A stretch of DNA of 64,000 nt from a bacterium (lineage in GTDB: Bacteria > Vulcanimicrobiota > Vulcanimicrobiia > Vulcanimicrobiales > Vulcanimicrobiaceae): positions 1 to 64,000 of the forward strand of contig JAJYFL010000004.1 in the NCBI GenBank assembly GCA_021790935.1, given 5' to 3'. Shown here one piece after another: positions 1 through 64,000 of the stretch. The number at the start of each line of letters is the position of its first letter. Within the stretch, counting starts at the first letter, position 1. Both the position numbers and the translations under genes were made by a program. The notes below the pieces were generated by a model. That model saw nothing but the letters and a program-made list of their open reading frames with translations, was not told where the DNA came from and searched no databases.

Positions 1-9
1 GCTACGCTC

Positions 10-95
10 TTGGGATGACCGGGACTCGAACCCGGATGCCCTTGCGGGCGACAGATTTTAAGTCTGTTGTGTCTGCCGGTTCCACCATCATCCCA
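10..95 (-). tRNA. tRNA-Leu (anticodon UAA)
   Basis: Read on the minus strand, this folds as a class II tRNA. A 7-bp acceptor stem (TGGGATG with CATCCCA) is followed by an anticodon loop ACTTAAAAT carrying UAA, a long variable arm and the T-loop GTTCGAGTC. The long variable arm and the UAA anticodon identify leucine. Position 10 is the discriminator A. No CCA is encoded next to it, so the 3' end must be added enzymatically, unlike the initiator tRNA at 14259-14335. Confidence 0.93.
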
Positions 96-111
96 TCGCC
101 TGGAACGAGGA

Positions 112-633
112 CTATTCCTCGACTTTCGGAGGCGAGATTTGCAAGAGACCCAAAACGACCGTTAGACGGTCGACGAACTCGCCGTATCCAGCGGCGTGCG
201 CGTCGTCACGCAACTGGCGGATCTCATCGACGGCTCGGCTAACGTTCGGACGGCTCATCTCGCGGAACATCTCTCGCGCCCGATCGAAGCGCGTGTCCGG
301 ATCTTCGTCGCGCGCCCGTTTCTCGAACGACGGTAGCACCTCGGAGTGCCCGAGAACGATGTCCCCGACGATCTCAACGATCGCGTCGGCGTGCGGCCGT
401 GCGGCCGTCGCGGCAAGATCGACGTACCGGTCCTCGCGGTCTCGCGCCGATATCGCAATCAGATTTGCCTCGACGCAGAGTTCGATGAGCCCGCTCACCA
501 GCGGCACGGCGTCGGCAGCAGCGTCGAGATACGCCTCGTAGACGTCGTCCTCGTCTTCGTCGGCTGCATCCAGGTAGTCTTGCCACGCACGCCGTGCATC
601 GAGTATGGCGCGATAGGTATCGCCTTCTGACAT
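112..633 (-). CDS. Hypothetical acidic helical protein
   Basis: A 173-aa protein with an ATG start and no signal peptide or membrane segment. It is rich in Asp, Glu and Ala and is probably all-helical; for example, the stretch DEDEDD occurs near residue 25. I do not recognise a family. Third-position GC is high, as in its neighbours, and it is the last gene before tRNA-Leu, about 50 bp downstream of the exopolyphosphatase gene on the same strand. A cytosolic protein is the only reasonable inference. Confidence 0.6.
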   Translation of the reverse strand: MSEGDTYRAILDARRAWQDYLDAADEDEDDVYEAYLDAAADAVPLVSGLIELCVEANLIAISARDREDRYVDLAATAARPHADAIVEIVGDIVLGHSEVLPSFEKRARDEDPDTRFDRAREMFREMSRPNVSRAVDEIRQLRDDAHAAGYGEFVDRLTVVLGLLQISPPKVEE

Positions 634-685
634 ACGGACCGTTTCGACGGGCGCCCCCTCGATTACTCGGAGGACGGAGCCGCTT

Positions 686-1597
686 TCAGCGCGGCGTTCG
701 CTCTCGCTCGATCAGCAAGAAGCCGTATGGCAGATCGCGCGTGGTCACGGTCGCACGATCGTGCCCGGTCAGGGCAAGCGCAGCCTCGGCGATGCATATG
801 CCGGCGGGCAGGATGTCTGCTCGCTGAGGGTTCATGCCGGGCAGCAGTTTACGCTTTTCGAGCGGCAGCGAGCAGAGCCGGTCGAACCATTCGGCGAGCG
901 TTTCGCGTGCCAAGTCCAAGCGGACGAATGCGGTGCGGCGCCCGCGCACGAGCGCAGCGGTCGTCGTCGCGCTGCCGCCCACGAGCACCAGCGCGTCGAC
1001 ATGCTGGAAGCGGGCGACCGCCGCTAGGCGCTCCCCCGCCAGCGCCCGCGCACGTTCGATGGTCGCAGCATCGACTCGCCCGTGCGCGCCCGAGAGGCCC
1101 GGGCACCACTCGGTAAGCCGCACCGCACCGATCTCGCACGAGAGCAGATCCGCCGCATGGGACCGATCGCCGATAGCATACTCGGTGCTGCCGCCGCCCG
1201 CGTCAAGCACGCCGGCGCGCGGGCCATCGGAGCCTCGCAGGGCGGTAACGGCGCCGCGGTACGAGGCGATTGCCTCCTCCTCGCCCGTTAGAACGCGCAG
1301 ATCGACGCCGGCAATCGCCCGGACGCGGGCCGCGAACTCATCGGCGTTCTGCGCCCGCCGCAAGGCGCTCGTGGCGATGACGAACAGGCGATCGCAACTG
1401 CCATGAATCGCACGATAGTGGTCGCGCACGGCGGCCAGCGTGCGCTCCATCGGTACCTCCCCGATGCGCCCGCGCTCGCGCAGACCCTCGCCGACGCGCG
1501 TCCCGATCGAACGCTGCGTCGCGATCCGCGACCCGTCGGCCACGAGAAAGCGCGTCGAGTTCGTACCGACGGAGATGACGCCCCAGCGTTCGCTCAT
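686..1597 (-). CDS. Ppx/GppA exopolyphosphatase family phosphatase
   Basis: A 303-aa protein of the sugar kinase/actin-fold Ppx/GppA family, which removes phosphate from polyphosphate or pppGpp. Family marks are the N-terminal phosphate-1 loop GVISVGTNSTRFLVADG, the phosphate-2 loop DAGGGSTEYAIG near residue 137, and VGGSATTTAAL near residue 206. The length matches the short (about 300 aa) PPX form without the C-terminal HD domain. The ATG overlaps the TGA of the upstream S1-like gene (ATGA), so the two are co-translated. Polyphosphatase and pppGpp phosphatase activity cannot be told apart from sequence. Confidence 0.88.
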   Translation of the reverse strand: MSERWGVISVGTNSTRFLVADGSRIATQRSIGTRVGEGLRERGRIGEVPMERTLAAVRDHYRAIHGSCDRLFVIATSALRRAQNADEFAARVRAIAGVDLRVLTGEEEAIASYRGAVTALRGSDGPRAGVLDAGGGSTEYAIGDRSHAADLLSCEIGAVRLTEWCPGLSGAHGRVDAATIERARALAGERLAAVARFQHVDALVLVGGSATTTAALVRGRRTAFVRLDLARETLAEWFDRLCSLPLEKRKLLPGMNPQRADILPAGICIAEAALALTGHDRATVTTRDLPYGFLLIERERTPR

Positions 1598-1935
1598 TCA
1601 AAACGCGCCGCGCGGCGCTTCTTCTGCAAGAAATGCCGCTCGTGCGCCGGCGGCGCGTCCGGTCTCTCCCACTCTTGCGTCATCTTCAAGAATCCGGCGA
1701 TCTGCTCTTCGAAGCGATCGTCTTGCAACTGCGGAGCGACCGTAACGACCGCGTGGCGTCCCGCGACGCGGACTGTGAACTCGAGCGGCCTCTTCGTCGC
1801 GAAGGCGCGCGCGTACGCGGGGCGATGGGCTTCGACGTCCGCGTGCAGGGCCGTTGCGAGATCGCCGTTCTCCAAGCGCACCGTCGCACCGAAGGCGTTA
1901 ACGTCGATGACGCAGCCGCGGATCCGCTCGCTCAC
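1594..1935 (-). CDS. S1-like RNA-binding domain protein
   Basis: A 113-aa protein with a GTG start whose GTGA overlaps the stop of the FtsB-like gene. Residues 5-68 resemble a single S1/OB-fold domain: CVIDVNAFGATVRLENG followed by a conserved-looking valine-rich strand (FTVRVAGRHAVVTVAP). The C-terminal tail is basic (KKRRAARFE) and may bind nucleic acid. A small S1 protein between the septum-initiator gene and ppx is a familiar order in several phyla. The function is inferred from the fold only. Confidence 0.65.
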   Translation of the reverse strand: MSERIRGCVIDVNAFGATVRLENGDLATALHADVEAHRPAYARAFATKRPLEFTVRVAGRHAVVTVAPQLQDDRFEEQIAGFLKMTQEWERPDAPPAHERHFLQKKRRAARFE

Positions 1936-2252
1936 CGCGGCGTCGTCGTACCCGGTTTCACGTAGACGATCGCTTCATTCGGCCGCACCAAATGCAGCCG
2001 TTCGTGGATGGCGGGAATGGAGCCAAGGGGGCTTTCCAAGCGGCGCAACTCGCGTTCTTGCTCCGCCTTGCGCTCGCGTAGCCGGACGACATCGCGGCGT
2101 ACGTTCGAGAGCGAGTGGGCCATCGCGACGTCTTCGCTGACGATGCGGCCGAATTGAACGCTCATCAGCACGAAGACGACCGCGCCGAGAAACGCGGCGA
2201 CAATACGGCCGGCCAGGCGCACGACGCCGTGCGGCCGCCGGTGCCGCGTCAT
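1932..2252 (-). CDS. FtsB/DivIC-like septum formation initiator
   Basis: A 106-aa bitopic membrane protein. A short basic N-terminus is followed by one membrane segment (about residues 13-33, rich in Ala, Val and Leu), then a coiled coil of Arg/Glu heptads (RDVVRLRERKAEQERELRRLE) and a short C-terminal cap. This is the standard FtsB/DivIC architecture in the FtsQLB division complex. The ATG at 2252 is preferred over an upstream in-frame start because it forms a 4-nt ATGA overlap with the accA stop. FtsL cannot be excluded. Confidence 0.72.
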   Translation of the reverse strand: MTRHRRPHGVVRLAGRIVAAFLGAVVFVLMSVQFGRIVSEDVAMAHSLSNVRRDVVRLRERKAEQERELRRLESPLGSIPAIHERLHLVRPNEAIVYVKPGTTTPR

Positions 2253-3229
2253 AGATTGTGGTCCACCGCTTCCAGGCGCTCCGCGTGCCACGCGCCTATC
2301 CGCCGATATTTCCCATACCGCGCCTCGAGCAATTCCGCCGTCGGCAGCGCCGAGAGCTGTCGCAATGAGGACTCCACCGATTCCAGCACGCGCGCGATCG
2401 ACCCCGCCGCATCGCGATGCGCACCCCCCAGCGGTTCGGGGACGATCTCGTCGACGATCCCGAACCCCTGGAGATCCTGAGCGGTTAACTTCAATCGCGC
2501 TGCCGCTTCTTCCGCCTTACCGGCATCGCTCCATAGGATGGCGGCGCAGCCCTCCGGCGTAGCGACCGAGTAGTAACTATGCTCGAGCATGATCAAGCGG
2601 TCCGCTATACTGAGCGCGAGCGCCCCACCGCTGCCTCCCTCGCCGATGACCACCGCGACCACCGGGACGCGTGCCTGCGTGAACTCGTAGAGACACGAAG
2701 CGATGGCCTCGGACTGTGCGTGCTCCTCGGAGGCGATGCCGGGATCGGCGCCCTTGGTGTCGACGAAGGTGACGATCGGCAGGCCGAGGCGCGAAGCCAG
2801 ATGCGCGAGGCGCCGCACCTTTCGGTACCCCTCGGGCGACGGCATGCCGAAATTGCGGCGCAGGTTCTCCTTGGTATCGCGACCCCGCTGCTCGCCGATC
2901 GCCATCACCGCGCGCGTGCCGAGGAGCGCGAAGCCGCCGACGATCGAGGGATCGTCTCGGAAATGCCGGTCTCCGTGCAGCTCGTCGAACCGTGCGAACT
3001 GCGCCAAATAATCGAGCGTCGTCGGGCGATTGGGATGGCGCGCCATGTGCACTTTCTGCCACGGCGACATCGAACTGAAGATCTCGTGCTGTATCTGCGC
3101 GTACTTTTCCTCGAGCGCACGAATATCCGACGACATGTCGACGGACTGGCTTGCGGTGGCCGCTCGCAGCTCCTCGATGCGCCGCTCCAGCTCGAGCAGG
3201 CCTTTCTCGCGTTCCACGATGACGTTCAC
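2249..3229 (-). CDS. accA: Acetyl-CoA carboxylase carboxyltransferase alpha subunit
   Basis: A 326-aa AccA that, with AccD, transfers the carboxyl group from carboxybiotin to acetyl-CoA for fatty-acid synthesis. The N-terminal coiled-coil segment (about residues 5-50), the motif HMARHPNRPTTLDY and the crotonase-fold core with GEGGSGGALAL and TPEGCAAILW are all present, and the length is normal. The start is GTG, overlapping the accD stop by GTGA. The order accD-accA with a division gene downstream indicates one transcript. Confidence 0.96.
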   Translation of the reverse strand: MNVIVEREKGLLELERRIEELRAATASQSVDMSSDIRALEEKYAQIQHEIFSSMSPWQKVHMARHPNRPTTLDYLAQFARFDELHGDRHFRDDPSIVGGFALLGTRAVMAIGEQRGRDTKENLRRNFGMPSPEGYRKVRRLAHLASRLGLPIVTFVDTKGADPGIASEEHAQSEAIASCLYEFTQARVPVVAVVIGEGGSGGALALSIADRLIMLEHSYYSVATPEGCAAILWSDAGKAEEAAARLKLTAQDLQGFGIVDEIVPEPLGGAHRDAAGSIARVLESVESSLRQLSALPTAELLEARYGKYRRIGAWHAERLEAVDHNL

Positions 3230-4083
3230 CTATCGGGCTCCGCGGCGACCGGCTTGTCGTCGGCGTACTCCAGTATCCGGCCGAGCGCCGCCTTGAGGTC
3301 GTGGCGATCTACGACCATATCGACGTGCCCCTTCTCGAGCAAGAACTCTGCCGTCTGGAACTGATCGGGCAGCTTCTGCCGAATGGTCTGTTCGATGACG
3401 CGCCGCCCGGCGAAGCCTATCATCGCTTTTGGTTCGGCTACGATCACGTCGGCTTGAAACGCAAAGGACGCCGAGACCCCGCCGCTCGTCGGGTCGGTCA
3501 GCACCGTCACGAAAAGGTTTCCGTCGCCCATGAAGCGGGCGACCGCCCCCGTCGTCTTCGCCATCTGCATCAGTGCAAGCATGCCTTCTTCCATGCGTGC
3601 GCCGCCCGATGCGGTAAAGATGATGCACGGAATGCGGCGCTTGCGCGCCTCCTCGAGCAGCATGGTGATGCGTTCGCCGACGACCGTACCCATCGTACCG
3701 CCGCGAAAATGAAAGTCCATGACCCCCAGCGCGACGTCGCGACCCGTCAGCGTTCCGAACCCGCAGACGACGCCCTCGCCGAGCTGCGAGTTTTCGCGGT
3801 CGGCGGCGAGTTTGGCCGGATAACTCTTCTTATCGACCCATTCGAGCGGGTCGCCGGACTGCACCTCGTTGCCGATCTCGACGAAGTCGTTGTCGACGAT
3901 CGTACTGATGCGATCGAAGGCATTCATTCTAAAATGGTAACCGCACTTCGTGCAGACCCAGAGGTTAGCCGCCAGATCGGGGCGATAGAGCACCTCGGCG
4001 CATTTCACGCATCTCGTCCAGAGCGCGGCTCCATCGTTCTGATTCTTGCTTCGGCGCCGCCGCAGCCATTCGGGCATCGGCAT
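3226..4083 (-). CDS. accD: Acetyl-CoA carboxylase carboxyltransferase beta subunit
   Basis: A 285-aa AccD with the N-terminal zinc ribbon (CVKC and CTKC pairs between residues 23 and 46) and the carboxyltransferase core: FHFRGGTMGTVVGERI, TASGGARMEEG and DPTSGGVSASFA. The reading frame stays open far upstream, but the ATG at 4083 (MPMPEWLRRR) gives the usual N-terminus and overlaps the glycosyltransferase stop as TGATG. An ATG two codons later is possible. It works as the heterotetramer partner of AccA. Confidence 0.96.
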   Translation of the reverse strand: MPMPEWLRRRRSKNQNDGAALWTRCVKCAEVLYRPDLAANLWVCTKCGYHFRMNAFDRISTIVDNDFVEIGNEVQSGDPLEWVDKKSYPAKLAADRENSQLGEGVVCGFGTLTGRDVALGVMDFHFRGGTMGTVVGERITMLLEEARKRRIPCIIFTASGGARMEEGMLALMQMAKTTGAVARFMGDGNLFVTVLTDPTSGGVSASFAFQADVIVAEPKAMIGFAGRRVIEQTIRQKLPDQFQTAEFLLEKGHVDMVVDRHDLKAALGRILEYADDKPVAAEPDR

Positions 4084-4805
4084 CAGTCTTTGCCGGCCTT
4101 TGGAAACAAGCGCGCCGCGTACAGCCGCCGCAGCTGCCGCAGATAGTTGAATATCTCCTTCTCGTTGAGCTTCGACTCGCCCACGACGCGGTCGGTAAAG
4201 ACGTACGGTATCTCGATCGCCTTTCCATAATGCGCCTTGGCTACCACTTCGAGCCCGATCTTGAAGCCGATCGGATCGAGCCGAACGCCGTCGAGCGCCT
4301 CTCGGCGAACGAGGAAATACCCGCTGGTGATGTCCTTCACGCGCGTCAGCGGCGAGGCCAGCAGACACGCGACGCGCGATGTCACGATGCGCGTCCAGGG
4401 CCAGTTCGTTATTCCGCCGCCGGCAACGTAGCGGCTCCCGACCGCGAGCCCGTATTCGCCGGATTCGAGCGCCGCGACCATTTTGGGAAGGATGTCGACG
4501 TCGTGGCTGAAGTCGGCGTCCATCGCTCCGAGGGCCTGCGATTCCGGCCGCGCGAATTTCCAGCCGTCGATGACGCCGCTCGAAAGCCCCAACTTCCCGG
4601 GCCGGTGCAGGCATCGCACGGGCAGCTCCGCGGCGAGGCGATCGACGATCGCTCCGGTTCCGTCCGGCGAATTATCGTCGACGACGACGATCTCGCCGTC
4701 CAAGCCGTCGCGACGGAAGATATCGCCGAGCGACCGAATCAGCCGCTCGATTCCACCGGCTTCGTTGTATGTAGGGACGACCATCGAAAACGCGAGATTG
4801 CCCAT
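4083..4805 (-). CDS. Polyprenol-phosphate mannosyl/glucosyltransferase-like GT2
   Basis: A 240-aa family 2 glycosyltransferase of the dolichol-phosphate-mannose synthase (DPM1) type. It has the nucleotide-sugar loop VVPTYNEAGG, VVDDNSPDGT, the metal-binding MDADFSHD and VGSRYVAGGG. It lacks a C-terminal membrane domain, as in the soluble DPM1 class. It should load a sugar on polyprenyl phosphate for lipoglycan or protein glycosylation at the membrane. The sugar donor cannot be told from sequence. Coupled to accD by a 1-nt overlap. Confidence 0.85.
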   Translation of the reverse strand: MGNLAFSMVVPTYNEAGGIERLIRSLGDIFRRDGLDGEIVVVDDNSPDGTGAIVDRLAAELPVRCLHRPGKLGLSSGVIDGWKFARPESQALGAMDADFSHDVDILPKMVAALESGEYGLAVGSRYVAGGGITNWPWTRIVTSRVACLLASPLTRVKDITSGYFLVRREALDGVRLDPIGFKIGLEVVAKAHYGKAIEIPYVFTDRVVGESKLNEKEIFNYLRQLRRLYAARLFPKAGKD

Positions 4806-4868
4806 TGCTGATGAGGCTCTATACGACGAGTCCGACCTGTATTCCGTTGCTCTACGGCGAGCAGTCCG

Positions 4869-5606
4869 TCAGCTTTCGGTCAGGAAGGCGATCGACGCCA
4901 ATACGACGAGCCCCGCAGTTTCGCTGCGAAGGATGCGCCGTCCCAACGAGAGGATGGCTGCGCCGCCTGCGGCGGCCAGGCGAGCTTCGTCGTGCGTGAA
5001 GCCGCCTTCCGGGCCGACGACGACGAGAATGCGAGAGGCACCCTCGATCGCCGCTGCAAGCGTGTGGCGAAGGGGTGCCGGCTCTGCGAGTTCCCACGGG
5101 AAGAGCACGCGATCGTAGCTCGGAAAGCGCGCGAGCAACTCGTCCCAGTTCAGCGGCTCTTCAACGGGCGGAATGTCGCACCGCCCGCATTGTGCGGCCG
5201 CCGTGCGGGCTAGGCGCCTCCAGCGTTCGATCTTCGCTGTGCCGGAACCGGTAACGACGGAGCGCTCCGACGCGAAGGGTAGGATCGACCCGACGCCGAG
5301 CTCCGTGAGTTTTTCGACGACGAAGTCCATCTTCTGCCCCTTCGGAATCGCCTGCGCGACCGTAACCGCAACGGCGCTGCGGATGGGTGCGTTCGCGCGC
5401 GTGGGAGCCAGCACGCGCGCGCGCACGGCGTGGCGTTCGATCTCGAGTTGCGCGGCGTACGCGGTCGCGGTCGAATCCACGATTTCGACGGTGTCGCCGC
5501 TGCGCTTGCGCAAGACGGTTACGATCTTGCGTGCGTCCGAACCGCCGAGCGCGACGACGTCGCCCGGCGACCGTACGCCCTCGACGAAGAAGCGCTCGCC
5601 GCTCAC
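4869..5606 (-). CDS. rsmE: 16S rRNA m3U1498 methyltransferase
   Basis: A 245-aa SPOUT methyltransferase of the RsmE family. The N-terminal PUA-like part begins VSGERFFVEG, followed by the linker QAIPKGQKMDFVVEKLTELGV, the knot motif VVVGPEGGFTHDE and the C-terminal LGRRILRSETAGLVVLA. The GTG at 5606 is chosen because homology starts there and it lies 4 nt after the dnaJ stop; the longer in-frame ORF runs into dnaJ. The rsmE-dnaJ-hrcA order is common. Confidence 0.93.
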   Translation of the reverse strand: MSGERFFVEGVRSPGDVVALGGSDARKIVTVLRKRSGDTVEIVDSTATAYAAQLEIERHAVRARVLAPTRANAPIRSAVAVTVAQAIPKGQKMDFVVEKLTELGVGSILPFASERSVVTGSGTAKIERWRRLARTAAAQCGRCDIPPVEEPLNWDELLARFPSYDRVLFPWELAEPAPLRHTLAAAIEGASRILVVVGPEGGFTHDEARLAAAGGAAILSLGRRILRSETAGLVVLASIAFLTES

Positions 5607-5610
5607 GAAT

Positions 5611-6759
5611 CTACTCCGGCCGGAACGCTTCTTTGAATTTCTCGAAGAACGTCTTGTCGTCGTCGATACGATCGCCGCCGGCACGTGCGTACTCCTCGAG
5701 CAACTCGCGCTGCCGTTTGTTCGACTTGGGCGGAACCATCACATGCACCGTAACGACATGGTCGCCGCGCTGCGACCCGCGCACGCTCGGCATGCCGTGC
5801 CCGCGCATGCGAAAGACCGTACCGCTCTGCGTTCCCGCGTGGACGTTCAGCGAAATTTCGCCGTCGAGCGACGGCACGTCGATCGTTCCGCCCAGCGCCG
5901 CCTGCGGGAAACTGATCGGAACGTCGACGTACGTATCGTGCCCGTCGCGCTTGAAGACCGGATGCGGAGCGACGCTCAAGTATACGTAGAGATCGCCCGG
6001 CGGCCCGCCGCGTATACCGGCTTCGCCGCTGCCCGAGATCCGAATGCGGCTGCCGTCATCGATGCCGGCCGGCACTTTCACGGTGAGTTTACGCTCGACC
6101 TCACGGCGTCCGCGTCCGCCGCACGCCTCGCACGGCGTCTGGATGACCTGGCCGTCACCACCGCATTTGCTGCACGCGGACTGCGTCACGAACTGACCGA
6201 GCGGAGTGTGCCGGACCATGCGCATCACGCCGCTGCCGGAGCAGCGGTCGCAGGCTACGATAAGGGTGTTGGGGGCGGCGCCCGAGCCCTTGCAGGTTTC
6301 GCACTGCGCGAGATGGTTGAATCCGATCTCTTTGGTCGCGCCGGCGAACGCTTCGGGCAGCGTTATCTCGAGATCGTAGCGCAGATCTGAGCCGCGCGCC
6401 GGACCCGCGCGCCGCGCCTGGCGCTCTCCGGCCGCTCCCCCACGCGCATCTCCAAAGAACATATCGAAGATGTCGCCGAACCCCGCCGCGCCGAAGCCCG
6501 AGCCGAACCCGAAATCGCCGAAGCCGCCTGCCGCGCCGTTGCCGGTCGTACCGAAGCGGTCGTACTGCGTGCGCTTCTGCGGATCGGAGAGCACCTCGTA
6601 GGCCTCGTTGATCTCCTTGAAGTGCTGTTCGGCAACGGCCTTGTCGGCCGCGACGTCTGGATGGTGTTTGCGCGCAAGCGCGCGGTAGGCTTGCTTGATC
6701 TCGTCTGCGCTCGCACTGCGGCTAACGCCGAGGATCTCGTAAAAGTCCTTGGTGGGCAT
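5611..6759 (-). CDS. dnaJ: Chaperone DnaJ (type I)
   Basis: A 382-aa type I J-protein. It has a J domain at residues 1-70 with the HPD motif (KHHPDVAAD), a Gly/Phe-rich linker, then four zinc-binding CxxCxGxG-type repeats ([32 protein letters not shown]) and C-terminal beta domains. It stimulates DnaK, which is not in this window. The gene follows hrcA by 33 bp with no grpE or dnaK between, so the stress operon has been split. Confidence 0.97.
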
Positions 6760-6792
6760 TCGGCTATGAAGGCACTGCTCGTGCGCTCGGCA

Positions 6793-7845
6793 TCATTTTA
6801 TTTCGACATCGATCAAGCGTTCGGTTAGCGTCTCGGCCGTGCCGGCTGCGAGCGCCATCAACCGGCCGTACGGCATGCGGCGCGGCCCCAGAATCGACAG
6901 CATGCCGATCGCCTGCTCGCCGAAGCGGTATGGCACGGTGACGATGCTGAAATCGGTCATTTCGTCCTGACCCAGCTCCCGCCCGATCTTGACGCTTGCC
7001 GACTCCGAAGTCATCGAATCGGCCACCAGGTCGTATAACGTCTTCTGCTCCTCAACGATGCGTAAGATCGAGCGCAATTTTCGCAGATCTTGGAACTCCG
7101 GCTGATCGAGCAGGTTCTGCGCTCCCGCCGCGCTGACCGTCGGGGCCTCGGCCGAGCGGGCATTGCGCAGAGCGGTCAACACGGCCTGCTTTACGTCCTC
7201 TCCGAGCGCAGCTTCGGCGACGGAAGCGGCAACCTCGGCCTCAGCCACCTCGCGCAATACGCGGTTGCCCAAGCGCGCGTTCAGGGCGTTCGAGAGCCGG
7301 GTCAGGTCGTCTGGCGTCGCGTCCGCGGCGAGTTCGAACATGCTCTGGGCCGACACCCCGAGCGAGGTCACGACGATCGCAACGCCGGTACGGGCGGTCA
7401 ACCAGATGAGCTGGATGTGCCGGAACGTCTGCGCGTCGGGCTGCGGCTTGGTGACGAAGGCGAGATTCTTGGAGAGGCGCCCGAGCAGGCGCGTGGCGTT
7501 GTCGATGATCTCGTCGAGTTCGCGGCTGGCATCCCGCAGCTCGTCGCGGATGCGATGGCGCTCCTCCGATTGGAGCAGTTCCGGCTCCATCAAGCGGTCG
7601 ACGTAGGTGCGATACCCCGCGTCGGATGGCACGCGTCCGGCCGACGTATGCGGCTGCACGAGGTAACCGCCCGCCTCCAGTTCGGCCATGTCGTTGCGAA
7701 CCGTCGCCGAGCTTACGCCGAGATTATACTTCTGCGTGAGCGACTGCGAGCCGACGGGCTCCGCCGTCGCTATGTACTCGTAGACCACCGTTGCCAGAAT
7801 GTACGCCTTGCGCTTGCCGAGGCCGCCGCCTTCACCGGATTTCAT
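6793..7845 (-). CDS. hrcA: Heat-inducible transcription repressor HrcA
   Basis: A 350-aa HrcA with an N-terminal winged helix (about residues 9-75, with NLGVSSATVRNDMAELEAGG), a GAF-like middle domain and the C-terminal PYRFGEQAIGMLSILGPRRM stretch typical of the family. It represses stress genes through CIRCE operators. One such operator lies over its own promoter (7857-7883), so autoregulation is strongly implied. The ATG is 8 nt from the -10 box, which suggests a leaderless mRNA. Confidence 0.96.
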   Translation of the reverse strand: MKSGEGGGLGKRKAYILATVVYEYIATAEPVGSQSLTQKYNLGVSSATVRNDMAELEAGGYLVQPHTSAGRVPSDAGYRTYVDRLMEPELLQSEERHRIRDELRDASRELDEIIDNATRLLGRLSKNLAFVTKPQPDAQTFRHIQLIWLTARTGVAIVVTSLGVSAQSMFELAADATPDDLTRLSNALNARLGNRVLREVAEAEVAASVAEAALGEDVKQAVLTALRNARSAEAPTVSAAGAQNLLDQPEFQDLRKLRSILRIVEEQKTLYDLVADSMTSESASVKIGRELGQDEMTDFSIVTVPYRFGEQAIGMLSILGPRRMPYGRLMALAAGTAETLTERLIDVEIK

Positions 7846-7856
7846 TACCCTCTATC

Positions 7857-7883
7857 TTAGCAGTCTTGGCGCCGGAGTGCCAA
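7857..7883 (-). promoter_or_regulatory. CIRCE operator over the hrcA promoter
   Basis: The plus strand reads TTAGCAGTC, nine bases, GAGTGCCAA. Each arm differs from the CIRCE consensus (TTAGCACTC-N9-GAGTGCTAA) by one base. On the minus strand the operator spans a promoter: TTGGCA (7878-7883), an 18-nt spacer, and TAAGAT (7854-7859). It is followed after exactly 8 nt by the hrcA ATG. The operator therefore covers -35 to -10, and HrcA should block polymerase binding directly. Confidence 0.85.
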
Positions 7884-7938
7884 CCCTATGCCGACTTATT
7901 CGGCAGGCGTGCGCGCGTTCTCCCTGTAATTCGCCCGG

Positions 7939-9900
7939 ATGCCTACCGTGAGTTCGATCGAAGCGCTCTCGCATGAGAGCCGCCGTTTTCCCCCATCGGC
8001 CGCCTTCGCCGCAGGAGCGAACGCCCAGCCGGGAATCTACGAGGAGGCCGAGCGCGACTACCTCGCGTTCTGGGCTTCGTGGGCGCGAAAGCTCGAGTGG
8101 ATGAAGCCGTTCAGCCAGACGCTCGAATGGAACGAGCCGTTCGCGAGATGGTTCGGCGACGGCGAGCTCAACGCGTCGGTGAACTGCTTGGACCGCCACG
8201 TTCGCGCCGGTGCCGGCGCCAAGATCGCCTTCTATTTCGAGGGCGAACCCGGCGACCGGCGCACGGTCACGTACCAGCAACTGCTCGACGATGTCTGCCG
8301 CTTCGCAAATGGACTGCGCGCGCTCGGCGTCAAGAAGGGCGACCGCGTCGCAATCTACATGCCGATGATTCCGGAGCTGCCCGTCGCGCTGCTCGCGTGC
8401 GCGCGCATCGGCGCGGTACATTCGGTCATCTTCGGCGGTTTCTCGCCGGAATCGATCGTCGATCGGGTCAACGATTCGCAGTGCGTCGCGCTGATCACGG
8501 CCGACTACGGCTGGCGCCGGGGCAAAAAGCTCGCGCTGAAGGGCAACTGCGATGCCGCCATGACGCAGACGCCTTCGATCGAACACTGCGTCGTCTTTAA
8601 GCGAATCGGCGACCCCGTCGAGATGAAGCCGGGCCGCGATATCTGGTGGCACGATCTGGTCAAGGATCGGCCCACGCAGTGCGAACCCGAGCGGATGAAC
8701 GCCGAGGATCTGCTCTTTCTGCTCTATACGAGCGGCACGACCGGCAAACCCAAAGGCGTCAAACACACCACGGGCGGCTACCTCACGCACTGCACGATGA
8801 CGCACGACCTCATCTTCGATCTAAAGCGGGAGACCGACGTCTTTTGGTGCACCGCCGACATCGGCTGGGTCACCGGACACTCGTATATCGTCTATGGCCC
8901 CCTCGCCAACGGCGCGACCGGCGTCCTGTACGAGGGTACGCCCGATTACCCCGATAAAGACCGCTTCTGGGATATCGTCGAACGCTACAGAGTGACCGCA
9001 ATCTACACGGCGCCGACGGCGATACGCAGTTTCATGAAATGGGGCAACGAGTATCCGCGCCGGCACGACCTGTCGTCGCTGCGGCTACTCGGCTCCGTCG
9101 GCGAGCCGATCAACCCCGAAGCGTGGATGTGGTATCGCGAGCACATCGGCGGCAACCGTTGCCCGGTGGTCGACACGTGGTGGCAGACCGAGACGGGCGG
9201 CATCATGATCTCGCCGTTGCCCGGCATCACGGCGACGCCGCCGGGAAGCGCTACGCAACCGCTTCCGGGGATCGGCGCCGACATCGTCAACGACCAGGGC
9301 GAGTCGGTGCCGCTCGGCGGCGGCGGATACGTCGTACTGACACGCCCATGGCCCGGAATGCTGCGCGGCATCTGGGGCGACGACGAACGTTACCGGCAAA
9401 CGTATTGGTCGCGGTTTCCGCACGCCTATCTCGCCGGCGACGGCTGCCGGCGCGACTCCGACGGGAACTACTGGTTCATGGGCCGCATGGACGACGTCAT
9501 GAAAATCAGCGGCCACCGCATCTCGACGACCGAGGTCGAGAGCGCGCTGGTCGAACACCCGAAGATCGCGGAGGCGGCCGTCTGCGGCAAGTTCGACGAC
9601 CTCACCGGTCAAGCGATCTACGCGTTCGTCTCGCTGCGCGGCGGCGAGAAGGGAACTTCCGAACTGGCCGACGAGTTGCGAGACCACGTCGCCGAAAAAC
9701 TCGGCCGGTTCACGCGGCCCAAGTACGTCACGTTCACGCAAGAGCTTCCAAAGACGCGCAGCGGAAAGATCATGCGGCGCCTGTTGCGCGATGTGGCGGA
9801 AGGACGCTCGCTAGGCGATACGACGACGCTCGCCGACGCATCGATCGTCACGGAACTTCAGGAGCGCGCAAAAACCGAAGCGGCGAACGGCGAAGAGTAG
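7939..9900 (+). CDS. acs: Acetyl-CoA synthetase (AMP-forming)
   Basis: A 653-aa ANL-superfamily ligase that converts acetate, ATP and CoA to acetyl-CoA, AMP and PPi. Visible motifs are the P-loop YTSGTTGKPKGVKHTTGGY, the acetate/AMP pocket VDTWWQTETGG, the hinge region MKISGHRISTTEVE and the C-terminal lysine motif PKTRSGKIMRRLLRDV, whose lysine is the usual acetylation switch. Full length for Acs. It is transcribed away from hrcA. A TGTAAT box lies 8 nt before the ATG, but no good -35 is seen. Confidence 0.97.
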   Translation: MPTVSSIEALSHESRRFPPSAAFAAGANAQPGIYEEAERDYLAFWASWARKLEWMKPFSQTLEWNEPFARWFGDGELNASVNCLDRHVRAGAGAKIAFYFEGEPGDRRTVTYQQLLDDVCRFANGLRALGVKKGDRVAIYMPMIPELPVALLACARIGAVHSVIFGGFSPESIVDRVNDSQCVALITADYGWRRGKKLALKGNCDAAMTQTPSIEHCVVFKRIGDPVEMKPGRDIWWHDLVKDRPTQCEPERMNAEDLLFLLYTSGTTGKPKGVKHTTGGYLTHCTMTHDLIFDLKRETDVFWCTADIGWVTGHSYIVYGPLANGATGVLYEGTPDYPDKDRFWDIVERYRVTAIYTAPTAIRSFMKWGNEYPRRHDLSSLRLLGSVGEPINPEAWMWYREHIGGNRCPVVDTWWQTETGGIMISPLPGITATPPGSATQPLPGIGADIVNDQGESVPLGGGGYVVLTRPWPGMLRGIWGDDERYRQTYWSRFPHAYLAGDGCRRDSDGNYWFMGRMDDVMKISGHRISTTEVESALVEHPKIAEAAVCGKFDDLTGQAIYAFVSLRGGEKGTSELADELRDHVAEKLGRFTRPKYVTFTQELPKTRSGKIMRRLLRDVAEGRSLGDTTTLADASIVTELQERAKTEAANGEE

Positions 9901-9921
9901 CCGCCGGTTCGGCACCGCGGC

Positions 9922-11829
9922 TCACGCGAAGAATCTCGCGAGCTCGCCGAGATCCGCCACGCGCCCGGCCGGCGGCAAGGCGTCCAAAATCGTCGCCCCG
10001 TATCGCGTCGACGCCGCGCGCCCATCGAGCAGCGCAACGACGCCGCGGTCGCTCTTACTGCGGATGAGGCGCCCGAACCCCTGCTTGAGCCGAACGATCG
10101 CCGACGGCACCATGTAATGATCGAAGCCGCTCAAGCCACGGGCCTCGAGCGCTTCAACGCGCGCCTGCACGAGCGGATCGGCCGGCGAGGGAAACGGCAG
10201 CCGGTCGATGATGACGCACGAGAGGCGTTCGCCCACGACGTCGATACCCTCCCAGAACGTACCCGTCGCGAAGAGCACCGCTCCCGGCGTGCGCCGGAAC
10301 CATTCGAGTAGATGGGTGCGCGGCAGGTCCCCCTGTAGGCGTACGGGGTAGGAGATGCGTTCGTGCAGCAACGCGTACACCTCGCGTAACCGCGCGTGCG
10401 AGGTAAAGAGGACGAAGGCGCGCCCGCCCGTGCGGTCGAGACATTCTTCGACGAGTGGCGCCGCCAAGCGCGCAAAATTCGCCGCCTTCGGATTCAGCTC
10501 GGGCGGCGCCACGAACAGGCGAGCCTGCGCCGGATAATCGAACGGCGACGGAGCGACCAGCTCCGCAGCCTCACCGACTCCGAGCGAACGCTTGAGAAAT
10601 GAGAACGGCTCCGCGCCGTCTCCCGCCCCATCGGCGATCGTAGCACTGGTCAGGACGACGCTGCGGACCCGATCGAAAAGCGCGGTTCGCAAGAACTCCG
10701 CTACGTCGTACGGCGCGCTATTGATTTCGTAGCAGCCGTCGGATTCGGACCGCTCCGCCCAAGCGATAGCTTCGTCCGCGGGCGCCTGTGCCCGATCGAT
10801 CGCAGCCTGGTGCGCGAGGATCGCGCGCATCGCCAAGTCTCGCCGCCGTTCGGCCTCGGCATCGTTTTGCGGCGCTGCCTTGAGGGCGTCTTGCCAATGA
10901 GCGTGCAGCCAGTTTTCGAGATCGTAGAACGACTCGCGCAGATCGTCGAGCATTGCCGGAACGTCGTCGTTGGCGCGTAACGGATAGCGATCGCCGGGCA
11001 CGCGTGCCAGCGCCGACTCGAGATCGCGCAAACCTCGCTCGAGTGTGGAAACGAAACGTGCCGGCACTTCGTAGGCCCGATGCAACTTGCGCAGCAGCCG
11101 GCCCACGCCGGCGCGAGAGAGCGTTGCGGTGAGCGCGTCGGTCGCCCAGCGCTCGCACTGGTGCGCTTCGTCGAGAACGACGAAGTCGTACGGCGGCAAG
11201 AGCCCGCCGCCCATGGCGAGATCCCGGAAGAACAGCGCGTGATTGACGACCACGACATCCGCGTACTTCGCTTCGTCGCGCCTCTTAAAGAAGAAACAGT
11301 CACGAAAACGCTCGCAGAACTCGCCCACGCAATCGTCGGCATCCGCGTCGAGCCGCTCCCAGTCGTCGGAGCTGGGCACGAACGCAAGTTCCGCTCGGTC
11401 GCCCGTCTGCGTAGCGGCGCCCCACTCCCATATCTGCTGCATCGAGCGCGAGGGCGGAACGAGCCGTTCCGAGCGCATCCGCTCGAACTTCTGGCGGCAG
11501 AGATAGTGGTTGCGGCCTTTGAGCAGCGTCACGCGAACGGGAACGCCGATCGCGCGCGCGACCAGGGGAATGTCCTTGGTCACCAGCTGTTCCTGCAGAG
11601 CGATCGTCCCGGTTGAGAGCACGACCCGCTTGCCGCTGCGCAGCGCCGGCACCAAGTAGGCGAGCGATTTCCCGACGCCGGTTCCCGCTTCGACGATCGT
11701 ATGTCCGCCCTCGGAGAAGCCGCGTTCGATCAGCTCCGCCATTTGGGCCTGGCCCGGGCGCGCTTCATATCCGGGCAGCGCGCGCGCGATCGGCCCCCCC
11801 GGTGCGAACGCGTCGCCGGTACGAATCAC
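9922..11829 (-). CDS. DinG/XPD-family ATP-dependent DNA helicase
   Basis: A 635-aa superfamily 2 helicase. Motif I is EAGTGVGKSLAYLVPAL, the DEAH box is VVLDEAHQ, and late motifs include FATGTFWEGIDVVGE and QGFGRLIRSKSD. Four cysteines between motifs I and II (one after HYL, then the CVGEFCERFRDC group) are placed as in the iron-sulphur domain of XPD and DinG. The probable role is unwinding R-loops or damaged DNA. The start is GTG, overlapping the rhomboid stop by GTGA. Confidence 0.9.
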   Translation of the reverse strand: MIRTGDAFAPGGPIARALPGYEARPGQAQMAELIERGFSEGGHTIVEAGTGVGKSLAYLVPALRSGKRVVLSTGTIALQEQLVTKDIPLVARAIGVPVRVTLLKGRNHYLCRQKFERMRSERLVPPSRSMQQIWEWGAATQTGDRAELAFVPSSDDWERLDADADDCVGEFCERFRDCFFFKRRDEAKYADVVVVNHALFFRDLAMGGGLLPPYDFVVLDEAHQCERWATDALTATLSRAGVGRLLRKLHRAYEVPARFVSTLERGLRDLESALARVPGDRYPLRANDDVPAMLDDLRESFYDLENWLHAHWQDALKAAPQNDAEAERRRDLAMRAILAHQAAIDRAQAPADEAIAWAERSESDGCYEINSAPYDVAEFLRTALFDRVRSVVLTSATIADGAGDGAEPFSFLKRSLGVGEAAELVAPSPFDYPAQARLFVAPPELNPKAANFARLAAPLVEECLDRTGGRAFVLFTSHARLREVYALLHERISYPVRLQGDLPRTHLLEWFRRTPGAVLFATGTFWEGIDVVGERLSCVIIDRLPFPSPADPLVQARVEALEARGLSGFDHYMVPSAIVRLKQGFGRLIRSKSDRGVVALLDGRAASTRYGATILDALPPAGRVADLGELARFFA

Positions 11830-12470
11830 GGATACTGCTGACGGCGTGCGTCGCCCGGAGTCTCGAGCTGCGATTCGAAGCGTTCTCCGGTGTTCGCATC
11901 GATGACGTGCGCCCGAACGGGCTTGGGCGGGAAATAGATCGCAAAGGTGAGGACGAAACCGCTAAGGAGTCCGGCGACGTGAGCGGCTTTCGATATCTCC
12001 GGAATCGAAAAGGTAAGGACGAGGTTCAAGATCAGTATCCCGAGATTCGCCTTCACCAGTTCCATCCCGCGCCGGCCAAATTTGAAGCCGATCGCGAAGA
12101 GCGCGCCGAAGAGCCCGAAGATCGCGCCGCTCGCACCGATCGTCGGGATGTACGGTGCCGAGAAATACACCACGCCCAGACCGCTTACGATCATCGAGAC
12201 GACATACACGAGCAGCATGCGCGGCGAACCTAGCACCTCTTCGATGAACCTGCCGAGAAACCAAAGCGAGAGCATGTTCACGCCGATGTGGAGGATGCTC
12301 GCGTGCAAAAAAGCTCCGGTGACGATGCGCCAGTACTGATGGTCGTGCAACACGGAATACGGCGTCAGCGCTCCGTGAGCGAGGAGCGCGGAATCGCTCG
12401 TCAGCGCTCCGGTCCCCACCTCCCAAAGAAAGACGATGACGTTGATGACGATGAGGATACGCGTGATCAT
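11826..12470 (-). CDS. Rhomboid family intramembrane serine protease
   Basis: A 214-aa polytopic membrane protein with about six hydrophobic segments. The catalytic serine motif is GASGAIFGLFGA and the partner histidine lies in HVAGLLSGF on the last core helix. The HxGxNMLSLWFLG segment on helix 2 (HIGVNMLSLWFLG) is also typical. It cleaves membrane-embedded substrates, which cannot be predicted. ATGA overlap with the MntR-like regulator upstream, so the two genes and the helicase form one operon. Confidence 0.9.
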   Translation of the reverse strand: MITRILIVINVIVFLWEVGTGALTSDSALLAHGALTPYSVLHDHQYWRIVTGAFLHASILHIGVNMLSLWFLGRFIEEVLGSPRMLLVYVVSMIVSGLGVVYFSAPYIPTIGASGAIFGLFGALFAIGFKFGRRGMELVKANLGILILNLVLTFSIPEISKAAHVAGLLSGFVLTFAIYFPPKPVRAHVIDANTGERFESQLETPGDARRQQYP

Positions 12471-13138
12471 GAAGGACCGATCACCGTAACCATGCGGGCG
12501 AGCTCGAGCGAGATCGCGTGGCGCTCGTCGCCGACGTCGATGGTGATCGGACCGCCGAGCGGAGCCTTTTCCCGCACGTGTATGGTGGTGCCGGGCCGCA
12601 GGCCGATAGCGCTCAGATGCTTGAGGATCTCCGGCACTTCGTCGGTGACGCCATGCACGACCGCGGTCGCACCTTCGCCGAGCTGCGCGAGTGGAGCACC
12701 CACCGCGACCGGGTCGCTCAGGTCCGCCGGCGGTATCGGATGCCCGTGCGGGCAGCTCTGCGGGTCGCCAAGCAGTGCGACCAGGCGCCGCTCGACCTTA
12801 TCGGATATCGCGTGTTCGAGCATGCACGCCTCGGAGTGGACCTCGTCCCACGCCATGCCCAGGATGTCGGTGAGGAAGCGCTCGGCCAAACGGTGGCGCC
12901 GCAGAACGGTCACGGCGATCTTGAGGCCCGTTTGGGTGAGCTTTGCCTCGCCTCGTGCCACCTGCTCTATATGGCCCTCTGAGGCAAGTTTCTTCATCAT
13001 GCCGGAGACCGAGGCCGGCGCGACACCCAACTCCGAGGCCAAACCTGACGTCGAGACGCCCGGCCCCTCCCGTTCGAGCCGGTAGACCGCCTCCAGATAC
13101 TCCTCGATCGACTCGGAAAAATGGCTATGCCCGGACAT
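12467..13138 (-). CDS. MntR/DtxR-type metal-dependent regulator
   Basis: A 223-aa iron- or manganese-responsive repressor. It has an N-terminal winged helix (SIEEYLEAVYRLE, then VSTSGLASELGVAPASVSGMMKKL), a dimerisation and metal domain with HRLAERFL, a HSEACMLEH motif carrying the usual metal ligands, and a C-terminal FeoA/SH3-like domain (about residues 148-223). It probably represses metal transport genes elsewhere. There is no metal transporter next to it. Confidence 0.9.
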   Translation of the reverse strand: MSGHSHFSESIEEYLEAVYRLEREGPGVSTSGLASELGVAPASVSGMMKKLASEGHIEQVARGEAKLTQTGLKIAVTVLRRHRLAERFLTDILGMAWDEVHSEACMLEHAISDKVERRLVALLGDPQSCPHGHPIPPADLSDPVAVGAPLAQLGEGATAVVHGVTDEVPEILKHLSAIGLRPGTTIHVREKAPLGGPITIDVGDERHAISLELARMVTVIGPS

Positions 13139-13143
13139 GGCGG

Positions 13144-14166
13144 TCAGCTTCGACGTTCGGCCGACGGTTCCACGCTTGCCGAACGGAGTTGCTCTCCGAG
13201 CATTCGCTTGACGTCATCCTCGGCGAAGCTTGCATCGATGGCATTCCGTACGAACCGCCGGAGCGTCGCCTCACCGGCGATTCCGGCAACATACGCATAC
13301 TCGTCGGTGATGCTCGTGCGAAAGAGCGCCGGATCGTCGGCGTCGATCGCTACGATCGCGCCGGCCGCATCGAGTTCCAGCAGGGGGTGCGGCCGGTCGC
13401 GCGAGACGACGCCGGTGAGGAAATTCGAGGTCGGGCAGATCTCGAGCGGCACGCCGCGAAAGGTTACGAGTTCCAGGACCTCGCGACTTTCGAGCGCGCG
13501 AATCCCGTGCCCGATTCGCTCGGCGCCCAAAACCTCGATAGCTCCGCGTACGCTCTCCGGACCGTCAGCCTCCCCGGCATGCGCCACCGCGTGCAGACCG
13601 TTCGCCCGCGCAAACGCGAAGGGCGCTTCGAAGAGTCTGGCCGGATAGCGCGCTTCGTCCCCACCGAGCCCCACGCCAATCACGCCTAAGTCCGTGAGCG
13701 AAACCGCCAAATGCGCGGTACGCATCGCAGCCTCCGCCCCAAAATTCCTCGTGAGATCGCAGATCAAGCGCACGTCGAGCCCGTCGCGGCACCGTGCGGC
13801 GTCGAACTCCGCCCGCATCGCAGCGACGCAAGCGCGCACGTCGAGGCTCGGGTGGAAGAACTGCCACACGGACGGCGAGATGAACACCTCCGCGTATCGG
13901 ACGCGCTGCGCGGCTGCATCGTGCGCGTACTCGGAGGCGAGCCGGCCGTAGTCCTCAGGATCTCGCAAGAGACGGCTTACGGCTGCAAAGGTAAGCAAGA
14001 ACTCCGCGAAATCGGCGAAACGATACACCTCGTCGAGGTCGCTGGAAACCGGAGACGCGCCGCTCCGGGCCGAGAGCTCGAGGAACGTTGCAGCACGCAG
14101 CGTGCCCTCGAGGTGGCAATGCAGCTGGATCTTGGGAATGCGGCGCAGAAACCCGCTCGTATGCAT
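13144..14166 (-). CDS. add: Adenosine deaminase family protein
   Basis: A 340-aa TIM-barrel amidohydrolase. It has the zinc motif HCHLEGT near the N-terminus, the histidine of VAHAGEADG, ERIGHGIRAL, ICPTSNFLTGVV and the late acidic motif IDADDPALF. It deaminates adenosine to inosine; adenine deaminases of the same family are an alternative. An in-frame GTG at 14190 would add eight residues; the ATG at 14166 sits nearer the family N-terminus. It follows the MntR-like gene by 5 bp. Confidence 0.87.
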   Translation of the reverse strand: MHTSGFLRRIPKIQLHCHLEGTLRAATFLELSARSGASPVSSDLDEVYRFADFAEFLLTFAAVSRLLRDPEDYGRLASEYAHDAAAQRVRYAEVFISPSVWQFFHPSLDVRACVAAMRAEFDAARCRDGLDVRLICDLTRNFGAEAAMRTAHLAVSLTDLGVIGVGLGGDEARYPARLFEAPFAFARANGLHAVAHAGEADGPESVRGAIEVLGAERIGHGIRALESREVLELVTFRGVPLEICPTSNFLTGVVSRDRPHPLLELDAAGAIVAIDADDPALFRTSITDEYAYVAGIAGEATLRRFVRNAIDASFAEDDVKRMLGEQLRSASVEPSAERRS

Positions 14167-14258
14167 GCTGCCGGGTAGGTTCGCAACCACCGTCCCCGCT
14201 TCCGGGTCAAGGCAAGCAGGAGTTCACCACATACCTGAGCGTATAGTAGTGGTCGCGC

Positions 14259-14335
<77 letters not shown>

Positions 14336-14338
14336 ACC

Positions 14339-14382
14339 GCAGAAGGCCCCTCGCGAACGAGCGTTCGCGAGGGGCCTTCTGC
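14339..14382 (+). terminator. 20-bp perfect hairpin after tRNA-fMet
   Basis: Positions 14339-14358 are perfectly complementary to 14363-14382, with the loop GAGC. The stem contains GAAGGCCCC and is G+C-rich at its base. No T-run follows in either direction, so if it terminates transcription it does so without the classical U-tract. It may serve both the tRNA and the convergent gene at 14403. Confidence 0.7.
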
Positions 14383-14402
14383 ACGAAGGTGCGCCGCTCG
14401 GG

Positions 14403-14888
14403 TTATCCGGCGCTCAAGCGAGAGCCGGCGCCTGCAAGCGCTTTTTTCGACTCCTCGAAATTCGGCCCGGCAACGAGCTTGCCGGCATCGTCGAAGCGCA
14501 AGAGCTCGGCCCAGCGCGTAAAATTCTCGGCACTCAAGAAATACGCGTCAGGCGGCTCTCGTTCCGTGAGGTTTGGCTTATACCAGCAACGGTACTGATT
14601 GTAATAGCGGCAGGTTAACGGCTGCTCGTCCGTGTCGTGGACGCCGCAGCGGTGGGTTTCGCGTTCGAAATGCCGGCAGGTGTCGTGAACGACGATCGTC
14701 CAGTCACCCGTGGCGGCGACCGAAACCTCGATGCTGGGAAAATTTACGAGATACTTGACGTAGTCGATCTCGGTGAGCGTCTCCGGAGCTTTGTGCGGGA
14801 TCATGACGACCCGGCAGCAGGGCGCCGAGCACGCGACACATGGATTCTGCGTCACGCGCTCGGCAAAGGAGGCCCCGGCTCCGATCAC
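14403..14888 (-). CDS. YkgJ-like zinc/iron-chelating cysteine-rich protein
   Basis: About 161 aa with the cysteine pattern of the YkgJ (UPF0153) family: CVACSAPCC at the N-terminus, then DTCRHFERETHRCGVHD and PLTCRYYNQYRCWY. These cysteines and histidines probably hold a metal ion or cluster. The GTG start at 14888 overlaps the TAG of the upstream secreted-protein gene (TAGTG), which argues for coupling. The function of the family is poorly known. Confidence 0.72.
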   Translation of the reverse strand: MIGAGASFAERVTQNPCVACSAPCCRVVMIPHKAPETLTEIDYVKYLVNFPSIEVSVAATGDWTIVVHDTCRHFERETHRCGVHDTDEQPLTCRYYNQYRCWYKPNLTEREPPDAYFLSAENFTRWAELLRFDDAGKLVAGPNFEESKKALAGAGSRLSAG

Positions 14889-15352
14889 TAGCGTTCGATC
14901 TTCAGGTAATTCAGCGTAACGTGCTTTTGCGGAGCCACTCGTATCTGCCGGCCTACCCCCCAAGAAAAAGAACCCCTCTCGCCCCGCATCCCCCCGAACT
15001 TCATGTAGTCGTACTTCATGTAGATGGCGCCCGTAGTCGGATGTTTGATTCCGGCCAAGCTGAGCTTGTAATAGCATTTGCCACTCGCGGCATTCCCAAA
15101 CCCGCGACCGTACGTATCGGGGGCATCCGAACTGACGAATTTGAAATATATCGCATCGCAAGCTGTCGGCGCCTTCGATGCCGTCTTGACCGCGACCCAG
15201 CCGGTCACTTGGGCCGGCTCGTTCGTGCAACAGGGCAGGGCCGGGCCGGGATGCATCAACTGCGGAGGCGAGTTCGCAAAGGCGGCGCCCGGTGCGCCGA
15301 TCAGGGCTAGGCTGGTCACCGAGGCGAAGATATTCTTAGCGTGCTTCACCAT
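14888..15352 (-). CDS. Secreted hypothetical protein
   Basis: A 154-aa protein with a clear signal peptide (basic MVKHAKN, hydrophobic core, cleavage near GAAFA-NS). The mature part has two adjacent cysteines (PCCTNE) plus two further cysteines, and a KYDYMKFGG segment. I do not recognise the family. The ATG at 15352 is preferred over one 15 nt upstream because GAGGAG lies 6 nt before it. It precedes the YkgJ-like gene, with the stop overlapping that start. Confidence 0.65.
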   Translation of the reverse strand: MVKHAKNIFASVTSLALIGAPGAAFANSPPQLMHPGPALPCCTNEPAQVTGWVAVKTASKAPTACDAIYFKFVSSDAPDTYGRGFGNAASGKCYYKLSLAGIKHPTTGAIYMKYDYMKFGGMRGERGSFSWGVGRQIRVAPQKHVTLNYLKIER

Positions 15353-15455
15353 GCATACTCCTCGCATTACGACCTGAAACTCCCGCAGAAAAGACGGCGG
15401 GAGGCCCCTATTATAACACCCAACGCAGCCCGCGAGGTACCCCCCGCCCGGTGCG

Positions 15456-16652
15456 TCAATCCCGCAGAATGCCGACCGCCCGGCCGACGCTCTCGAAGGC
15501 GGCGAGTGCGCGGTCCATCTCGCCCCTGGTGAGCTTCGCTCCGATCTGAACGCGTATGCGAGCGGTGCCCTCCGGTACGACCGGGAAGCCGAAACCGGTG
15601 ACGAAGACGCCGCGCTCGAGCAAGCGGTCGCTCATCGCAATCGCGAAGGCGGTCTCGCCCACGATGATGGGGACGATCGCGCTCTCGCCGTCGAGAGGCT
15701 TGAACCCGAGCCGAAGCAGACCCGCCCGAAAGTATGCGACGTTCTCGCGCAGCCGCGCCACCATCTCCGGGTGCGCCTCCAAAGCGTCGATTGCGGCGAG
15801 CGCGCTGCACGCCACCGTCGCCGGCAGGGCGTTTGAAAAGAGCTGCGGGCGCGACTTTTGAATCAGCGTGTCGATCAGCGACGTGCTCCCCGCCACAAAG
15901 CCGCCGGCGGCGCCTCCGAGCGCCTTACCGAGCGTGCCGGTAATGATGTCGATCTCCCCCTCGAGGCCGAAGTGCTCGATCGTCCCGCGGCCGGAGTTCC
16001 CCATGACGCCGGTCCCGTGCGAATCGTCGACGACGGTTACGGCCCCGTACTTCTTCGCGAGCGCGACGATCTCCGGAAGGTTCGCGAGGCTGCCCTCCAT
16101 CGAAAAAACGCCGTCGGTGACGATGAGGACCGGCGCGCAGCCTTGCAGCGCCTTTAACTTTTCCTCGAGGTCGGCCATGTCGGCGTGCTTGTAACGCTCG
16201 CGCCGCGCCTTGCTCGCAAGCCGGCACCCGTCGATGATCGAAGCGTGGTTGAGTTCGTCGGATATAATCGCCGAGCCGTCTTCGCAGATCGTCGGAAACA
16301 GGCCGGTATTCGCGTTCCAACACGACACGTACGTGAGCGAGGCCTCGGTCTTCAAGAACGCGGCGATCCGTCGCTCGAGCGTACGGTGAATGTCGAACGT
16401 CCCGCAGATAAAGCGCACCGAGGCCGTTCCCGCGCCGTACGCATCCAGGCCGCGCTTGCCGGCGGCGATCACCCCGGCGTCGTCGGAGAGGCCGAGGTAG
16501 TTATTGCTGGAGAGCACGATGACGTCGCCCGCTTCCTCCATGTGCACTTCGGCCGCCATCGGCGTCGTGATATGCCGCAGGTGCTTGTACGTGCCCGCAG
16601 CCTTGAGTTTTGCGAGATCGGCATCCAGCCGCGTTTGGAACGCTGCGTTCAC
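15456..16652 (-). CDS. kbl: Glycine C-acetyltransferase (2-amino-3-ketobutyrate CoA ligase)
   Basis: A 398-aa PLP enzyme of the alpha-oxoamine synthase family. Motifs are VLSSNNYLGLS, the glycine-rich CGTFDIHRTLE, VTVVDDSHGTGVMG and the PLP-lysine region DIITGTLGKALGGAAGG. It cleaves 2-amino-3-oxobutanoate to glycine and acetyl-CoA. The GTG start overlaps the tdh stop (GTGA), matching the known kbl-tdh threonine degradation pair. Confidence 0.94.
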   Translation of the reverse strand: MNAAFQTRLDADLAKLKAAGTYKHLRHITTPMAAEVHMEEAGDVIVLSSNNYLGLSDDAGVIAAGKRGLDAYGAGTASVRFICGTFDIHRTLERRIAAFLKTEASLTYVSCWNANTGLFPTICEDGSAIISDELNHASIIDGCRLASKARRERYKHADMADLEEKLKALQGCAPVLIVTDGVFSMEGSLANLPEIVALAKKYGAVTVVDDSHGTGVMGNSGRGTIEHFGLEGEIDIITGTLGKALGGAAGGFVAGSTSLIDTLIQKSRPQLFSNALPATVACSALAAIDALEAHPEMVARLRENVAYFRAGLLRLGFKPLDGESAIVPIIVGETAFAIAMSDRLLERGVFVTGFGFPVVPEGTARIRVQIGAKLTRGEMDRALAAFESVGRAVGILRD

Positions 16653-17755
16653 GGTGTGCTTTCACCTCTTAGGTCTCCTAGGTCGAAGACGATTTTTGCG
16701 GCGGCGCCGGTGTGCATGAGTTCGAAGGCGCGGTCGAACTCCGCCAGGGGCAAGACGTGGGTGATGATCGGGCGCAGGTCGACGCGGCCGCTCTTTACGA
16801 GCGCTTGCGTCTGGTACCAGGTTTCGAACATCTTGCGGCCGTTTATGCCCAGTACCGTCAAGCCCTTGAAGATGATGCGCTCGGCCAGGTTGATGCTGAC
16901 GTCGTCGCTCGGGATTCCGAGCAGCGCGGCACGCCCGCCGTTACGTACCATGCGCAAACCGAGGTCGATCGCCGATGCGCTCCCCGACATCTCGAGCAGC
17001 ACGTCGACGCCGTCCCCCGACGTGCGGCGCAGGACTTCGTCGATCGCGTTGGGGTCGGTGGCGGAGAAAACTTCGTCGGCGCCCAAACGCTTGGCGAGTT
17101 CCAACTTCGCCGGATTGATATCGATGGCGTAGACCGCAGCGGCTCCCGCCGCGCGCGCGACCGGAATCGCCATCAGCCCGATCGAGCCTACGCCCGTGAT
17201 GGCGACGGATTTCGTGCTGACGCCGGCGGCCATGACCGTATGCACCGCATTCCCAAGCGGATCGAAGATCGCGGCGAACTCGTCCGGGATAGCCGGATCG
17301 AGCCTCCAAACGTTGTATTCCGGCATGGCGATGTAGTGCGCGAACGAACCGTCCCGATCGACGCCGATGATCTTCACCGCTTCGCAGATATGCGCTTCGC
17401 CCGTGCGGCATAGCAGGCACGTAAGGTCCGCGATATGCCCTTCGGCCGACACGCGCTCGCCGACGCCGACGGAGCGAACCGCCGCGCCGACGGCCGCGAC
17501 CCTACCCATAAACTCGTGCCCGACGATCAGAGGCGGTCGAACGCGGTGCTGGGCCCAAGCGTCCCAGCTGTAGATGTGAGCGTCGGTACCGCAGACGCCG
17601 GCCTTTTCGACGCGGATGAGCACGTCGGTCGGCCCGAACGCGGGAAGCGGAACTTCGCGCAAGACGAAGCCGGGCCCGGCCTCGACCTTGCAGAGCGCAG
17701 GCATCGTCTCGGGCAGGCGATCGGCGCTCCGGTCGGCAGCTTGCGGTGCAAACAT
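16649..17755 (-). CDS. tdh: L-threonine 3-dehydrogenase
   Basis: A 368-aa zinc-dependent medium-chain dehydrogenase. It has the catalytic zinc residues CGTDAHIY and GHEFMGRV, a structural-zinc-like cysteine cluster (CLLCRTGEAHIC, one Cys fewer visible than the usual four), and the NAD-binding VAITGVGSIGLMAIPVARAAGA. It oxidises threonine to 2-amino-3-oxobutanoate, the Kbl substrate. The true start may be the internal ATG at 17704, where family similarity begins. Confidence 0.92.
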   Translation of the reverse strand: MFAPQAADRSADRLPETMPALCKVEAGPGFVLREVPLPAFGPTDVLIRVEKAGVCGTDAHIYSWDAWAQHRVRPPLIVGHEFMGRVAAVGAAVRSVGVGERVSAEGHIADLTCLLCRTGEAHICEAVKIIGVDRDGSFAHYIAMPEYNVWRLDPAIPDEFAAIFDPLGNAVHTVMAAGVSTKSVAITGVGSIGLMAIPVARAAGAAAVYAIDINPAKLELAKRLGADEVFSATDPNAIDEVLRRTSGDGVDVLLEMSGSASAIDLGLRMVRNGGRAALLGIPSDDVSINLAERIIFKGLTVLGINGRKMFETWYQTQALVKSGRVDLRPIITHVLPLAEFDRAFELMHTGAAAKIVFDLGDLRGESTP

Positions 17756-17791
17756 GACGGGCGGGAGTATTCGCCCCGGCCGCGCGCCGCC

Positions 17792-18394
17792 CTACGCTGC
17801 CGGAGGTGCGCTCCCGTACAGCAGTTCCTGGATGAAAAAGAACCGCGAGATCCGCCGCGTCCGTAACGCGTCGACCGCAAAGCCGGCCTCTGCTATCGCG
17901 TCCCGCGTCCGCCGATTGAGGCGGCAGCCGCCGGCCGCGCCCTTCCACAGCGGCGCGACGGCGTCTTGAAAACGGCCGACTCGCCCCTCCGAGCGCACGT
18001 GCTCCAAAACAACGAGTTGACCCGACCCTTTCAGAACGCGGCGCGCCTGCTCCAAGGCTCGCGAAGGTGCGTCGATCGTGCAAAGCGATAGCGGAAAGAC
18101 CACCGCATCGACGCTATGCGGCGCGATGCCGGCAAGGAACGCATCGTCGGCGATCTGCACCTCGATGCGCGCGGCAGCCGAACGGGTGCGGCGCCGCGCA
18201 CGCTCGGCCATCGAGCGATCGGGCTCGATCGCGATCACGTGGGCGCCCGCTCCATAGTACGGAAAGTCGGCACCCGTACCGGCGCCGACTTCGACGATCT
18301 CTCCAGCGAGCTGCCCAAGCAGATCGTGCCGCAGCGCCCCAAAGAGCTTGCGTTCCATGAGAGCCGTCGCTAGATCGTAAAACGTACCGTTCAA
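17792..18394 (-). CDS. Class I SAM-dependent methyltransferase
   Basis: A 200-aa Rossmann methyltransferase of the UbiE/methyltransferase-11 type. It has the SAM-binding motif I EVGAGTGADFPYYG, the acidic residue of IAIEPDRSM, motif IV VDAVVFPLSLCTI and a post-core RVLKGSGQLVVLEHVRS. The start is TTG (18394) with AGGTGG 5 nt upstream. The substrate is unknown; a lipid or small molecule is typical for the group. It follows the porin gene by 8 bp. Confidence 0.82.
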   Translation of the reverse strand: MNGTFYDLATALMERKLFGALRHDLLGQLAGEIVEVGAGTGADFPYYGAGAHVIAIEPDRSMAERARRRTRSAAARIEVQIADDAFLAGIAPHSVDAVVFPLSLCTIDAPSRALEQARRVLKGSGQLVVLEHVRSEGRVGRFQDAVAPLWKGAAGGCRLNRRTRDAIAEAGFAVDALRTRRISRFFFIQELLYGSAPPAA

Positions 18395-18402
18395 AATGCC
18401 AC

Positions 18403-19923
18403 CTAGAAATCATACTCGACTTGCGTGCGCGAGTACTTGAAGAGCGGTAAGCCGCCATAGAGCAGGGTATTCGACTGCTCGCGTTCGCCGTAGCGTTCGT
18501 GCAGCAGCAAACCGCGATACCGTCCCGTACCCACGCGGTTGAAGTAATACATCGCGTCCACGTCGGTCTCGCGCGTCGGCGACGTCCCCAAGGCGGTCTC
18601 TCCGTAGGTGTAGTACGCCTGGCTGACGGAACCCTTGAAGCGCCCGCCGGGCGGCGAAAAAGCGAGCGCAACCTTCACGCCGCGGCCGGGGCTGCGCCGG
18701 TCGACCATGCCTTGCGTCATGCTCGTGGTAAAGAGCGGATCGGTCGCGTACGAGTCCGTATACGGGCTTGCGATACCTCCGTAGTAGACCGTCGCCGTAC
18801 CGTTCCCGTCGTTCGCGCAGTTGGGCGTGCCCCCCGCCGGAAGAAAATACGCGAAACTCGTACCCGGTTTCACCGAAATTTGCGCGTTCGCTCCACACGA
18901 CACGCCGGCCGGGAGCGCGATCGTATCGCTCTTCGCCGGCACGTCGTCGTATCCGAGCGTGAGCGTCACGCCGCGCGCCGGCGACAATCCGGCCTGCACG
19001 CCGTAGGCCGTCGCGGCGATCTTGCCGAGCACCACCCTCCCCGTGCTGCGTTCGTCGCCGATCTGCACGGCGAGAAACGGCTTGCCCGGCGCGCGCTTCC
19101 ACGCATACCGGCCATCAAACCACACGAGGTTCGCGATGCCGGCCAGCGCATAATAGTGCAGGCTGGCGGTGAGGCCGGCGCCGGCGTACCCAAGCCGCGC
19201 GTATCCGAAACCGCTCGTCGCGATCGGCCCCCCGCCCGGCGCGTAGGTATTACCCGGCACCCCCGGCGCGTCGGCCGGGTGACTCGTGAGCAGCGTCGAG
19301 CTCTCGAACGCCGATGCGGCGCGGCTCTCAAAACGCGTCACATACGCAGCGGCACCGGTCCAGTGGGCGCTCAATCGGTACGAGAGGTAGCCGCCTTGAA
19401 AGGCCGCGGGTTTCAGTCGCGAATCCGAGCCGTTCGCAAACGGCGTATCGATAACCTGATCGCCCAAGCGCGCGAAGGCGCGGCTGCTGTGGTATTGCAC
19501 GTACGCTTCGTAGAGCGTGCTGAGCTCGAAGGCGGGAAGCGTGTCGTCGGGGTTGAGCGCCGGCGGCGTGAGTCTTCCGCAAGGCGGCGATAGGTGCGAG
19601 ACGGCCGTCGTGCACCTCCCCAGCGGATTAGCGTAGAGATACGTCGCTCCGAGCGAAACGCCGCTGCGCGAGAGATCGTAGGCGGCGTGCAGGTTCAGCG
19701 CCGTGTTCCACGCGGCCTGATTGGCAAGGTGGACGCCGCCACTCGCGTTCTGGCGCGTGAAATAGTACGACCGGACGTACCCGGTGTATGCGAACGGGTT
19801 CGGCGTGGCGGTCGCACGCGGCGCCGGTAGGGCTTGCGCGGACGCGGCTGCGGCTGCGGCTGCGGTGCCGAGAGCAACGCACGACGCATATAACAGCACC
19901 AGACGCGTCAGATATCTAAGCAC
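18403..19923 (-). CDS. Outer-membrane beta-barrel porin-like protein
   Basis: A 506-aa exported protein. A GTG start with upstream GAGG gives an N-terminal signal peptide ending near AASAQA. The body has many alternating hydrophobic strands rich in Tyr, Ala and Gly, and the C-terminal residues VEYDF end in phenylalanine, the outer-membrane insertion signal. It resembles OprD-type or carbohydrate porins in size. It is good evidence for a diderm envelope. The substrate is unknown. Confidence 0.7.
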   Translation of the reverse strand: MLRYLTRLVLLYASCVALGTAAAAAAASAQALPAPRATATPNPFAYTGYVRSYYFTRQNASGGVHLANQAAWNTALNLHAAYDLSRSGVSLGATYLYANPLGRCTTAVSHLSPPCGRLTPPALNPDDTLPAFELSTLYEAYVQYHSSRAFARLGDQVIDTPFANGSDSRLKPAAFQGGYLSYRLSAHWTGAAAYVTRFESRAASAFESSTLLTSHPADAPGVPGNTYAPGGGPIATSGFGYARLGYAGAGLTASLHYYALAGIANLVWFDGRYAWKRAPGKPFLAVQIGDERSTGRVVLGKIAATAYGVQAGLSPARGVTLTLGYDDVPAKSDTIALPAGVSCGANAQISVKPGTSFAYFLPAGGTPNCANDGNGTATVYYGGIASPYTDSYATDPLFTTSMTQGMVDRRSPGRGVKVALAFSPPGGRFKGSVSQAYYTYGETALGTSPTRETDVDAMYYFNRVGTGRYRGLLLHERYGEREQSNTLLYGGLPLFKYSRTQVEYDF

Positions 19924-20023
19924 GTGTCACTTCCTCATTGAAGGCGGGAGTGTAAGCCACACTCGCACCGCGTGATTCGTGCACATCGTACTCGGCCCAA
20001 GTTAAGGCGCAGCTAACGTGCGC

Positions 20024-20192
20024 TTAACAGGTTGCGGGAAAAGCCGCGGTGTCCGGATCGGGCCCGAATGTTCCGTCGAAACGAGGAGCGATGAGGAAGC
20101 AACGCCGTAGCGTTGTGACCGAAGAGCGACGAAGCTTTCGGCGGAACAGGCGGGTTCGAGACGGCGGTGGGGCTTTCCCCGCAACCTGTTAA
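20024..20192. repeat. Palindromic mobile element, copy A (169 bp)
   Basis: The ends are TTAACAGGTTGCGGG and its near-perfect inverted copy CCCGCAACCTGTTAA; the arms pair over about 22 bp. The outermost TA on each side fits a TA target duplication inside TTAA. The centre (20079-20140) matches the core of copy C at 48 of 62 positions with no gaps, including the hairpin CAACGC-CGTA-GCGTTG. The arms are unrelated in sequence to copies B to D, yet the total length is the same. It lies 16 bp past the pstB stop. Confidence 0.85.
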
Positions 20193-20208
20193 CTCGCGCC
20201 GCAGCCGG

Positions 20209-21039
20209 TCAACCGTACCGGCCGGTGATGTAGTCTTCCGTTCGCTTGTCCTTGGGTTTCGTAAAGACCTCGGTGGTCGTGCCGATCTCGATCAGTTCGC
20301 CCATCAGGAAAAACGCCGTATAGTCGCTGATGCGGGCCGCCTGCTGCATCGAGTGCGTGACGATGACGACCGTGTAAAACCGCTGCAGCTCGCCGATGAG
20401 GTCTTCGATCTTGCTGGTCGCGATCGGGTCGAGCGCGGAGGCCGGTTCGTCCATCAGAATGACTTCCGGCTCCACCGCGAGTACCCGCGCGATGCACATG
20501 CGCTGCTGCTGGCCGCCCGAAAGGTCGAGCGCCGATTTGTCCAGACGATCTTTGACCTCGTCCCAGAGCGCCGCATGCCGCAGGCTGCGTTCGGCAATCT
20601 CCATGAGCTTCTTTCGATTGCCGATGCCGTGGATACGCGGTCCGTAGACGACGTTTTCGAAGACCGTCTTCGGGAATGGATTGGGGCGCTGGAAGACCAT
20701 GCCGATGCGGTGGCGGATCGTCACCGGATCGACGCCGGGTGCGTAGATGTTCGCGCCGTCCAGCAGCACCTTGCCTTCTACGCGCACGTCGGGCGAAAGG
20801 TCGTGCATGCGGTTGACCGCGCGTATGAACGTCGATTTACCGCAGCCCGACGGACCGATCAGCGACATCACGCAGTTCTCGGGAACCTCCAGCGATGCGT
20901 CCCTAATCGCCTGAAAACTTCCGTAGAACACGCTTAGGCGCTCGATCTGGAGCTTCGTCGCAACGGATGGCTCCGGCGCGTTCTTGGTCGTCGTGACGTA
21001 CATCAGCGGTTGATCTTCCCGATCCGGCGCTTGAAGCAT
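20209..21039 (-). CDS. pstB: Phosphate ABC transporter ATP-binding protein PstB
   Basis: A 276-aa ABC ATPase with Walker [18 protein letters not shown], the Q-loop [10 protein letters not shown] typical of PstB, the signature [16 protein letters not shown], Walker [14 protein letters not shown] and the H-loop [12 protein letters not shown]. It powers phosphate uptake with PstSCA, none of which is in this window, so pstB stands alone here. GGAGGA lies 4 nt before the ATG. A Pho-box-like repeat lies about 60 bp upstream. Confidence 0.95.
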
Positions 21040-21097
21040 GCTTCCTCCGGTGTTGCGGGCGACACCAGCGAATCGTACGCACCGCCTCCCTAAGACT

Positions 21098-21126
21098 TCC
21101 TTAACTCAATATTAAGGAATATTAAG
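21098..21126 (-). promoter_or_regulatory. Pho-box-like direct repeats upstream of pstB
   Basis: On the minus strand three TTAA-type units follow one another: CTTAATAT at 21126, CTTAATAT at 21116 and GTTAAGG at 21105, spaced 10 and 11 bp apart. One-turn direct repeats with TTAA cores resemble cyanobacterial PhoB/SphR boxes. The position upstream of pstB and the PhoR/PhoB-like pair at 22853-24789 support this. It is in the 3' end of a small ORF. Confidence 0.5.
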
Positions 21127-21300
21127 CTCTCCATCGCGAGCTCTGCCTTCGAAAGCCTCTTCGAACCACTCCCGCGCCTCTGCCAGCGTCATGCGCGTGC
21201 TGAACTCACCGACGAACGCGATGAGATCGTCGCGCAGCGGAGATTCGAGACCGGTCATGTCGATCTGCATCCACATACGCGCAGCTAAACACACGCGCAT
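21112..21300 (-). CDS. Small hypothetical protein
   Basis: An open frame of 62 codons; the real start may be the internal ATG of MTGLESPLRDDL. The sequence is acidic and helical (LAEAREWFEEAFEGRARDGE) with codon usage like the neighbours. No family is recognised. It ends inside the Pho-box-like repeat upstream of pstB, which lowers confidence that it is a conserved gene. Confidence 0.35.
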   Translation of the reverse strand: MRVCLAARMWMQIDMTGLESPLRDDLIAFVGEFSTRMTLAEAREWFEEAFEGRARDGELNIP

Positions 21301-21489
21301 TAGGACGAGGTTATGGCCGGATTAACGCAACGGGGATGCGCAATAGAAGGCAATCGCGCGGGCTGCATCCTTGACCATGTACCCACTCAAATCCATGCCG
21401 GCAATCGAAAACGTACGCATCGCGCCCACTTCGCTCGGCCGTTGCGTTTCACTTGCAGCGAGTCCGCTGAGGTGGCCCGAGAGCGAGCG

Positions 21490-22530
21490 TCACGGGGCGT
21501 CGCGGCCGAGCTCGGCGAGCGCGCCAAAATACTCGGAAAACGTGTGCGGGCAGACGGATTTCGCTCGGGCGAACCGATCCCGAGCCGCGTTGGTTTGGCC
21601 GTGCAGAACGTACCACTCGCCGACGTAGAACGCGGCCTCGCAGCGCTGCCCTTGCAGCGACGTCGCATCACCGGAGGTGGCCGCCGCTTCGACGTCCTGG
21701 GGCGTTGCGGTACCCAGGAACAGTTTGACTACGGGTGCAGGCCAGGCTTTTGGATTCAGCGCGGCCACGTTGTGCGCGAAACGCGGATCGCTCCGGCCCG
21801 CGCGCGCGAACGACAGGTCTTCCCAGATGACGGCATACGCGTACGTCGGCGCCTGGGCGACGATCTGGGCAAAATCCCGCGCGGCTCGTAGATAGCGACC
21901 GGTGAAGAACTCGACGTGCCCTCGGCCCGAGTACGCCAGCGGCGACGGCTGCAACCTAATCGCAGAGGTGAAGTCGTCGATCGCCGGTCCGTAGCTTTGC
22001 AGTCCTTCGTACGCCAGCGCGCGACCGGTGAGCAGGACCGCCTTGTCGCCGGCGACGCTCGTCGCCGTATTGAAATCGCTCAGCGCCTTGCCGTACGCGC
22101 CCATACTCTCATACAAGTACCCGCGCAGTCCTAACGCTTCCCAGTCGTCGGCTCGCAGCGCGATCGCATGCGTGAAATCCGCCAGCGCGCGATCGCGTTC
22201 CTCGAGCGCCTCGTAGGCCATACCGCGGTTGTAGTACGCAGCGGGCAGATTGGGCTCGAGAGCGATTGCGCGATCGTAATCTTGGATGGCCCTTGCATGC
22301 CGGCCGAGGGTGTCGTAGGCATTTGCGCGATCGATATATATGCCCGCGAGGTTGCTCGCGCTGCCGCCTCCGGTCTCGATCAGTGCCGTGCACGCTGCCA
22401 CCACTGCTTGCGGCGTGCCGTGTCCGCTGCAGGTGTCGGCCTTCGCATCGGCCAGGACAACGGTCGGCGATTGCGCAAACGCCAAGAGGGCAGCCATCAG
22501 AGCGCCCGCAACCACCCGATGAACAAGCAT
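21490..22530 (-). CDS. Exported TPR-repeat protein
   Basis: A 346-aa protein with a signal peptide (MLVHRVVAGALMAALLAFA, cleavage near LADA). At least four tetratricopeptide repeats follow, for example AIQDYDRAIALEPNLPAAYY and ALADFTHAIALRADDWEALG. The ATG at 22530 is chosen because GGGAGGG lies 6 nt upstream and the signal peptide begins there. TPR arrays bind other proteins; the partner is unknown. It probably acts in the periplasm. Confidence 0.78.
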   Translation of the reverse strand: MLVHRVVAGALMAALLAFAQSPTVVLADAKADTCSGHGTPQAVVAACTALIETGGGSASNLAGIYIDRANAYDTLGRHARAIQDYDRAIALEPNLPAAYYNRGMAYEALEERDRALADFTHAIALRADDWEALGLRGYLYESMGAYGKALSDFNTATSVAGDKAVLLTGRALAYEGLQSYGPAIDDFTSAIRLQPSPLAYSGRGHVEFFTGRYLRAARDFAQIVAQAPTYAYAVIWEDLSFARAGRSDPRFAHNVAALNPKAWPAPVVKLFLGTATPQDVEAAATSGDATSLQGQRCEAAFYVGEWYVLHGQTNAARDRFARAKSVCPHTFSEYFGALAELGRDAP

Positions 22531-22689
22531 GAATCGCCCTCCCGGATTGGCCGCTTCGCCCACGCTCGTTACATCCCTTCGATGCTTTGCCGGACGTGAC
22601 GAGACCGGTGCCGTCGGCGCATGTGTCGGTGCATGCGGAAGAGGGGCAGAGCTGAGGGCCGCAGGCACGGAATCCCCTGCAACGCAGCG

Positions 22690-22848
22690 TTAGGCAGACA
22701 CGCGATTGGATACCTCAATCAGATTCATGTCCGGGTCACGGAGATAAACCGGCAGTATCGTTCCTGTTGCTCCTGTGCGCTGCACTGGTCCGTCTATCAC
22801 AACCACCCCGCATGAAGAAAGATGGGCTAGCACCTCAGGCAGCGGAAC
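22690..22848 (-). pseudogene. C-terminal fragment of a glyoxalase/VOC-family gene
   Basis: About 52 codons read LPEVLAHLSSCGVVVIDGPV, then an RTGATGTILPVYLRDPD segment and NLIEVSNRVSA, then stop. This is the C-terminal beta-alpha-beta end of vicinal oxygen chelate (glyoxalase/bleomycin resistance) proteins. No N-terminal half exists: upstream the frame runs into the end of the histidine kinase gene. Codon use is AT-richer (GTT, ATA, ACA, GGA) than the neighbours. It looks like the remnant of an acquired gene. Confidence 0.6.
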
Positions 22849-24054
22849 CGAACTACCGGCCCGCCGCGCTCTGCGCGACGGGGATGCGCACGACGAACTT
22901 CGTTCCGCTGCCCAGCATCGATTCCGCCGTGACGCTGCCGCCGTGCGCGTCCACGATCTGCTTGACGATGGAGAGCCCGAGACCCGCACCGCTGATAGCG
23001 CGCGCGCGCGAACGATCGACGACGTAGAATCGCTCGAAGACGTGCGGCAAATCCCTATACGGAATGCCGATTCCCGTATCGCTCACCGCGATGACGGCGT
23101 AGCCGGAGTTGACGTCGAGGCTCGTCGTCACCGATCCGCCGCTCGGCGTGAAGCGCAATGCGTTGTCGATGAGATTCACCAGCACTTGCGCGATGCGCTC
23201 GGCATCGGCTTCAAAGAGTACGGGCCGTTCGGCGCGCAGATCCATTCGCACGTTCTTGGCCGCCGCTTGCGGATCGAACGACCGTACGATCGGGCGCGCG
23301 ACCGCTTCCAGGTCGATCTCCGTAACGTTGAGCGTCAGCACGCCCGATTCCGTGCGGGCTTGCTCCAGCAAACGTTGCACGAGCGAGGCCAGACGATCGA
23401 CTTGTGCCAGAGCTTGCGGAACGAAGATATCGCGAGCTTCGTCGTCGGGCGATTCGTTGACCGTCTCCAGCATCAGTTTAATCGACGAGAGGGGTGTACG
23501 GAGTTCGTGCGATACGTTCGTAAGGAACTCTTGGCGCGCCGTTTCCAGCGCCAGAATCTCCGTCTGATCTTCGGCGAGCACCAGCGCGCCGCGGATCTTT
23601 TCGGCCGCACTCTCGGCGCCGGCCTCCGGCGGCGGATCTGCGAGCGGGTAGACCGAGACGGCGTAGGTGCGGTTGCCGGTCTTCCCCGCCACGATCAGCG
23701 GACCCATCGACGCCTCTCCCAGCAGCGCCGACGCGACGCGCCGCTCGAGCTCGATCGAGGGTGCGGCCTCGATCACATGCATACCGGCTACGCGCGATAC
23801 TTCGAAACCAAAGATCGCCGCGGCAGCGCGGTTGGCGAAGCGCACGCGGCCGCCGGCGTCGAGCATGACCACGCCGAGCGGCAGCGCGCGGACCAGCGCG
23901 TCGAAACGGTCGCCCACCGGCTTGGATTCGGCCTCGCGCGGAAGATCCGGGCCGCGCTCCTCGGGCACGCGCCGCGCCGTCAGCGGTCGCGCGGCGAACC
24001 CGAGGAGCGCCCCGACCAGCAACGCGGCGAGCGCGAGCAGGGCGGCGTCGATAC

Positions 24055-24789
<735 letters not shown>

Positions 24790-25792
24790 AGAATTTCGCG
24801 ACGGCGCTGTAGTCGAGAGCGCCGTCTCCTTCTGCAGACTGCAACGTGTACAACTGGTAGGCCAGAGCCGCAACGGGAAGTGGGACGAGCATCGATCGGG
24901 CCGCGTCGAGGGCCGCTGCCAGATCCTTACGCAGCAGATCCATGGCGAAGCCCCCCTCAAAGGTACCCGCAAACCAGGTCTTGGGCAACCAGTTCTCCAG
25001 CAGATAGTTGGAACCCGTTGCCGTTACGATGACCTTCCGGACCGCGTCGAGGTCGGCGCCGGCGGCCTTCGCGAAGGTCAGGGCCTCGATGTTGGCCAGC
25101 ATGACGCTGGAGATGATGAGTTGGTTCACGAGTTTGACCGTCTCGCCCAAACCGACGGGCCCCACGTGGAACGGCGTTCCCATCGCTCGCAAGATCGGCT
25201 CGATCCGCTCGAAATCCACGTCTTCGGCACCGGCCATGATCGTGAGCGTACCGTCGCTTGCTCGCACGGCCCCCCCGCTCACGGGTGCGTCGACGAAGCG
25301 ATGGCCCGCCGCCCGTAGTCGCGTTGCGAACGCCCGCGACGCGATCGGCGAGATCGTCGACATATCGATAAAGGTGAGACCGTCGCCAACCGTCCCCCGG
25401 TCACTCTGAGCGTGAACGGCCGCGCCCCGCGCCCCGAAGAGCGCTTCTTCCACCTGCGGCGCGTCCGGCAGGCACGTGATGACGACGTCGCTCGCGGCGG
25501 CGACCGCCGCCGGGTTCGCAGCTTCTACGGCGCCGCCGGCAACCAAACGTTCGAGCGGAGCGCGATTGCGATGGGCGCAGGCCGTCACGGGGAATCCGGC
25601 GCGCCGCAGGGAGGCAGCCATGGGTTCACCCATCGCTCCGACGCCGACGAATCCGATCTTTGCGAAGTTCTTCACGCGAGCGCCTCTTAACGCAGCGGCG
25701 AGCGCCTTCCTGGCTCGAAGCCCCGTAGGGGGACTCCGCACGCTGGCCGAAACCGCCCTAGCGCACCACAATCACAGGGGGGAACCTACATC

Positions 25793-26701
25793 GTGTTAGC
25801 CGCCATTCGCCGTCCGACGTTCGACGAGATGAATCTCTCGACGGGCAAGCGCGTTCGCCTGCACCGGCTGATGTACGAGCACGGCCCCGCCAACGGCACC
25901 CTGATGATGCTGCCGATCGATCAAGGGCTCGAGCACGGCCCAATCGATTTCTTCTCGAATCCGGATTCGCTGGACACCGATTGGATCTACCGCCTCGCCG
26001 TTGAAGGGAACTTCTCCGGCATCGCGCTGCACGTGGGCCTCGCCGAGAAGTACCACAAGGAGTATGCGGGCAAAGTACCGCTCGTACTGAAGGTCAACGG
26101 CAAGACCAACGTTCCCAGCGACGACGACTCGTTCAGTTCGCTCACGTCGTCGGTCGAAGATGCCGTGCGCCTCGGTGCCGATGCGGTCGGCTACACGCTC
26201 TACGTCGGCAGCCCCGCACAGGACGTCGACATCGCGCAGTGCAACGAAGTGCGCCGCGATTGCGACCGGTACGGCATGCCCCTGATCGTTTGGGCCTATC
26301 CCCGCGGCGCCGCGATCAAAGCCAAGGGCGGCATCGACTCGCTCTACGCGATCGATTACGCCGCGCGCGTCGCCTGCGAGATGGGCGCCGACGTCATCAA
26401 ACTCAATCTGCCGAAGTGGGACGCCGCGACCGCCGACAAGTTGCCGAAACCCTACAACACGCTCGAACTCTCGGACGAGGCGGGACTCGCAAAGGTCGTG
26501 AAGTCGGCCGGCCGCTCGTTGGTGCTGGTCTCCGGCGGCAGCAAGATGGGCGACGACGACACGATCCACAAAGCGAAGATCGCGATGGAGGCGGGATGCG
26601 TAGGGCTGATCTTCGGACGCAACATGTGGCAGCGCAGATGGGACGACGCCCTAGCTATGGCCGCCCGCATGCACGCCCTCATGAAAGCCCACGCCCAATA
26701 A
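25793..26701 (+). CDS. Class I fructose-bisphosphate aldolase (archaeal/FbaB type)
   Basis: A 302-aa TIM-barrel aldolase of the DeoC/FbaB group. It has the characteristic MLPIDQGLEHGP, a VLKVNGKTN strand, YPRGAAIKAKGG, the strand ADVIKLNLPKW that carries the Schiff-base lysine, and VSGGSKMGDDDT. It interconverts fructose-1,6-bisphosphate with triose phosphates. GTG start with AGGGGGGAA about 9 nt upstream; the alternative is an ATG 36 nt later. It is divergent from the dehydrogenase gene. Confidence 0.9.
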   Translation: MLAAIRRPTFDEMNLSTGKRVRLHRLMYEHGPANGTLMMLPIDQGLEHGPIDFFSNPDSLDTDWIYRLAVEGNFSGIALHVGLAEKYHKEYAGKVPLVLKVNGKTNVPSDDDSFSSLTSSVEDAVRLGADAVGYTLYVGSPAQDVDIAQCNEVRRDCDRYGMPLIVWAYPRGAAIKAKGGIDSLYAIDYAARVACEMGADVIKLNLPKWDAATADKLPKPYNTLELSDEAGLAKVVKSAGRSLVLVSGGSKMGDDDTIHKAKIAMEAGCVGLIFGRNMWQRRWDDALAMAARMHALMKAHAQ

Positions 26702-26734
26702 CCCCCATGTCATCACACGCAACCCCATGCCATT

Positions 26735-26974
26735 ATGAGCGCATCGCCGTCCTCAATTGAAGAGCGCGTCAACGCCGCGCTGGACAAGGTGCGCCCCGGC
26801 ATCCAAATGGACGGCGGCGAGGTGTGGCTCATTAAAGTTGAGGGTGCAACCGCGTTCGTCCAAATGCTGGGCGCCTGCGGCGGCTGCCCGGCGTCTAACC
26901 TGACGCTCAAGGGCGCGATCGAAACGATCGTCTGCGGCGACGTGCCCGAGATACGCGAGGTCGTCCAAGTCTAG
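26735..26974 (+). CDS. NifU C-terminal-domain (Nfu) iron-sulphur carrier
   Basis: A 79-aa protein consisting only of the Nfu domain. IQMDGGEVWLIKVEG precedes the cluster-binding CGGCPASNLTLKGAIE. It should carry a [4Fe-4S] cluster to target enzymes. Iron-sulphur clients in this window include dihydroxy-acid dehydratase, the DinG-like helicase and the ferredoxin. It follows the aldolase by 33 bp. Confidence 0.92.
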   Translation: MSASPSSIEERVNAALDKVRPGIQMDGGEVWLIKVEGATAFVQMLGACGGCPASNLTLKGAIETIVCGDVPEIREVVQV

Positions 26975-26979
26975 CGCGC

Positions 26980-27516
26980 CTAGCGCGGGATTTCGATATC
27001 CGCGAACAGCTCCGCCACTTCGAAATCGAGCCACGGAAGAGCCGGATGCGCGAAGCGCGCGCCCGCCTCGTAGGTTCGCGTTTCGCCGAACGCATGCGCC
27101 ACGATCGTGCGTTTCATCGGATCGACGTCGAGCACGATCGTCGCACCCGTCGCCAGATACCGCGCGATCTTCCTGGCGAGCAGATCTAGCCGCTGCGACG
27201 GCGAGCGCACCTCGGCGGCGATATCCGGCGCGAACGGCGGCTCGTCGGCCTCCTCGTCGCTCAGCGGGCGCAGGCGATCGTACGAAACGTACGCGACATC
27301 CGGAACGAACGACGTGTTCGTACCGTCGACCGCCCCCACTCTGAAGCGCCACTCCGTTCCGACCAAACCGCGCCGCCGCGCGCAGCGGTCGATCGCCGCG
27401 GCAAGCGCGAACTGCACGCGCGCGTGCACCCGTTTGGGGCTCACCTTGGGATAGCGCCGGCCGTCGAGATATTCGGTCTCGGTCCGGTCGTCCAATAGCA
27501 CTGCCATCTCTCGCAC
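26980..27516 (-). CDS. Uma2-family endonuclease-like protein, copy 1
   Basis: A 178-aa protein of the Uma2 (DUF820) family, which has a PD-(D/E)XK nuclease-like fold. It has SFVPDVAYVSYDRL, PDIAAEVRSPSQR, KIARYLATGATIVLDVDP and a final PWLDFEVAELF strand. The start is GTG, with an ATG three codons later. The cellular role of the family is unclear. It is duplicated at 28481-29017, and the two proteins differ mainly near residues 33-45 and 62-64. Its stop codon lies in an unoccupied CTAG. Confidence 0.82.
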   Translation of the reverse strand: MREMAVLLDDRTETEYLDGRRYPKVSPKRVHARVQFALAAAIDRCARRRGLVGTEWRFRVGAVDGTNTSFVPDVAYVSYDRLRPLSDEEADEPPFAPDIAAEVRSPSQRLDLLARKIARYLATGATIVLDVDPMKRTIVAHAFGETRTYEAGARFAHPALPWLDFEVAELFADIEIPR

Positions 27517-27554
27517 TCCATCGGCATTCTATCACGCCCGGCCGCCGGTCGTGC
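26980..27554. repeat. 575-bp direct duplication, copy 1 (Uma2 locus)
   Basis: This stretch and 28481-29055 align over 575 bp without a gap. They contain the Uma2 gene and about 38 bp of its upstream region, ending in CCGCCGGTCGTGC in both. Differences are scattered point changes with a cluster around 27382-27430. Copy 1 has the sequence GCGCCTAGCGCGGGA at its left edge, where copy 2 carries an inserted palindromic element. Confidence 0.9.
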
Positions 27555-27618
27555 GAGCCCGTCGGCTCAGAGCAGCTGTGCCTTGCGCCATTTAGACTGG
27601 TCTGTTAGACTGGCCTAT

Positions 27619-27858
27619 ATGAAGACCGTAGGTGCATTCGAAGCCAAGACCCACCTTCCCGAGCTGCTCAAGCAGGCAGAGGCCGGGCAAACCATCGTCG
27701 TCACCCGCCACGGCCGCCCCGTCGCGCAAATCAGCCCGGTAGTTATCGAATCGCCCGGCGTCTCGCCTAGAGAAGCAATGCAACGGCTCCGATGCCTCGG
27801 ACTGCGCATCGACCGCGACGAGATTCGCGGCTTACGGGACGCCGGGCGACGCGCGTGA
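27619..27858 (+). CDS. Type II antitoxin, Phd/YefM-like
   Basis: A 79-aa antitoxin. The N-terminus MKTVGAFEAKTHLPELLKQA followed by AGQTIVVTRHGRPVAQISP is the DNA-binding Phd/YefM fold. The C-terminal part (about 55-79) should wrap the toxin. It overlaps the toxin start by GTGA. Complexes of this type bind their own promoter, so autoregulation is expected. Confidence 0.88.
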   Translation: MKTVGAFEAKTHLPELLKQAEAGQTIVVTRHGRPVAQISPVVIESPGVSPREAMQRLRCLGLRIDRDEIRGLRDAGRRA

Positions 27859-28277
27859 CCGGCGCTCCCGGACCCGCAATCGTTGTCGATGCGTCCACCA
27901 CTATCGGGTGGACCCTCGCCGACGAACGAGATCGGTACGCTCTCGCCGTCGCGGCTTACGTCGTGGAGAACGGCGCACTCGTGCCTGCGCTCTGGCGTTG
28001 GGAAGTGCAGAACATTTTGCTGACGGCTTGCCGGCGCGAGCGGATAACAGAGGCGCAGATGACCGAGGCTGTCATGCTCCTAGCGCACTTGCCGATAGAG
28101 ATAGACCCCACGATGACGTTCGGCGCGGAGCTCGCGCTTGCGCGTCAATACGGCCTCACGGCCTACGACGCCGCATACCTCGAACTCGCAATGCGCTCCA
28201 ATTGCAAAATTGCAAGCAACGACAAAGCGCTCAGAAAAGCCGCGCGCGGTGCGGGCCTATTCTACGAAGTCGAATAG
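27855..28277 (+). CDS. VapC-like PIN-domain toxin ribonuclease
   Basis: A 140-aa PIN-domain protein. The acidic metal-binding residues are visible in IVVDASTTIGW, LWRWEVQNIL, TAYDAAYLELA and KIASNDKALR. VapC toxins cleave tRNA or rRNA. It starts with GTG at 27855 inside the antitoxin stop region and pairs with the antitoxin at 27619. It lies between the two Uma2 copies and may have arrived with that segment. Confidence 0.88.
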   Translation: MTGAPGPAIVVDASTTIGWTLADERDRYALAVAAYVVENGALVPALWRWEVQNILLTACRRERITEAQMTEAVMLLAHLPIEIDPTMTFGAELALARQYGLTAYDAAYLELAMRSNCKIASNDKALRKAARGAGLFYEVE

Positions 28278-28285
28278 AGCGCGCC

Positions 28286-28312
28286 CTGTCATCCTGAGCC
28301 CGTCGAAGGGCG
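28286..28312. repeat. TCATCCTGAGC...GTCGAAGG intergenic repeat fragment
   Basis: The sequence TGTCATCCTGAGC followed by CCGTCGAAGGG sits between the toxin gene and copy B of the palindromic element. The words TCATCCTGAGC and GTCGAAGG recur together between genes of many environmental bacteria as a short dispersed repeat. I recognise the pattern from memory only, and see one copy in this window. Confidence 0.4.
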
Positions 28313-28315
28313 CGC

Positions 28316-28484
28316 CTAGGAGCCTGTCGGAGTTAAGCGCGTTTCCGTCTTTGGGCCGCCTTTTGCCCGAATACTTCGTTGCTCATCAGTCACGAAGCTA
28401 CGGCTTCGCTCCTTCTTCGCGCCTCGTCTCCGAACAAAATTCGGCGCCAAATCCGAAAACGGCTCAACTCCGACAGGCTCCTAG
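28316..28484. repeat. Palindromic mobile element, copy B (169 bp)
   Basis: Flanked by CTAG on both sides. Inside, GGAGCCTGTCGGAGTT is matched by AACTCCGACAGGCTCC. The internal hairpin reads CGAAGC-TACG-GCTTCG. It is about 95% identical to copy C but inverted. The duplicated Uma2 locus gives the empty site (GCGCCTAGCGCGGG at 26977-26990) for this filled site, so the insertion is direct evidence of mobility. The right CTAG holds the stop codon of the second Uma2 gene. No transposase gene is inside. Confidence 0.92.
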
Positions 28485-29017
28485 CGCGGGATCTCGATAT
28501 CCGCGAACAGCTCCGCCACTTCGAAATCGAGCCACGGAAGAGCCGGATGCGCGAAGCGCGCGCCCGCCTCGTAGGTTCGCGTTTCGCCGAACGCATGCGC
28601 CACGATCGTGCGTTTCATCGGATCGACGTCGAGCACGATCGTCGCACCCGTCGCCAGATACCGCGCGATCTTCCTGGCGAGCAGATCTAGCCGCTGCGAC
28701 GGCGAGCGCACCTCGGCGGCGATATCCGGCGCGAACGGCGGCTCGTCGGCCTCCTCGTCGCTCAGCGGGCGCAGGCGATCGTACGAAACGTACGCCACAT
28801 CCGGAACGAACGACGTGTTCGTACCGTCGGCCACGCCCACTCTGAAGCGCCACTCCGTTCCGACCAAACCGCGCCGCCGCGCGCAGCGTTTGATCGCCGT
28901 GGCAAGGGTGGACTGCACCAGTGCGTGCACCCGTTTGGGGCTCACCTTGGGATAGCGCCGGCCGTCGAGATATTCGGTCTCGGGCCGGTCGTCCAATAAC
29001 ATCGCCATCTCTCGCAC
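28481..29017 (-). CDS. Uma2-family endonuclease-like protein, copy 2
   Basis: A 178-aa near-identical copy of the protein at 26980-27516. All family motifs (SFVPDVAYVSYDRL, PDIAAEVRSPSQR, KIARYLATGATIVLDVDP) are conserved. Substitutions cluster in residues 33-45 (HALVQSTLATAIKR instead of HARVQFALAAAIDR) and at GVADG. Both copies keep open frames, so both are probably still expressed or the duplication is recent. Its TAG stop abuts the palindromic element B. Confidence 0.82.
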   Translation of the reverse strand: MREMAMLLDDRPETEYLDGRRYPKVSPKRVHALVQSTLATAIKRCARRRGLVGTEWRFRVGVADGTNTSFVPDVAYVSYDRLRPLSDEEADEPPFAPDIAAEVRSPSQRLDLLARKIARYLATGATIVLDVDPMKRTIVAHAFGETRTYEAGARFAHPALPWLDFEVAELFADIEIPR

Positions 29018-29055
29018 TCCATCGGCATTCTATCACGCCCGGCCGCCGGTCGTGC
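28481..29055. repeat. 575-bp direct duplication, copy 2 (Uma2 locus)
   Basis: Second copy of the 26980-27554 segment in the same orientation and with no gaps. Together the two copies bracket the toxin-antitoxin pair and palindromic element B. Homologous recombination between them would delete about 1.5 kb, including the toxin-antitoxin genes. Confidence 0.9.
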
Positions 29056-29094
29056 AAGAACGCGCGGTTCGTAATCCTGCGAAATGCGCGCGTG

Positions 29095-29465
29095 ATGCAC
29101 TTGGGCGTTGGGGCGAGCGCCATCGCGCTGGTTCAATCGTGGCTGGTTTCGGCTCCGTCGCTCGGCATGCGCGGGCTGACCATCACCCCGAAGTCGAAGT
29201 CTTTGACCTGACGGCGAACGGCCCGGCCTCCGCCGCCGGACTGCGCGCCGGCGACATCATCACCGAAGTCAACGGCCAAGCCTGCGTTTCGATGGACCAA
29301 CGGCTCTCACTGATACGCGATCGACGAGACGGTATTCCGACGCAGTTCGTGCTCATCCGCAACCATCAAAACATGAACCTCACGGCCCCGGTCGGAAGCA
29401 ACTCGTGGACACCTCCGGTCGCCGGACCCGGCTTTATCCCACCGGCGACGCCTCGACCGTCCTGA
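29095..29465 (+). pseudogene. Frameshifted PDZ-domain protein
   Basis: The first frame (ATG 29095) encodes a hydrophobic N-terminus and LGMRGLTITP, then soon meets a stop. One frame over, the sequence continues as EVEVFDLTANGPASAAGLRA, GDIITEVNGQ and a remaining PDZ strand to 29465. Together they make one PDZ domain of the kind found at the ends of Do-like proteases. The shift falls at the CCCC run near 29190, where one base appears missing. A sequencing error in that run is also possible. Confidence 0.6.
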
Positions 29466-29468
29466 AAC

Positions 29469-29489
29469 GTCCCGGAGCATCCGGGACGA
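29469..29489 (+). terminator. Hairpin after the PDZ pseudogene
   Basis: CGTCCCGGA, loop GCA, TCCGGGACG: a perfect 9-bp stem 4 nt past the stop at 29465. No T-run follows, so this is a terminator-like structure only. The rest of the gap to 29597 has a small GGCGCC-TGATTGA-GGCGCC stem and the GGAGGG ribosome site of the next gene. I see no recognisable riboswitch. Confidence 0.5.
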
Positions 29490-29597
29490 ACGCGCTCTTC
29501 CCAGGACGTTCCCGTAGCTCCTATACTATGTAAAACCCCAGTTGGCGCCTGATTGAGGCGCCCTAGCCGCTCGGGCTGAATCGTTGGAGGGCTAGTC

Positions 29598-31931
29598 GTG
29601 TGTCAAACCCGTCGCCTTTTGACCATTTGCTTTTCAGCCGCCACTCTGGTGCTGTCCGCGTGCGGAAAACACCAGGGGCAGGGCGTGACCGCTGCCGCGA
29701 GTGCGCCGGCCTCGGCAGCCGCAACGGGAACGGCCGCTGCCTCACCGGCCGCCGGAGCGCTATCCGCGGCGCCGCCCGCCGCTACCGCGACGCCGCAGCC
29801 GAATCTGCTGTCATGGCAGAGCGGCACGATCGTACGCGAGTATCCGGTCAGCCCCGACTCGGACCAGAACCCACAGGAGGCTCCTGAAGGGGGCTACTCC
29901 CCCGGCGACGCCGAGAAGGGGCCCTGGGTCTACCTCTATGAACTCCCAGGCCCGGCAAAGCTCACGGGCATTGCCGCAGCGATGCCGGACAAGACCGAAC
30001 AAGGCGACGGCGCAACCGCTACGTTCGCCGTTTCGACAACGGGCCCGGAGACCGGTTTCTCCGACGTCGGCACGATCTCGTCGCCGGCGACCCCGTTGCC
30101 GTGCTGTAGCGCCGCGCAGACTCTCGCGGTGAATTCGAACGCGCGCTGGGTGCGCGTGACCGTGAACCGCACCGGCACGGTAAAGCCAATCTCCTCGATG
30201 GCTGCCTACGGGGAGATCGCACCCTTGCCCGCAACCGCACATCTAGCCGGAACGTACGTGCAGTACAGCAAACCGTACGACAAGAGCGGAAAGTTCCGCA
30301 ACGCGCCGGACCAGAGCGATCCATGGTATCTGCGGGCCGTCACGGCCGGCACCGACGGCGCCAACGGCGAACAGTGCTTTGACGGCCATTTAGGCGATTC
30401 GTATCCCGGTACGCGCAACGGGCGTGTGTGGAGTTGGCAAAGCGGCGATCAAAAAGGGACGTACGTCGTAAACGACGAGGCGACCCTGCTCGTCGGTACT
30501 CAGGACGATGAGTCGAGCTACTGGGTGCGCACCGACAAACGGCCAAAGTATTGCGTCCCGCAAACGGCCGGTGCCGGTCCGGTGAACGTGGTCGTCCTGC
30601 AGTCGAAGGTGTGGGACGCCAGTCTATACCCCATGGACGGGGACAGCGTGAAAGACGCACCGCGGTACAGGTTCTCGCATATCGGTGCAAGCATGGTCGA
30701 TCAGGCGCTGCTCGATAGCGCCTCGACTCTCGTCTTCAACGGCCTATGCACCTCCGACGATCTCTTCGACGCCGCGCAGAACCAGATGATCTCGCAGTGG
30801 GTAGCAAACGGCCACAAGCTTCTGATCTACGATGCCGATATGTGCGGCAAGCCGACGCACTACGCCATGTTGCCGTATCAGTTCCAAAGTAACAACCCGG
30901 GGGCGCAGGGCGCAAAGGGCGACCGGCTCATTCTCGTTGAGGACGATTCGCTCGGCACGTCCGATAAGAGCGAGAAAGCTCATTATTTCGATCCACTCCC
31001 GTATGCGCACGATGAATACAATCAACTCGGTGACGCAAACACCGTGGTCACGCACGATCCCAATTGGTGCGGGCACCTGTTCGGCACGAACGTCAATCAC
31101 GTCAACGGCTTCATGCAGATGTACGCGAATTATGGGAAAGGCCTTATCATCTACGACGGCTTCGACCACGACGATAGCAACCTCGCGGGATACCGGCGGG
31201 TACGCATGCTCGAGCTGACGCAGCCGATTCCCGCCGACTTACCGTGCACGCAAAAAGCCTCACTGGCTTTCGTCATCGAACCGAACCGCTCGGGCAAGTT
31301 CGTTCCGGGCAAACCGATCACGCTGACTTTCGCGATGGAACTCCTCGCGAATCAGGGCTGGAAGGGCCACGTGAACGTGACGACGAGCGGGGATTTCAAG
31401 GCGAACGTGACGCCGAACTCGTTCGATACCAACGGCGGTACGCAGCCGCTGAAGATCGCGCTCGGCGTTCCCGGCAACGCGAAAGCCGGCACCTACGCCG
31501 TCATCGTTAACGGTGACGGAGGCAACAATCAGACCGCACAGGCGACGATTCAATTGACGGCAGCGGTTCCCGCCGTCAAGCAGTTCCAGCAGCGCCGCAT
31601 TCGCATTTACGGCATCCATTTCGACGTCGACAAATCGACGATCAAGCCGCAGTCCGAGCCCGTTATCGCGCAAATCGCGGCGGTGATGAAGCAGAACCCG
31701 TCGTGGCGCTTCCGCGTGGAGGGGCACACCGATTCGGATGGCGGCTATCGGCACAACATGGTGCTCTCACAGCATCGCGCGGAATCGGTCGTCAACGATC
31801 TTGTCAAACGCTATCGCATCGCGCGCTCTCGCCTGGTTCCGATCGGATACGGTTACTCCCGGCCGGTCGCGCCGAACACGACCGATGCCGGCAAGGCACT
31901 CAACCGCCGCGTCGAGCTCGTCCGCCTATGA
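29598..31931 (+). CDS. Lipoprotein with C-terminal OmpA-like peptidoglycan-binding domain
   Basis: A 777-aa protein. A GTG start (GGAGGG about 9 nt upstream) gives a lipoprotein signal with lipobox LSAC (Cys22), then a low-complexity Ala/Pro linker. The large middle part is unrecognised. Residues about 660-777 form an OmpA/Pal domain: FDVDKSTIKPQSEPVI, VEGHTDSDGG, LSQHRAESVVNDLV and GYSRPVAPN. It should tie a lipid anchor to peptidoglycan. The ATGA overlap with the next gene suggests the two products work together. Confidence 0.82.
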   Translation: MCQTRRLLTICFSAATLVLSACGKHQGQGVTAAASAPASAAATGTAAASPAAGALSAAPPAATATPQPNLLSWQSGTIVREYPVSPDSDQNPQEAPEGGYSPGDAEKGPWVYLYELPGPAKLTGIAAAMPDKTEQGDGATATFAVSTTGPETGFSDVGTISSPATPLPCCSAAQTLAVNSNARWVRVTVNRTGTVKPISSMAAYGEIAPLPATAHLAGTYVQYSKPYDKSGKFRNAPDQSDPWYLRAVTAGTDGANGEQCFDGHLGDSYPGTRNGRVWSWQSGDQKGTYVVNDEATLLVGTQDDESSYWVRTDKRPKYCVPQTAGAGPVNVVVLQSKVWDASLYPMDGDSVKDAPRYRFSHIGASMVDQALLDSASTLVFNGLCTSDDLFDAAQNQMISQWVANGHKLLIYDADMCGKPTHYAMLPYQFQSNNPGAQGAKGDRLILVEDDSLGTSDKSEKAHYFDPLPYAHDEYNQLGDANTVVTHDPNWCGHLFGTNVNHVNGFMQMYANYGKGLIIYDGFDHDDSNLAGYRRVRMLELTQPIPADLPCTQKASLAFVIEPNRSGKFVPGKPITLTFAMELLANQGWKGHVNVTTSGDFKANVTPNSFDTNGGTQPLKIALGVPGNAKAGTYAVIVNGDGGNNQTAQATIQLTAAVPAVKQFQQRRIRIYGIHFDVDKSTIKPQSEPVIAQIAAVMKQNPSWRFRVEGHTDSDGGYRHNMVLSQHRAESVVNDLVKRYRIARSRLVPIGYGYSRPVAPNTTDAGKALNRRVELVRL

Positions 31932-34318
31932 AGCGCGTTGCGGTACTTCTCGTCGTGGCGATTTTCGTCGTCGCAGGTATCTACTCGTATCGCCTCTTCA
32001 GCGGGCGATCGGCACGCGGTATCTCGTCGGCCGACGCGGCGATCTTCCCCACCGCGCCCGCACCGTGTCCGTCCGACCCGAACGATCTCGCCGGCATCGA
32101 AGGCTACGCGCCCGGCGCGGGCGGTGCGGAGAAGATCGGCCAAGCCGGCTCCGGAAACATGGGTGGCTTAGGGGGAGCACTCGGCGGCGGGGAACGAGCA
32201 ACACCGAGCCCGCAAGCCACGGAAGCGTGCAGCGGTATCACGCCCGAAGTCGCACAGTATTTCGATCGCATGGACAAGCGCATGGCGCTCATCCCGGAAG
32301 ACGGGTACGACCCGAATCTACGCGCCACGGAGCTCGGCGACGCCAATGCGGTCTTCGCTTTCGTGCGCGATCATATTCGCACCGAAGCTTACGAAGGAGA
32401 GATGCGCGGCCCCAGCGGCACGCTGCAATCGCGCGGCGGTTCGCCCATCGACAAAGCGTATCTGCTGGCCGGCATGCTCGGCGCAATCGGGGTTCCGGCG
32501 CGGCTGGTGCACGGGCAACTAGGCGACTCCGAAATGCTGCAACTCGTCAATCAGGTGGCCACGTCCAGCCCCGTTGGACTGCCCGAATCGCCGCAGCTCG
32601 CCGATGCATTCAAACAGCTGGGCATCGACGCAAACGTCGCCAGGCGGCAGGCGTTGGACGGCGTTGTGAAAACCGACGCACGAGTCGACGCGACGATTAC
32701 AGCGGCGCAAGCGCCGGCCGCCGAGCTCGCAGCGGCACTGCAGCAAGGCAACGCAGCGCTTTCAGCAGATGATACTGCGCTGCGCAAAGCGTGGGCTACG
32801 AATCTGCGCGACCACTGGTGGGTGCAAGTACGGCAAGGCGGCACGTGGAGCGATTGGGACCCCAGTACGCCCGACGCCAAACCCGGAACTCATCTCGGCG
32901 CCGCGCCGACGGCCGACGGCATCCCGGAGCCCGGTCGAGATCAGCAAACCACGCTCGCTATTCGGGTTATCGCCAACTACGCAGGCGCATCACCGCAGAG
33001 CAAGACGCTCGTCGAAGCCTCCGCGCCCATGGCGAAAATCTACGGGATGCCGATCTCGCTGGCGATCGGCGATCGCTCGAGGGGGACGCTGGACCTGAAG
33101 GCTGCCACGTCGTTCACGCCGAGCATCAGCATGGGCAGCGACGAAACCACCGGCGACGCCTTCGCGCTGGACCCGCCCGGCGGGCCCCGCATCGCGGCGC
33201 TACACTTGCAGATCGAAACCGATATCCCGGGTCAAGCGCCCCGCATCGTGAACCGCACGATCCTCGATCGCCGCAACGCGCAAGGTGCAATCGACGACTC
33301 CTGGACTTCCGAGCGATCGGCCTACGCCGTGACGACGACCTACTCGATGCTCGCCGTTTCGGGCGACTTCGACCCCGGCTTTGCCGCACAACGTGAAGGC
33401 GAGGGACTCAAGGCGGTGCACGCTTTCGTGGAATACGTCAGCGCCGGCGGATACGGCAAACAACTGCCGCCTGCCGGTATTGCGGCAGCATATCCAATGG
33501 AGGACCTGCACTACTACGAACAAGATGCCCTCGTGCGGCACCGTTTGGAGGCGGCCGCCAACGGGACGCTGCACTTCTTCTTCGACCGCCCGCAGATCGT
33601 AATGATGCACCGCGCGCTGGCCATGCGCGATGGAAAGATCAGCGGCATCGAGCAGTTCGATATCGTCGAGAACGGCATGGCGGCAACGGGCGCCGACGCG
33701 CAGGCCGCGATCAAAGCTAACTTCGTGCGCGGCTACGTCGACACGTCGATCGAGCAGCATCTGCTTGCCGCGCCGGGCGACGGCGGCACCATCGCTCTGT
33801 TTGCCGCAGCAAAACACGCAGGCATCGCGGCCACTGTCTCCACCGATCCGAAATTTGGCGGTATTGCGATAGTACCGGCCGCTCCGGTTGCACTGGAAGG
33901 GCACGATCGCGTCGGCTGGTGGCAAGTCGAACCGGCCAGCGGCAACCTCGTCGGGCGCATGGACGACGGCGCGGGACAGGAGCTGGTCGAGTACGCCATC
34001 GCGCGCGCGAACGACTGGTCGACGCTGTATTCGATGCTGCAATTCTACGGCGACTTCTTCCGGTGTATCGCCAGCGCCGTAGAAGCACCACTCGCCGGTG
34101 AAGGCGGTACGCAAGCACAGGCGGCCTTCAAGCAATGCGCGGGAGCGGCGCTTTGCAACTATTTGGAGGCGCTCGGCTCCGGGGAGGCGTTCTCGCGCCT
34201 GGACAGCGATACGCTCGCACTCATCTACAACATCATGGACCTTAGCGTTCCCGGATCGAAGGATTCGTGGCCTGGCACGCTTGGCGCCGCGTGCAGCCAA
34301 CACTTTAGCAACCCATAG
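31928..34318 (+). CDS. Membrane-anchored transglutaminase-like protein, catalytic Cys missing
   Basis: A 796-aa protein with an N-terminal membrane anchor (residues 4-23) and a Gly-rich stretch (about 60-90). The transglutaminase-core region has DKAYLLAGMLGAIGVPARLVHG near residues 175-196, a histidine in LRDHWWVQV (about 296) and W-D-P near 310. In active members a cysteine precedes DKA (GxCxDKA). Here the site reads GSPIDKA, so the domain is probably a non-catalytic binding module. The large C-terminal part is unrecognised. Translationally coupled to the OmpA lipoprotein. Confidence 0.72.
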   Translation: MKRVAVLLVVAIFVVAGIYSYRLFSGRSARGISSADAAIFPTAPAPCPSDPNDLAGIEGYAPGAGGAEKIGQAGSGNMGGLGGALGGGERATPSPQATEACSGITPEVAQYFDRMDKRMALIPEDGYDPNLRATELGDANAVFAFVRDHIRTEAYEGEMRGPSGTLQSRGGSPIDKAYLLAGMLGAIGVPARLVHGQLGDSEMLQLVNQVATSSPVGLPESPQLADAFKQLGIDANVARRQALDGVVKTDARVDATITAAQAPAAELAAALQQGNAALSADDTALRKAWATNLRDHWWVQVRQGGTWSDWDPSTPDAKPGTHLGAAPTADGIPEPGRDQQTTLAIRVIANYAGASPQSKTLVEASAPMAKIYGMPISLAIGDRSRGTLDLKAATSFTPSISMGSDETTGDAFALDPPGGPRIAALHLQIETDIPGQAPRIVNRTILDRRNAQGAIDDSWTSERSAYAVTTTYSMLAVSGDFDPGFAAQREGEGLKAVHAFVEYVSAGGYGKQLPPAGIAAAYPMEDLHYYEQDALVRHRLEAAANGTLHFFFDRPQIVMMHRALAMRDGKISGIEQFDIVENGMAATGADAQAAIKANFVRGYVDTSIEQHLLAAPGDGGTIALFAAAKHAGIAATVSTDPKFGGIAIVPAAPVALEGHDRVGWWQVEPASGNLVGRMDDGAGQELVEYAIARANDWSTLYSMLQFYGDFFRCIASAVEAPLAGEGGTQAQAAFKQCAGAALCNYLEALGSGEAFSRLDSDTLALIYNIMDLSVPGSKDSWPGTLGAACSQHFSNP

Positions 34319-34321
34319 TAG

Positions 34322-34498
34322 TCATCGCAGAAGGCGAAAGAGGACGGCAAGCTCACCGAAGAGGTGATGCTCGACACGTTCAACTTCGGCCCCGCACCCG
34401 CAGGCGGCCGCGAGATCGCCGTTCTTTTCGACAAAGCACGCGGACTCATCGTCGTCCGGGCTTCCGCACGCCTGCAGTCCGCGGCATCGGCGCCATAG
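34322..34498 (+). other. Coding-like tail in frame after two stop codons
   Basis: The transglutaminase-like gene ends with TAG TAG. The same frame then stays open for 58 codons to a TAG at 34496. Codon choice is like a gene (AAG GCG AAA GAG GAC GGC AAG CTC), and the encoded text includes KAKEDGKLTEEVMLDTF and AVLFDKARGLIVV. It may be the severed C-terminal end of the preceding protein, or a small ORF from the ATG at 34367. The rest of the gap to 34568 shows nothing. Confidence 0.4.
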
Positions 34499-34567
34499 CC
34501 TACTGCCAACGCAGCAGGATGTTCGCACAGAAGGGCCAGACCCTCCTCACCGCTGCAACTTACAAAG

Positions 34568-34984
34568 TTAGAGTTGGGGGTTGCATCGGTCGTAGCGTCC
34601 GCCATAGGCGTTTGTGAACTCGTGAACGCGCTGCAACTCCTGTTGAACGCGCTCGATCATCGTCGCTCGGACGGCCAATAGCCAGTACTTCGTTCGCTTC
34701 TCGTACGTTTCCGCGGTCGTGGCCGCGAACCCGTTCTTCGTGAACACCTCGATGGCGGCAGCCCGGTTGCGCGGATCGTTGAAGTACATCTGATGTTCGA
34801 GGACGACCACTTCGGCTCCGGCCGGCAACCGCAGACGAATCGAAGCGATAATCTGATCCCAGCCCCGGGACTCGTCGCGCGCCCGACCGCGGCCTGCGCG
34901 GTTCCGGAAACGCCGAACGGCGAACGATGCCGAAAATGTGACGGCCATCATTACAATCGCGGCTAGAAACGGAAACTGGTTCAA
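34568..34984 (-). CDS. Membrane-anchored RraB-like domain protein
   Basis: A 138-aa protein with an N-terminal membrane helix (about residues 6-24) and a basic stretch. A domain (about 45-138) has the RraB (ribonuclease E inhibitor) pattern: VVLEHQMYFNDPRNRAAAIE, a KNGFA turn, a KYWLLAVRATMI strand and the C-terminal YGGRYDRCNP. The membrane anchor is not part of classical RraB. A role in RNase E control is only a possibility; the fold is also found in proteins of unknown function. Confidence 0.6.
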   Translation of the reverse strand: MNQFPFLAAIVMMAVTFSASFAVRRFRNRAGRGRARDESRGWDQIIASIRLRLPAGAEVVVLEHQMYFNDPRNRAAAIEVFTKNGFAATTAETYEKRTKYWLLAVRATMIERVQQELQRVHEFTNAYGGRYDRCNPQL

Positions 34985-35080
34985 TTCACCGGCTCCACGC
35001 CACGGAACGCTTGGGCGAGCGCTTGACGCTTTCCACTCAGCCGAGGTTCCCCATATGGCCGAAATTTCCGGCCCCGGCTC

Positions 35081-35154
35081 CTAGGAGTTTGTCTGACTTG
35101 AGCGCGTTTCCGTCTTCGGATCCAAAAAACGGCCCGAGCCAGACAAACTCCTAG
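35081..35154. repeat. Palindromic mobile element, copy D (74-bp deletion form)
   Basis: CTAG on both ends, with arms GGAGTTTGTCTG and CAGACAAACTCC. It shares GCGCGTTTCCGTCTT with copy B but lacks the whole internal core. Both arms differ from copy B in matching positions, so pairing is kept. The right CTAG contains the TAG stop codon of pheA. Confidence 0.85.
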
Positions 35155-35945
35155 TAGACGCCCAGGATGCGGCTGTCGGGGCCGAGACCGATCGCAATAT
35201 CGGCTGCGTCCGCGCCGCTCGGGCAATCGAACTCGATGTAAAATCTGTATTCGAATGGCACGCGCCGGCTCGGCCGGGCCACGAGGTTGCGAAGATTTAA
35301 TGATTTCTCAGCAAGCCGTCCCAGCGCTTCGTGCAGGCTGCCGGCGCGGTGCGGCAGCTCGAAAGCGAGGAGTGCTCTGCCCAGATTGCGCCGCGCCATA
35401 CGTTGGCGCGCGATTAGAAAGAAGCGGGTGAGGTTTTCGACCGGGTCTTGAATCGCTTGCGCCAAAATCCGGCCGCCATACCGGTGCGCCGCCAGTGCCG
35501 GGCCGATGGCGGCGAGATGCATGTCTCCAGTCTCGACGACGGTACGAATGGCGCCCGCAGTATCGTCGGCAGTTTGTATGCGCAGATCGGGCCGCCTGGA
35601 GAGAAACTCACGGCATTGTTCGAGCGCCACCGGATGCGAAGCGATCGTGGTGATATCTTCGGGAGAAGAGTTCGGCGTTCCGACCAGGACCTGCACGATT
35701 GGATGGGTGGTCTCGTCGACTACCCTCAACTGCGGGTGTTCCGCGATCAGATCGTAGGACCGCGCGATCGATCCGTACATCGTATTTTCGCACGGCAACA
35801 GCCCAAAACCGACCTCCGCTGAAGCGACCGCTCCAACAAGATCGTCGAAGGTACGATACCCGCGCGTCGGGAGATCGCCCATGAGAGCGACGATCGCCTC
35901 CTCACTGAAAGCGCCGGGTTCGCCCTGGAACCCGATCGCACTCAT
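35151..35945 (-). CDS. pheA: Prephenate dehydratase
   Basis: A 264-aa enzyme converting prephenate to phenylpyruvate. The catalytic domain begins IGFQGEPGAFSEEA and has LLPCENTMYGSIARSYDLI and AAIGPALAAHRYGG. A C-terminal ACT domain (about residues 185-264) has TRFFLIAR, ALLAFELPHRAGSLHEALG and the ESRP-like region SLNLRNLVARPSR, so feedback control by phenylalanine is expected. No chorismate mutase part. The stop codon lies in the end of palindromic element D. Confidence 0.94.
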   Translation of the reverse strand: MSAIGFQGEPGAFSEEAIVALMGDLPTRGYRTFDDLVGAVASAEVGFGLLPCENTMYGSIARSYDLIAEHPQLRVVDETTHPIVQVLVGTPNSSPEDITTIASHPVALEQCREFLSRRPDLRIQTADDTAGAIRTVVETGDMHLAAIGPALAAHRYGGRILAQAIQDPVENLTRFFLIARQRMARRNLGRALLAFELPHRAGSLHEALGRLAEKSLNLRNLVARPSRRVPFEYRFYIEFDCPSGADAADIAIGLGPDSRILGVY

Positions 35946-35970
35946 GAGGCGCGAGCGGGGTGCGGATAGT

Positions 35971-37143
35971 TCAACCGGCGTCGCTTGGAACGGGCGCTTC
36001 TGCGCGAAAGACACGAAGCGCCGCCGCTACCCCCGCGCCCGCGCGAATCGGCACGCCGAGTTCCAGCAGTTCGCACTCGATCGCGCCGAGCGCACCCAGC
36101 ACGTCGGCCTGCGACAGCTCGCCCATCGTGCCGATGCGCAGAATCTTGCCCTTCAACTCCGCCTGACCCCCGGACAGAACGATGCCGCGCTCTTCGCGCA
36201 ACGCGCGTAACAAGCCGCCGGCGTCGATGCCGTCGGGAACGCGAGCCGCGACGACGGTCGGCGAATGCGCCCCCGGCTGCGAGAAGATCGAGATGCCGAG
36301 CGCCTCGAGACCCGTGCGAATAGCGCGTGCGTAGGTCTCCAGGCGCATCCAAACGTGGCGCGCACCTACGCGGCCATAGCGATCCAGCGCCTCGTCCAGC
36401 GCGAAGTACGCGCTGACCGGCGGCGTCCACGGTGTCTGCCCTTGCCGCGCAAACTCGCGCGCTTTGAGCAGATCGAAATAGAAGCGCGGCATGGGATTAC
36501 GTTCGATTCGCTGCCAAACCTGCGCTCCGACTGCAACCATCGCCAATCCCGGAGGCGCGGCGAAGACTTTCTGCGGAGCCGTCACGACGACGTCGAATCC
36601 CCACTCGTCCATTCGGAACTCCGAGGCTCCCATGCCGCTGACCGCGTCCACGATCGTAACCGCCCCGTGCTCGCGCGTCACCGCAGCGATTGCCGCCATG
36701 TCGTTTTGAACGCCGGTGGAGGTCTCGTTTTGCGTGAGCAGTACCCCCGCGATGCGCCGGCTTGCATCGGCTTTTAGGCGCTCGGCAAGTGCCTGCGGAT
36801 CGAGCGCGTAGCCCGGCGCCGTCTCCAGCGTCTCCACCTCGCAACCGTGGGTCTGGGCGATCGCGGCGAGACGGCGGCCGAAGAAGCCAACCGGGCAGGC
36901 AAGCAGTCTCTCCCCGGGTGCAAACGTATTCACGACCGCCGCTTCGAGGCCACCCGTACCCGAGCAGCCAAGCAGCACGACGTCACCCGTCGTGCCGAAG
37001 ATCGGGCGCAAGCGCTCTACCAGCCTCCCCTGCATCGCTGCGAACTGCGGGCCGCGATGATCGATCATCGCCTGACCAGCAGCCGCGAGGACCGATTCGG
37101 CAACCGTTACGGGCCCAGGTATGAAAAGGATTTGTTTTCTCAC
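35971..37143 (-). CDS. Class V aminotransferase (serine/alanine-glyoxylate family)
   Basis: A 390-aa PLP aminotransferase. It has the N-terminal FIPGPVTVAE, VVLLGCSGTGGLEAAVVN, IVDAVSGMGASEF with the PLP aspartate, and the PLP lysine in VVVTAPQKVFAAPPGLA. The family includes serine-glyoxylate and alanine-glyoxylate aminotransferases and archaeal-type phosphoserine aminotransferase; a role in serine or alanine formation is possible. GTG start with GGAGGGG about 8 nt upstream. It lies between leuA and pheA on the same strand. Confidence 0.85.
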   Translation of the reverse strand: MRKQILFIPGPVTVAESVLAAAGQAMIDHRGPQFAAMQGRLVERLRPIFGTTGDVVLLGCSGTGGLEAAVVNTFAPGERLLACPVGFFGRRLAAIAQTHGCEVETLETAPGYALDPQALAERLKADASRRIAGVLLTQNETSTGVQNDMAAIAAVTREHGAVTIVDAVSGMGASEFRMDEWGFDVVVTAPQKVFAAPPGLAMVAVGAQVWQRIERNPMPRFYFDLLKAREFARQGQTPWTPPVSAYFALDEALDRYGRVGARHVWMRLETYARAIRTGLEALGISIFSQPGAHSPTVVAARVPDGIDAGGLLRALREERGIVLSGGQAELKGKILRIGTMGELSQADVLGALGAIECELLELGVPIRAGAGVAAALRVFRAEAPVPSDAG

Positions 37144-37243
37144 GAAACGGCCCCTCCAATCGCGCCGTGCCGGCCTTTCGAGCCTCCGTTCCGTATCCTT
37201 TGCAGGCGATACGTAACCGTTCCCGCCCGGAAGACGCTCCACA

Positions 37244-38413
37244 TCAGAGGGCCTCGCTTTGACGAACGTAGCCGACTTCCGCCGCCAAACGGATGAGATC
37301 GACGTCGCGGACCGACCGTCGTTGCGCAGCAAACTCTTTGAATCGCTCTTCGAGGGCGTTACCACGCGACTCGTCGCCATGAAATCCGAGCCGCGCGGCC
37401 CGCTTCAGGAGCGCATGGCGGCCGGAGTTTCGGCCGAGCGGCAAGCTGGTCGCGACGCCTACCGAAGCCGGATCGACGATCTCGTAGGTCGTGCGCTCTT
37501 TCAGCACGCCGTCTTGATGGATGCCCGATTCGTGAGCGAACGCATTCTTACCGACGATCGCCTTGTTTTTCTGGACGGGCATATGCGTTGCCGCAGATAC
37601 AGTGCGCGAAAGCCGTTGCAATTTTGCCGCGTCGAAACGCGCATCACACAAAAACAGATCCCGTCTCGCGCGCAGCGCGCAGACGATCTCCTCGAGACCG
37701 CAGTTGCCTGCGCGCTCGCCGATACCGTTGATCGTGCATTCGACCTGCTGGACGCCTCTTTGAACCGCGGCTAGTGCGTTGGCCGTCGCCATACCTAAGT
37801 CGTCGTGCGTGTGAACGCTCATCGTAACTTCTCCGGCGCGATCGACGTGATCGCGAAGATAGCCGATCAGTTCGGAAAACTCGGCAGGCGTCGTGTACCC
37901 GACCGTGTCGGGGACGTTGATGATCGTGGCACCGGCGGCGATGACGGCGGAGAATACCTGCGCCAGATATGCTGGATCCGTGCGGGTCGCGTCCTCCGCG
38001 GAGAACTCGACCTCCGCGCAGCCTTTGCGCGCGTAACGCACGCTCTCGACGGCTAACTCAAGCGCGCGCGCGCGAGAGATGCATAACTTACGTTGCAAAT
38101 GAATGTCTGAGGTCGCCAGAAAGACGTGAACGCGCGAGCGCTCGGTGCCGCGTAAACTCATCACTGCCGCGTCGATATCGCCCCGGGTGCAGCGAGCGAG
38201 CGCCGCAACGCGAGAGGAGCGTACCGTTGCCGCGATCTGCGCGACGCTCTCTGCTACGACGGATGAGGCGGCCGGGAACCCCGCTTCGATCGTGTCCGCG
38301 CCTGCGGCGTCGAGCATTCTCGCGATCCTCAAGCGCGCGCTCACGCTCATTGCCGCGCCCGGCGACTGCTCGCCGTCACGTAAGGTCGTATCGAATATCT
38401 CGATCGCTCTCAC
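37244..38413 (-). CDS. leuA: 2-isopropylmalate synthase-type enzyme lacking the regulatory domain
   Basis: A 389-aa DRE-TIM metallolyase with FDTTLRDGEQSPGAAM, SVHTHDDLGMATAN, NGIGERAGNCGLEEI and GKNAFAHESGIHQDGVLK. It makes isopropylmalate from 2-oxoisovalerate and acetyl-CoA. Typical LeuA is over 500 aa with a leucine-binding C-terminal domain, which is absent. Related synthases (citramalate, homocitrate) are alternatives, and three Ile codons in its leader peptide leave citramalate open. GTG start 2 nt after the leader ORF stop. Confidence 0.85.
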   Translation of the reverse strand: MRAIEIFDTTLRDGEQSPGAAMSVSARLRIARMLDAAGADTIEAGFPAASSVVAESVAQIAATVRSSRVAALARCTRGDIDAAVMSLRGTERSRVHVFLATSDIHLQRKLCISRARALELAVESVRYARKGCAEVEFSAEDATRTDPAYLAQVFSAVIAAGATIINVPDTVGYTTPAEFSELIGYLRDHVDRAGEVTMSVHTHDDLGMATANALAAVQRGVQQVECTINGIGERAGNCGLEEIVCALRARRDLFLCDARFDAAKLQRLSRTVSAATHMPVQKNKAIVGKNAFAHESGIHQDGVLKERTTYEIVDPASVGVATSLPLGRNSGRHALLKRAARLGFHGDESRGNALEERFKEFAAQRRSVRDVDLIRLAAEVGYVRQSEAL

Positions 38414-38415
38414 GG

Positions 38416-38532
38416 CTAACCTTGCTCCTCGTTAAAGCAGAAGCCCCCGCCGGACGGGCGGGGGCTTCTGCTTGGTCGAATGATTATCGCGTTCTGCAGG
38501 GAGCAACCTCGACCGATCCGGACGACGGGCAT
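38416..38532 (-). CDS. Leader peptide of the leuA transcript
   Basis: A 38-codon ORF. The ATG lies 8 nt after the -10 box, so it starts at or next to the transcript's 5' end. The peptide begins MPVVRIGRGCSLQNAIIIRP: two Val, then three consecutive Ile codons (ATA ATC ATT) just before the hairpin at 38435-38473. The ORF reads through the hairpin and stops 2 nt before the leuA GTG. It fits ribosome-mediated attenuation and translational coupling. No expression evidence. Confidence 0.65.
   Translation of the reverse strand: MPVVRIGRGCSLQNAIIIRPSRSPRPSGGGFCFNEEQG
38435..38473 (-). terminator. Attenuator-like hairpin before leuA
   Basis: A perfect 17-bp stem, arms 38435-38451 and 38457-38473, with a 5-nt loop. 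On the minus strand it ends CTTCTGCTTTAACG, so only three U residues follow. It stands between the leader-peptide Ile codons and the leuA ribosome site (GAGGAG). The stem shares GAAGCCCCCGCC with the hairpin at 49915. Confidence 0.75.
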
Positions 38533-38540
38533 CTTCGACT

Positions 38541-38570
38541 ACGCTATCACGGCGGCGCACGGCCGGTCAA
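38541..38570 (-). promoter_or_regulatory. leuA promoter
   Basis: On the minus strand TTGACC (38565-38570), 18-nt spacer, TAGCGT (38541-38546). The leader-peptide ATG follows after 8 nt (AGTCGAAG), which puts it at about +2 to +3 if initiation is 7 nt past the -10. The palindrome ATTAACGAAGGTTAAT lies just upstream. Confidence 0.7.
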
Positions 38571-38573
38571 CGC

Positions 38574-38589
38574 ATTAACGAAGGTTAAT
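38574..38589. promoter_or_regulatory. TTAA-N6-TTAA palindrome between leuA and proC
   Basis: ATTAACGAAGGTTAAT, a perfect 6-bp inverted repeat with a 4-nt centre. It ends 3 bp upstream of the leuA -35 box on one side and 4 bp upstream of the proC -35 box on the other. The ilv (44505) and thr (48560) promoters have the same pattern. It may be an operator, or an A+T-rich UP-like element. Confidence 0.55.
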
Positions 38590-38593
38590 CCAT

Positions 38594-38623
38594 TTGACAG
38601 CCGCACGTTTTCTCTGGTATGGA
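38594..38623 (+). promoter_or_regulatory. proC promoter (leaderless)
   Basis: TTGACA (38594-38599), an 18-nt spacer, TATGGA (38618-38623), then 8 nt (GAGTCATC) and the proC ATG. With this spacing transcription would begin within a few bases of the ATG, leaving no room for a ribosome site. Confidence 0.7.
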
Positions 38624-38631
38624 GAGTCATC

Positions 38632-39426
38632 ATGGAAAACGTAGGAATCATCGGACTGGGAACGATCGGCACGGCCATCGCCGAGGGTCTGCACGCCGCG
38701 CTCCCGGATCTCGAGATTCTCGGGACGCGGCGCCAAGGCACCATGCCGGCGTACGTAACACCGTGTGCCGGTAATCGCGAGTTGTTGCAACGGGCGCGGC
38801 TGGTCCTCTTCTGCATCAAGCCCCAGCACGCAACGGCGATCCTCGAGGACCTGCGTCCCGGACTCGGGCCCGAGCATCTCGTGGTTTCGACCTGTGCCGG
38901 GCTCGATATCGACACGCTCTACAAACATGCCGGTAACGCGAAGGTCGCGCGGGCGATGCCGAATCTTCCATGTCAGATCGGCGAAGGGATGACGGCGCTC
39001 TGCTTCCCGCCCGCCTGGACCGCCGCAGCGCGCGATCTCGTTACCCGTCTTTTCGATGCGATCGGCAAGACCGTCGTCGTCGAAGAACGGCATTTCGATG
39101 CCGTAACCGCGCTCAGCGGATGCGGGCCGGCGTACGTCTATACGATCATCGAGGCTCTAAGCGACGGCGGCGTGAAGCAAGGCCTGCCCAGGGATATCTC
39201 TAAGCTGCTCGCCGCGCAGACGGTTCTCGGCTCCGCGCAGCTCGTTTTGAGCACGCATCTTCACCCCGCGGAGCTGCGCGACCGCGTGGCCACGCCGGCC
39301 GGCTGCACGATCGACGCGCTCGCGTGCCTGGAGGACGGGCGTCTGCGGGGCACGCTGATCTCCGCGGTCGCGGCGGCGGCCGAACGGAGCGCGGTTCTCA
39401 CGCGTATAGGAGGCTGTCGGAGTTGA
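38632..39426 (+). CDS. proC: Pyrroline-5-carboxylate reductase
   Basis: A 264-aa enzyme for the last step of proline synthesis. It has the Rossmann motif VGIIGLGTIGTAIAEGL, LVLFCIKPQ, RAMPNLPCQIGEG, the active-site ALSGCGPAYVYTIIEAL and ATPAGCTIDAL. The ATG at 38632 is the family start. The last five codons and the TGA come from palindromic element C. Removing the element restores a frame that continues 23 codons to a TAA near 39644, so the native tail was cut by the insertion. Confidence 0.92.
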   Translation: MENVGIIGLGTIGTAIAEGLHAALPDLEILGTRRQGTMPAYVTPCAGNRELLQRARLVLFCIKPQHATAILEDLRPGLGPEHLVVSTCAGLDIDTLYKHAGNAKVARAMPNLPCQIGEGMTALCFPPAWTAAARDLVTRLFDAIGKTVVVEERHFDAVTALSGCGPAYVYTIIEALSDGGVKQGLPRDISKLLAAQTVLGSAQLVLSTHLHPAELRDRVATPAGCTIDALACLEDGRLRGTLISAVAAAAERSAVLTRIGGCRS

Positions 39427-39574
39427 GCCGTTTTCGGATTTGGCGCCGAATTTTGTTCGGAGACGAGGCGCGAAGAAGGAGCGAAGCCGTAGCTTCGTGA
39501 CTGATGAGCAACGAAGTATTCGGACAAAAGGCGGTCCAAAAACGGAAACGTGCTTAACTCCGACAGCCTCCTAG
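39406..39574. repeat. Palindromic mobile element, copy C (169 bp)
   Basis: Ends TAGGAGGCTGTCGGAGTT and AACTCCGACAGCCTCCTA. TA on both sides lies in ATAG and CTAG. The core has the hairpin CGAAGC-CGTA-GCTTCG. Compared with copy B (inverted), the arms differ at matched positions (GAGG with CCTC instead of GAGC with GCTC), which keeps pairing. It overlaps the 3' end of proC. Confidence 0.92.
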
Positions 39575-39691
39575 CAGCCAGCGCTCGCGCCGCCGATTCT
39601 GACCGCGCGTCGCCTTCAGGTACGCCGGGCGCAGGGATCCCGTAATCGGGCGTGCGGCCGGGAACTGCGCGCCGTGAGCGCGCCGATGCGA

Positions 39692-41371
39692 TCATCGAAG
39701 ATGACGCGCGCTCGTCACCGCGCCGTCCGCGGCGGACCCGACGAGTGCAACGTATTTTGCAAACACCCCACGGGCATAGCGCCCTGGCGGAGCAACCCAG
39801 CTCTGCAGGCGTTCGCGCAGCAAAGCGTCCTCGACCGCGACGTCGATGCGGCGTGCTGCGATATCGATCGTGATGACGTCGCCGTCGCGCAGTACCGCAA
39901 TCGGCCCGCCGGCCGCAGCTTCGGGCGCGGCGTGTCCGAGCATGAATCCGCGCGTGCCGCCGCTGAACCGACCATCGGTGACCAGGGCTACGTCGGGGCC
40001 GAGGCCGGCACCCACGATCGCACCGGTAACCCCGAGCATTTCGCGCATCCCCGGCCCGCCTTTGGGCCCTTCGTAACGAATGACGAGCACGTCGCCCGCG
40101 ACAATGCGCCCTTCCATCACGGCGCGCATGGCGTCTTCCTCGCAATCGAAGACGCGCGCCGGCCCCTCGTGTCGCGTCCGCGTGAAGCCGGCGAATTTCA
40201 TGATCGCGCCGTCGGGCGCGACGTTACCGCGCAAGACCGCCAAGCCCCCATTAGGTTTGAACGGACGGCCGGCGGTAGCGATGACGCCCTGTCCCGGCGA
40301 TTCGACTACCGTCGCCACGGCTTGCTCGAGCGTCGTTCCATGCGCAGTGGCAGCCCCGCCATGGACGAGATTACCCTCGACGAGGCGCTTGATTATGAGC
40401 GCCGTTCCGCCAGCCCGATCCACGTCGAGCGCGACATACTCTCCAGCCGGGCGAAGATCCGCGATGACCGGCGTCTGCCGGCTGATGCGATCGAACTCAT
40501 CCAACTTCAAAACGACGCCGGCTTCCCACGCAATTGCGATGAGATGCAGGACGGCATTCGTCGAACCTCCGGTGCCCGTCACGAGCGCGATTGCATTTTC
40601 GAAGGCTTCTCGCGTCAACAGATCGCGCGGCACCACGTTTCGTTCCAGCAGGTCCATGACGAGCGCTCCGGCTGCGCGCCCGACCTGCTCGCGGCGCATA
40701 TCGGTCGCACCGACGCTCGAACTTCCTAGCGGCGAGAGACCGAGCATCTCGAGCGCCATGGCCATCGTATTGGCCGTATATTGCCCGCCGCATGCACCGG
40801 CGCCGGGACACGCGCTATCCTCGATGCGTTTGAGTTCCACCTCATCGATCGTGCCTGCTCCACAGGCGCCGATCGCCTCGAACACGTCGACGATCGTCAA
40901 ATCGCGGCCGTCGAGCTTTCCCGGAGCGATCGGGCCGCCATAGAGAACGACCGACGGAATGTTTAGGCGAGCGAACGCCATCGCGGCCGCGGGAATCGTC
41001 TTGTCGCAGCCGACCAGCCCGATCATCGCATCGAAGAGGTAGCCGCGCCCACAAAGTTCGATAGAATCCGCGATCACTTCACGCGAGACCAGCGAGGCCT
41101 TCATGCCCTCGGTGCCCATCGCGATTCCATCACTGATGGCGATCGTGTTAAATTCCATCGGCGTCCCGCCGGCAGCACGAACGCCGGCCTTCACGTGTTC
41201 GGCGAGTTCGCGGAGGTTGTACCCGCACGGCATCGTCTCAGCCCACGTGTTGGCGATGCCGACGAGCGGCTTTGCCAGATCGCCGTCGGTAAACCCGATC
41301 GCCTTGAACATCGCCCGCGCCGCGGCGCGTTGAGGCCCCTGCGTGAGCGCTGCGCTTCGAGGTTTCAACAT
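39692..41371 (-). CDS. ilvD: Dihydroxy-acid dehydratase
   Basis: A 559-aa iron-sulphur enzyme of branched-chain amino-acid synthesis. It has [42 protein letters not shown] and [12 protein letters not shown], with the cluster cysteines in the expected places. The ATG at 41371 overlaps the ilvC stop by 7 nt. It is the last gene of the ilvB-N-C-D operon. Confidence 0.96.
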
Positions 41372-42384
41372 ACGCGAAACTTCAACTCCTCGTCCTGCGG
41401 CGCCAGCCACGGCATCAGCGCCCGCAACCGTTCGCCGACCTGCTCGATCGGATGCGACCGCGCGGCTTCGCGGAACCGGTCGAATCCACCGGAGCCGGCC
41501 GCATGTTCTCGCACCCATTCGCGCGCGAAGCTCCCGTCCTGAATCTCGCCGAGCACCGCTCGCATGGCCTGGCGCACCTCTTCTCCGACGATGCGCGGTC
41601 CGCGCGTATAGTCGCCGTACTCGGCGGTGTTACTGATCCCCTCACGCATGCCACCGATACCCCGTTCGTGCATGAGATCGACGATCAGCTTGAGCTCGTG
41701 CAAACATTCGAAGTACGCCATCTCCGGCGCATAGCCCGATTCCACGAGCGTCTCAAAACCCGCCGTAACGAGCGACGAGACGCCGCCGCACAACACGGCC
41801 TGCTCTCCGAACAGATCGGTCTCGGTCTCGTCTTTGAAGGTCGTTTCCAGGATCCCCGCACGCCCGCCGCCGATGGCGCCGGCATACGCGAGCGCCAGCT
41901 CGCGCGTGTTGCCGGACGGATCTTGGTGTACGGCGATCAAGCAAGGGGCGCCGCGCCCTGCTTCATATTCAGAGCGCACGAGCCGCCCGGGGCTCTTCGG
42001 GGCGACCATGAACACGTTGGCGCTCTTCGGCGGGACGACGGTCCCGAAATGGATGGCGAACCCGTGTGCGAACGCAAGATAAGCGTTCGGGCGCAAACGG
42101 TCGCCGACGGAGTGCAAATAGACGGCCGGTTGTTCTTCGTCGGGAACCAACAGCATCACGACATCGGCCATCGCGGTTGCTTCCTCGACGCTCGCGTAGC
42201 GCAAGCCGTCTTCGCGTGCGATCGCTTCCGATCGCGAATGCGCACGCAAGCCTACGACGACGTCGGCACCGGAATCCTGCAGGTTACGCGCGTGGGCGCG
42301 CCCCTGGCTGCCATAGCCGATCACGGCAATCGTCTTGTTCGAGAGCACGCGGCGGTCGGCATCGCGGTCGTAAAATACTTTCAT
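41365..42384 (-). CDS. ilvC: Ketol-acid reductoisomerase
   Basis: A 339-aa class I (short) enzyme. It has the NADPH loop [39 protein letters not shown], the metal-binding [17 protein letters not shown] and [15 protein letters not shown]. It converts acetolactate to dihydroxyisovalerate. The start overlaps the ilvN-like stop by ATGA. Confidence 0.96.
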
Positions 42385-42596
42385 GGGTTGTTCTCCTTGT
42401 CTTCCCGAGCGAGTTTGTCTATTTGCATACGCAGACGTGCGAGCGCCTCGGAGGGGCCGTCGAGGTGGATACGAACGCGAAACGAACCATCGCGCTGCAA
42501 TGCTTCCGCACGCGTGTAGACGCAGCCGAAGCGATGCGCGAGATGAATGAGACGCGCGAGGATCCTACCGTCGCGTACGTCCAACGCTGCAATCAT
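42381..42596 (-). CDS. Short acetolactate synthase regulatory subunit (IlvM/N-like)
   Basis: A 71-aa protein made of little more than one ACT-like domain ([20 protein letters not shown], then [20 protein letters not shown]). It sits between ilvB and ilvC with ATGA overlaps on both sides, the place of the small subunit. Standard IlvN is about 160 aa with a second C-terminal domain, so this is of the short IlvM class. The valine response could be weak or altered. Confidence 0.72.
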
Positions 42597-44293
42597 CGCT
42601 CCGCCTCCATCATCTCGTGCATCGCCTGGCCGGCCGGAACGATCGGCCAAACGTTCTCCTCGGGATAGCAGGCGCAGTGCAGAAGCATTGCCGACGGATG
42701 CTCTATCAGCCGGTTGAGAGCGTCGGCGAGATCCTCCGGTACCCGTACCGATTCGGCGCGTATCCCGTACGCGTGCGCGATCTCGCAGAACTCCGGGTTG
42801 TCGCTCAGGTTGGTCGCCGAATAACGGGCGTCGTAGAACAACTGCTGCCATTGCCGCACCATACCGAGGTTGCGGTTGTCGATGAGCACGATTTTTACCG
42901 GCAGATCGTAGCGCCGAATCGTCGCGAGCTCCGCGAGCGACATCTGAAATCCACCATCTCCGACGATCGCCACCACCGGGCGCCCCCCAGGAACAAACGC
43001 CGCTCCGATCGCCGCGGGAAGGCCGAAACCCATCGTACCCAGTCCCGCAGAGGTCAGAAAATTGCGTGGATGCGTCGGGCGCGCGCGCTGCGCGGCCCAC
43101 ATTTGATGCTGGCCCACATCGGTCGCCACGATGGCGTCCGGCGCTAGCCGTTCGAAGAGTCCGCCGATTGCATCGGTAGCGCTGAGCCTCCCAGATTGAG
43201 ATCGGTCGCGCGGTAGTGGTCCTCCGAGCGCGCGCACGCGCTCGCACCAGTCGTCGAACGTGGGAATCTGCTGCCCATCGAGCGCCGTAACCAATTCGCG
43301 GAGCGTTTCGCGTAGATCGCCGTGCAGGCACACGTCCGCGCGAACGATCTTTCCGAATTCGCTGCTGTCGATATCGGCGTGAACGATCTGCGCGCCGGGC
43401 GCGAAGCGATTGGCCGGCCCCGTCACGCGGTCGTCGAACCGCATGCCAAAAGCCAAGATGAGATCGGCCTGCGCGACGGCGAGATTGGCGGCTTTCCATC
43501 CGTGCATTCCGAGCATCCCGAGAAAGCGTCCGTCCTGCGGATCGGCGGCGCCCAATCCGTTGATCGTCGCCGCATGCGGCAGGCGCACTCGCTCGCAAAA
43601 GCGCCGGTAGACCGCGCTCGCATCCGCAGCGCGCACGCCGCCGCCGATTATCGCAACGGGCTGCCGTGCGCTGCGAATCAATTTGACGGTCGCGGTAACC
43701 GCCGCGTGCGACGCACGGGGCAACGTCCTCGAAGCAAGCGAACGAATCGGCGGCGAATCCTCCAGGACGATCGTTTTCAAGACATCGGTCGGCAGATCGA
43801 GTAACACGGGTCCCGGGCGCGGTCCGCGCGCCAATCGAAACGCCGTCCGCAACGCGGGCAAGAGATCGCACGCGTTGCGCACGACGAGGTTGCGTTTGGT
43901 GATCGCATGCGTGATTGCGGCGATGTCGGCTTCTTGAAAGCCGTCGGTTCCCATCAGGGTAGTGCTGACCTGGCCCGTGATGGCGACGAGTGGAATGCTG
44001 TCCATCATCGCATCGAGGATCCCGGTAACGAAATTCGTGGCACCGGGACCAGATGTCGCCACGCAGACGCCGACCTCGCCGCTAGCGCGTGCGTATCCGC
44101 CCGCTGCAAATACCGCCGCGGCCTCATGGCGAACCAGAACGTGGCGAAGCCGGTGTCCGAAGAGCGCGTCGTAAAGCGGCATGATCGCGCCGCCCGGGTA
44201 GCCGAAGATCACCTCGACGCCCTCGGCCCAAATCGCGTCAAGAACGACCCGCGCGCCGGTACGCTGGGCTCGCTCGGCTCGCTCCGCAATCAC
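42593..44293 (-). CDS. ilvB: Acetolactate synthase large subunit
   Basis: A 566-aa TPP enzyme. It has the catalytic-glutamate region VIFGYPGGAIMPLYDAL, the FAD/cofactor middle domain, AGLGTMGFGLPAAIGA and the TPP-magnesium motif GDGGFQMSLAELATIRRY. It condenses pyruvate to acetolactate or 2-aceto-2-hydroxybutyrate. The start is GTG at 44293 with GAGGG upstream. It follows a leader peptide and attenuator. Confidence 0.96.
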   Translation of the reverse strand: MIAERAERAQRTGARVVLDAIWAEGVEVIFGYPGGAIMPLYDALFGHRLRHVLVRHEAAAVFAAGGYARASGEVGVCVATSGPGATNFVTGILDAMMDSIPLVAITGQVSTTLMGTDGFQEADIAAITHAITKRNLVVRNACDLLPALRTAFRLARGPRPGPVLLDLPTDVLKTIVLEDSPPIRSLASRTLPRASHAAVTATVKLIRSARQPVAIIGGGVRAADASAVYRRFCERVRLPHAATINGLGAADPQDGRFLGMLGMHGWKAANLAVAQADLILAFGMRFDDRVTGPANRFAPGAQIVHADIDSSEFGKIVRADVCLHGDLRETLRELVTALDGQQIPTFDDWCERVRALGGPLPRDRSQSGRLSATDAIGGLFERLAPDAIVATDVGQHQMWAAQRARPTHPRNFLTSAGLGTMGFGLPAAIGAAFVPGGRPVVAIVGDGGFQMSLAELATIRRYDLPVKIVLIDNRNLGMVRQWQQLFYDARYSATNLSDNPEFCEIAHAYGIRAESVRVPEDLADALNRLIEHPSAMLLHCACYPEENVWPIVPAGQAMHEMMEAER

Positions 44294-44310
44294 CGCATCT
44301 GCCCTCTTCC

Positions 44311-44344
44311 AAGAAAAAGGCCCCTCGCCGGACCGGCGGGGGCT
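44311..44344 (-). terminator. Attenuator (intrinsic terminator) before ilvB
   Basis: On the minus strand a stem of about 10 bp with one bulged base (GCCCCCGCC against GGCGAGGGGC) is followed directly by CCTTTTTCTT. This is a classical terminator shape with a U-tract, located between the Leu/Val leader ORF and the ilvB start only 18 nt on. A terminator at the front of an operon implies attenuation. Confidence 0.85.
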
Positions 44345-44368
44345 CCTGCGTCTTTCTTCATCAGAGTC

Positions 44369-44452
44369 TTACGCAAAGGCCGATCTGCACGGATCCGAAC
44401 GGAACCGCCTGGTAAGGAGTACGCGTACGAGAAATCGAGTCGCTGTCGGCAT
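44369..44452 (-). CDS. Leader peptide of the ilv operon
   Basis: A 27-aa ORF starting MPTATRFLVRVLLTRRF. Its regulatory codons are CTC GTA CGC GTA CTC CTT, three Leu and two Val. The ATG is 8 nt after the -10 box and the stop is 25 nt before the terminator stem. This is the layout of an ilv-type attenuation leader, except that it would be translated without a ribosome-binding site. Confidence 0.72.
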   Translation of the reverse strand: MPTATRFLVRVLLTRRFRSDPCRSAFA

Positions 44453-44460
44453 GTGCAGGA

Positions 44461-44489
44461 ACCGTATCACGCGCGCCCCGGCGCGTCAA
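44461..44489 (-). promoter_or_regulatory. ilv operon promoter
   Basis: On the minus strand TTGACG (44484-44489), 17-nt spacer, TACGGT (44461-44466), then 8 nt (TCCTGCAC) and the leader-peptide ATG. The TTAATCCCGATTAA palindrome lies 15 bp upstream of the -35. Confidence 0.75.
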
Positions 44490-44504
44490 CGAATCCGGTT
44501 CATA

Positions 44505-44518
44505 TTAATCGGGATTAA
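44505..44518. promoter_or_regulatory. TTAA-N6-TTAA palindrome upstream of the ilv promoter
   Basis: TTAATCGGGATTAA on the plus strand, a perfect 5-bp inverted repeat with a 4-nt centre. It overlaps the TAA stop of lysC and lies 15 bp upstream of the ilv -35. Same pattern as at 38574 and 48560. Confidence 0.55.
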
Positions 44519-45248
44519 CGTTTTCACCACCGACGTACGTTCCCAGGCCGCTGCGCAGGCCAATAATGCGCAGGCTCGTCCCCGTTCGGTATGCCAATTC
44601 CGCGGCGCGCTCTTGCATCACACGTGCGCCGCTGCGCGCGAGATCGCGCAATTGTCGCAGCGATAGGCGCTCGAAAGCAGAGGCGCCCGGCTGTTCGCGC
44701 GGGTCCGCGTCGTACACACCGTCCACGTCGGTATAGATTTCGAGCGGAACGTTGCCGAGGGACCAGGCGACGGCAACGGCGGTCAAATCGCTGCCGCCGC
44801 GCCCGATCGTGGTGAGCCGCCCATCGCCGGTCGAGCCCTGGAAACCCGCCACCACCGGAACGACACCCTCGGCAACGAGCCGCTCGAGCAGTACCGGGCG
44901 TACCGCGACGATCTCGGCATCGCCGTGCGCATCGTCGGTGACGATACCGGCCTGCGCTCCGCTCAGTGCGGTCGCGCGGACGCCGCGCGCACAGAGTTCC
45001 TCGGCAAACAGGCCCGCACTGATCAATTCACCGCAGGCGAGCACCAAATCGCGATTCGCGCTGCCCGGCGCACTTCCGACCAAGGCCGCCAGCGCATCGG
45101 TCGAATACGGCGAGGGCGCTCGACCGAGTGCCGACACGACGACCACCGGATCGCGTCGTTCCCGAGCGGCGGCCAGCACTCGCCCGATGGCGATCTCCCG
45201 CAGTTCGCGAGTCGCAAGCGACGAACCACCGAATTTCTGAACGATCAT
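44505..45248 (-). CDS. lysC: Aspartokinase, catalytic domain only (no ACT domains)
   Basis: A 247-aa aspartate kinase. It has the lysine motif VQKFGGSSLATRE, VVVSALGRAPSPYSTDAL, TTIGRGGSDLTAVAVAW, IYTDVDGVYDADPRE and LSLRQLRDLARSGARVMQERA. Normal LysC is about 400 aa with two C-terminal ACT domains that bind lysine or threonine; here the protein ends right after the kinase domain. Feedback control must therefore come from elsewhere, possibly the ACT-bearing regulator at 48583. Last gene of thrC-thrB-hom-lysC; ATGA overlap with hom. Confidence 0.93.
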   Translation of the reverse strand: MIVQKFGGSSLATRELREIAIGRVLAAARERRDPVVVVSALGRAPSPYSTDALAALVGSAPGSANRDLVLACGELISAGLFAEELCARGVRATALSGAQAGIVTDDAHGDAEIVAVRPVLLERLVAEGVVPVVAGFQGSTGDGRLTTIGRGGSDLTAVAVAWSLGNVPLEIYTDVDGVYDADPREQPGASAFERLSLRQLRDLARSGARVMQERAAELAYRTGTSLRIIGLRSGLGTYVGGENVNPD

Positions 45249-46195
45249 AGGCGACTCACTGCGACCAAATCGCCGACGATGGCCGACGCCGTTTGCTCGC
45301 GCCCCGCTCCAGGACCGATCAAGGTTAGAGTACCGCATCCACGCCCAATCACGCGAACCACGTTCTGCGCTCCCGTCGCCGCGGCCATCGGATCGGCAAG
45401 CGGCACGACGACGGGCTCGACCGCCGCGTCCAATCGAGTGCGATTCCCTTTGAGCGTGGCAACCAGACGCAACGCGCCGCCGCCGGCACGCGCGTCGCGG
45501 ACCTGCCGGCGATCGATCGCCTCGATTCCGGTGCGCGCAATGCTTTGCCACGGGAGCCAGCGCTCGAACGCGGCGTGAGCGAGCAGCGAGAGCTTTTGCG
45601 CGGTGTCGGTGCCGTTGAGATCGTTCGCGGGATCGGACTCGGCATATCCGTGGGCCCGCGCCGATTCGAGCGCGGCGCCGAAGTCGCAGCCGGCTTCCAT
45701 TGCGACCAAGATGTAGTTGGTCGTGCCGTTCAGGATTCCGGATATTTCGAGGATCTCTTCGCCGGCCAGCGCCGAGCGTAGCACGGAGAGCGCCGGAATA
45801 GCACCGCCCACGGCTGCGTCGAACAGCAGCTGGACGCCGCGATCGCCGGCAAATGCGATCAGTTCCGGTCCGTGCGTTGCGATAAGCGCTTTGTTGGCAG
45901 AGACGACGTGCTTGCCGCAGGCTATCGCCTCCTTTACGAGATCGTATGCCGGCTCGAGCCCGCCCATGCATTCGACGATCACGTCGGTGCGCGAGTCTCG
46001 AATAACATCCATGGCATCGGTGGTCACGTGCGCCATAACGGCCTGCGGGCGACGCGTCTTTCGAACGTCCCGCACGAGTACGCCCCGAAGCGAAAACGCC
46101 GCTACGTCGCGATCGTGCGCCTGTAGTAGACGCTCTGCTACGCCGCTGCCGACGGTTCCGCAGCCAAGGAGACCGACGTTCAAGGCGCGCTTCAT
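45245..46195 (-). CDS. hom: Homoserine dehydrogenase, short form (no ACT domain)
   Basis: A 316-aa enzyme reducing aspartate semialdehyde to homoserine. It has the NAD(P) loop VGLLGCGTVGSGVAERL, VSANKALIATHG, the catalytic ISGILNGTTNYIL and YAESDPANDLNGTDTAQKL. Most bacterial Hom proteins are about 430 aa with a C-terminal ACT domain; it is absent, as in some archaeal and fungal enzymes. ATGA overlaps on both sides place it firmly in the thr operon. Confidence 0.94.
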   Translation of the reverse strand: MKRALNVGLLGCGTVGSGVAERLLQAHDRDVAAFSLRGVLVRDVRKTRRPQAVMAHVTTDAMDVIRDSRTDVIVECMGGLEPAYDLVKEAIACGKHVVSANKALIATHGPELIAFAGDRGVQLLFDAAVGGAIPALSVLRSALAGEEILEISGILNGTTNYILVAMEAGCDFGAALESARAHGYAESDPANDLNGTDTAQKLSLLAHAAFERWLPWQSIARTGIEAIDRRQVRDARAGGGALRLVATLKGNRTRLDAAVEPVVVPLADPMAAATGAQNVVRVIGRGCGTLTLIGPGAGREQTASAIVGDLVAVSRL

Positions 46196-47082
46196 GCCGT
46201 AGCCTCCGTAACGAGCAATCCTTGCGATGCGATCGCCGTGGGCACGATCCGCGCACCGACTCCGGCACGCCGAAAACAGGCAGCTACGCGATCCGGCGCG
46301 TCGCCGGCGCCACCCTCCGAGAGCAGCAACACGCTTGGCCCGGACCCGGAAAGCACGACGTGCACGCCGGCAGCCGATTGCCCCAGCGCCTCCGACAGGC
46401 CCGGGAAAAGCGCTGCCCGGTACGGTTGATGAACGCAGTCGCGAGTGGCGAGATCGAGACGTGCGAGGCGTCCGCTCGCGAGGCACGCCGCCAGCATGCT
46501 CGCGCGCTGCAAGGATCGGCCGACGTCGGCGCGCGCGTACGATGCCGGAAGCGCCCGTCGGGCGGCAGCCGTATCCAACGGCCGATCGGGTACGACGAGC
46601 GTGCAGCGTAGCGCCTCCGGCGCCGGCAACGGCAACGCGCAGAGATGCGGCCCTTCTTGCAGCACGAAACACAAGCCGCCGTAAAGTGCCGCCGCTGCGT
46701 TATCGGCGTGACCTTCGGCCCGCACGAGCAAGCTCAACATCTCATCTCTCGAGACGGCGTCGCCCCGAGCTCGGTTCGCAATCGTCATACCGCAGAGCAA
46801 GGCCGCAGCGCTACTCCCCAAACCGGCTCCAAGCGGAATATCGTTGTGAATATCGACTTCGAAGGCAAACGATTGTGGACCCTCGGCGATCAACGCCATT
46901 CCTGCGCGAACGCGCTCGGCCAACCCGCCATGCGTCGGAAGCTGCGAGCCGGTGACGCGTACCTGCAGCTGAGCACCGCCGGCTCTCGCGCGCGCCGTCA
47001 TGCGCAGGTCGAGGGCCACTGCGACGGCATCGAAGCCCGAGCCGAGATTCGCGGAGCTAGCCGGGACGCTGACTTCGATCAT
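46192..47082 (-). CDS. thrB: Homoserine kinase
   Basis: A 296-aa GHMP-family kinase. It has the N-terminal VPASSANLGSGFDAVAVAL, the phosphate loop DIPLGAGLGSSAAALLCG and the C-terminal glycine motif VVLSGSGPSVLLL. It phosphorylates homoserine for ThrC. Normal length; the ATG overlaps the thrC stop by ATGA. Confidence 0.95.
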   Translation of the reverse strand: MIEVSVPASSANLGSGFDAVAVALDLRMTARARAGGAQLQVRVTGSQLPTHGGLAERVRAGMALIAEGPQSFAFEVDIHNDIPLGAGLGSSAAALLCGMTIANRARGDAVSRDEMLSLLVRAEGHADNAAAALYGGLCFVLQEGPHLCALPLPAPEALRCTLVVPDRPLDTAAARRALPASYARADVGRSLQRASMLAACLASGRLARLDLATRDCVHQPYRAALFPGLSEALGQSAAGVHVVLSGSGPSVLLLSEGGAGDAPDRVAACFRRAGVGARIVPTAIASQGLLVTEATA

Positions 47083-48347
47083 CGAAGCGCCTCCGCGATC
47101 GCGCGTTCCAGCGACGCCATATCGCCGGCAACGCGGCGTAACGGATTCGCTAACGTCTTGCTAGGATCGCCGTGGTAGCGCTCGATGCTCGCTACGTCTT
47201 TAAGGCTCGACCCGGTAAGAAGCGCGACGACGTCGGCGGCTTCGTCGATCGTGCCGCGCTCGCGTAACGCCAAGGCGCCCGCCAGCGTTGCGGCCGAAGC
47301 GGGCTCGCACGCCAGCCCATCGCGCGCGAGCACGGCACGCGCTTCGGCAATCCGATCGTCCTCGATTGCGATCGCGGTGCCGCCAGTCGCATGCAGAGCG
47401 CGCAGCGCCGGACGCCAGGAGACCGGATTGCCGATTTTGATCGCGGTCGCGAACGTCGTGGCATGCACCGGGACGAGCGGCTCGTTCTGCTGCCATGCGC
47501 GCACGAATGGCGCCGCACCTGCAGCTTGCACGACGGCGATTCGGGGCACGCGCTCCGCCAAACCGAGCGCTTGCGCTTGCGCAAATCCTTGCGCGAGCGC
47601 GACGCAATGCCCGAGATTGCCGCCCGGAACGATCACCCAGTCGGGGACCCGCCACCCACGGGATTCGAGCAATTCGAACGCCACGGTCTTCTGTCCCTCG
47701 CGCCGGAACGGATTGAGGGAATTGACGAGATAGACGGCGCCGCGTAACGCGAGCTCACGCGCGGCCTGCATCGCAACGTCGAAGTCGCCGTCGATGCCGA
47801 GCGCGATCGCGCCGGCATCGAGCGCCTGTGCGAGCTTCGATGTCGGCACGTGCCCCGCAGGTAGGAGTACTACCGCCGGCAACCCCGCGCGCGCTGCATA
47901 GACGGCCAAACTCGCCGAAGTATTCCCCGTGCTCGCGCACGCCAGAACCTTTGCGCCGGCGACTCGCGCCCGGGTGACGGCGACGGTCATCCCAGCGTCT
48001 TTGTACGAACCTGTCGGGTTGCAACCGAGATTCTTGACCGAAAGTCCCTCGAGCCCGCTCCAGGCCGCCGAGCGTTCCGCAGGCAACTCCGGAGCGTTCC
48101 CTTCTTGAAGCGTCACGATCTGCGAATCGTTCACGGGCGGCAAGAGCTCGCGAAATCGCCAAACCCCGCTCCGTTCGTGCAATGCATGCGATGTGAGCCT
48201 CGACCGGAACACCACGCGCGCGTCGCGCGGCAGCGTGAGGCCTCGGTCGTACGTGACGTTAAGCACGTCACCGCATGAGGCACACGGCATGCATTCCGAT
48301 CCGTCCGGCGCATTTGTCGCGCACGTCCCGCACGATAAGACCAGCAT
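47079..48347 (-). CDS. thrC: Threonine synthase
   Basis: A 422-aa PLP enzyme. The N-terminal zinc-ribbon-like part has CGTCATN and CMPCASC. The core has the PLP-lysine NPTGSYKDAGM, CASTGNTSASLAVYAARAG, NSLNPFRREGQKTVAFE and VIVPGGNLGHCVA. The frame is open further upstream through the attenuator, but the ATG at 48347 has GAGGAG about 9 nt before it and starts the protein. First gene of the thr operon. Confidence 0.94.
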   Translation of the reverse strand: MLVLSCGTCATNAPDGSECMPCASCGDVLNVTYDRGLTLPRDARVVFRSRLTSHALHERSGVWRFRELLPPVNDSQIVTLQEGNAPELPAERSAAWSGLEGLSVKNLGCNPTGSYKDAGMTVAVTRARVAGAKVLACASTGNTSASLAVYAARAGLPAVVLLPAGHVPTSKLAQALDAGAIALGIDGDFDVAMQAARELALRGAVYLVNSLNPFRREGQKTVAFELLESRGWRVPDWVIVPGGNLGHCVALAQGFAQAQALGLAERVPRIAVVQAAGAAPFVRAWQQNEPLVPVHATTFATAIKIGNPVSWRPALRALHATGGTAIAIEDDRIAEARAVLARDGLACEPASAATLAGALALRERGTIDEAADVVALLTGSSLKDVASIERYHGDPSKTLANPLRRVAGDMASLERAIAEALR

Positions 48348-48362
48348 CGGGTATCGCTCCTC

Positions 48363-48397
48363 TATAAAACGGCCCTCACCGTCTCGGTGAGGGCCGT
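48363..48397 (-). terminator. Attenuator (intrinsic terminator) before thrC
   Basis: A perfect 13-bp stem (48369-48381 with 48385-48397, loop of 3) that on the minus strand ends GGGCCGTTTTATAG. The stem plus U-run is a strong terminator shape. It stands between the leader ORF and the thrC ribosome site. Confidence 0.85.
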
Positions 48398-48422
48398 CGT
48401 CGACTGCTACTACTTCCTGCAC

Positions 48423-48506
48423 TTACGACAATAGCACGCTCATCGAGCTCCAAAAGGCGCTCGTAGACATCGTCTGCAAAGTGCTAATCATCGCGGCTGC
48501 GTACAT
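48423..48506 (-). CDS. Leader peptide of the thr operon
   Basis: A 27-aa ORF beginning MYAAAMISTLQTMSTS. It has three Thr codons (ACT, ACG, ACG), one Ile and four Met counting the start, which are the end products or relatives of the aspartate pathway. The ATG is 8 nt after the -10 box. It is less Thr-rich than the classical thrL, so the regulatory codons are uncertain. Confidence 0.6.
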   Translation of the reverse strand: MYAAAMISTLQTMSTSAFWSSMSVLLS

Positions 48507-48514
48507 GTGAGGCT

Positions 48515-48543
48515 ACCCTAGCATGCTACCGGTACGGTGTCAA
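48515..48543 (-). promoter_or_regulatory. thr operon promoter
   Basis: On the minus strand a perfect TTGACA (48538-48543), a 17-nt spacer and TAGGGT (48515-48520), then AGCCTCAC and the leader ATG. A TTAA palindrome lies 16 bp upstream of the -35. Confidence 0.78.
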
Positions 48544-48559
48544 TCGTTCCACGGCGGTA

Positions 48560-48573
48560 TTAAATCATATTAA
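48560..48573. promoter_or_regulatory. TTAA-N6-TTAA palindrome upstream of the thr promoter
   Basis: TTAAATCATATTAA on the plus strand, with one mismatch from a perfect inverted repeat. It lies between the end of the aspartokinase-like regulator gene and the thr promoter, 16 bp upstream of the -35, in the same position as the ilv copy. Confidence 0.5.
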
Positions 48574-48582
48574 CGATCTCGC

Positions 48583-49863
48583 CTACCGCACGAACAGATA
48601 GCCTTGGTTCGGAATCGTCAGGATGTAACGAGGATTGGCGGGATCCTCCTCGATCTTCTTCCGGAGGTTGTGCATGTGGACGCGCAGCGCCGCGAGTTCG
48701 TCCTTACCGTCCGAACCAAATAGGCAACGCGCTGCCTCCTCCGCTTCGACGACGCGCCCGACGTTATCGACGAGCACCTTGAGCAACGTCGCTTGGCGCA
48801 CTCCTAAACGCACTTCGCGGCCATTGACCCGCAGCTTCCGCAACTTCAGATCGAACAGTATCGACGCCGCAGCCGGGAGCGTGCTGCCCGTAACGAACGC
48901 TTCGTGCAGGGCCTGTTCGGCTACGGCCGCCTCGTGCTCCTGAAGCAGCAGTGAAATCGTGACGTTGCTGTCCGTAAAATGGAGGACCGTGATATCACGC
49001 TCCCGGAGCGCGGCAAAGACTTTGCAGAAGACACCGACCGTGCTTCTGATCCCACTTCCAACGACGCACACTTTCGCGCAATGGGTCGTGGCGTGCGAGT
49101 GTAGCGAGAGTTCTGCAGCGATGTCTTGCGCGAGATCTACGCGATCCGCGTCGACCGTGAACCGCATTCGCTTGGGAAAGAACTGCAACATCTCGAGCGA
49201 CACGCCGCGTGCCGCAAGCTGCTCGACCATCCGCGTCCGCTGCCTCCGCCACCGATCGCCGTCGTCGTGCGTCGGGCGCACGCTTACGAATGCAGCCCCC
49301 GTCGATATTGTGATAGACGTAACTGGCTTCGACCGTTCTTCGAATGCGTCATCTCGAACGATCGTCCCGCGGTTTTCAACAATGCTGCGGATTTCGTAGG
49401 GAACGCCCAACGCACGTGCCCGCTCGGCCGCGACTGGCGGAAGCGCTCCGGCGCGCAGGTCCGCCAGTTCCATCAGCTCCATGTAGCTTGCGAATTCGAC
49501 GGGGGTCGCCGTCGGCACGCGTTCCGGATCCGCAGACATTACGCCATGCGCGTCGGCGAACACGATGACGCGTGCCGACTCGAACGTAGCGGCGAGCGCC
49601 ATCGCCTCCTCCTGACCGCCTCCGACCAGGAGCGGGATCCCGCTGCGCGCTAGCTCGTCGAAGGATCCTACCGCGAAATGATCTGGAAGCCGCATCGACG
49701 CGTAGCCCCGCTGTGCAAGCGCATCGGCGACGACGGCGGGCGATGCGCAGACTACGATAACCATCGCTCCACCGTCCCGAAGGTCGGCGATTCGCACGAC
49801 GATTGCGTCCGTTAACCGCGCACTTTGCACGACTGGGCGCCCGAAGGTGACGACGTTAACCAT
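48583..49863 (-). CDS. Aspartokinase-like/ACT/winged-helix fusion regulator
   Basis: A 426-aa fusion. Residues 1-178 resemble a shrunken aspartokinase: VVTFGRPVV where KFGGSSV is expected, and VIVFADAHGVMSADPERVP followed by FASYMELMELADLRAGALPP, matching the TDVDGVYTADPR and EMLELA regions. The catalytic lysine and GGSD motifs are lost. Residues 181-325 look like tandem ACT domains (VCVVGSGIRSTVGVFCKVF, VTISLLLQEHEAAVAEQALH). Residues 335-426 are an OmpR-type winged helix (LRVHMHNLRKKIEEDP, LTIPNQGYLFV). I infer an amino-acid-sensing transcription factor for the thr/ilv/leu genes. Confidence 0.85.
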   Translation of the reverse strand: MVNVVTFGRPVVQSARLTDAIVVRIADLRDGGAMVIVVCASPAVVADALAQRGYASMRLPDHFAVGSFDELARSGIPLLVGGGQEEAMALAATFESARVIVFADAHGVMSADPERVPTATPVEFASYMELMELADLRAGALPPVAAERARALGVPYEIRSIVENRGTIVRDDAFEERSKPVTSITISTGAAFVSVRPTHDDGDRWRRQRTRMVEQLAARGVSLEMLQFFPKRMRFTVDADRVDLAQDIAAELSLHSHATTHCAKVCVVGSGIRSTVGVFCKVFAALRERDITVLHFTDSNVTISLLLQEHEAAVAEQALHEAFVTGSTLPAAASILFDLKLRKLRVNGREVRLGVRQATLLKVLVDNVGRVVEAEEAARCLFGSDGKDELAALRVHMHNLRKKIEEDPANPRYILTIPNQGYLFVR

Positions 49864-49891
49864 TGGTGAGAATGTTGGCTAAGAGCGTCAT
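49856..49891 (-). CDS. 11-codon upstream ORF coupled to the regulator gene
   Basis: ATG at 49891 with GGAG 5 nt upstream encodes MTLLANILTNG and stops with TAA inside ATGGTTAA, overlapping the regulator's ATG at 49863. The regulator start has no ribosome site of its own, so it is probably reached by reinitiation after this mini-ORF. The peptide has two Thr, three Leu and one Ile. Confidence 0.5.
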   Translation of the reverse strand: MTLLANILTNG

Positions 49892-49908
49892 GGAATCTCC
49901 GCATCTTC

Positions 49909-49949
49909 CAAAACGAAGAAGCCCCCGCCGAACCGGCGGGGGCTTCTTC
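49909..49949 (-). terminator. Attenuator-like terminator before the regulator gene
   Basis: A perfect 16-bp stem (49915-49930 with 49934-49949, loop of 3), ending on the minus strand CTTCTTCGTTTTGG. It carries GAAGCCCCCGCC like the leuA hairpin. It lies between the Thr-rich leader ORF and the regulator gene. Confidence 0.82.
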
Positions 49950-49967
49950 TGCTGTGAACCGCTGTCT

Positions 49968-50045
49968 CTACGCAGTCGCCATCCATCGCCGGTCCGATAC
50001 GGAACCGAGCATCGTAATGGTAGCAAGCGTAAAAGCACTGGACAT
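49968..50045 (-). CDS. Leader peptide of the regulator transcript
   Basis: A 25-aa ORF starting MSSAFTLATITMLGS. The codon run ACG CTT GCT ACC ATT ACG ATG holds three Thr, one Ile and one Met, recalling the Thr/Ile runs of the enterobacterial thr leader. The ATG is 8 nt after the -10 box. With the terminator downstream, transcription of the regulator gene itself should depend on charged tRNA-Thr and tRNA-Ile. Confidence 0.7.
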   Translation of the reverse strand: MSSAFTLATITMLGSVSDRRWMATA

Positions 50046-50053
50046 TTCTGGAT

Positions 50054-50083
50054 ACTCTACCATGTGAGACCGGCAGGCGTCAA
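50054..50083 (-). promoter_or_regulatory. Promoter of the regulator gene
   Basis: On the minus strand TTGACG (50078-50083), 18-nt spacer, TAGAGT (50054-50059), then ATCCAGAA and the leader ATG. No TTAA palindrome is seen upstream here, unlike the leu, ilv and thr promoters. Confidence 0.72.
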
Positions 50084-50470
50084 GCCGAGCGGACGCCTCG
50101 CGCGGCGCATCCGCCGCACGCGACGGGCGCACCATAGCGAACGCAAAGTATATCTGGCAACGACAACCGGTCGAGCATTCTCTGCGCGCGATGCTTCCGC
50201 ATACCGGACGATCGCCGCCAAATCGACGTTGCACGTAAGCAGGCGATGCGCGGCGCCACATCTCCGCAGGCGATGCCGGTGCCTAGGGGGAAAGGCAACA
50301 CCCTGAGCGTCGCACATCTAGAAGGCCTGGTCCGCACGCGGAGAACACCCGGAGGAGAACGGGCCTTACGAATAGGTATTCCAGGGCGGCGCTAGCAGGT
50401 CCGTGACGCCGGGGGGCTCTCGCTGGCTCCCAGCCGAGGGGAGGGCGCTGCAGGGCAGCAACGTGCGGTC
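50084..50470. other. 387-bp intergenic region without a recognised gene
   Basis: GC-rich spacer between two divergent genes. Frames here are short and their translations are Arg- and Ala-rich shadows. Some local inverted repeats occur (for example GGCCTGG and CCGGAGG tracts near 50313-50380), but I recognise no RNA family. It must hold the promoter of the STAND regulator gene, which I could not locate. Confidence 0.4.
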
Positions 50471-52672
50471 ATGATCGCTTCGCCACGCCGGCAAGAACTG
50501 GCGAACGAGCTGCGGCGTGCAGGGCGCCCGATAACGTTGTGCGCTCCGCCGGGCTACGGCAAATCAGCGTTTGCCGCGATGCTGCGCGATAACGGCGTGC
50601 ACACCCCCATCGAGGAGTCCCGTGCGCGTCCGAAGCGGAGCGGAGCCGTGATCGTCGGACCTTCGCAACTTGCCTTCGACGAAGTTGAGATGCGCCTGCT
50701 CTTCGCCCCCTTCGGCCTCTCGCGAGCCGCACTCGGGCAGATCGTGGAGTTGACGCGTGGCTGGCCCGCCGGGGCGCTTTACTTCCGTCGCCTGGTCCAT
50801 CTGGGACTCCTCGATGAGGCGCTGACCGACCTCCGCTCGGCGGCATACGACGATCTCTACGACTACCTCGAGGAACAGGTGCTGCGGCCGTGCACGCGAC
50901 GGACGCGTGGAGCGCTGCTGCTTCGAACCGCCTGCGAGCGCGATGAAATCCTGCTCGTTGAGGATCCGGCGTCACGGGTGACAGACGTGCCGATGCTGCT
51001 CTGCGATGCCGATGGGCACAAGTGGGTACATCCGTTGCTGAAGGCCGCCGTCCGAGCGCGGCACGGAACAGCACTGATCGCGTACTGTCTGCGGCGTTCG
51101 TTCGCGTCCGAGCGGCACGGTAAGCCGCTGCTCGCGGCGCGCTGGGCGATCGTAGTTGACTATTTCGAGCGCGGGGCGAGGTTGTTCGATGGGATCGCGC
51201 TCGGCGAAGACGACCGAGCCAGGGCGGCGACATTGCCCTTTGTGGTACTCTTGCAGCACCCACGGCTGTGGACGGCGGCGCTCAAAGAACGAGAGGCGCG
51301 CAGCACGCCACACGAACGATTGGCCGAAGCCACGGCAATCGCCCAAGTCGCCTCGCAGACGCTGTCGCCTGCGGCGCACGCGACCGTGATCGCCTGCGTC
51401 GCGCGCGCCCACGCGGCGATGGGAAACGTGACGGCCGCAGTGGCAGCATGCGAAGACCCGCGGATCGCGGACCACGCATCGTCCGAGGTTCGTGCGCTGA
51501 CGCTCTATCGTTCCGTGCTGCTCGATCGCCTGCACGGCGGTCGAGCAGCGGAGATACGGGCGGAATTGCAGGCCTTGGCGGAAGAATGCTCGGCGGTCGT
51601 CGCCGTGGCACACGCGCAGTTGGCGCGCAATGCTGCGTTGCAGGGCGCCCAGGGTATCGCGGACGAGCATTGGACTATTGCGTGCGCGATCGCGCAGGCA
51701 TTGCCGGATGCGGCGTTGGTATACGAGGTGCGCGCCGAGCGGGCGCTCGTGACGACGTTCCTCGGAGGCGACGTGCCGCGCATCCCTATCCCGCCAGGAG
51801 AGGACGAATCGAGCATTCGTGCGCAAGCACTCGCCGCACTCCTGCAACTCACCCGCTCGCCGACGAATGGCGCGCGGCAGATAGAGGATGCTTTGCGCTT
51901 GGCGTTTGAAATCGGCGACCGCTTCGTCGAAGATGCGGCGCGTATGCTGGCAAACCGCGAGCGGGGCCGTGGAACGATCGAGATAGCGCTTTTCGGAGGT
52001 GAGGTTCGAAAGAACGGCATCGCGCTAGCCTGCTCGCAGCGAGAATGTGCCGTGCTCTTTACGCTGGCCGCCGCCCCCGATCGGACCATGAACGCAGAGC
52101 GGTTAGCCGAAAGCATATGGACCTATCACGACAGCCAGTCCTCGCGGCGGGCCCTCAAGGTCGCCGTCTCGCGGCTGCGCGCGCGTACGGAAGATCCTGC
52201 GCTGGTGAGTTTCCGGGACGGCGGCTATGTGTTGTCTGCGACCGTTACGATAGACCTGGCGGATCTTACCGCCGCCTTGAGTGCTGCCACAGCAGACGGC
52301 AACTACGAGCGACTTTGGCGATCCCGGAACCTGGTGAAGGCGGTTCGTCCGCCGCGCCTGCGCGACGCCGAATGGTTTGCCCCGATCGAGGCGCACTTGC
52401 GCGCCCTCAGTCACCAACTTGCGCGGGCGCTGGCAGATTCCCCGCGTGCGCGCCACAATGCGCAAGAACTGAGCGCGCTCGGCCTGGACCTGTTGGCTGC
52501 CGATCCCTGCGACGAGTACGGCTGCGAGCTGGTGCTCCGCAGCTATGCATGGGAAGCAGACGGACGAGCAGCCGTCGTCGCGTACGAACGCTTTGCACAG
52601 GTGGTGCGCGACGAACTCGGCACCGTGCCGTCGCCCGCGCTACGTGCCCTTGCGGAGCGCTTCCGGCAATGA
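50471..52672 (+). CDS. STAND-type regulator with winged helix and BTAD domain (SARP-like)
   Basis: A 733-aa protein. The P-loop LCAPPGYGKSAF lies near residues 23-34, but no clear Walker B is visible and the ATPase part is short. A helical, TPR-like middle follows. Residues about 498-585 form an OmpR/SARP winged helix (LFGGEVRKNGIALACSQREC, RALKVAVSRLRART, VSFRDGGYVLS). The end is a bacterial transcriptional activation domain. It resembles MalT/SARP regulators. The stop overlaps the next start (ATGA), so the two may form a hetero-complex. Confidence 0.75.
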   Translation: MIASPRRQELANELRRAGRPITLCAPPGYGKSAFAAMLRDNGVHTPIEESRARPKRSGAVIVGPSQLAFDEVEMRLLFAPFGLSRAALGQIVELTRGWPAGALYFRRLVHLGLLDEALTDLRSAAYDDLYDYLEEQVLRPCTRRTRGALLLRTACERDEILLVEDPASRVTDVPMLLCDADGHKWVHPLLKAAVRARHGTALIAYCLRRSFASERHGKPLLAARWAIVVDYFERGARLFDGIALGEDDRARAATLPFVVLLQHPRLWTAALKEREARSTPHERLAEATAIAQVASQTLSPAAHATVIACVARAHAAMGNVTAAVAACEDPRIADHASSEVRALTLYRSVLLDRLHGGRAAEIRAELQALAEECSAVVAVAHAQLARNAALQGAQGIADEHWTIACAIAQALPDAALVYEVRAERALVTTFLGGDVPRIPIPPGEDESSIRAQALAALLQLTRSPTNGARQIEDALRLAFEIGDRFVEDAARMLANRERGRGTIEIALFGGEVRKNGIALACSQRECAVLFTLAAAPDRTMNAERLAESIWTYHDSQSSRRALKVAVSRLRARTEDPALVSFRDGGYVLSATVTIDLADLTAALSAATADGNYERLWRSRNLVKAVRPPRLRDAEWFAPIEAHLRALSHQLARALADSPRARHNAQELSALGLDLLAADPCDEYGCELVLRSYAWEADGRAAVVAYERFAQVVRDELGTVPSPALRALAERFRQ

Positions 52673-55299
52673 TCGTTACGTCGCCACACGTCGTCGAACG
52701 CGACCTCATCGATGCGCTCGTCGCCTGCGACGCCAAAGTCTATCGATTGATCGCTCCAGCGGGCTTCGGCAAGTCCGTCATGGCGGCGCAGATCGCAAGC
52801 CGCTTTCCGAAGAACGCCTCCTGCGATTGTCGCGGAGTACGGGATACCATCGAGCTGACGCGGCGCTTGATCCACGCCTTCTCGATCCTTGCGGGCGAAC
52901 GTGGCCGGCGAATCAAAGACGAGGAGGCGACTCTCGCATTTTCGAACATCGACGATCGGCGAGCCTACCTGGAACAGATCTGGGATGTGTTGCCAGAATG
53001 CGGCGTCTTGATCGTCGAAAACTTCGAGGATATCGGCGAGCGACCGGAGGCGCTTGCCCTATTGGCAGCGCTGTTCGCGAAGCGCCCGCGCGGGAGGCTC
53101 GTACTGTGCAGTCGCGGCGACCTTCCCGTGCGCTGGGGCGATGCGGTATTCCCGCACGAAAACCTCGCCGTACGCGAACGGCACCTACGCTTTTCGAAGC
53201 GCGAGTTCGCGGCGCTCTTTGACGACACTGCAGTTTCTTCCGTGGAGATCGCTCGCACGTACAGATGGACTGGCGGGTGGCCGTTCGCGGCGGCTCAGGC
53301 GGCACGATACATGCGTGACGGCGGTGACATAACGGGCCTCATGGCGAAAGGAACGTCGCCGCCGGAGCTGGCCGATATCCTGCTAACGCAGTTGTTCGGC
53401 TCGCTGCCGGATGACCTGCGTGCGGGAGTGGTGTGCTGCGCCGCGATCGAACGGGCCCGCGAGGAAGATCTTCCCGGCACCGGCGATGCGCTCGCAACGC
53501 GGGCCTTCGCCGATCGCCTGGTGAGCGCGTTTCCCTTCATTACGCGCCGCAACGATGGGATCTACGAGATGCATCCGATAGCGCGTACGGCGCTCGCGCG
53601 CCTGCATGGAACGGCGTACGACCAGATAGTGGCAGACACCGTCGCACGCGCGCGGCACCGGGGCGACCATCTGCGATGCGCGGAGCTGCATCTGCAATGT
53701 GGCAACGACTACGAAGCCGCACGCGCCCTCGTTCGCCTGAAGACGGACATGATGGATATTCCAACGCCCCGGTACCTCGCGGTACTCGAACGTTTAGGGC
53801 GAACCGTCGTCGTCCACTTCCCAAAGCTTTGGGCGCTGTCGTCAATCTATTGGCAGAATCGCTTCGGCACGCTCGCGCGGGAGGTTCGCGATATCGTCTT
53901 GCGGCTGCCCCAGAGCGTTCCCCTGGGGACCCGTGCCGCATGCATTGCGATTGCGTGCTATCACCTCTCCGATCGCGGAGAATGGCAAGAGGCATCTCGC
54001 CTGCTCGATTCGTTCGAGGCGTTACCCCTCCCCAGAGGGAAAGCGGCCGAGTGCGACGATGCAGGCGCGTATATTCCGCTCTTTCGTGCGTACGCTGCGG
54101 TCAGCAACGGGAAGGAGTACGATGATGCAGAACTGTGGCGCCGTCACGGCTCTGCGATCTCGCGTTCCAACATTGCCCTGACCGAACATTATACAACGGA
54201 AGCGCGCGTTGCTATCTTGCGCGGACGGCCCGAACTCGTTGCAGCAGCGCTCGAGCGAATGGTCGCCGCGGCTCGCCGAACTCGCTACCCCGTACACGAA
54301 CGAATCGCGCTCGGCAAGGCGATACAAACCGCATGGCTGCTCGGCGACGACAGAGCGCTCGAGCGCTATCGTACGGATCTCCTGGCGCTGCTGTCAGATC
54401 CTACGGTTCCGTACGATCTCGCCGCACATGAGGCGCAGCAAATGCTTGAGGCTTCGTGGGGTTTGCCGTGGAGCGGCATGGAGCGCACGAGGGGCGATGC
54501 GTTTTTCCTACGTTTGATGTACGCCGCTGCCGTTCCGGAAGAGAACGCCGCGTTGGCTGCGCTTGAAGAGGCGCATCGAATCGCCACTGCGACACGTGGC
54601 TTCTGGGGGGTCACCCTCGCATATACCGCCCTGGCGTCCTTCGATCCCGAACGAATCGCGTTGCTCGACGAGGCTTTGAGCTATGCCGAGCGCAGCGACT
54701 TTCCTGCATATCGAAGCGCCATCGCGTCGGCCCGAAACGGTCACGCTTCGTGCGGTTCTCTGACGCGCTTCGCGCAACGGTTCCGCGAAGCCGGAGTACG
54801 CGCGCGTACGTGCGTACACATCGATCTCGTGTCGGGGTGCCTACGCCGCAACGGCGAGGTGCTTCGCCTGGGGAAGCAGGAGCGCGAGCTCGTCTACCTG
54901 CTCGCGGCCCGCGGCCAGCCCGTTCAACGCATGGAACTGGCCGACACGCTCTGGCCGGGGCGCGACGAAGACGCCGCATTCAACGCGTTGAAAGTTTGCG
55001 TGAACCGAATACGCCGGCGCACGCGCAGCCAGGAGTTGATCGTGGCGACGGCCGGCGATTATGCGCTCTCCCCGCAGGTCGCATGCGTCGATCTCGACGT
55101 CGCGGAACACTATGCCGAGCTTGCCAAGCGCGGCTGCTTTGCCGCTATGCGCGCGGGTAAGAAGTTATTGCGCGAGGTCCCCGATGGACTCGACATGCCC
55201 GCATCGTGGGGCCTCCGGGCGGCGGAACGCGTGCGCGTTATGCGCGCACGCGCGTCAAGAGCCGCGTCTGTCCCGCTCGCGGCTCAGTGGGCATACTGA
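52669..55299 (+). CDS. Second STAND-type winged-helix regulator
   Basis: An 876-aa relative of its upstream neighbour. It has the P-loop LIAPAGFGKSVMAAQIA (about residues 27-43), Walker B-like GVLIVENFEDIG, a sensor-like RLVLCSRGD, a MalT-like winged-helix and arm region, and a C-terminal OmpR-type winged helix (LRRNGEVLRLGKQERELVYL, FNALKVCVNRIRRRT, LIVATAGDYALSPQ). It ends soon after, with only a truncated activation domain. The target genes are unknown. Confidence 0.75.
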   Translation: MIVTSPHVVERDLIDALVACDAKVYRLIAPAGFGKSVMAAQIASRFPKNASCDCRGVRDTIELTRRLIHAFSILAGERGRRIKDEEATLAFSNIDDRRAYLEQIWDVLPECGVLIVENFEDIGERPEALALLAALFAKRPRGRLVLCSRGDLPVRWGDAVFPHENLAVRERHLRFSKREFAALFDDTAVSSVEIARTYRWTGGWPFAAAQAARYMRDGGDITGLMAKGTSPPELADILLTQLFGSLPDDLRAGVVCCAAIERAREEDLPGTGDALATRAFADRLVSAFPFITRRNDGIYEMHPIARTALARLHGTAYDQIVADTVARARHRGDHLRCAELHLQCGNDYEAARALVRLKTDMMDIPTPRYLAVLERLGRTVVVHFPKLWALSSIYWQNRFGTLAREVRDIVLRLPQSVPLGTRAACIAIACYHLSDRGEWQEASRLLDSFEALPLPRGKAAECDDAGAYIPLFRAYAAVSNGKEYDDAELWRRHGSAISRSNIALTEHYTTEARVAILRGRPELVAAALERMVAAARRTRYPVHERIALGKAIQTAWLLGDDRALERYRTDLLALLSDPTVPYDLAAHEAQQMLEASWGLPWSGMERTRGDAFFLRLMYAAAVPEENAALAALEEAHRIATATRGFWGVTLAYTALASFDPERIALLDEALSYAERSDFPAYRSAIASARNGHASCGSLTRFAQRFREAGVRARTCVHIDLVSGCLRRNGEVLRLGKQERELVYLLAARGQPVQRMELADTLWPGRDEDAAFNALKVCVNRIRRRTRSQELIVATAGDYALSPQVACVDLDVAEHYAELAKRGCFAAMRAGKKLLREVPDGLDMPASWGLRAAERVRVMRARASRAASVPLAAQWAY

Positions 55300-55925
55300 C
55301 TACTCGGTGCCCGCTGCATCGCCATCACATGAACGGTGCGACTCACGAAGGCGGTAAAAGTTTTTGATGGAGCGAGCACCACGTTGCGCCCTTTCACCCA
55401 GTTGTGAAAGAACAGCCCGCCCAACCCCAGCGTGGCGTACCCGACGATCGTAGCAGTCGAAGCCGCGCCGGTCTTTTGCTCGCCCCGTACGTTACCGCTA
55501 GCGTTGGAGAGCCGTACCTTCTCGCCGTCTACGGCGTAGACGAAGTCGAACTTCAAGCCGAGGCTTCCAGAGTGCCCGTTCCCACCAGCACGATCGACCG
55601 AGACGACTTCGCCTTGGCCGCCGGCCCCTTTGGGAATGACGATCCAGCCGTTCGCGGTAACGTCTGCGTCTACGGCGAAATTGAAGATATCGCCGACCTT
55701 GGCCGTTCCCGAGTCGAGCTTCTGAACCAGGCTCACGGCCACTGGTGTGCCTCCGGGGATCGTCACGCGGGTAGCGGCCATGACCGGTCGGGCGATTAAC
55801 AAGAAGATCGTCAGCAGTGCGGCAAGCGCGTGCCGTCCTACGCGATCGATTTCGTGGTCACGAGGGCTACGCAGGGCCGACTTATCCGCAAGGTCGCCCG
55901 TATTCCTAGCCATCGAAGTCCCCAT
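55284..55925 (-). CDS. Exported hypothetical protein
   Basis: A 213-aa protein. A hydrophobic segment (ALAALLTIFLLIARPVMAA, about residues 33-51) looks like a late signal peptide or anchor. The mature part has GTPVAVSLVQKLDSGTAKVG, VIPKGAGGQGEVVSVDRAG and a Gly-rich hydrophobic run (VGYATLGLGGLFF). No family is recognised with confidence. GGAGG lies 4 nt before the ATG. It converges with and slightly overlaps the STAND gene (55284-55299). Confidence 0.6.
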   Translation of the reverse strand: MGTSMARNTGDLADKSALRSPRDHEIDRVGRHALAALLTIFLLIARPVMAATRVTIPGGTPVAVSLVQKLDSGTAKVGDIFNFAVDADVTANGWIVIPKGAGGQGEVVSVDRAGGNGHSGSLGLKFDFVYAVDGEKVRLSNASGNVRGEQKTGAASTATIVGYATLGLGGLFFHNWVKGRNVVLAPSKTFTAFVSRTVHVMAMQRAPSSQYAH

Positions 55926-56103
55926 TGTGCCTCCACTGTGGGAAAAGGACGTCGCCGCACGACATTTGTTGAACGCCTGAGTAATACGATGACGGAGTCC
56001 CGGCGCCGAGCTGCACCGTTGTTTGGATGACTGGTGCAGATCCTTGCAGCGCGACGCTTGTCGAGCCTCCGCTTCCCGCTAGCACCCGCTGAGAGAGATT
56101 CAT
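55906..56103 (-). CDS. Small hypothetical protein
   Basis: A 65-aa frame starting MNLSQRVLAGSGGSTSVALQ and ending FPQWRHNGDFDG. It fills the gap between the membrane protein and the exported protein and overlaps the start of the latter by 20 bp. It is Ser- and Gly-rich, with GGSTSVALQGSAPVIQTTVQ suggesting beta strands. No ribosome site is obvious. It could be the end of a decayed gene. Confidence 0.35.
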   Translation of the reverse strand: MNLSQRVLAGSGGSTSVALQGSAPVIQTTVQLGAGTPSSYYSGVQQMSCGDVLFPQWRHNGDFDG

Positions 56104-56111
56104 CTCGAACG

Positions 56112-56693
56112 TCAACCAACGACGAAGTGGGCCATCACCACGATGATGGCGACCTGCATGAGGCCTTGGGCGCCGGCCAAGATGACGTTGGTGCGATTGA
56201 GTCGCATGATGCGCTCGCGATTCGGCTCGGGGCCCCGTAGCTCGCGCCAGATGCGCAGACTGTTGGGCAGCATAATGGCCAGTCCTTGGATCGTCATGAT
56301 CGTCACGAGGACCAAGGCAGCGATCGCCCACGGGAACTGTGCGTTGCCAGGAACAAGGAAGCCCAACGATGAGGCCAACAGCCAGCCGGCCGTGCCCGTG
56401 GTGAGCGAAACCATCGGAAAGTAGAGCAGCGTGCGCGGCACGAGGTAAGCGATGACCGCCGTGCGCGCGCGCATGTCAAGGCTTCTGAGGACCGGCCCGA
56501 TGACGAAGCCCATGAAGAGATCGGCGCCAGTCCAGAGTGCTCCCGAGAGCACGTGGATCCAGTTGAGCAGATAGAAGCTGCGCTCGACGACCGCGACGAT
56601 CATGACGACGGGGAAGGCGACCGTCCACCACATCAGTTGGCGGTGAAGTGGAAGCGGGGCGAAGAGCGGTTGGGCTTCGGCTGTCGCCGTCAC
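56112..56693 (-). CDS. CopD/DUF2269-like integral membrane protein
   Basis: A 193-aa protein with about four membrane helices. The first helix region is followed by LLNWIHVLSGALWTGADLFM, whose His and Trp-Thr-Gly pattern is typical of CopD and related haem- or copper-linked membrane proteins. Later helices include LVTIMTIQGLAIML. GTG start with GAGGGG about 8 nt upstream, 12 bp after the cytochrome gene. It probably acts with that cytochrome and the cupredoxin in a periplasmic redox module. Confidence 0.62.
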   Translation of the reverse strand: MTATAEAQPLFAPLPLHRQLMWWTVAFPVVMIVAVVERSFYLLNWIHVLSGALWTGADLFMGFVIGPVLRSLDMRARTAVIAYLVPRTLLYFPMVSLTTGTAGWLLASSLGFLVPGNAQFPWAIAALVLVTIMTIQGLAIMLPNSLRIWRELRGPEPNRERIMRLNRTNVILAGAQGLMQVAIIVVMAHFVVG

Positions 56694-56705
56694 GATCAGA
56701 ACCCC

Positions 56706-57230
56706 TCACGGCCTCCTGGCGGGTTGCTGGGGCTCGAAGAGGATGTACGGTTCCGTGGGCTCGCGATTGGGCGGAACGTAGGCTGCGGCCTCGGCGCCAG
56801 CCGGGCCAAGCGCTTTAATGAAGGCGTAGATCGCTCGCGCGTCCCTCGTGCTCAAGGCGTGCAGGTTCGTCCACGGCATCGGTGGGTTGCCCGTGCCAGC
56901 GCGCACGAGGTGCAGCCACTCCGCCTCCGAGATGTGAGCGACGAACAGCCGCAGGTTTGCCGGAAACGACGTGCCCCAGGGCCCGCGGAAACCAACGTCG
57001 CTCCCCATAAGCCACTTCGACTCCGGAAGACGGCCCTGAGACTGATCCCAGCCCGGGGTATGGCAGTCGTTGCAGCCGCCGGCGATAACGAGATATCTCC
57101 CCGCATCGAGGGTAGAGTCGGCGCGGACGTACGGCCGCGACGCCGCGCTTGCGCGAACGATCGGCCCACAGGCCGCCAAAAGCCCCAGAGATACCAGGAC
57201 GATCGCGATTCTCATCCGCAAAGCGCTCAC
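56706..57230 (-). CDS. Lipoprotein c-type cytochrome
   Basis: A 174-aa protein with a lipobox (LLAACG, Cys21), a single haem motif CNDCH (GGCNDCHTPGWD) and a distal methionine candidate in NPPMPWTNLHAL. A single-haem class I-like cytochrome c tethered to a membrane. GTG start with GGAGG about 9 nt upstream. Neighbouring genes encode a CopD-like protein and, divergently, a cupredoxin. Confidence 0.85.
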   Translation of the reverse strand: MSALRMRIAIVLVSLGLLAACGPIVRASAASRPYVRADSTLDAGRYLVIAGGCNDCHTPGWDQSQGRLPESKWLMGSDVGFRGPWGTSFPANLRLFVAHISEAEWLHLVRAGTGNPPMPWTNLHALSTRDARAIYAFIKALGPAGAEAAAYVPPNREPTEPYILFEPQQPARRP

Positions 57231-57484
57231 GGTGATGTGCCTCCGCTCTGAATAGGTCGAGGACGAGGGAGGGCGGCTTATCCGCTGAGACGCCCCCTGT
57301 TCCCCGTCGTCCGCGTCTTCATTTTACGTCCCGCGCGGTTACAGCGGAGTTACAAATTGGATCGGGGGGATGCCCAGCCTGTCTGTAACTTTGCTGCAAC
57401 CGCGCGCGAGGTACAATGGGAACCCGTGCATGCTTGATGCGGGCATATCGAGCAGATTCTTTCGGGAAGATGCGAGTGTATTGT

Positions 57485-58471
57485 ATGGAAATTTTGAAGC
57501 GGCAAGCCATTCCGCTCGTCGCGCTTGTCATAGCGGCAGCTGCCGCGTTGGCGGGCTGCGGACCGACGGGCACGGTCTTTCAACCTCTGCGTCCGTCATC
57601 GTGGCAAGTGATAGCCGGCTCCTCGAGCCAGCAGGAAGCGCTCCAGGCGCTGCAGTTCTTCCCTGCCACGATCACCATCAATGCTGGCGACACGGTCACC
57701 TGGACGTTCCCCGCGGGCGAGCCACATACCGTGACCTTTCTCGGCAACGGGCAGGCGACGCCACCGCCCCCAACCGATCCGAACGATGCTAAGCCAGCGG
57801 GTGGATCGACCTACGACGGCTCAACGTATACGAGCTCTGGTTTCCTGCTTAGGGGGAAGAGCTACTCGCTGACGTTCACGAAACCCGGCACTTATTCGTA
57901 CTACTGCCTGATTCACGTGCCGGAGATGGAAGGCAGCGTCGTGGTGCAGCCCGCGGGTTACACATACCCGGCAACTCAGGCGGTCTACGGCGCACAGGCA
58001 CAGGCGGGCATCGCCACCGCCCTCGGCTCCGCCACCTCCTCAATCGCGCTCTTTCCATATGCGAGCGGCGGACCGCAGTTGGCCAACGGTATCTCCCCCG
58101 GACTCGCCACGGGGACGCCGGCGCCTGCGACCGTTATGCGCTTTCTCGACGGCCCCAGCCTTAGCGCCACCTCAGTCACGGTGGCAGTCGGCACAACCGT
58201 CACGTGGACCAACCTATCCAACAACGCGCCGCATACGGTGACCTTCCCGCCGGCGGGGCAGACACCGCCTCCGACGTTGAGTCCGTTCTCTCCCCCTTCC
58301 GGCGGCTCGTCATACGACGGAACCACGTTGACGAACTCCGGCGTGATGTGGCCGGGCGCCAGCTACAGCCTGACGTTCACCAAGGCAGGTTCGTACACGT
58401 ACTACTGTCTGTTTCACGACGACGAGGGCATGATCGGCACGGTGAATGCGGTTGGGGGGACTCCAGTATGA
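57485..58471 (+). CDS. Two-domain cupredoxin lipoprotein
   Basis: About 328 aa. A lipoprotein signal ends in LAGCG. Two plastocyanin/azurin-like domains follow. Domain 1 has PATITINAGDTVTWTF, GEPHTVTF and the copper loop YYCLIHVPEMEG. Domain 2 has VTVAVGTTVTWTN, NAPHTVTF and YYCLFHDDEGMIG. Each keeps the His, Cys, His and Met type 1 copper ligands. It should be a periplasmic electron carrier. In-frame ATGs at 57416 and 57470 are alternatives, but the signal peptide begins at 57485. Confidence 0.85.
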   Translation: MEILKRQAIPLVALVIAAAAALAGCGPTGTVFQPLRPSSWQVIAGSSSQQEALQALQFFPATITINAGDTVTWTFPAGEPHTVTFLGNGQATPPPPTDPNDAKPAGGSTYDGSTYTSSGFLLRGKSYSLTFTKPGTYSYYCLIHVPEMEGSVVVQPAGYTYPATQAVYGAQAQAGIATALGSATSSIALFPYASGGPQLANGISPGLATGTPAPATVMRFLDGPSLSATSVTVAVGTTVTWTNLSNNAPHTVTFPPAGQTPPPTLSPFSPPSGGSSYDGTTLTNSGVMWPGASYSLTFTKAGSYTYYCLFHDDEGMIGTVNAVGGTPV

Positions 58472-58624
58472 CCAACCGCATCCGGGAACGCTCCCAGTAG
58501 GCGCAGGCGCCGCACGCCGCGCTCCTGGAGTAGCCGAGGCGGCGGCAGGCCCCGGCGCACGCGAAGGTGGAAGCCACGCGGATGCGCTCCTCCGGCAGCG
58601 GTCTCTAAAGCGGGCGGATCTTTC

Positions 58625-59443
58625 GTGGACGCCTTGGCGCTACGCGAGCGCATGGTCGGCCGCCTCAAAGCCGCCGGCACCATCCGCAGCCCCGCCGTCG
58701 AACGCGCCCTGCGTGCCGTGCCGCGCCATGCCTTCATACCGAACGTACCCATGGAGGAGGCGTACGCGGACGGCGTCGTCTTCGTCAAAGCCCACGCCGG
58801 GCTTACGATAAGCTCCGCATCGCAGCCCACGATGATCGCGCTAATGCTCGAACAACTCGAGGTGGCGCCCGGTTCGCGAATTCTGGAGATCGGTACGGGC
58901 AGCGGCTACAACGCGGCGCTGCTGGCGCACCTCACCGGCCCAAACGGTTTCGTAACCACCGTGGAACTGGAGGCAGATCTCGCCGGCGCCGCGCAGCACG
59001 CACTCGCGCTGTTCGGTACCGCGAACGTGCGCGTCGTAACCGGCGACGGATCGGGCGGATACCCCGGGGACGGACCCTACGATCGCGAGATCGTTACGGC
59101 GTGCGCGCTCGATATTGCGCCCGCTTGGTGGGAACAACTGCGCGACGGCGGGCGCCTCGTCGTCCCGCTGGCGCTCGACCAGGTCCAGCGCTCGATCGCC
59201 TTCGAACGCGACGGCTCGCTGTTACGCAGCGCGAGCGTCATCGATTGCGCCTTCGTCGCACTGCGCGGAAGCGCGGCCCAAACGCCACATGCCGCCGGCG
59301 ACCGGGCGATGGCGATCGCATCGGGCACGATGCACGTCACCGCGATGCGCCGCAACGCTATCGATCCCGCCGTCCTCGCACGCGCCGAGATCGTCCTCGA
59401 ACGCGCGGCGACGATCTTTGCGATCGGTAGCCGGCGCGCCTAA
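58625..59443 (+). CDS. pcm: Protein-L-isoaspartate O-methyltransferase
   Basis: A 272-aa enzyme repairing isoaspartyl residues. It has VERALRAVPRHAFIP, the substrate loop ISSASQPTMIALMLEQL, the SAM motif ILEIGTGSGYNAALLAHL, VELEADLAG and GGRLVVPL. GTG start. It is about 50 aa longer than typical Pcm because of a C-terminal extension, as in other two-part PCMT proteins. The 150 bp before it hold nothing clear. Confidence 0.88.
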   Translation: MDALALRERMVGRLKAAGTIRSPAVERALRAVPRHAFIPNVPMEEAYADGVVFVKAHAGLTISSASQPTMIALMLEQLEVAPGSRILEIGTGSGYNAALLAHLTGPNGFVTTVELEADLAGAAQHALALFGTANVRVVTGDGSGGYPGDGPYDREIVTACALDIAPAWWEQLRDGGRLVVPLALDQVQRSIAFERDGSLLRSASVIDCAFVALRGSAAQTPHAAGDRAMAIASGTMHVTAMRRNAIDPAVLARAEIVLERAATIFAIGSRRA

Positions 59444-59689
59444 TTACGATTTCTTGAAGTAGGCGGCGTTGATCTCGACGTAGTTCTCCCACTTCGCGGG
59501 GACGTCGGAATCCGCGAAGATCGCTTCGACCGGGCAGGCGGAGACGCACGCACCGCAGTCGATGCAGACCTCCGGGTCGATGTAAAGCATCTCATCCGCG
59601 TCCTCACCATGGATGCAATCGACCGGACAGACGTCGACGCACGACTTGTCCTTCGTTCCAATGCACGGTTCGGTGATGATGTACGTCAT
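59444..59689 (-). CDS. 7Fe ferredoxin ([3Fe-4S][4Fe-4S])
   Basis: An 81-aa ferredoxin starting MTYIITEPCIGTKDKSCVDV. The first cluster motif (C-x7-C-x3-CP) fits a [3Fe-4S] or zinc-type site, and CIDCGACVSACP is a full [4Fe-4S] motif. Length and order match FdxA-type ferredoxins. The stop directly abuts the convergent pcm stop. Confidence 0.93.
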   Translation of the reverse strand: MTYIITEPCIGTKDKSCVDVCPVDCIHGEDADEMLYIDPEVCIDCGACVSACPVEAIFADSDVPAKWENYVEINAAYFKKS

Positions 59690-59907
59690 GTGAGCCGATC
59701 GACCCCTCTGTCCGGTTATAGTGAAGTGAAGCGAAACGCTATCGGCAACTCTATTAGAAGCGCTCGGGCCGGAGGCCTTCCCCGAAAGCGCCCTCGAGCG
59801 CGGGCCGAAGCGGGCAACGCGGCTCCGGCGGTCGAAATCAGGCTGGTGCCGGCTGGCCCCACCGCCCGCATCGGCTCGCCCGTTCGCTTGGAGAGGTGCC
59901 AACCGCT

Positions 59908-60630
59908 ATGAAAACGATGCTCGTAATCGCGACCGCGCTGCTCCTCGGTACGGCCCCGTTGCCGGCGGGAGCCGCGGTTCCGCCCGTTGATATCACCGTT
60001 ACCGGGACGGGCAGCGTATCGAACGCCCCAAACGTCGCGACCGTCGACGTCGGGGCAACCACGAACGATGCCGTCGCGAACGTCGCCACCTCGCAGAACA
60101 ACGCCATCTACGAAAAGACCGTCGCCCGGCTCGCTGCGCTGGGCATCGCTCGCGCCGACGTACGCACGACGTACTACAATCTGAATTACGTGCCGCGACC
60201 GAAAACCGAAGGCGCCCCGGCGCAGCCCCAACCATATGCGGTCCGCTACGGCTACGTGGTCACCCGCAGCATTACCGTAACGGTTCACGACACGAATATC
60301 GTCGGCAAGGTCGTCGACGCGTGCGTTGCAGCCGGAGCGACGAACGTCAACGGCGTCTCCTTCGGCCTCTCCGACACGCGGGACGCCTACGTACGCGCAC
60401 TCGGCCGCGCGGTGGACGACGCAAGGACGAAAGCACAGGCCATCGCCGCCGCCGCGCACCTGCGCATCGTCGGCGTCAAGTCGATCGACCAAAGCACGGG
60501 CTACGCGGGCCGGCCGATGCTGAGCATAGCCGCTGTACGGGCGGACTCATATGCCGTACAGCCCACCCAGATTCAGCCGAGCAACGTGAACGTGCAGGCG
60601 ACGGTCACGGCCACGTACGAAGCGCAATAG
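59908..60630 (+). CDS. SIMPL-domain (DUF541) exported protein
   Basis: A 240-aa protein with a signal peptide ([20 protein letters not shown], cleavage near GAA-VP). The SIMPL domain begins [21 protein letters not shown] and includes [19 protein letters not shown], then a helix [17 protein letters not shown] and IVGVKSIDQ. Family members are periplasmic or outer-membrane associated with unclear function. GGAGAGG lies about 10 nt before the ATG. Only 2 bp separate it from the Clp-like gene. Confidence 0.85.
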
Positions 60631-60632
60631 AT

Positions 60633-62594
60633 ATGGAGACGCTTTGCGAGCAGTGCGGGCAGCGCCCCGCTCGCATCTTCGACCCGGTCGCACGGCCCGG
60701 GCAGAACAACCTCTGCGAGGCGTGCGCGGGCCGTGCGAACGCCACCGCAGCGACGCTTCCGCTGCTCGGCATGGCGCTGGGTGCCGCCGCGCTTGTCGCC
60801 GGCGGCGCGTTTCTCGTCGACCGGCTCCAGCGCGGCGGCGGCGAGACGCCTGCGGGCGTCGGCCCGTTCGAGGAGTTTACGCGACGCCTGCGCAGCGCCA
60901 CGCCGACGCTCTCGGCATTTTCGCGCGACCTGACCGAGCTCGCGCGGGCGGGCAAACTCGACCCGGTCATCGGCCGTGACACCGAGGTCGAGCGCGTCGT
61001 GGCCATCCTCGCGCGCCGCAGCAAGAACAATCCCGTTCTCGTCGGCGAGCCCGGGGTTGGCAAGACCGCCATCGTCGAAGGCCTCGCGCAGCGCATCGTC
61101 GCCGATACGGTTCCGCCGACGCTGCGCAACAAACGCGTGCTCGCGCTCTCGCTCGGCCCGCTGGTTGCCGGAACGAAGTACCGCGGCGAATTCGAAGGCC
61201 GTGTAAAGAAGATCCTGGACGAGGTCCGGCGCGCCTCCCGCGACGTCATCTTGTTCATCGACGAACTGCACACGCTGGTCGGGGCCGGCGCCGCCGAAGG
61301 CTCGCTCGACCTGAGTTCGATGATCAAGCCCGAACTCGCGCGCGGAGATTTGCAATGCATCGGCGCGACGACCTTCGACGAATACCGCAAATACGTCGAA
61401 TCCGACGCCGCACTCGAGCGGCGCTTCCAGCCGGTGATGGTCGAGGAGCCCACCATCGCTCAGACCGCGCGAATTCTCCGCGGCCTGCGCGACGGCTACG
61501 CCAAACATCACAACGTCGAGATCCGCGACGACGCGATCGAGGCAGCCGCCACGCTCTCGGCGCGCTACATCGCCGACCGTTTTCTGCCGGACAAGGCCAT
61601 CGATTTGATGGACGAGGCCGCCGCGTCGGTAGCGTTGGCCAACAAAGGTGCCGTGGCACGACCGCCGGTAACGGCCGAGAACGTCGCGGCCGTCGTAACG
61701 AAGTGGACCGGTATCCCGCCGGCTACGCTCTCCGAATCGCAGGCAAATAACCTGCTCGCGCTTGAAACGACGCTCGCCAAACGTGTCATCGGTCAGAGCG
61801 GCGCGATCGCGGCCGTCAGCGAAGCGATTCGCCGCGCGCGTGCCGGCCTGCACGACCCACGCAAACCGCTAGGAAGTTTTCTGTTCCTGGGTTCGAGCGG
61901 CGTCGGCAAGACCGAACTCGCGAAGGCATTGGCAGAGGCGCTCTTCGGCAGCGAGGCGGCGCTCGTGCGCATCGATCTCTCCGAGTTCACCGAATCGCAC
62001 ACCGTCTCGCGCCTGCTCGGAGCGCCGCCGGGATATCAGGGGCACGAAGAGGCGGGGCAACTCACGGAACCCGTCCGCCGGCGCCCGTACTGCGTCGTGC
62101 TCTTCGACGAACTTGAGAAGGCGCACCCGGACGTCGCCGCGCTTCTGCTGCAGATTCTCGACGATGGCCGCGTCACCGACGCGAAGGGGCGCACCATCGA
62201 TTTCCGCCACGCGCTCCTCATCATGACGACCAATCTCGACGAAGCCGAACTTCCGCTAGCGTTCCGCCCGGAGTTTCTCAACCGCGTCGACGAGACCGTG
62301 CGCTTCAACGATCTCGGCGTCGTACAGATCGAGCAGATCGTGGCGATTCACGTGGACGCATTGGCCGAGCGTTTGGGCGCGCGCAAGGTGACGCTGCGAT
62401 TATCTGAAGACGCGCGGGCTTTCCTGGCACGCGAAGCGATGCAGGCCGGCAGCGGCGCGCGCCACGTTCAGCGCACGGTTGCGCGGCACGTAAGCACGCC
62501 CTTATCGACGGCGATCCTGCGCGGCGATCTGCGCGCCGGAAACGCCGCAGACGTCACGCTCGAGGGTGCGTCTTTGGTCGTGAAAGCGGCATAG
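60633..62594 (+). CDS. Membrane-anchored Clp-like AAA+ unfoldase with zinc ribbon
   Basis: A 653-aa protein. A four-cysteine zinc ribbon (CEQC at 5-8, CEAC at 28-31) is followed by a hydrophobic segment (about 43-62). Two ClpB/ClpC-type AAA modules follow, with Walker A GEPGVGKT (138-145), [32 protein letters not shown] and [11 protein letters not shown]. There is no double Clp-N repeat and no M-domain (only about 10 residues between AAA1 and KWTGIP). The usual ClpP-docking loop region between MTTNL and FRPEFLNR is almost gone. It is probably a ClpP-independent remodelling enzyme at the membrane. Confidence 0.82.
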
Positions 62595-62623
62595 GTCTCA
62601 TCGCCAGGCTTGACACACGGGCC

Positions 62624-63457
62624 TCACTTCGTGAGCCACGCATATCGCTGGAAGTTGAACGTGACCGTTGCCTGCCCGGGAGCCATTCCGGAGCCTTGAA
62701 CCTGGATCTCGCCGATCAAGACATTCGTAAAGACATATTTCGTGCCGGGCGTGAGCAGAGTGACGTGCTTGAGGGGATGACCTTCGAAAGCCCATCTCTG
62801 CAGCATTGCCACTTGCGAGCCGAGGGTGGCGCTGAACGTCAATTGTGACGCCCGTCTATTCGAGGTGTTAAGGCTCCAGGAGCCCACCACGATCGGTCTC
62901 AATTGCGGAAAGCAGATCAGCGGGCTGGCGTCCGCCGCCGGACATGGCGCCGTATACGTGGTGCCGCCCTGCGTCGTCTCCTCGATCCTCGCGGAACTCA
63001 GTGTGAATTGGGCAGTCGTTTGGTTCCCCGAGCTGTTGATGGAGAACGACGAGACGCTTGCATTCCTGAGCGTGAACGTCTCGTTGGGCGTCTTGAGTAC
63101 GACCGTTGCCTCGAGGCGGTTCGCGGCGGCATCTTGCTGGAGGAATCGCGAAGTCTTGTCAAGCGGCACCGTCACGTTGGCCGTCATTTTGACCGGCGAG
63201 ATACCGAAGCGTGAGGCACTCATGCCGCTCTGGCCTCCCGAACCGACGGAGGTGGAGGTCGACCAATTCAAGACGGCGACGGCACCATGTCCCTTGACGG
63301 AGAGGGTCGCTCCCGAGCTGAAGGACGGCGCGGAGTTGAATCTTGGAAAGACGGGGCTCGGGCGTCGTCCGAGCTGCGGAGGGCCTGGAGCCGCGTTGCT
63401 CGCCAAGGGCGGCGAAGTGGCCAGCATGCAGATCAGCAGAATCAGAAAATTACGCAT
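62624..63457 (-). CDS. Exported hypothetical protein
   Basis: A 277-aa protein with a signal peptide (MRNFLILLICMLATSPPLASN). The mature part is Ser/Thr-rich with many beta-like stretches, for example NRLEATVVLKTPNETFTLRN and a C-terminal ATVTFNFQRYAWLT. The layout recalls Hcp/tube-like beta-barrel proteins, but I cannot assign it. It lies 6 bp after the next gene on the same strand and is convergent with the Clp-like gene. Confidence 0.6.
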   Translation of the reverse strand: MRNFLILLICMLATSPPLASNAAPGPPQLGRRPSPVFPRFNSAPSFSSGATLSVKGHGAVAVLNWSTSTSVGSGGQSGMSASRFGISPVKMTANVTVPLDKTSRFLQQDAAANRLEATVVLKTPNETFTLRNASVSSFSINSSGNQTTAQFTLSSARIEETTQGGTTYTAPCPAADASPLICFPQLRPIVVGSWSLNTSNRRASQLTFSATLGSQVAMLQRWAFEGHPLKHVTLLTPGTKYVFTNVLIGEIQVQGSGMAPGQATVTFNFQRYAWLTK

Positions 63458-63463
63458 TCCAAA

Positions 63464-64000
63464 TCACCGGTGCGGCAGTGCAGAGTACCAGCGCTCGGCC
63501 AGGCGCCGCGTGATGCCCTCGCATGCAGACGATGTCTTGCCGAACGGTGCCGCGCAGAACACGTCGCCGACAAACGGTCCGCGAGCGAACTGCAACTCGA
63601 AATAACTCCCCTTGCTCCCCTCTTCGAAGGCCGAGCGCTTACCGGTCAGCCCAGGATGCAGGCCACCCTTTCTCTTGGCATCGTTGATGAAACTCTGCAC
63701 CCAGGAACTCGCCCCGGAAGGCGAGGCGAAGCGAAACAGGACGACGCTCACGTCGTTCTGCGGCACGTTGCCCGGCCGATAGGTGCGCGTAAGCAGCGTT
63801 CCCAACCCATCGCGCTGCAGCGTGCGCAGCGTCTGCTGGGGATTGTGGCTGCTATCTTCCACCGCCCACGCCGCGGCGGGAACGCTCGTCGTCCCGACCA
63901 CGCGCCACGGCGCAGCGCGCGACGAGGGCAGCAGCGCCGCCTCCGGCGCGGAGAGCGCCGGTGCGTGCAGGTGCCCCGCGAGAAGCGCTCGAGTCCGCTG
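63464..64000 (-). CDS. Hypothetical protein, 5' end beyond the window
   Basis: The frame is open from the window edge to the stop at 63464, giving at least 178 residues. An internal GTG at 63901 exists, but the 33 codons upstream look coding (GHLHAPALSAPEAALLPSS), so the true start is probably outside. Visible text includes VSVVLFRFASPSGASSWVQS and YFELQFARGPFVGDVFCAAP, which suggests a secreted or surface protein. No family recognised. Confidence 0.6.
   Translation of the reverse strand, partial: QRTRALLAGHLHAPALSAPEAALLPSSRAAPWRVVGTTSVPAAAWAVEDSSHNPQQTLRTLQRDGLGTLLTRTYRPGNVPQNDVSVVLFRFASPSGASSWVQSFINDAKRKGGLHPGLTGKRSAFEEGSKGSYFELQFARGPFVGDVFCAAPFGKTSSACEGITRRLAERWYSALPHR

Follow-up and report, generated by a model that had tools for sequence, protein, structure and literature searches.

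A predicted leader-peptide attenuator before ilvB in a Vulcanimicrobiaceae genome, and the same layout before other amino-acid genes

In the enterobacterial ilvGMEDA and ivbL attenuators, control codons in a leader ORF are combined with the RNA pairings 1:2, 2:3 and 3:4. The enterobacterial leader has a ribosome-binding site, and each operon's attenuator generally constitutes its own family. T-box riboswitches, in comparison, reuse one RNA scaffold before many amino-acid genes, with a codon setting the specificity, and read tRNA directly. The region described here lies before ilvB in a 64,000-nucleotide stretch of bacterial DNA (the window). It appears to follow the same pairing and control-codon logic as the enterobacterial attenuators; unlike theirs, its leader ORF appears near-leaderless, and unlike in the T-box, the reader would be the ribosome on that ORF.

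Earlier work describes leader-peptide attenuators of ilvB in Corynebacterium and Mycobacterium (PMC11857589, PMC10272879, PMC13236596), and predictions extend them to further Actinobacteria (PMC1262725); PMC10272879 also mentions E. coli. In the Corynebacterium ilvBNC attenuator, or ilvB-II motif, a branched-chain amino acid (BCAA) upstream ORF (uORF), an antiterminator and a terminator precede ilvB, as in our locus, together with an anti-antiterminator, for which our locus has a candidate counterpart; leaderless translation of the C. glutamicum uORF is discussed, similar to the probably near-leaderless ORF here (PMC11857589, PMC10272879). The ilvB-II motif is described as having one constant location and a single copy in each genome (PMC10272879), whereas the layout found here precedes many gene classes. 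The M. tuberculosis ilvB1NC operon has a terminated leader of about 120 nt, LVVI control codons and a terminator/anti-terminator switch with the same logic; it is supported by RNA-end and reporter data (PMC13236596). That system belongs to another phylum, and the accessible text of PMC13236596 makes no claim of a scaffold shared between operons. In Streptomyces, control-codon swaps before ilvB were reported to leave regulation unchanged (cited in PMC1262725). Mycobacterial cys operons carry Cys-codon uORFs in short leaders before sulfur genes, as found here, but these are described as being without conserved terminator hairpins (PMC1262725), whereas an intrinsic terminator follows the leaders here. 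Leaderless polycysteine attenuators have also been reported. In the open PMC literature we found no report of an attenuator set shared between operons or of leader peptides in Eremiobacterota.

The original prediction singled out the ilvB region as a full attenuation layout outside the Enterobacteria. The layout is indeed complete, but its location is not remarkable in itself, because ilvB attenuators are already known from the two genera named above and predicted in further Actinobacteria. Attenuation of ilvB is known; what is unusual is that a single layout recurs in front of many operons with its sensor codons exchanged. The predicted promoter, 27-residue leader with its control codons, and hairpin with a T5 run before ilvB were all located, on the minus strand:

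44461..44489 (-), promoter-like TTGACG-17-TACGGT, read from sequence: -35-like TTGACG at 44489-44484, -10-like TACGGT at 44466-44461
44369..44452 (-), leader ORF MPTATRFLVRVLLTRRFRSDPCRSAFA of 27 codons, ATG at 44452, TAA ending at 44369, with counterparts in 21 other loci
44414..44431 (-), Leu/Val control codons CTC GTA CGC GTA CTC CTT, read from sequence
44371..44397 (-), antiterminator 5' arm (region 2), from the minimum-energy fold of the nascent leader and covariation
44329..44351 (-), antiterminator 3' arm (region 3), overlapping the terminator 5' arm, from the minimum-energy nascent-leader fold and covariation
44318..44346 (-), GC-rich terminator hairpin, -20.0 kcal/mol, with covariation
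44311..44318 (-), T-rich tract TTTTTCTT with T5, its first T closing the hairpin, read from sequence
42593..44293 (-), ilvB, acetohydroxyacid synthase large subunit, GTG start at 44293, from Pfam TPP_enzyme N/M/C matches and orthologs

ORFs judged by eye to be ilvN-, ilvC- and ilvD-like lie 3' of ilvB. The leader ATG is located 8 nt past the -10 element, so the expected transcription start coincides with the ATG or lies beside it. This spacing suggests that the leader ORF is probably near-leaderless. The leader contains 5 Leu/Val among 27 residues, no Ile and 6 Arg codons, compared with 7 Leu/Val/Ile residues in each of the two sister-species leaders and 7-13 in each of the other 21 ilvB leaders. 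The six codons CTC GTA CGC GTA CTC CTT are unchanged across the three species of the genus.

By itself the window copy is statistically unremarkable, and its support is comparative. Folding of the whole leader does not stand out from that of shuffled sequences (37/200 shuffles were as stable); only 6/200 shuffles fold as well as the terminator stretch. For the antiterminator in nascent RNA, 33/200 shuffles match the arm sequestration and 60/200 the energy. The promoter is absent from the output of a generic promoter scan. The single sequence was dropped as proof of attenuation since shuffles perform nearly as well, and the claim therefore had to be tested by comparison.

Protein searches yielded 33 IlvB-ortholog loci (20 + 13) from the genus and its family (f1) and from a single sister family (f2). 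A leader and terminator stand directly 5' of ilvB in 22 of them. These leaders encode 19-27 residues (examples are MFAHNLVLVVVILISRSATDRYGLATA and MLLTALLIVVLVLISRSSPNRLGLTTA) followed by a hairpin with a T-run, and all 22 have a Leu/Val(/Ile) run, which is weak in the window copy alone. TTGAC is kept in 22/22 loci, and the ATG lies 7-14 nt behind the called -10, consistent with a leaderless ORF. The 22 terminators range from -18.3 to -35.9 kcal/mol, each with a T-rich tail. In the remaining 11 loci (genera g9 and g20), ilvB lies directly behind ilvC, as judged by eye, and in all 11 genomes with this gene order the leader sits before ilvC instead (for example MSARLVLVLGVILLTVPPNRRAAFA). An IlvB ortholog at E 1e-150 is missing from 70/99 f1 genomes, which may point to BCAA auxotrophy, although many of the genomes are incomplete.

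A conserved antiterminator that excludes the terminator exists, and both the 2:3 and the 3:4 helices covary. Such an alternative fold had been proposed as a check in the original prediction, and it is borne out by nascent folds, cognate arms and covariation. When the RNA from the control codons to the terminator loop was folded, most loci showed region 2 paired over a long stretch with the 5' arm of the terminator. When arms were swapped among 14 genera (one row per genus, 20000 permutations, relatedness beyond that ignored), the cognate duplexes summed to -420.6 for 2:3 (permuted -338.1, sd 13.6), -182.3 for 1:2 (permuted -146.2) and -389.3 for 3:4 (permuted -296.7); for each pairing 0/20000 permutations reached the cognate value. 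Column covariation scored 0.248 for 2:3, compared with 0.178 in shuffled and at most 0.108 in slid versions, and 0.388 for 3:4 compared with 0.197 in shuffled ones, with similar results for both helices on a second alignment. Column covariation of the 1:2 hairpin was not above that of shuffles, 129/500 of which scored as high.

The sequence parts, their conservation and the 2:3 and 3:4 covariation are directly supported; for start site, translation, stalling and termination we infer the following course. RNA polymerase would initiate on the leader ATG or a few bases away from it, and a ribosome would translate the 27-codon leader. With sufficient charged Leu and Val tRNA (and Ile tRNA in relatives), the ribosome would reach the stop codon and cover region 2, allowing the 3:4 terminator to form and transcription to end before ilvB. 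With charged tRNA scarce, it would stall on the codons from CTC GTA to CTC CTT, region 2 (44397-44371) would pair with region 3 (44351-44329), and ilvB would be transcribed in the absence of the terminator. In the folding model of the 22 loci, upstream nascent RNA holds the terminator arm with a mean probability of 0.78 when the ribosome is stalled, 0.24 when it is at the stop codon and 0.42 without a ribosome. At full-length equilibrium, the terminator is preferred even in the stalled state in 18/22 loci, including the window (0.77 vs 0.12). Antitermination must therefore be kinetic. Kinetic switching is usual in attenuation models.

Several other explanations can be weighed against this mechanism. 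The window copy could be a decaying attenuator, an inherited scaffold in which Ile codons were lost, Arg codons inserted and the antiterminator mismatched, leaving a weak or constitutive terminator. Its low count of Leu, Ile and Val residues (5 vs 7-13 in the other 21 leaders) would fit such a history, as would the antiterminator of the window genus, whose cognate duplexes are on the weak side (-24.6 to -25.6 vs an overall mean of -29.7), and the leuA leader of the same genus, which has no stop codon before its terminator. However, three species share the control codons, promoter and terminator with little or no difference even though other leader codons changed, and the 2:3 pairing of the window copy still forms. 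We consider decay of the ilvB element unlikely.

A ligand- or tRNA-binding riboswitch (ppGpp or T-box) with an accidental ORF has a precedent in the ppGpp riboswitch reported on ilvB genes of some other bacteria (PMC10272879, accessible portion). Against it, the region 44200-44600 has no match in Rfam 15 at E up to 10, and at gathering scores only tRNAs were matched in the window and in 20 loci; no T-box was among the Rfam matches in the window or in 44200-44600. Moreover, the control residues vary with the downstream gene, for which decoding is the simplest explanation, and a riboswitch appears very improbable. Alternatively, the hairpin could simply terminate the transcript arriving from the lysC side ahead of ilvB, with the ORF there by chance. 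Intergenic terminators are common and the single-sequence fold is not unusual, but the promoter is located 5' of the terminator, and the leader and antiterminator are kept in many genera, which makes this the least probable reading. Attenuation of the ilv operon, as originally predicted, thus remains the best reading, given the conserved leader and terminator and the covarying antiterminator and terminator. Judged by this comparative evidence, the ilvB element is a real attenuator, in itself of an ordinary kind with a known mechanism. We are confident in reading the region as a ribosome-mediated attenuator of ilvB operon transcription and as one of a set with the same layout and gene-fitting control codons.

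That set was found with a covariance model trained only on the 22 ilvB leaders (R1) and run on 99 family and 149 phylum genomes. At E up to 0.01 it matches 58/149 phylum genomes: 53 in f1, 4 in f2 and 1 elsewhere, the last weakly and with no called leader. We examined 101 non-ilvB places, most with E up to about 0.06 and two of them in the window. They are a subset of those listed, from which antisense matches to hairpins already known and some of the weak places had been dropped; eight further places were read besides the 101. Leaders were called blind to composition, taking the best promoter upstream and then the first ATG or GTG behind it. Downstream gene classes were assigned by Pfam on representatives and blastp to these (the ilvC representative itself by eye), and blastp agrees with the class in 84/84 assigned.

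The layout occurs before pheA-, aroA-, leuA-, ilvA-, ilvC-, ilvE-, thrC-, aspartokinase-like, met, cysH, sulfite-reductase and other genes. Phe/Tyr/Trp-rich leaders precede prephenate dehydratase-DAHP synthase fusions, DAHP synthase-chorismate mutase, chorismate mutase, EPSP synthase and Glycos_transf_3 (trpD-like) genes; Leu/Ile/Val-rich leaders precede ilvC, ilvE-like genes, leuA and ilvA; Thr-rich leaders precede threonine synthase and the aspartokinase-like gene; and Cys/Met-rich leaders precede Cys/Met PLP enzymes, NMT1-type binding proteins, cysH, sulfite reductase, TauE and one permease. With expectations for each gene class fixed after the leaders had been seen, though from Pfam matches, the most-enriched residue group is that of the pathway in 65/71 leaders (permuted mean 20.5, maximum 37), or in 36/40 when one leader is taken per genus and class (permuted maximum 23). 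The fraction of matching residues, compared with other leaders, is 0.36 vs 0.15 for LIV, 0.26 vs 0.05 for FYW, 0.22 vs 0.03 for CM and 0.33 vs 0.03 for T. The six mismatches are L161, L177, L205, L228 (LIV-rich, higher Thr ratio), L210 and L188. The 30 places outside the 71 comprise 17 without a class (seven without a called leader) and 13 before haem-oxygenase-like genes, which carried no prior residue expectation (four without a called leader). Among 40 of these non-ilvB loci, sampled once for each genus and class, the 2:3 arms again prove cognate (0/20000 permutations), and 20/40 nascent folds have a z of -2 or lower.

Several loci in this survey are of separate interest. Tyr-rich leaders (e.g. 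AYYYYYYGYFDRSR) at L183, L186, L196, L199, L220, L221, L234 and L253 precede a haem-oxygenase-like protein of ~256 aa, which is conserved and matches PF14518 weakly; its gene perhaps has a tyrosine-linked role. Prephenate dehydratase and DAHP synthase are fused in one protein at L158:4885-6648 (-) and in L231. The leaders before threonine-synthase-like genes in L174 and L223 have twelve consecutive Thr codons. Two attenuators stand back to back at L164:1186-3710, with ilvC on one strand and an NMT1-type binding protein on the other. Cys-rich leaders in L171, L173, L194, L204 and L232 lie before cysH, TauE, a permease or genes without a class. Type II photosynthetic reaction-centre genes are present in 6/99 family genomes, one of which is closed (3,508,363 bases); such genes would be in keeping with Eremiobacterota (WPS-2).

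Within the window, there are three further candidates for this layout:

48370..48543 (-), candidate attenuator before thrC: TTGACA, leader MYAAAMISTLQTMSTSAFWSSMSVLLS at 48506-48423, hairpin at 48396-48370; weak match to R2, a second model described below (25.1 bits), and sequence
49911..50083 (-), candidate attenuator before the aspartokinase-like gene: TTGACG, leader MSSAFTLATITMLGSVSDRRWMATA at 50045-49968, hairpin at about 49950-49917; R1 45.6 and R2 64.9 bits, and sequence
38436..38570 (-), related element before leuA (leader stretch noted at 38414-38570): TTGACC, ATG at 38532, hairpin at 38472-38436; R1 27.0 and R2 44.6 bits, and sequence

In the leuA leader of the window genus (also L206 and L211), the ORF from the called ATG runs for 38 codons without a stop before the terminator; in a sister species the stop lies 53 nt past the terminator start. 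The leuA leaders of relatives are Leu-rich and have a stop, and the leuA attenuator of the window genus looks decayed. The aspartokinase-like protein (48586-49863, minus strand) combines ACT domains and an OmpR-type DNA-binding domain (Trans_reg_C, E 2e-16) in one fusion and has only a short AA_kinase match, with a Thr/Ile/Met leader of its own upstream. It is possibly a regulator and not an enzyme.

Whether these attenuators form one family was addressed with two more models. R2 was built from 24 attenuators with all BCAA gene classes excluded, and it recovers the ilvB leader in 22/22 loci at 34-79 bits. Detection is thus reciprocal, R1 from ilvB leaders alone finding the non-ilv attenuators and R2 without BCAA genes finding the ilvB leaders. 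R2 also scores the window ilvB element at 53.8 bits, and its training set included a near-identical sister copy of the aspartokinase-like element that scores 64.9 bits. In each of five whole genomes, R2 marks 6-11 places at E up to 0.001; among these are antisense copies of the same hairpin and places that lack a leader. Two new places lie before homoserine-dehydrogenase-like ORFs, as judged by eye (MFQTSMMTCSMCIMRTHKAG.. and MFTRPTTMICPMCGM..). Among outgroups, R1 has weak matches in 2/40 genomes; L257 (Gilliamella) is by its own sequence an ilvB leader attenuator, and the other match lacks such a leader. R2 scores 17-28 bits (E up to 0.02) in 9/20 outgroup loci, 7 of these directly 5' of ilvB, and antisense terminator matches reach 22-41 bits, the palindrome alone giving up to 41. 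Below about 40 bits, membership is therefore not shown by score alone, which includes the thrC candidate in the window.

The terminator-free model R3 covers only the region before the terminator. It weakly finds the correct strand and region in 8/22 ilvB loci (L124, L125, L127, L130, L131, L132, L133 and L135; E 6e-4 to 4.3), with no match to the window ilvB leader or in the 20 outgroup loci. R3 also matched terminator arms and is too weak to prove common descent. In addition, region 2 must resemble region 4, since both pair with region 3, so that shared sequence need not mean shared descent. Common descent of the attenuators before different operons is suggested by these data, and we regard the question as evenly balanced. 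One ancestral leader-peptide attenuator may have been duplicated and re-coded, its near-leaderless scaffold serving as a general amino-acid sensor and a ribosome-read counterpart of the T-box. The codons would have been swapped for BCAA, Ile, Thr/Met, Met/Cys, Cys and Tyr/Phe/Trp before roughly 18 gene classes. This scenario seems to us equally likely to be right or wrong.

If the attenuators are one family, repeated codon swaps in a short ORF would have altered the specificity of a natural RNA switch many times over, in a manner traceable by sequence. The set would then offer natural variants for studying how leader codons determine the response of an attenuator. It would also predict, for poorly explored bacteria, amino-acid regulation of unstudied genes, such as the haem-oxygenase-like gene behind Tyr-rich leaders.
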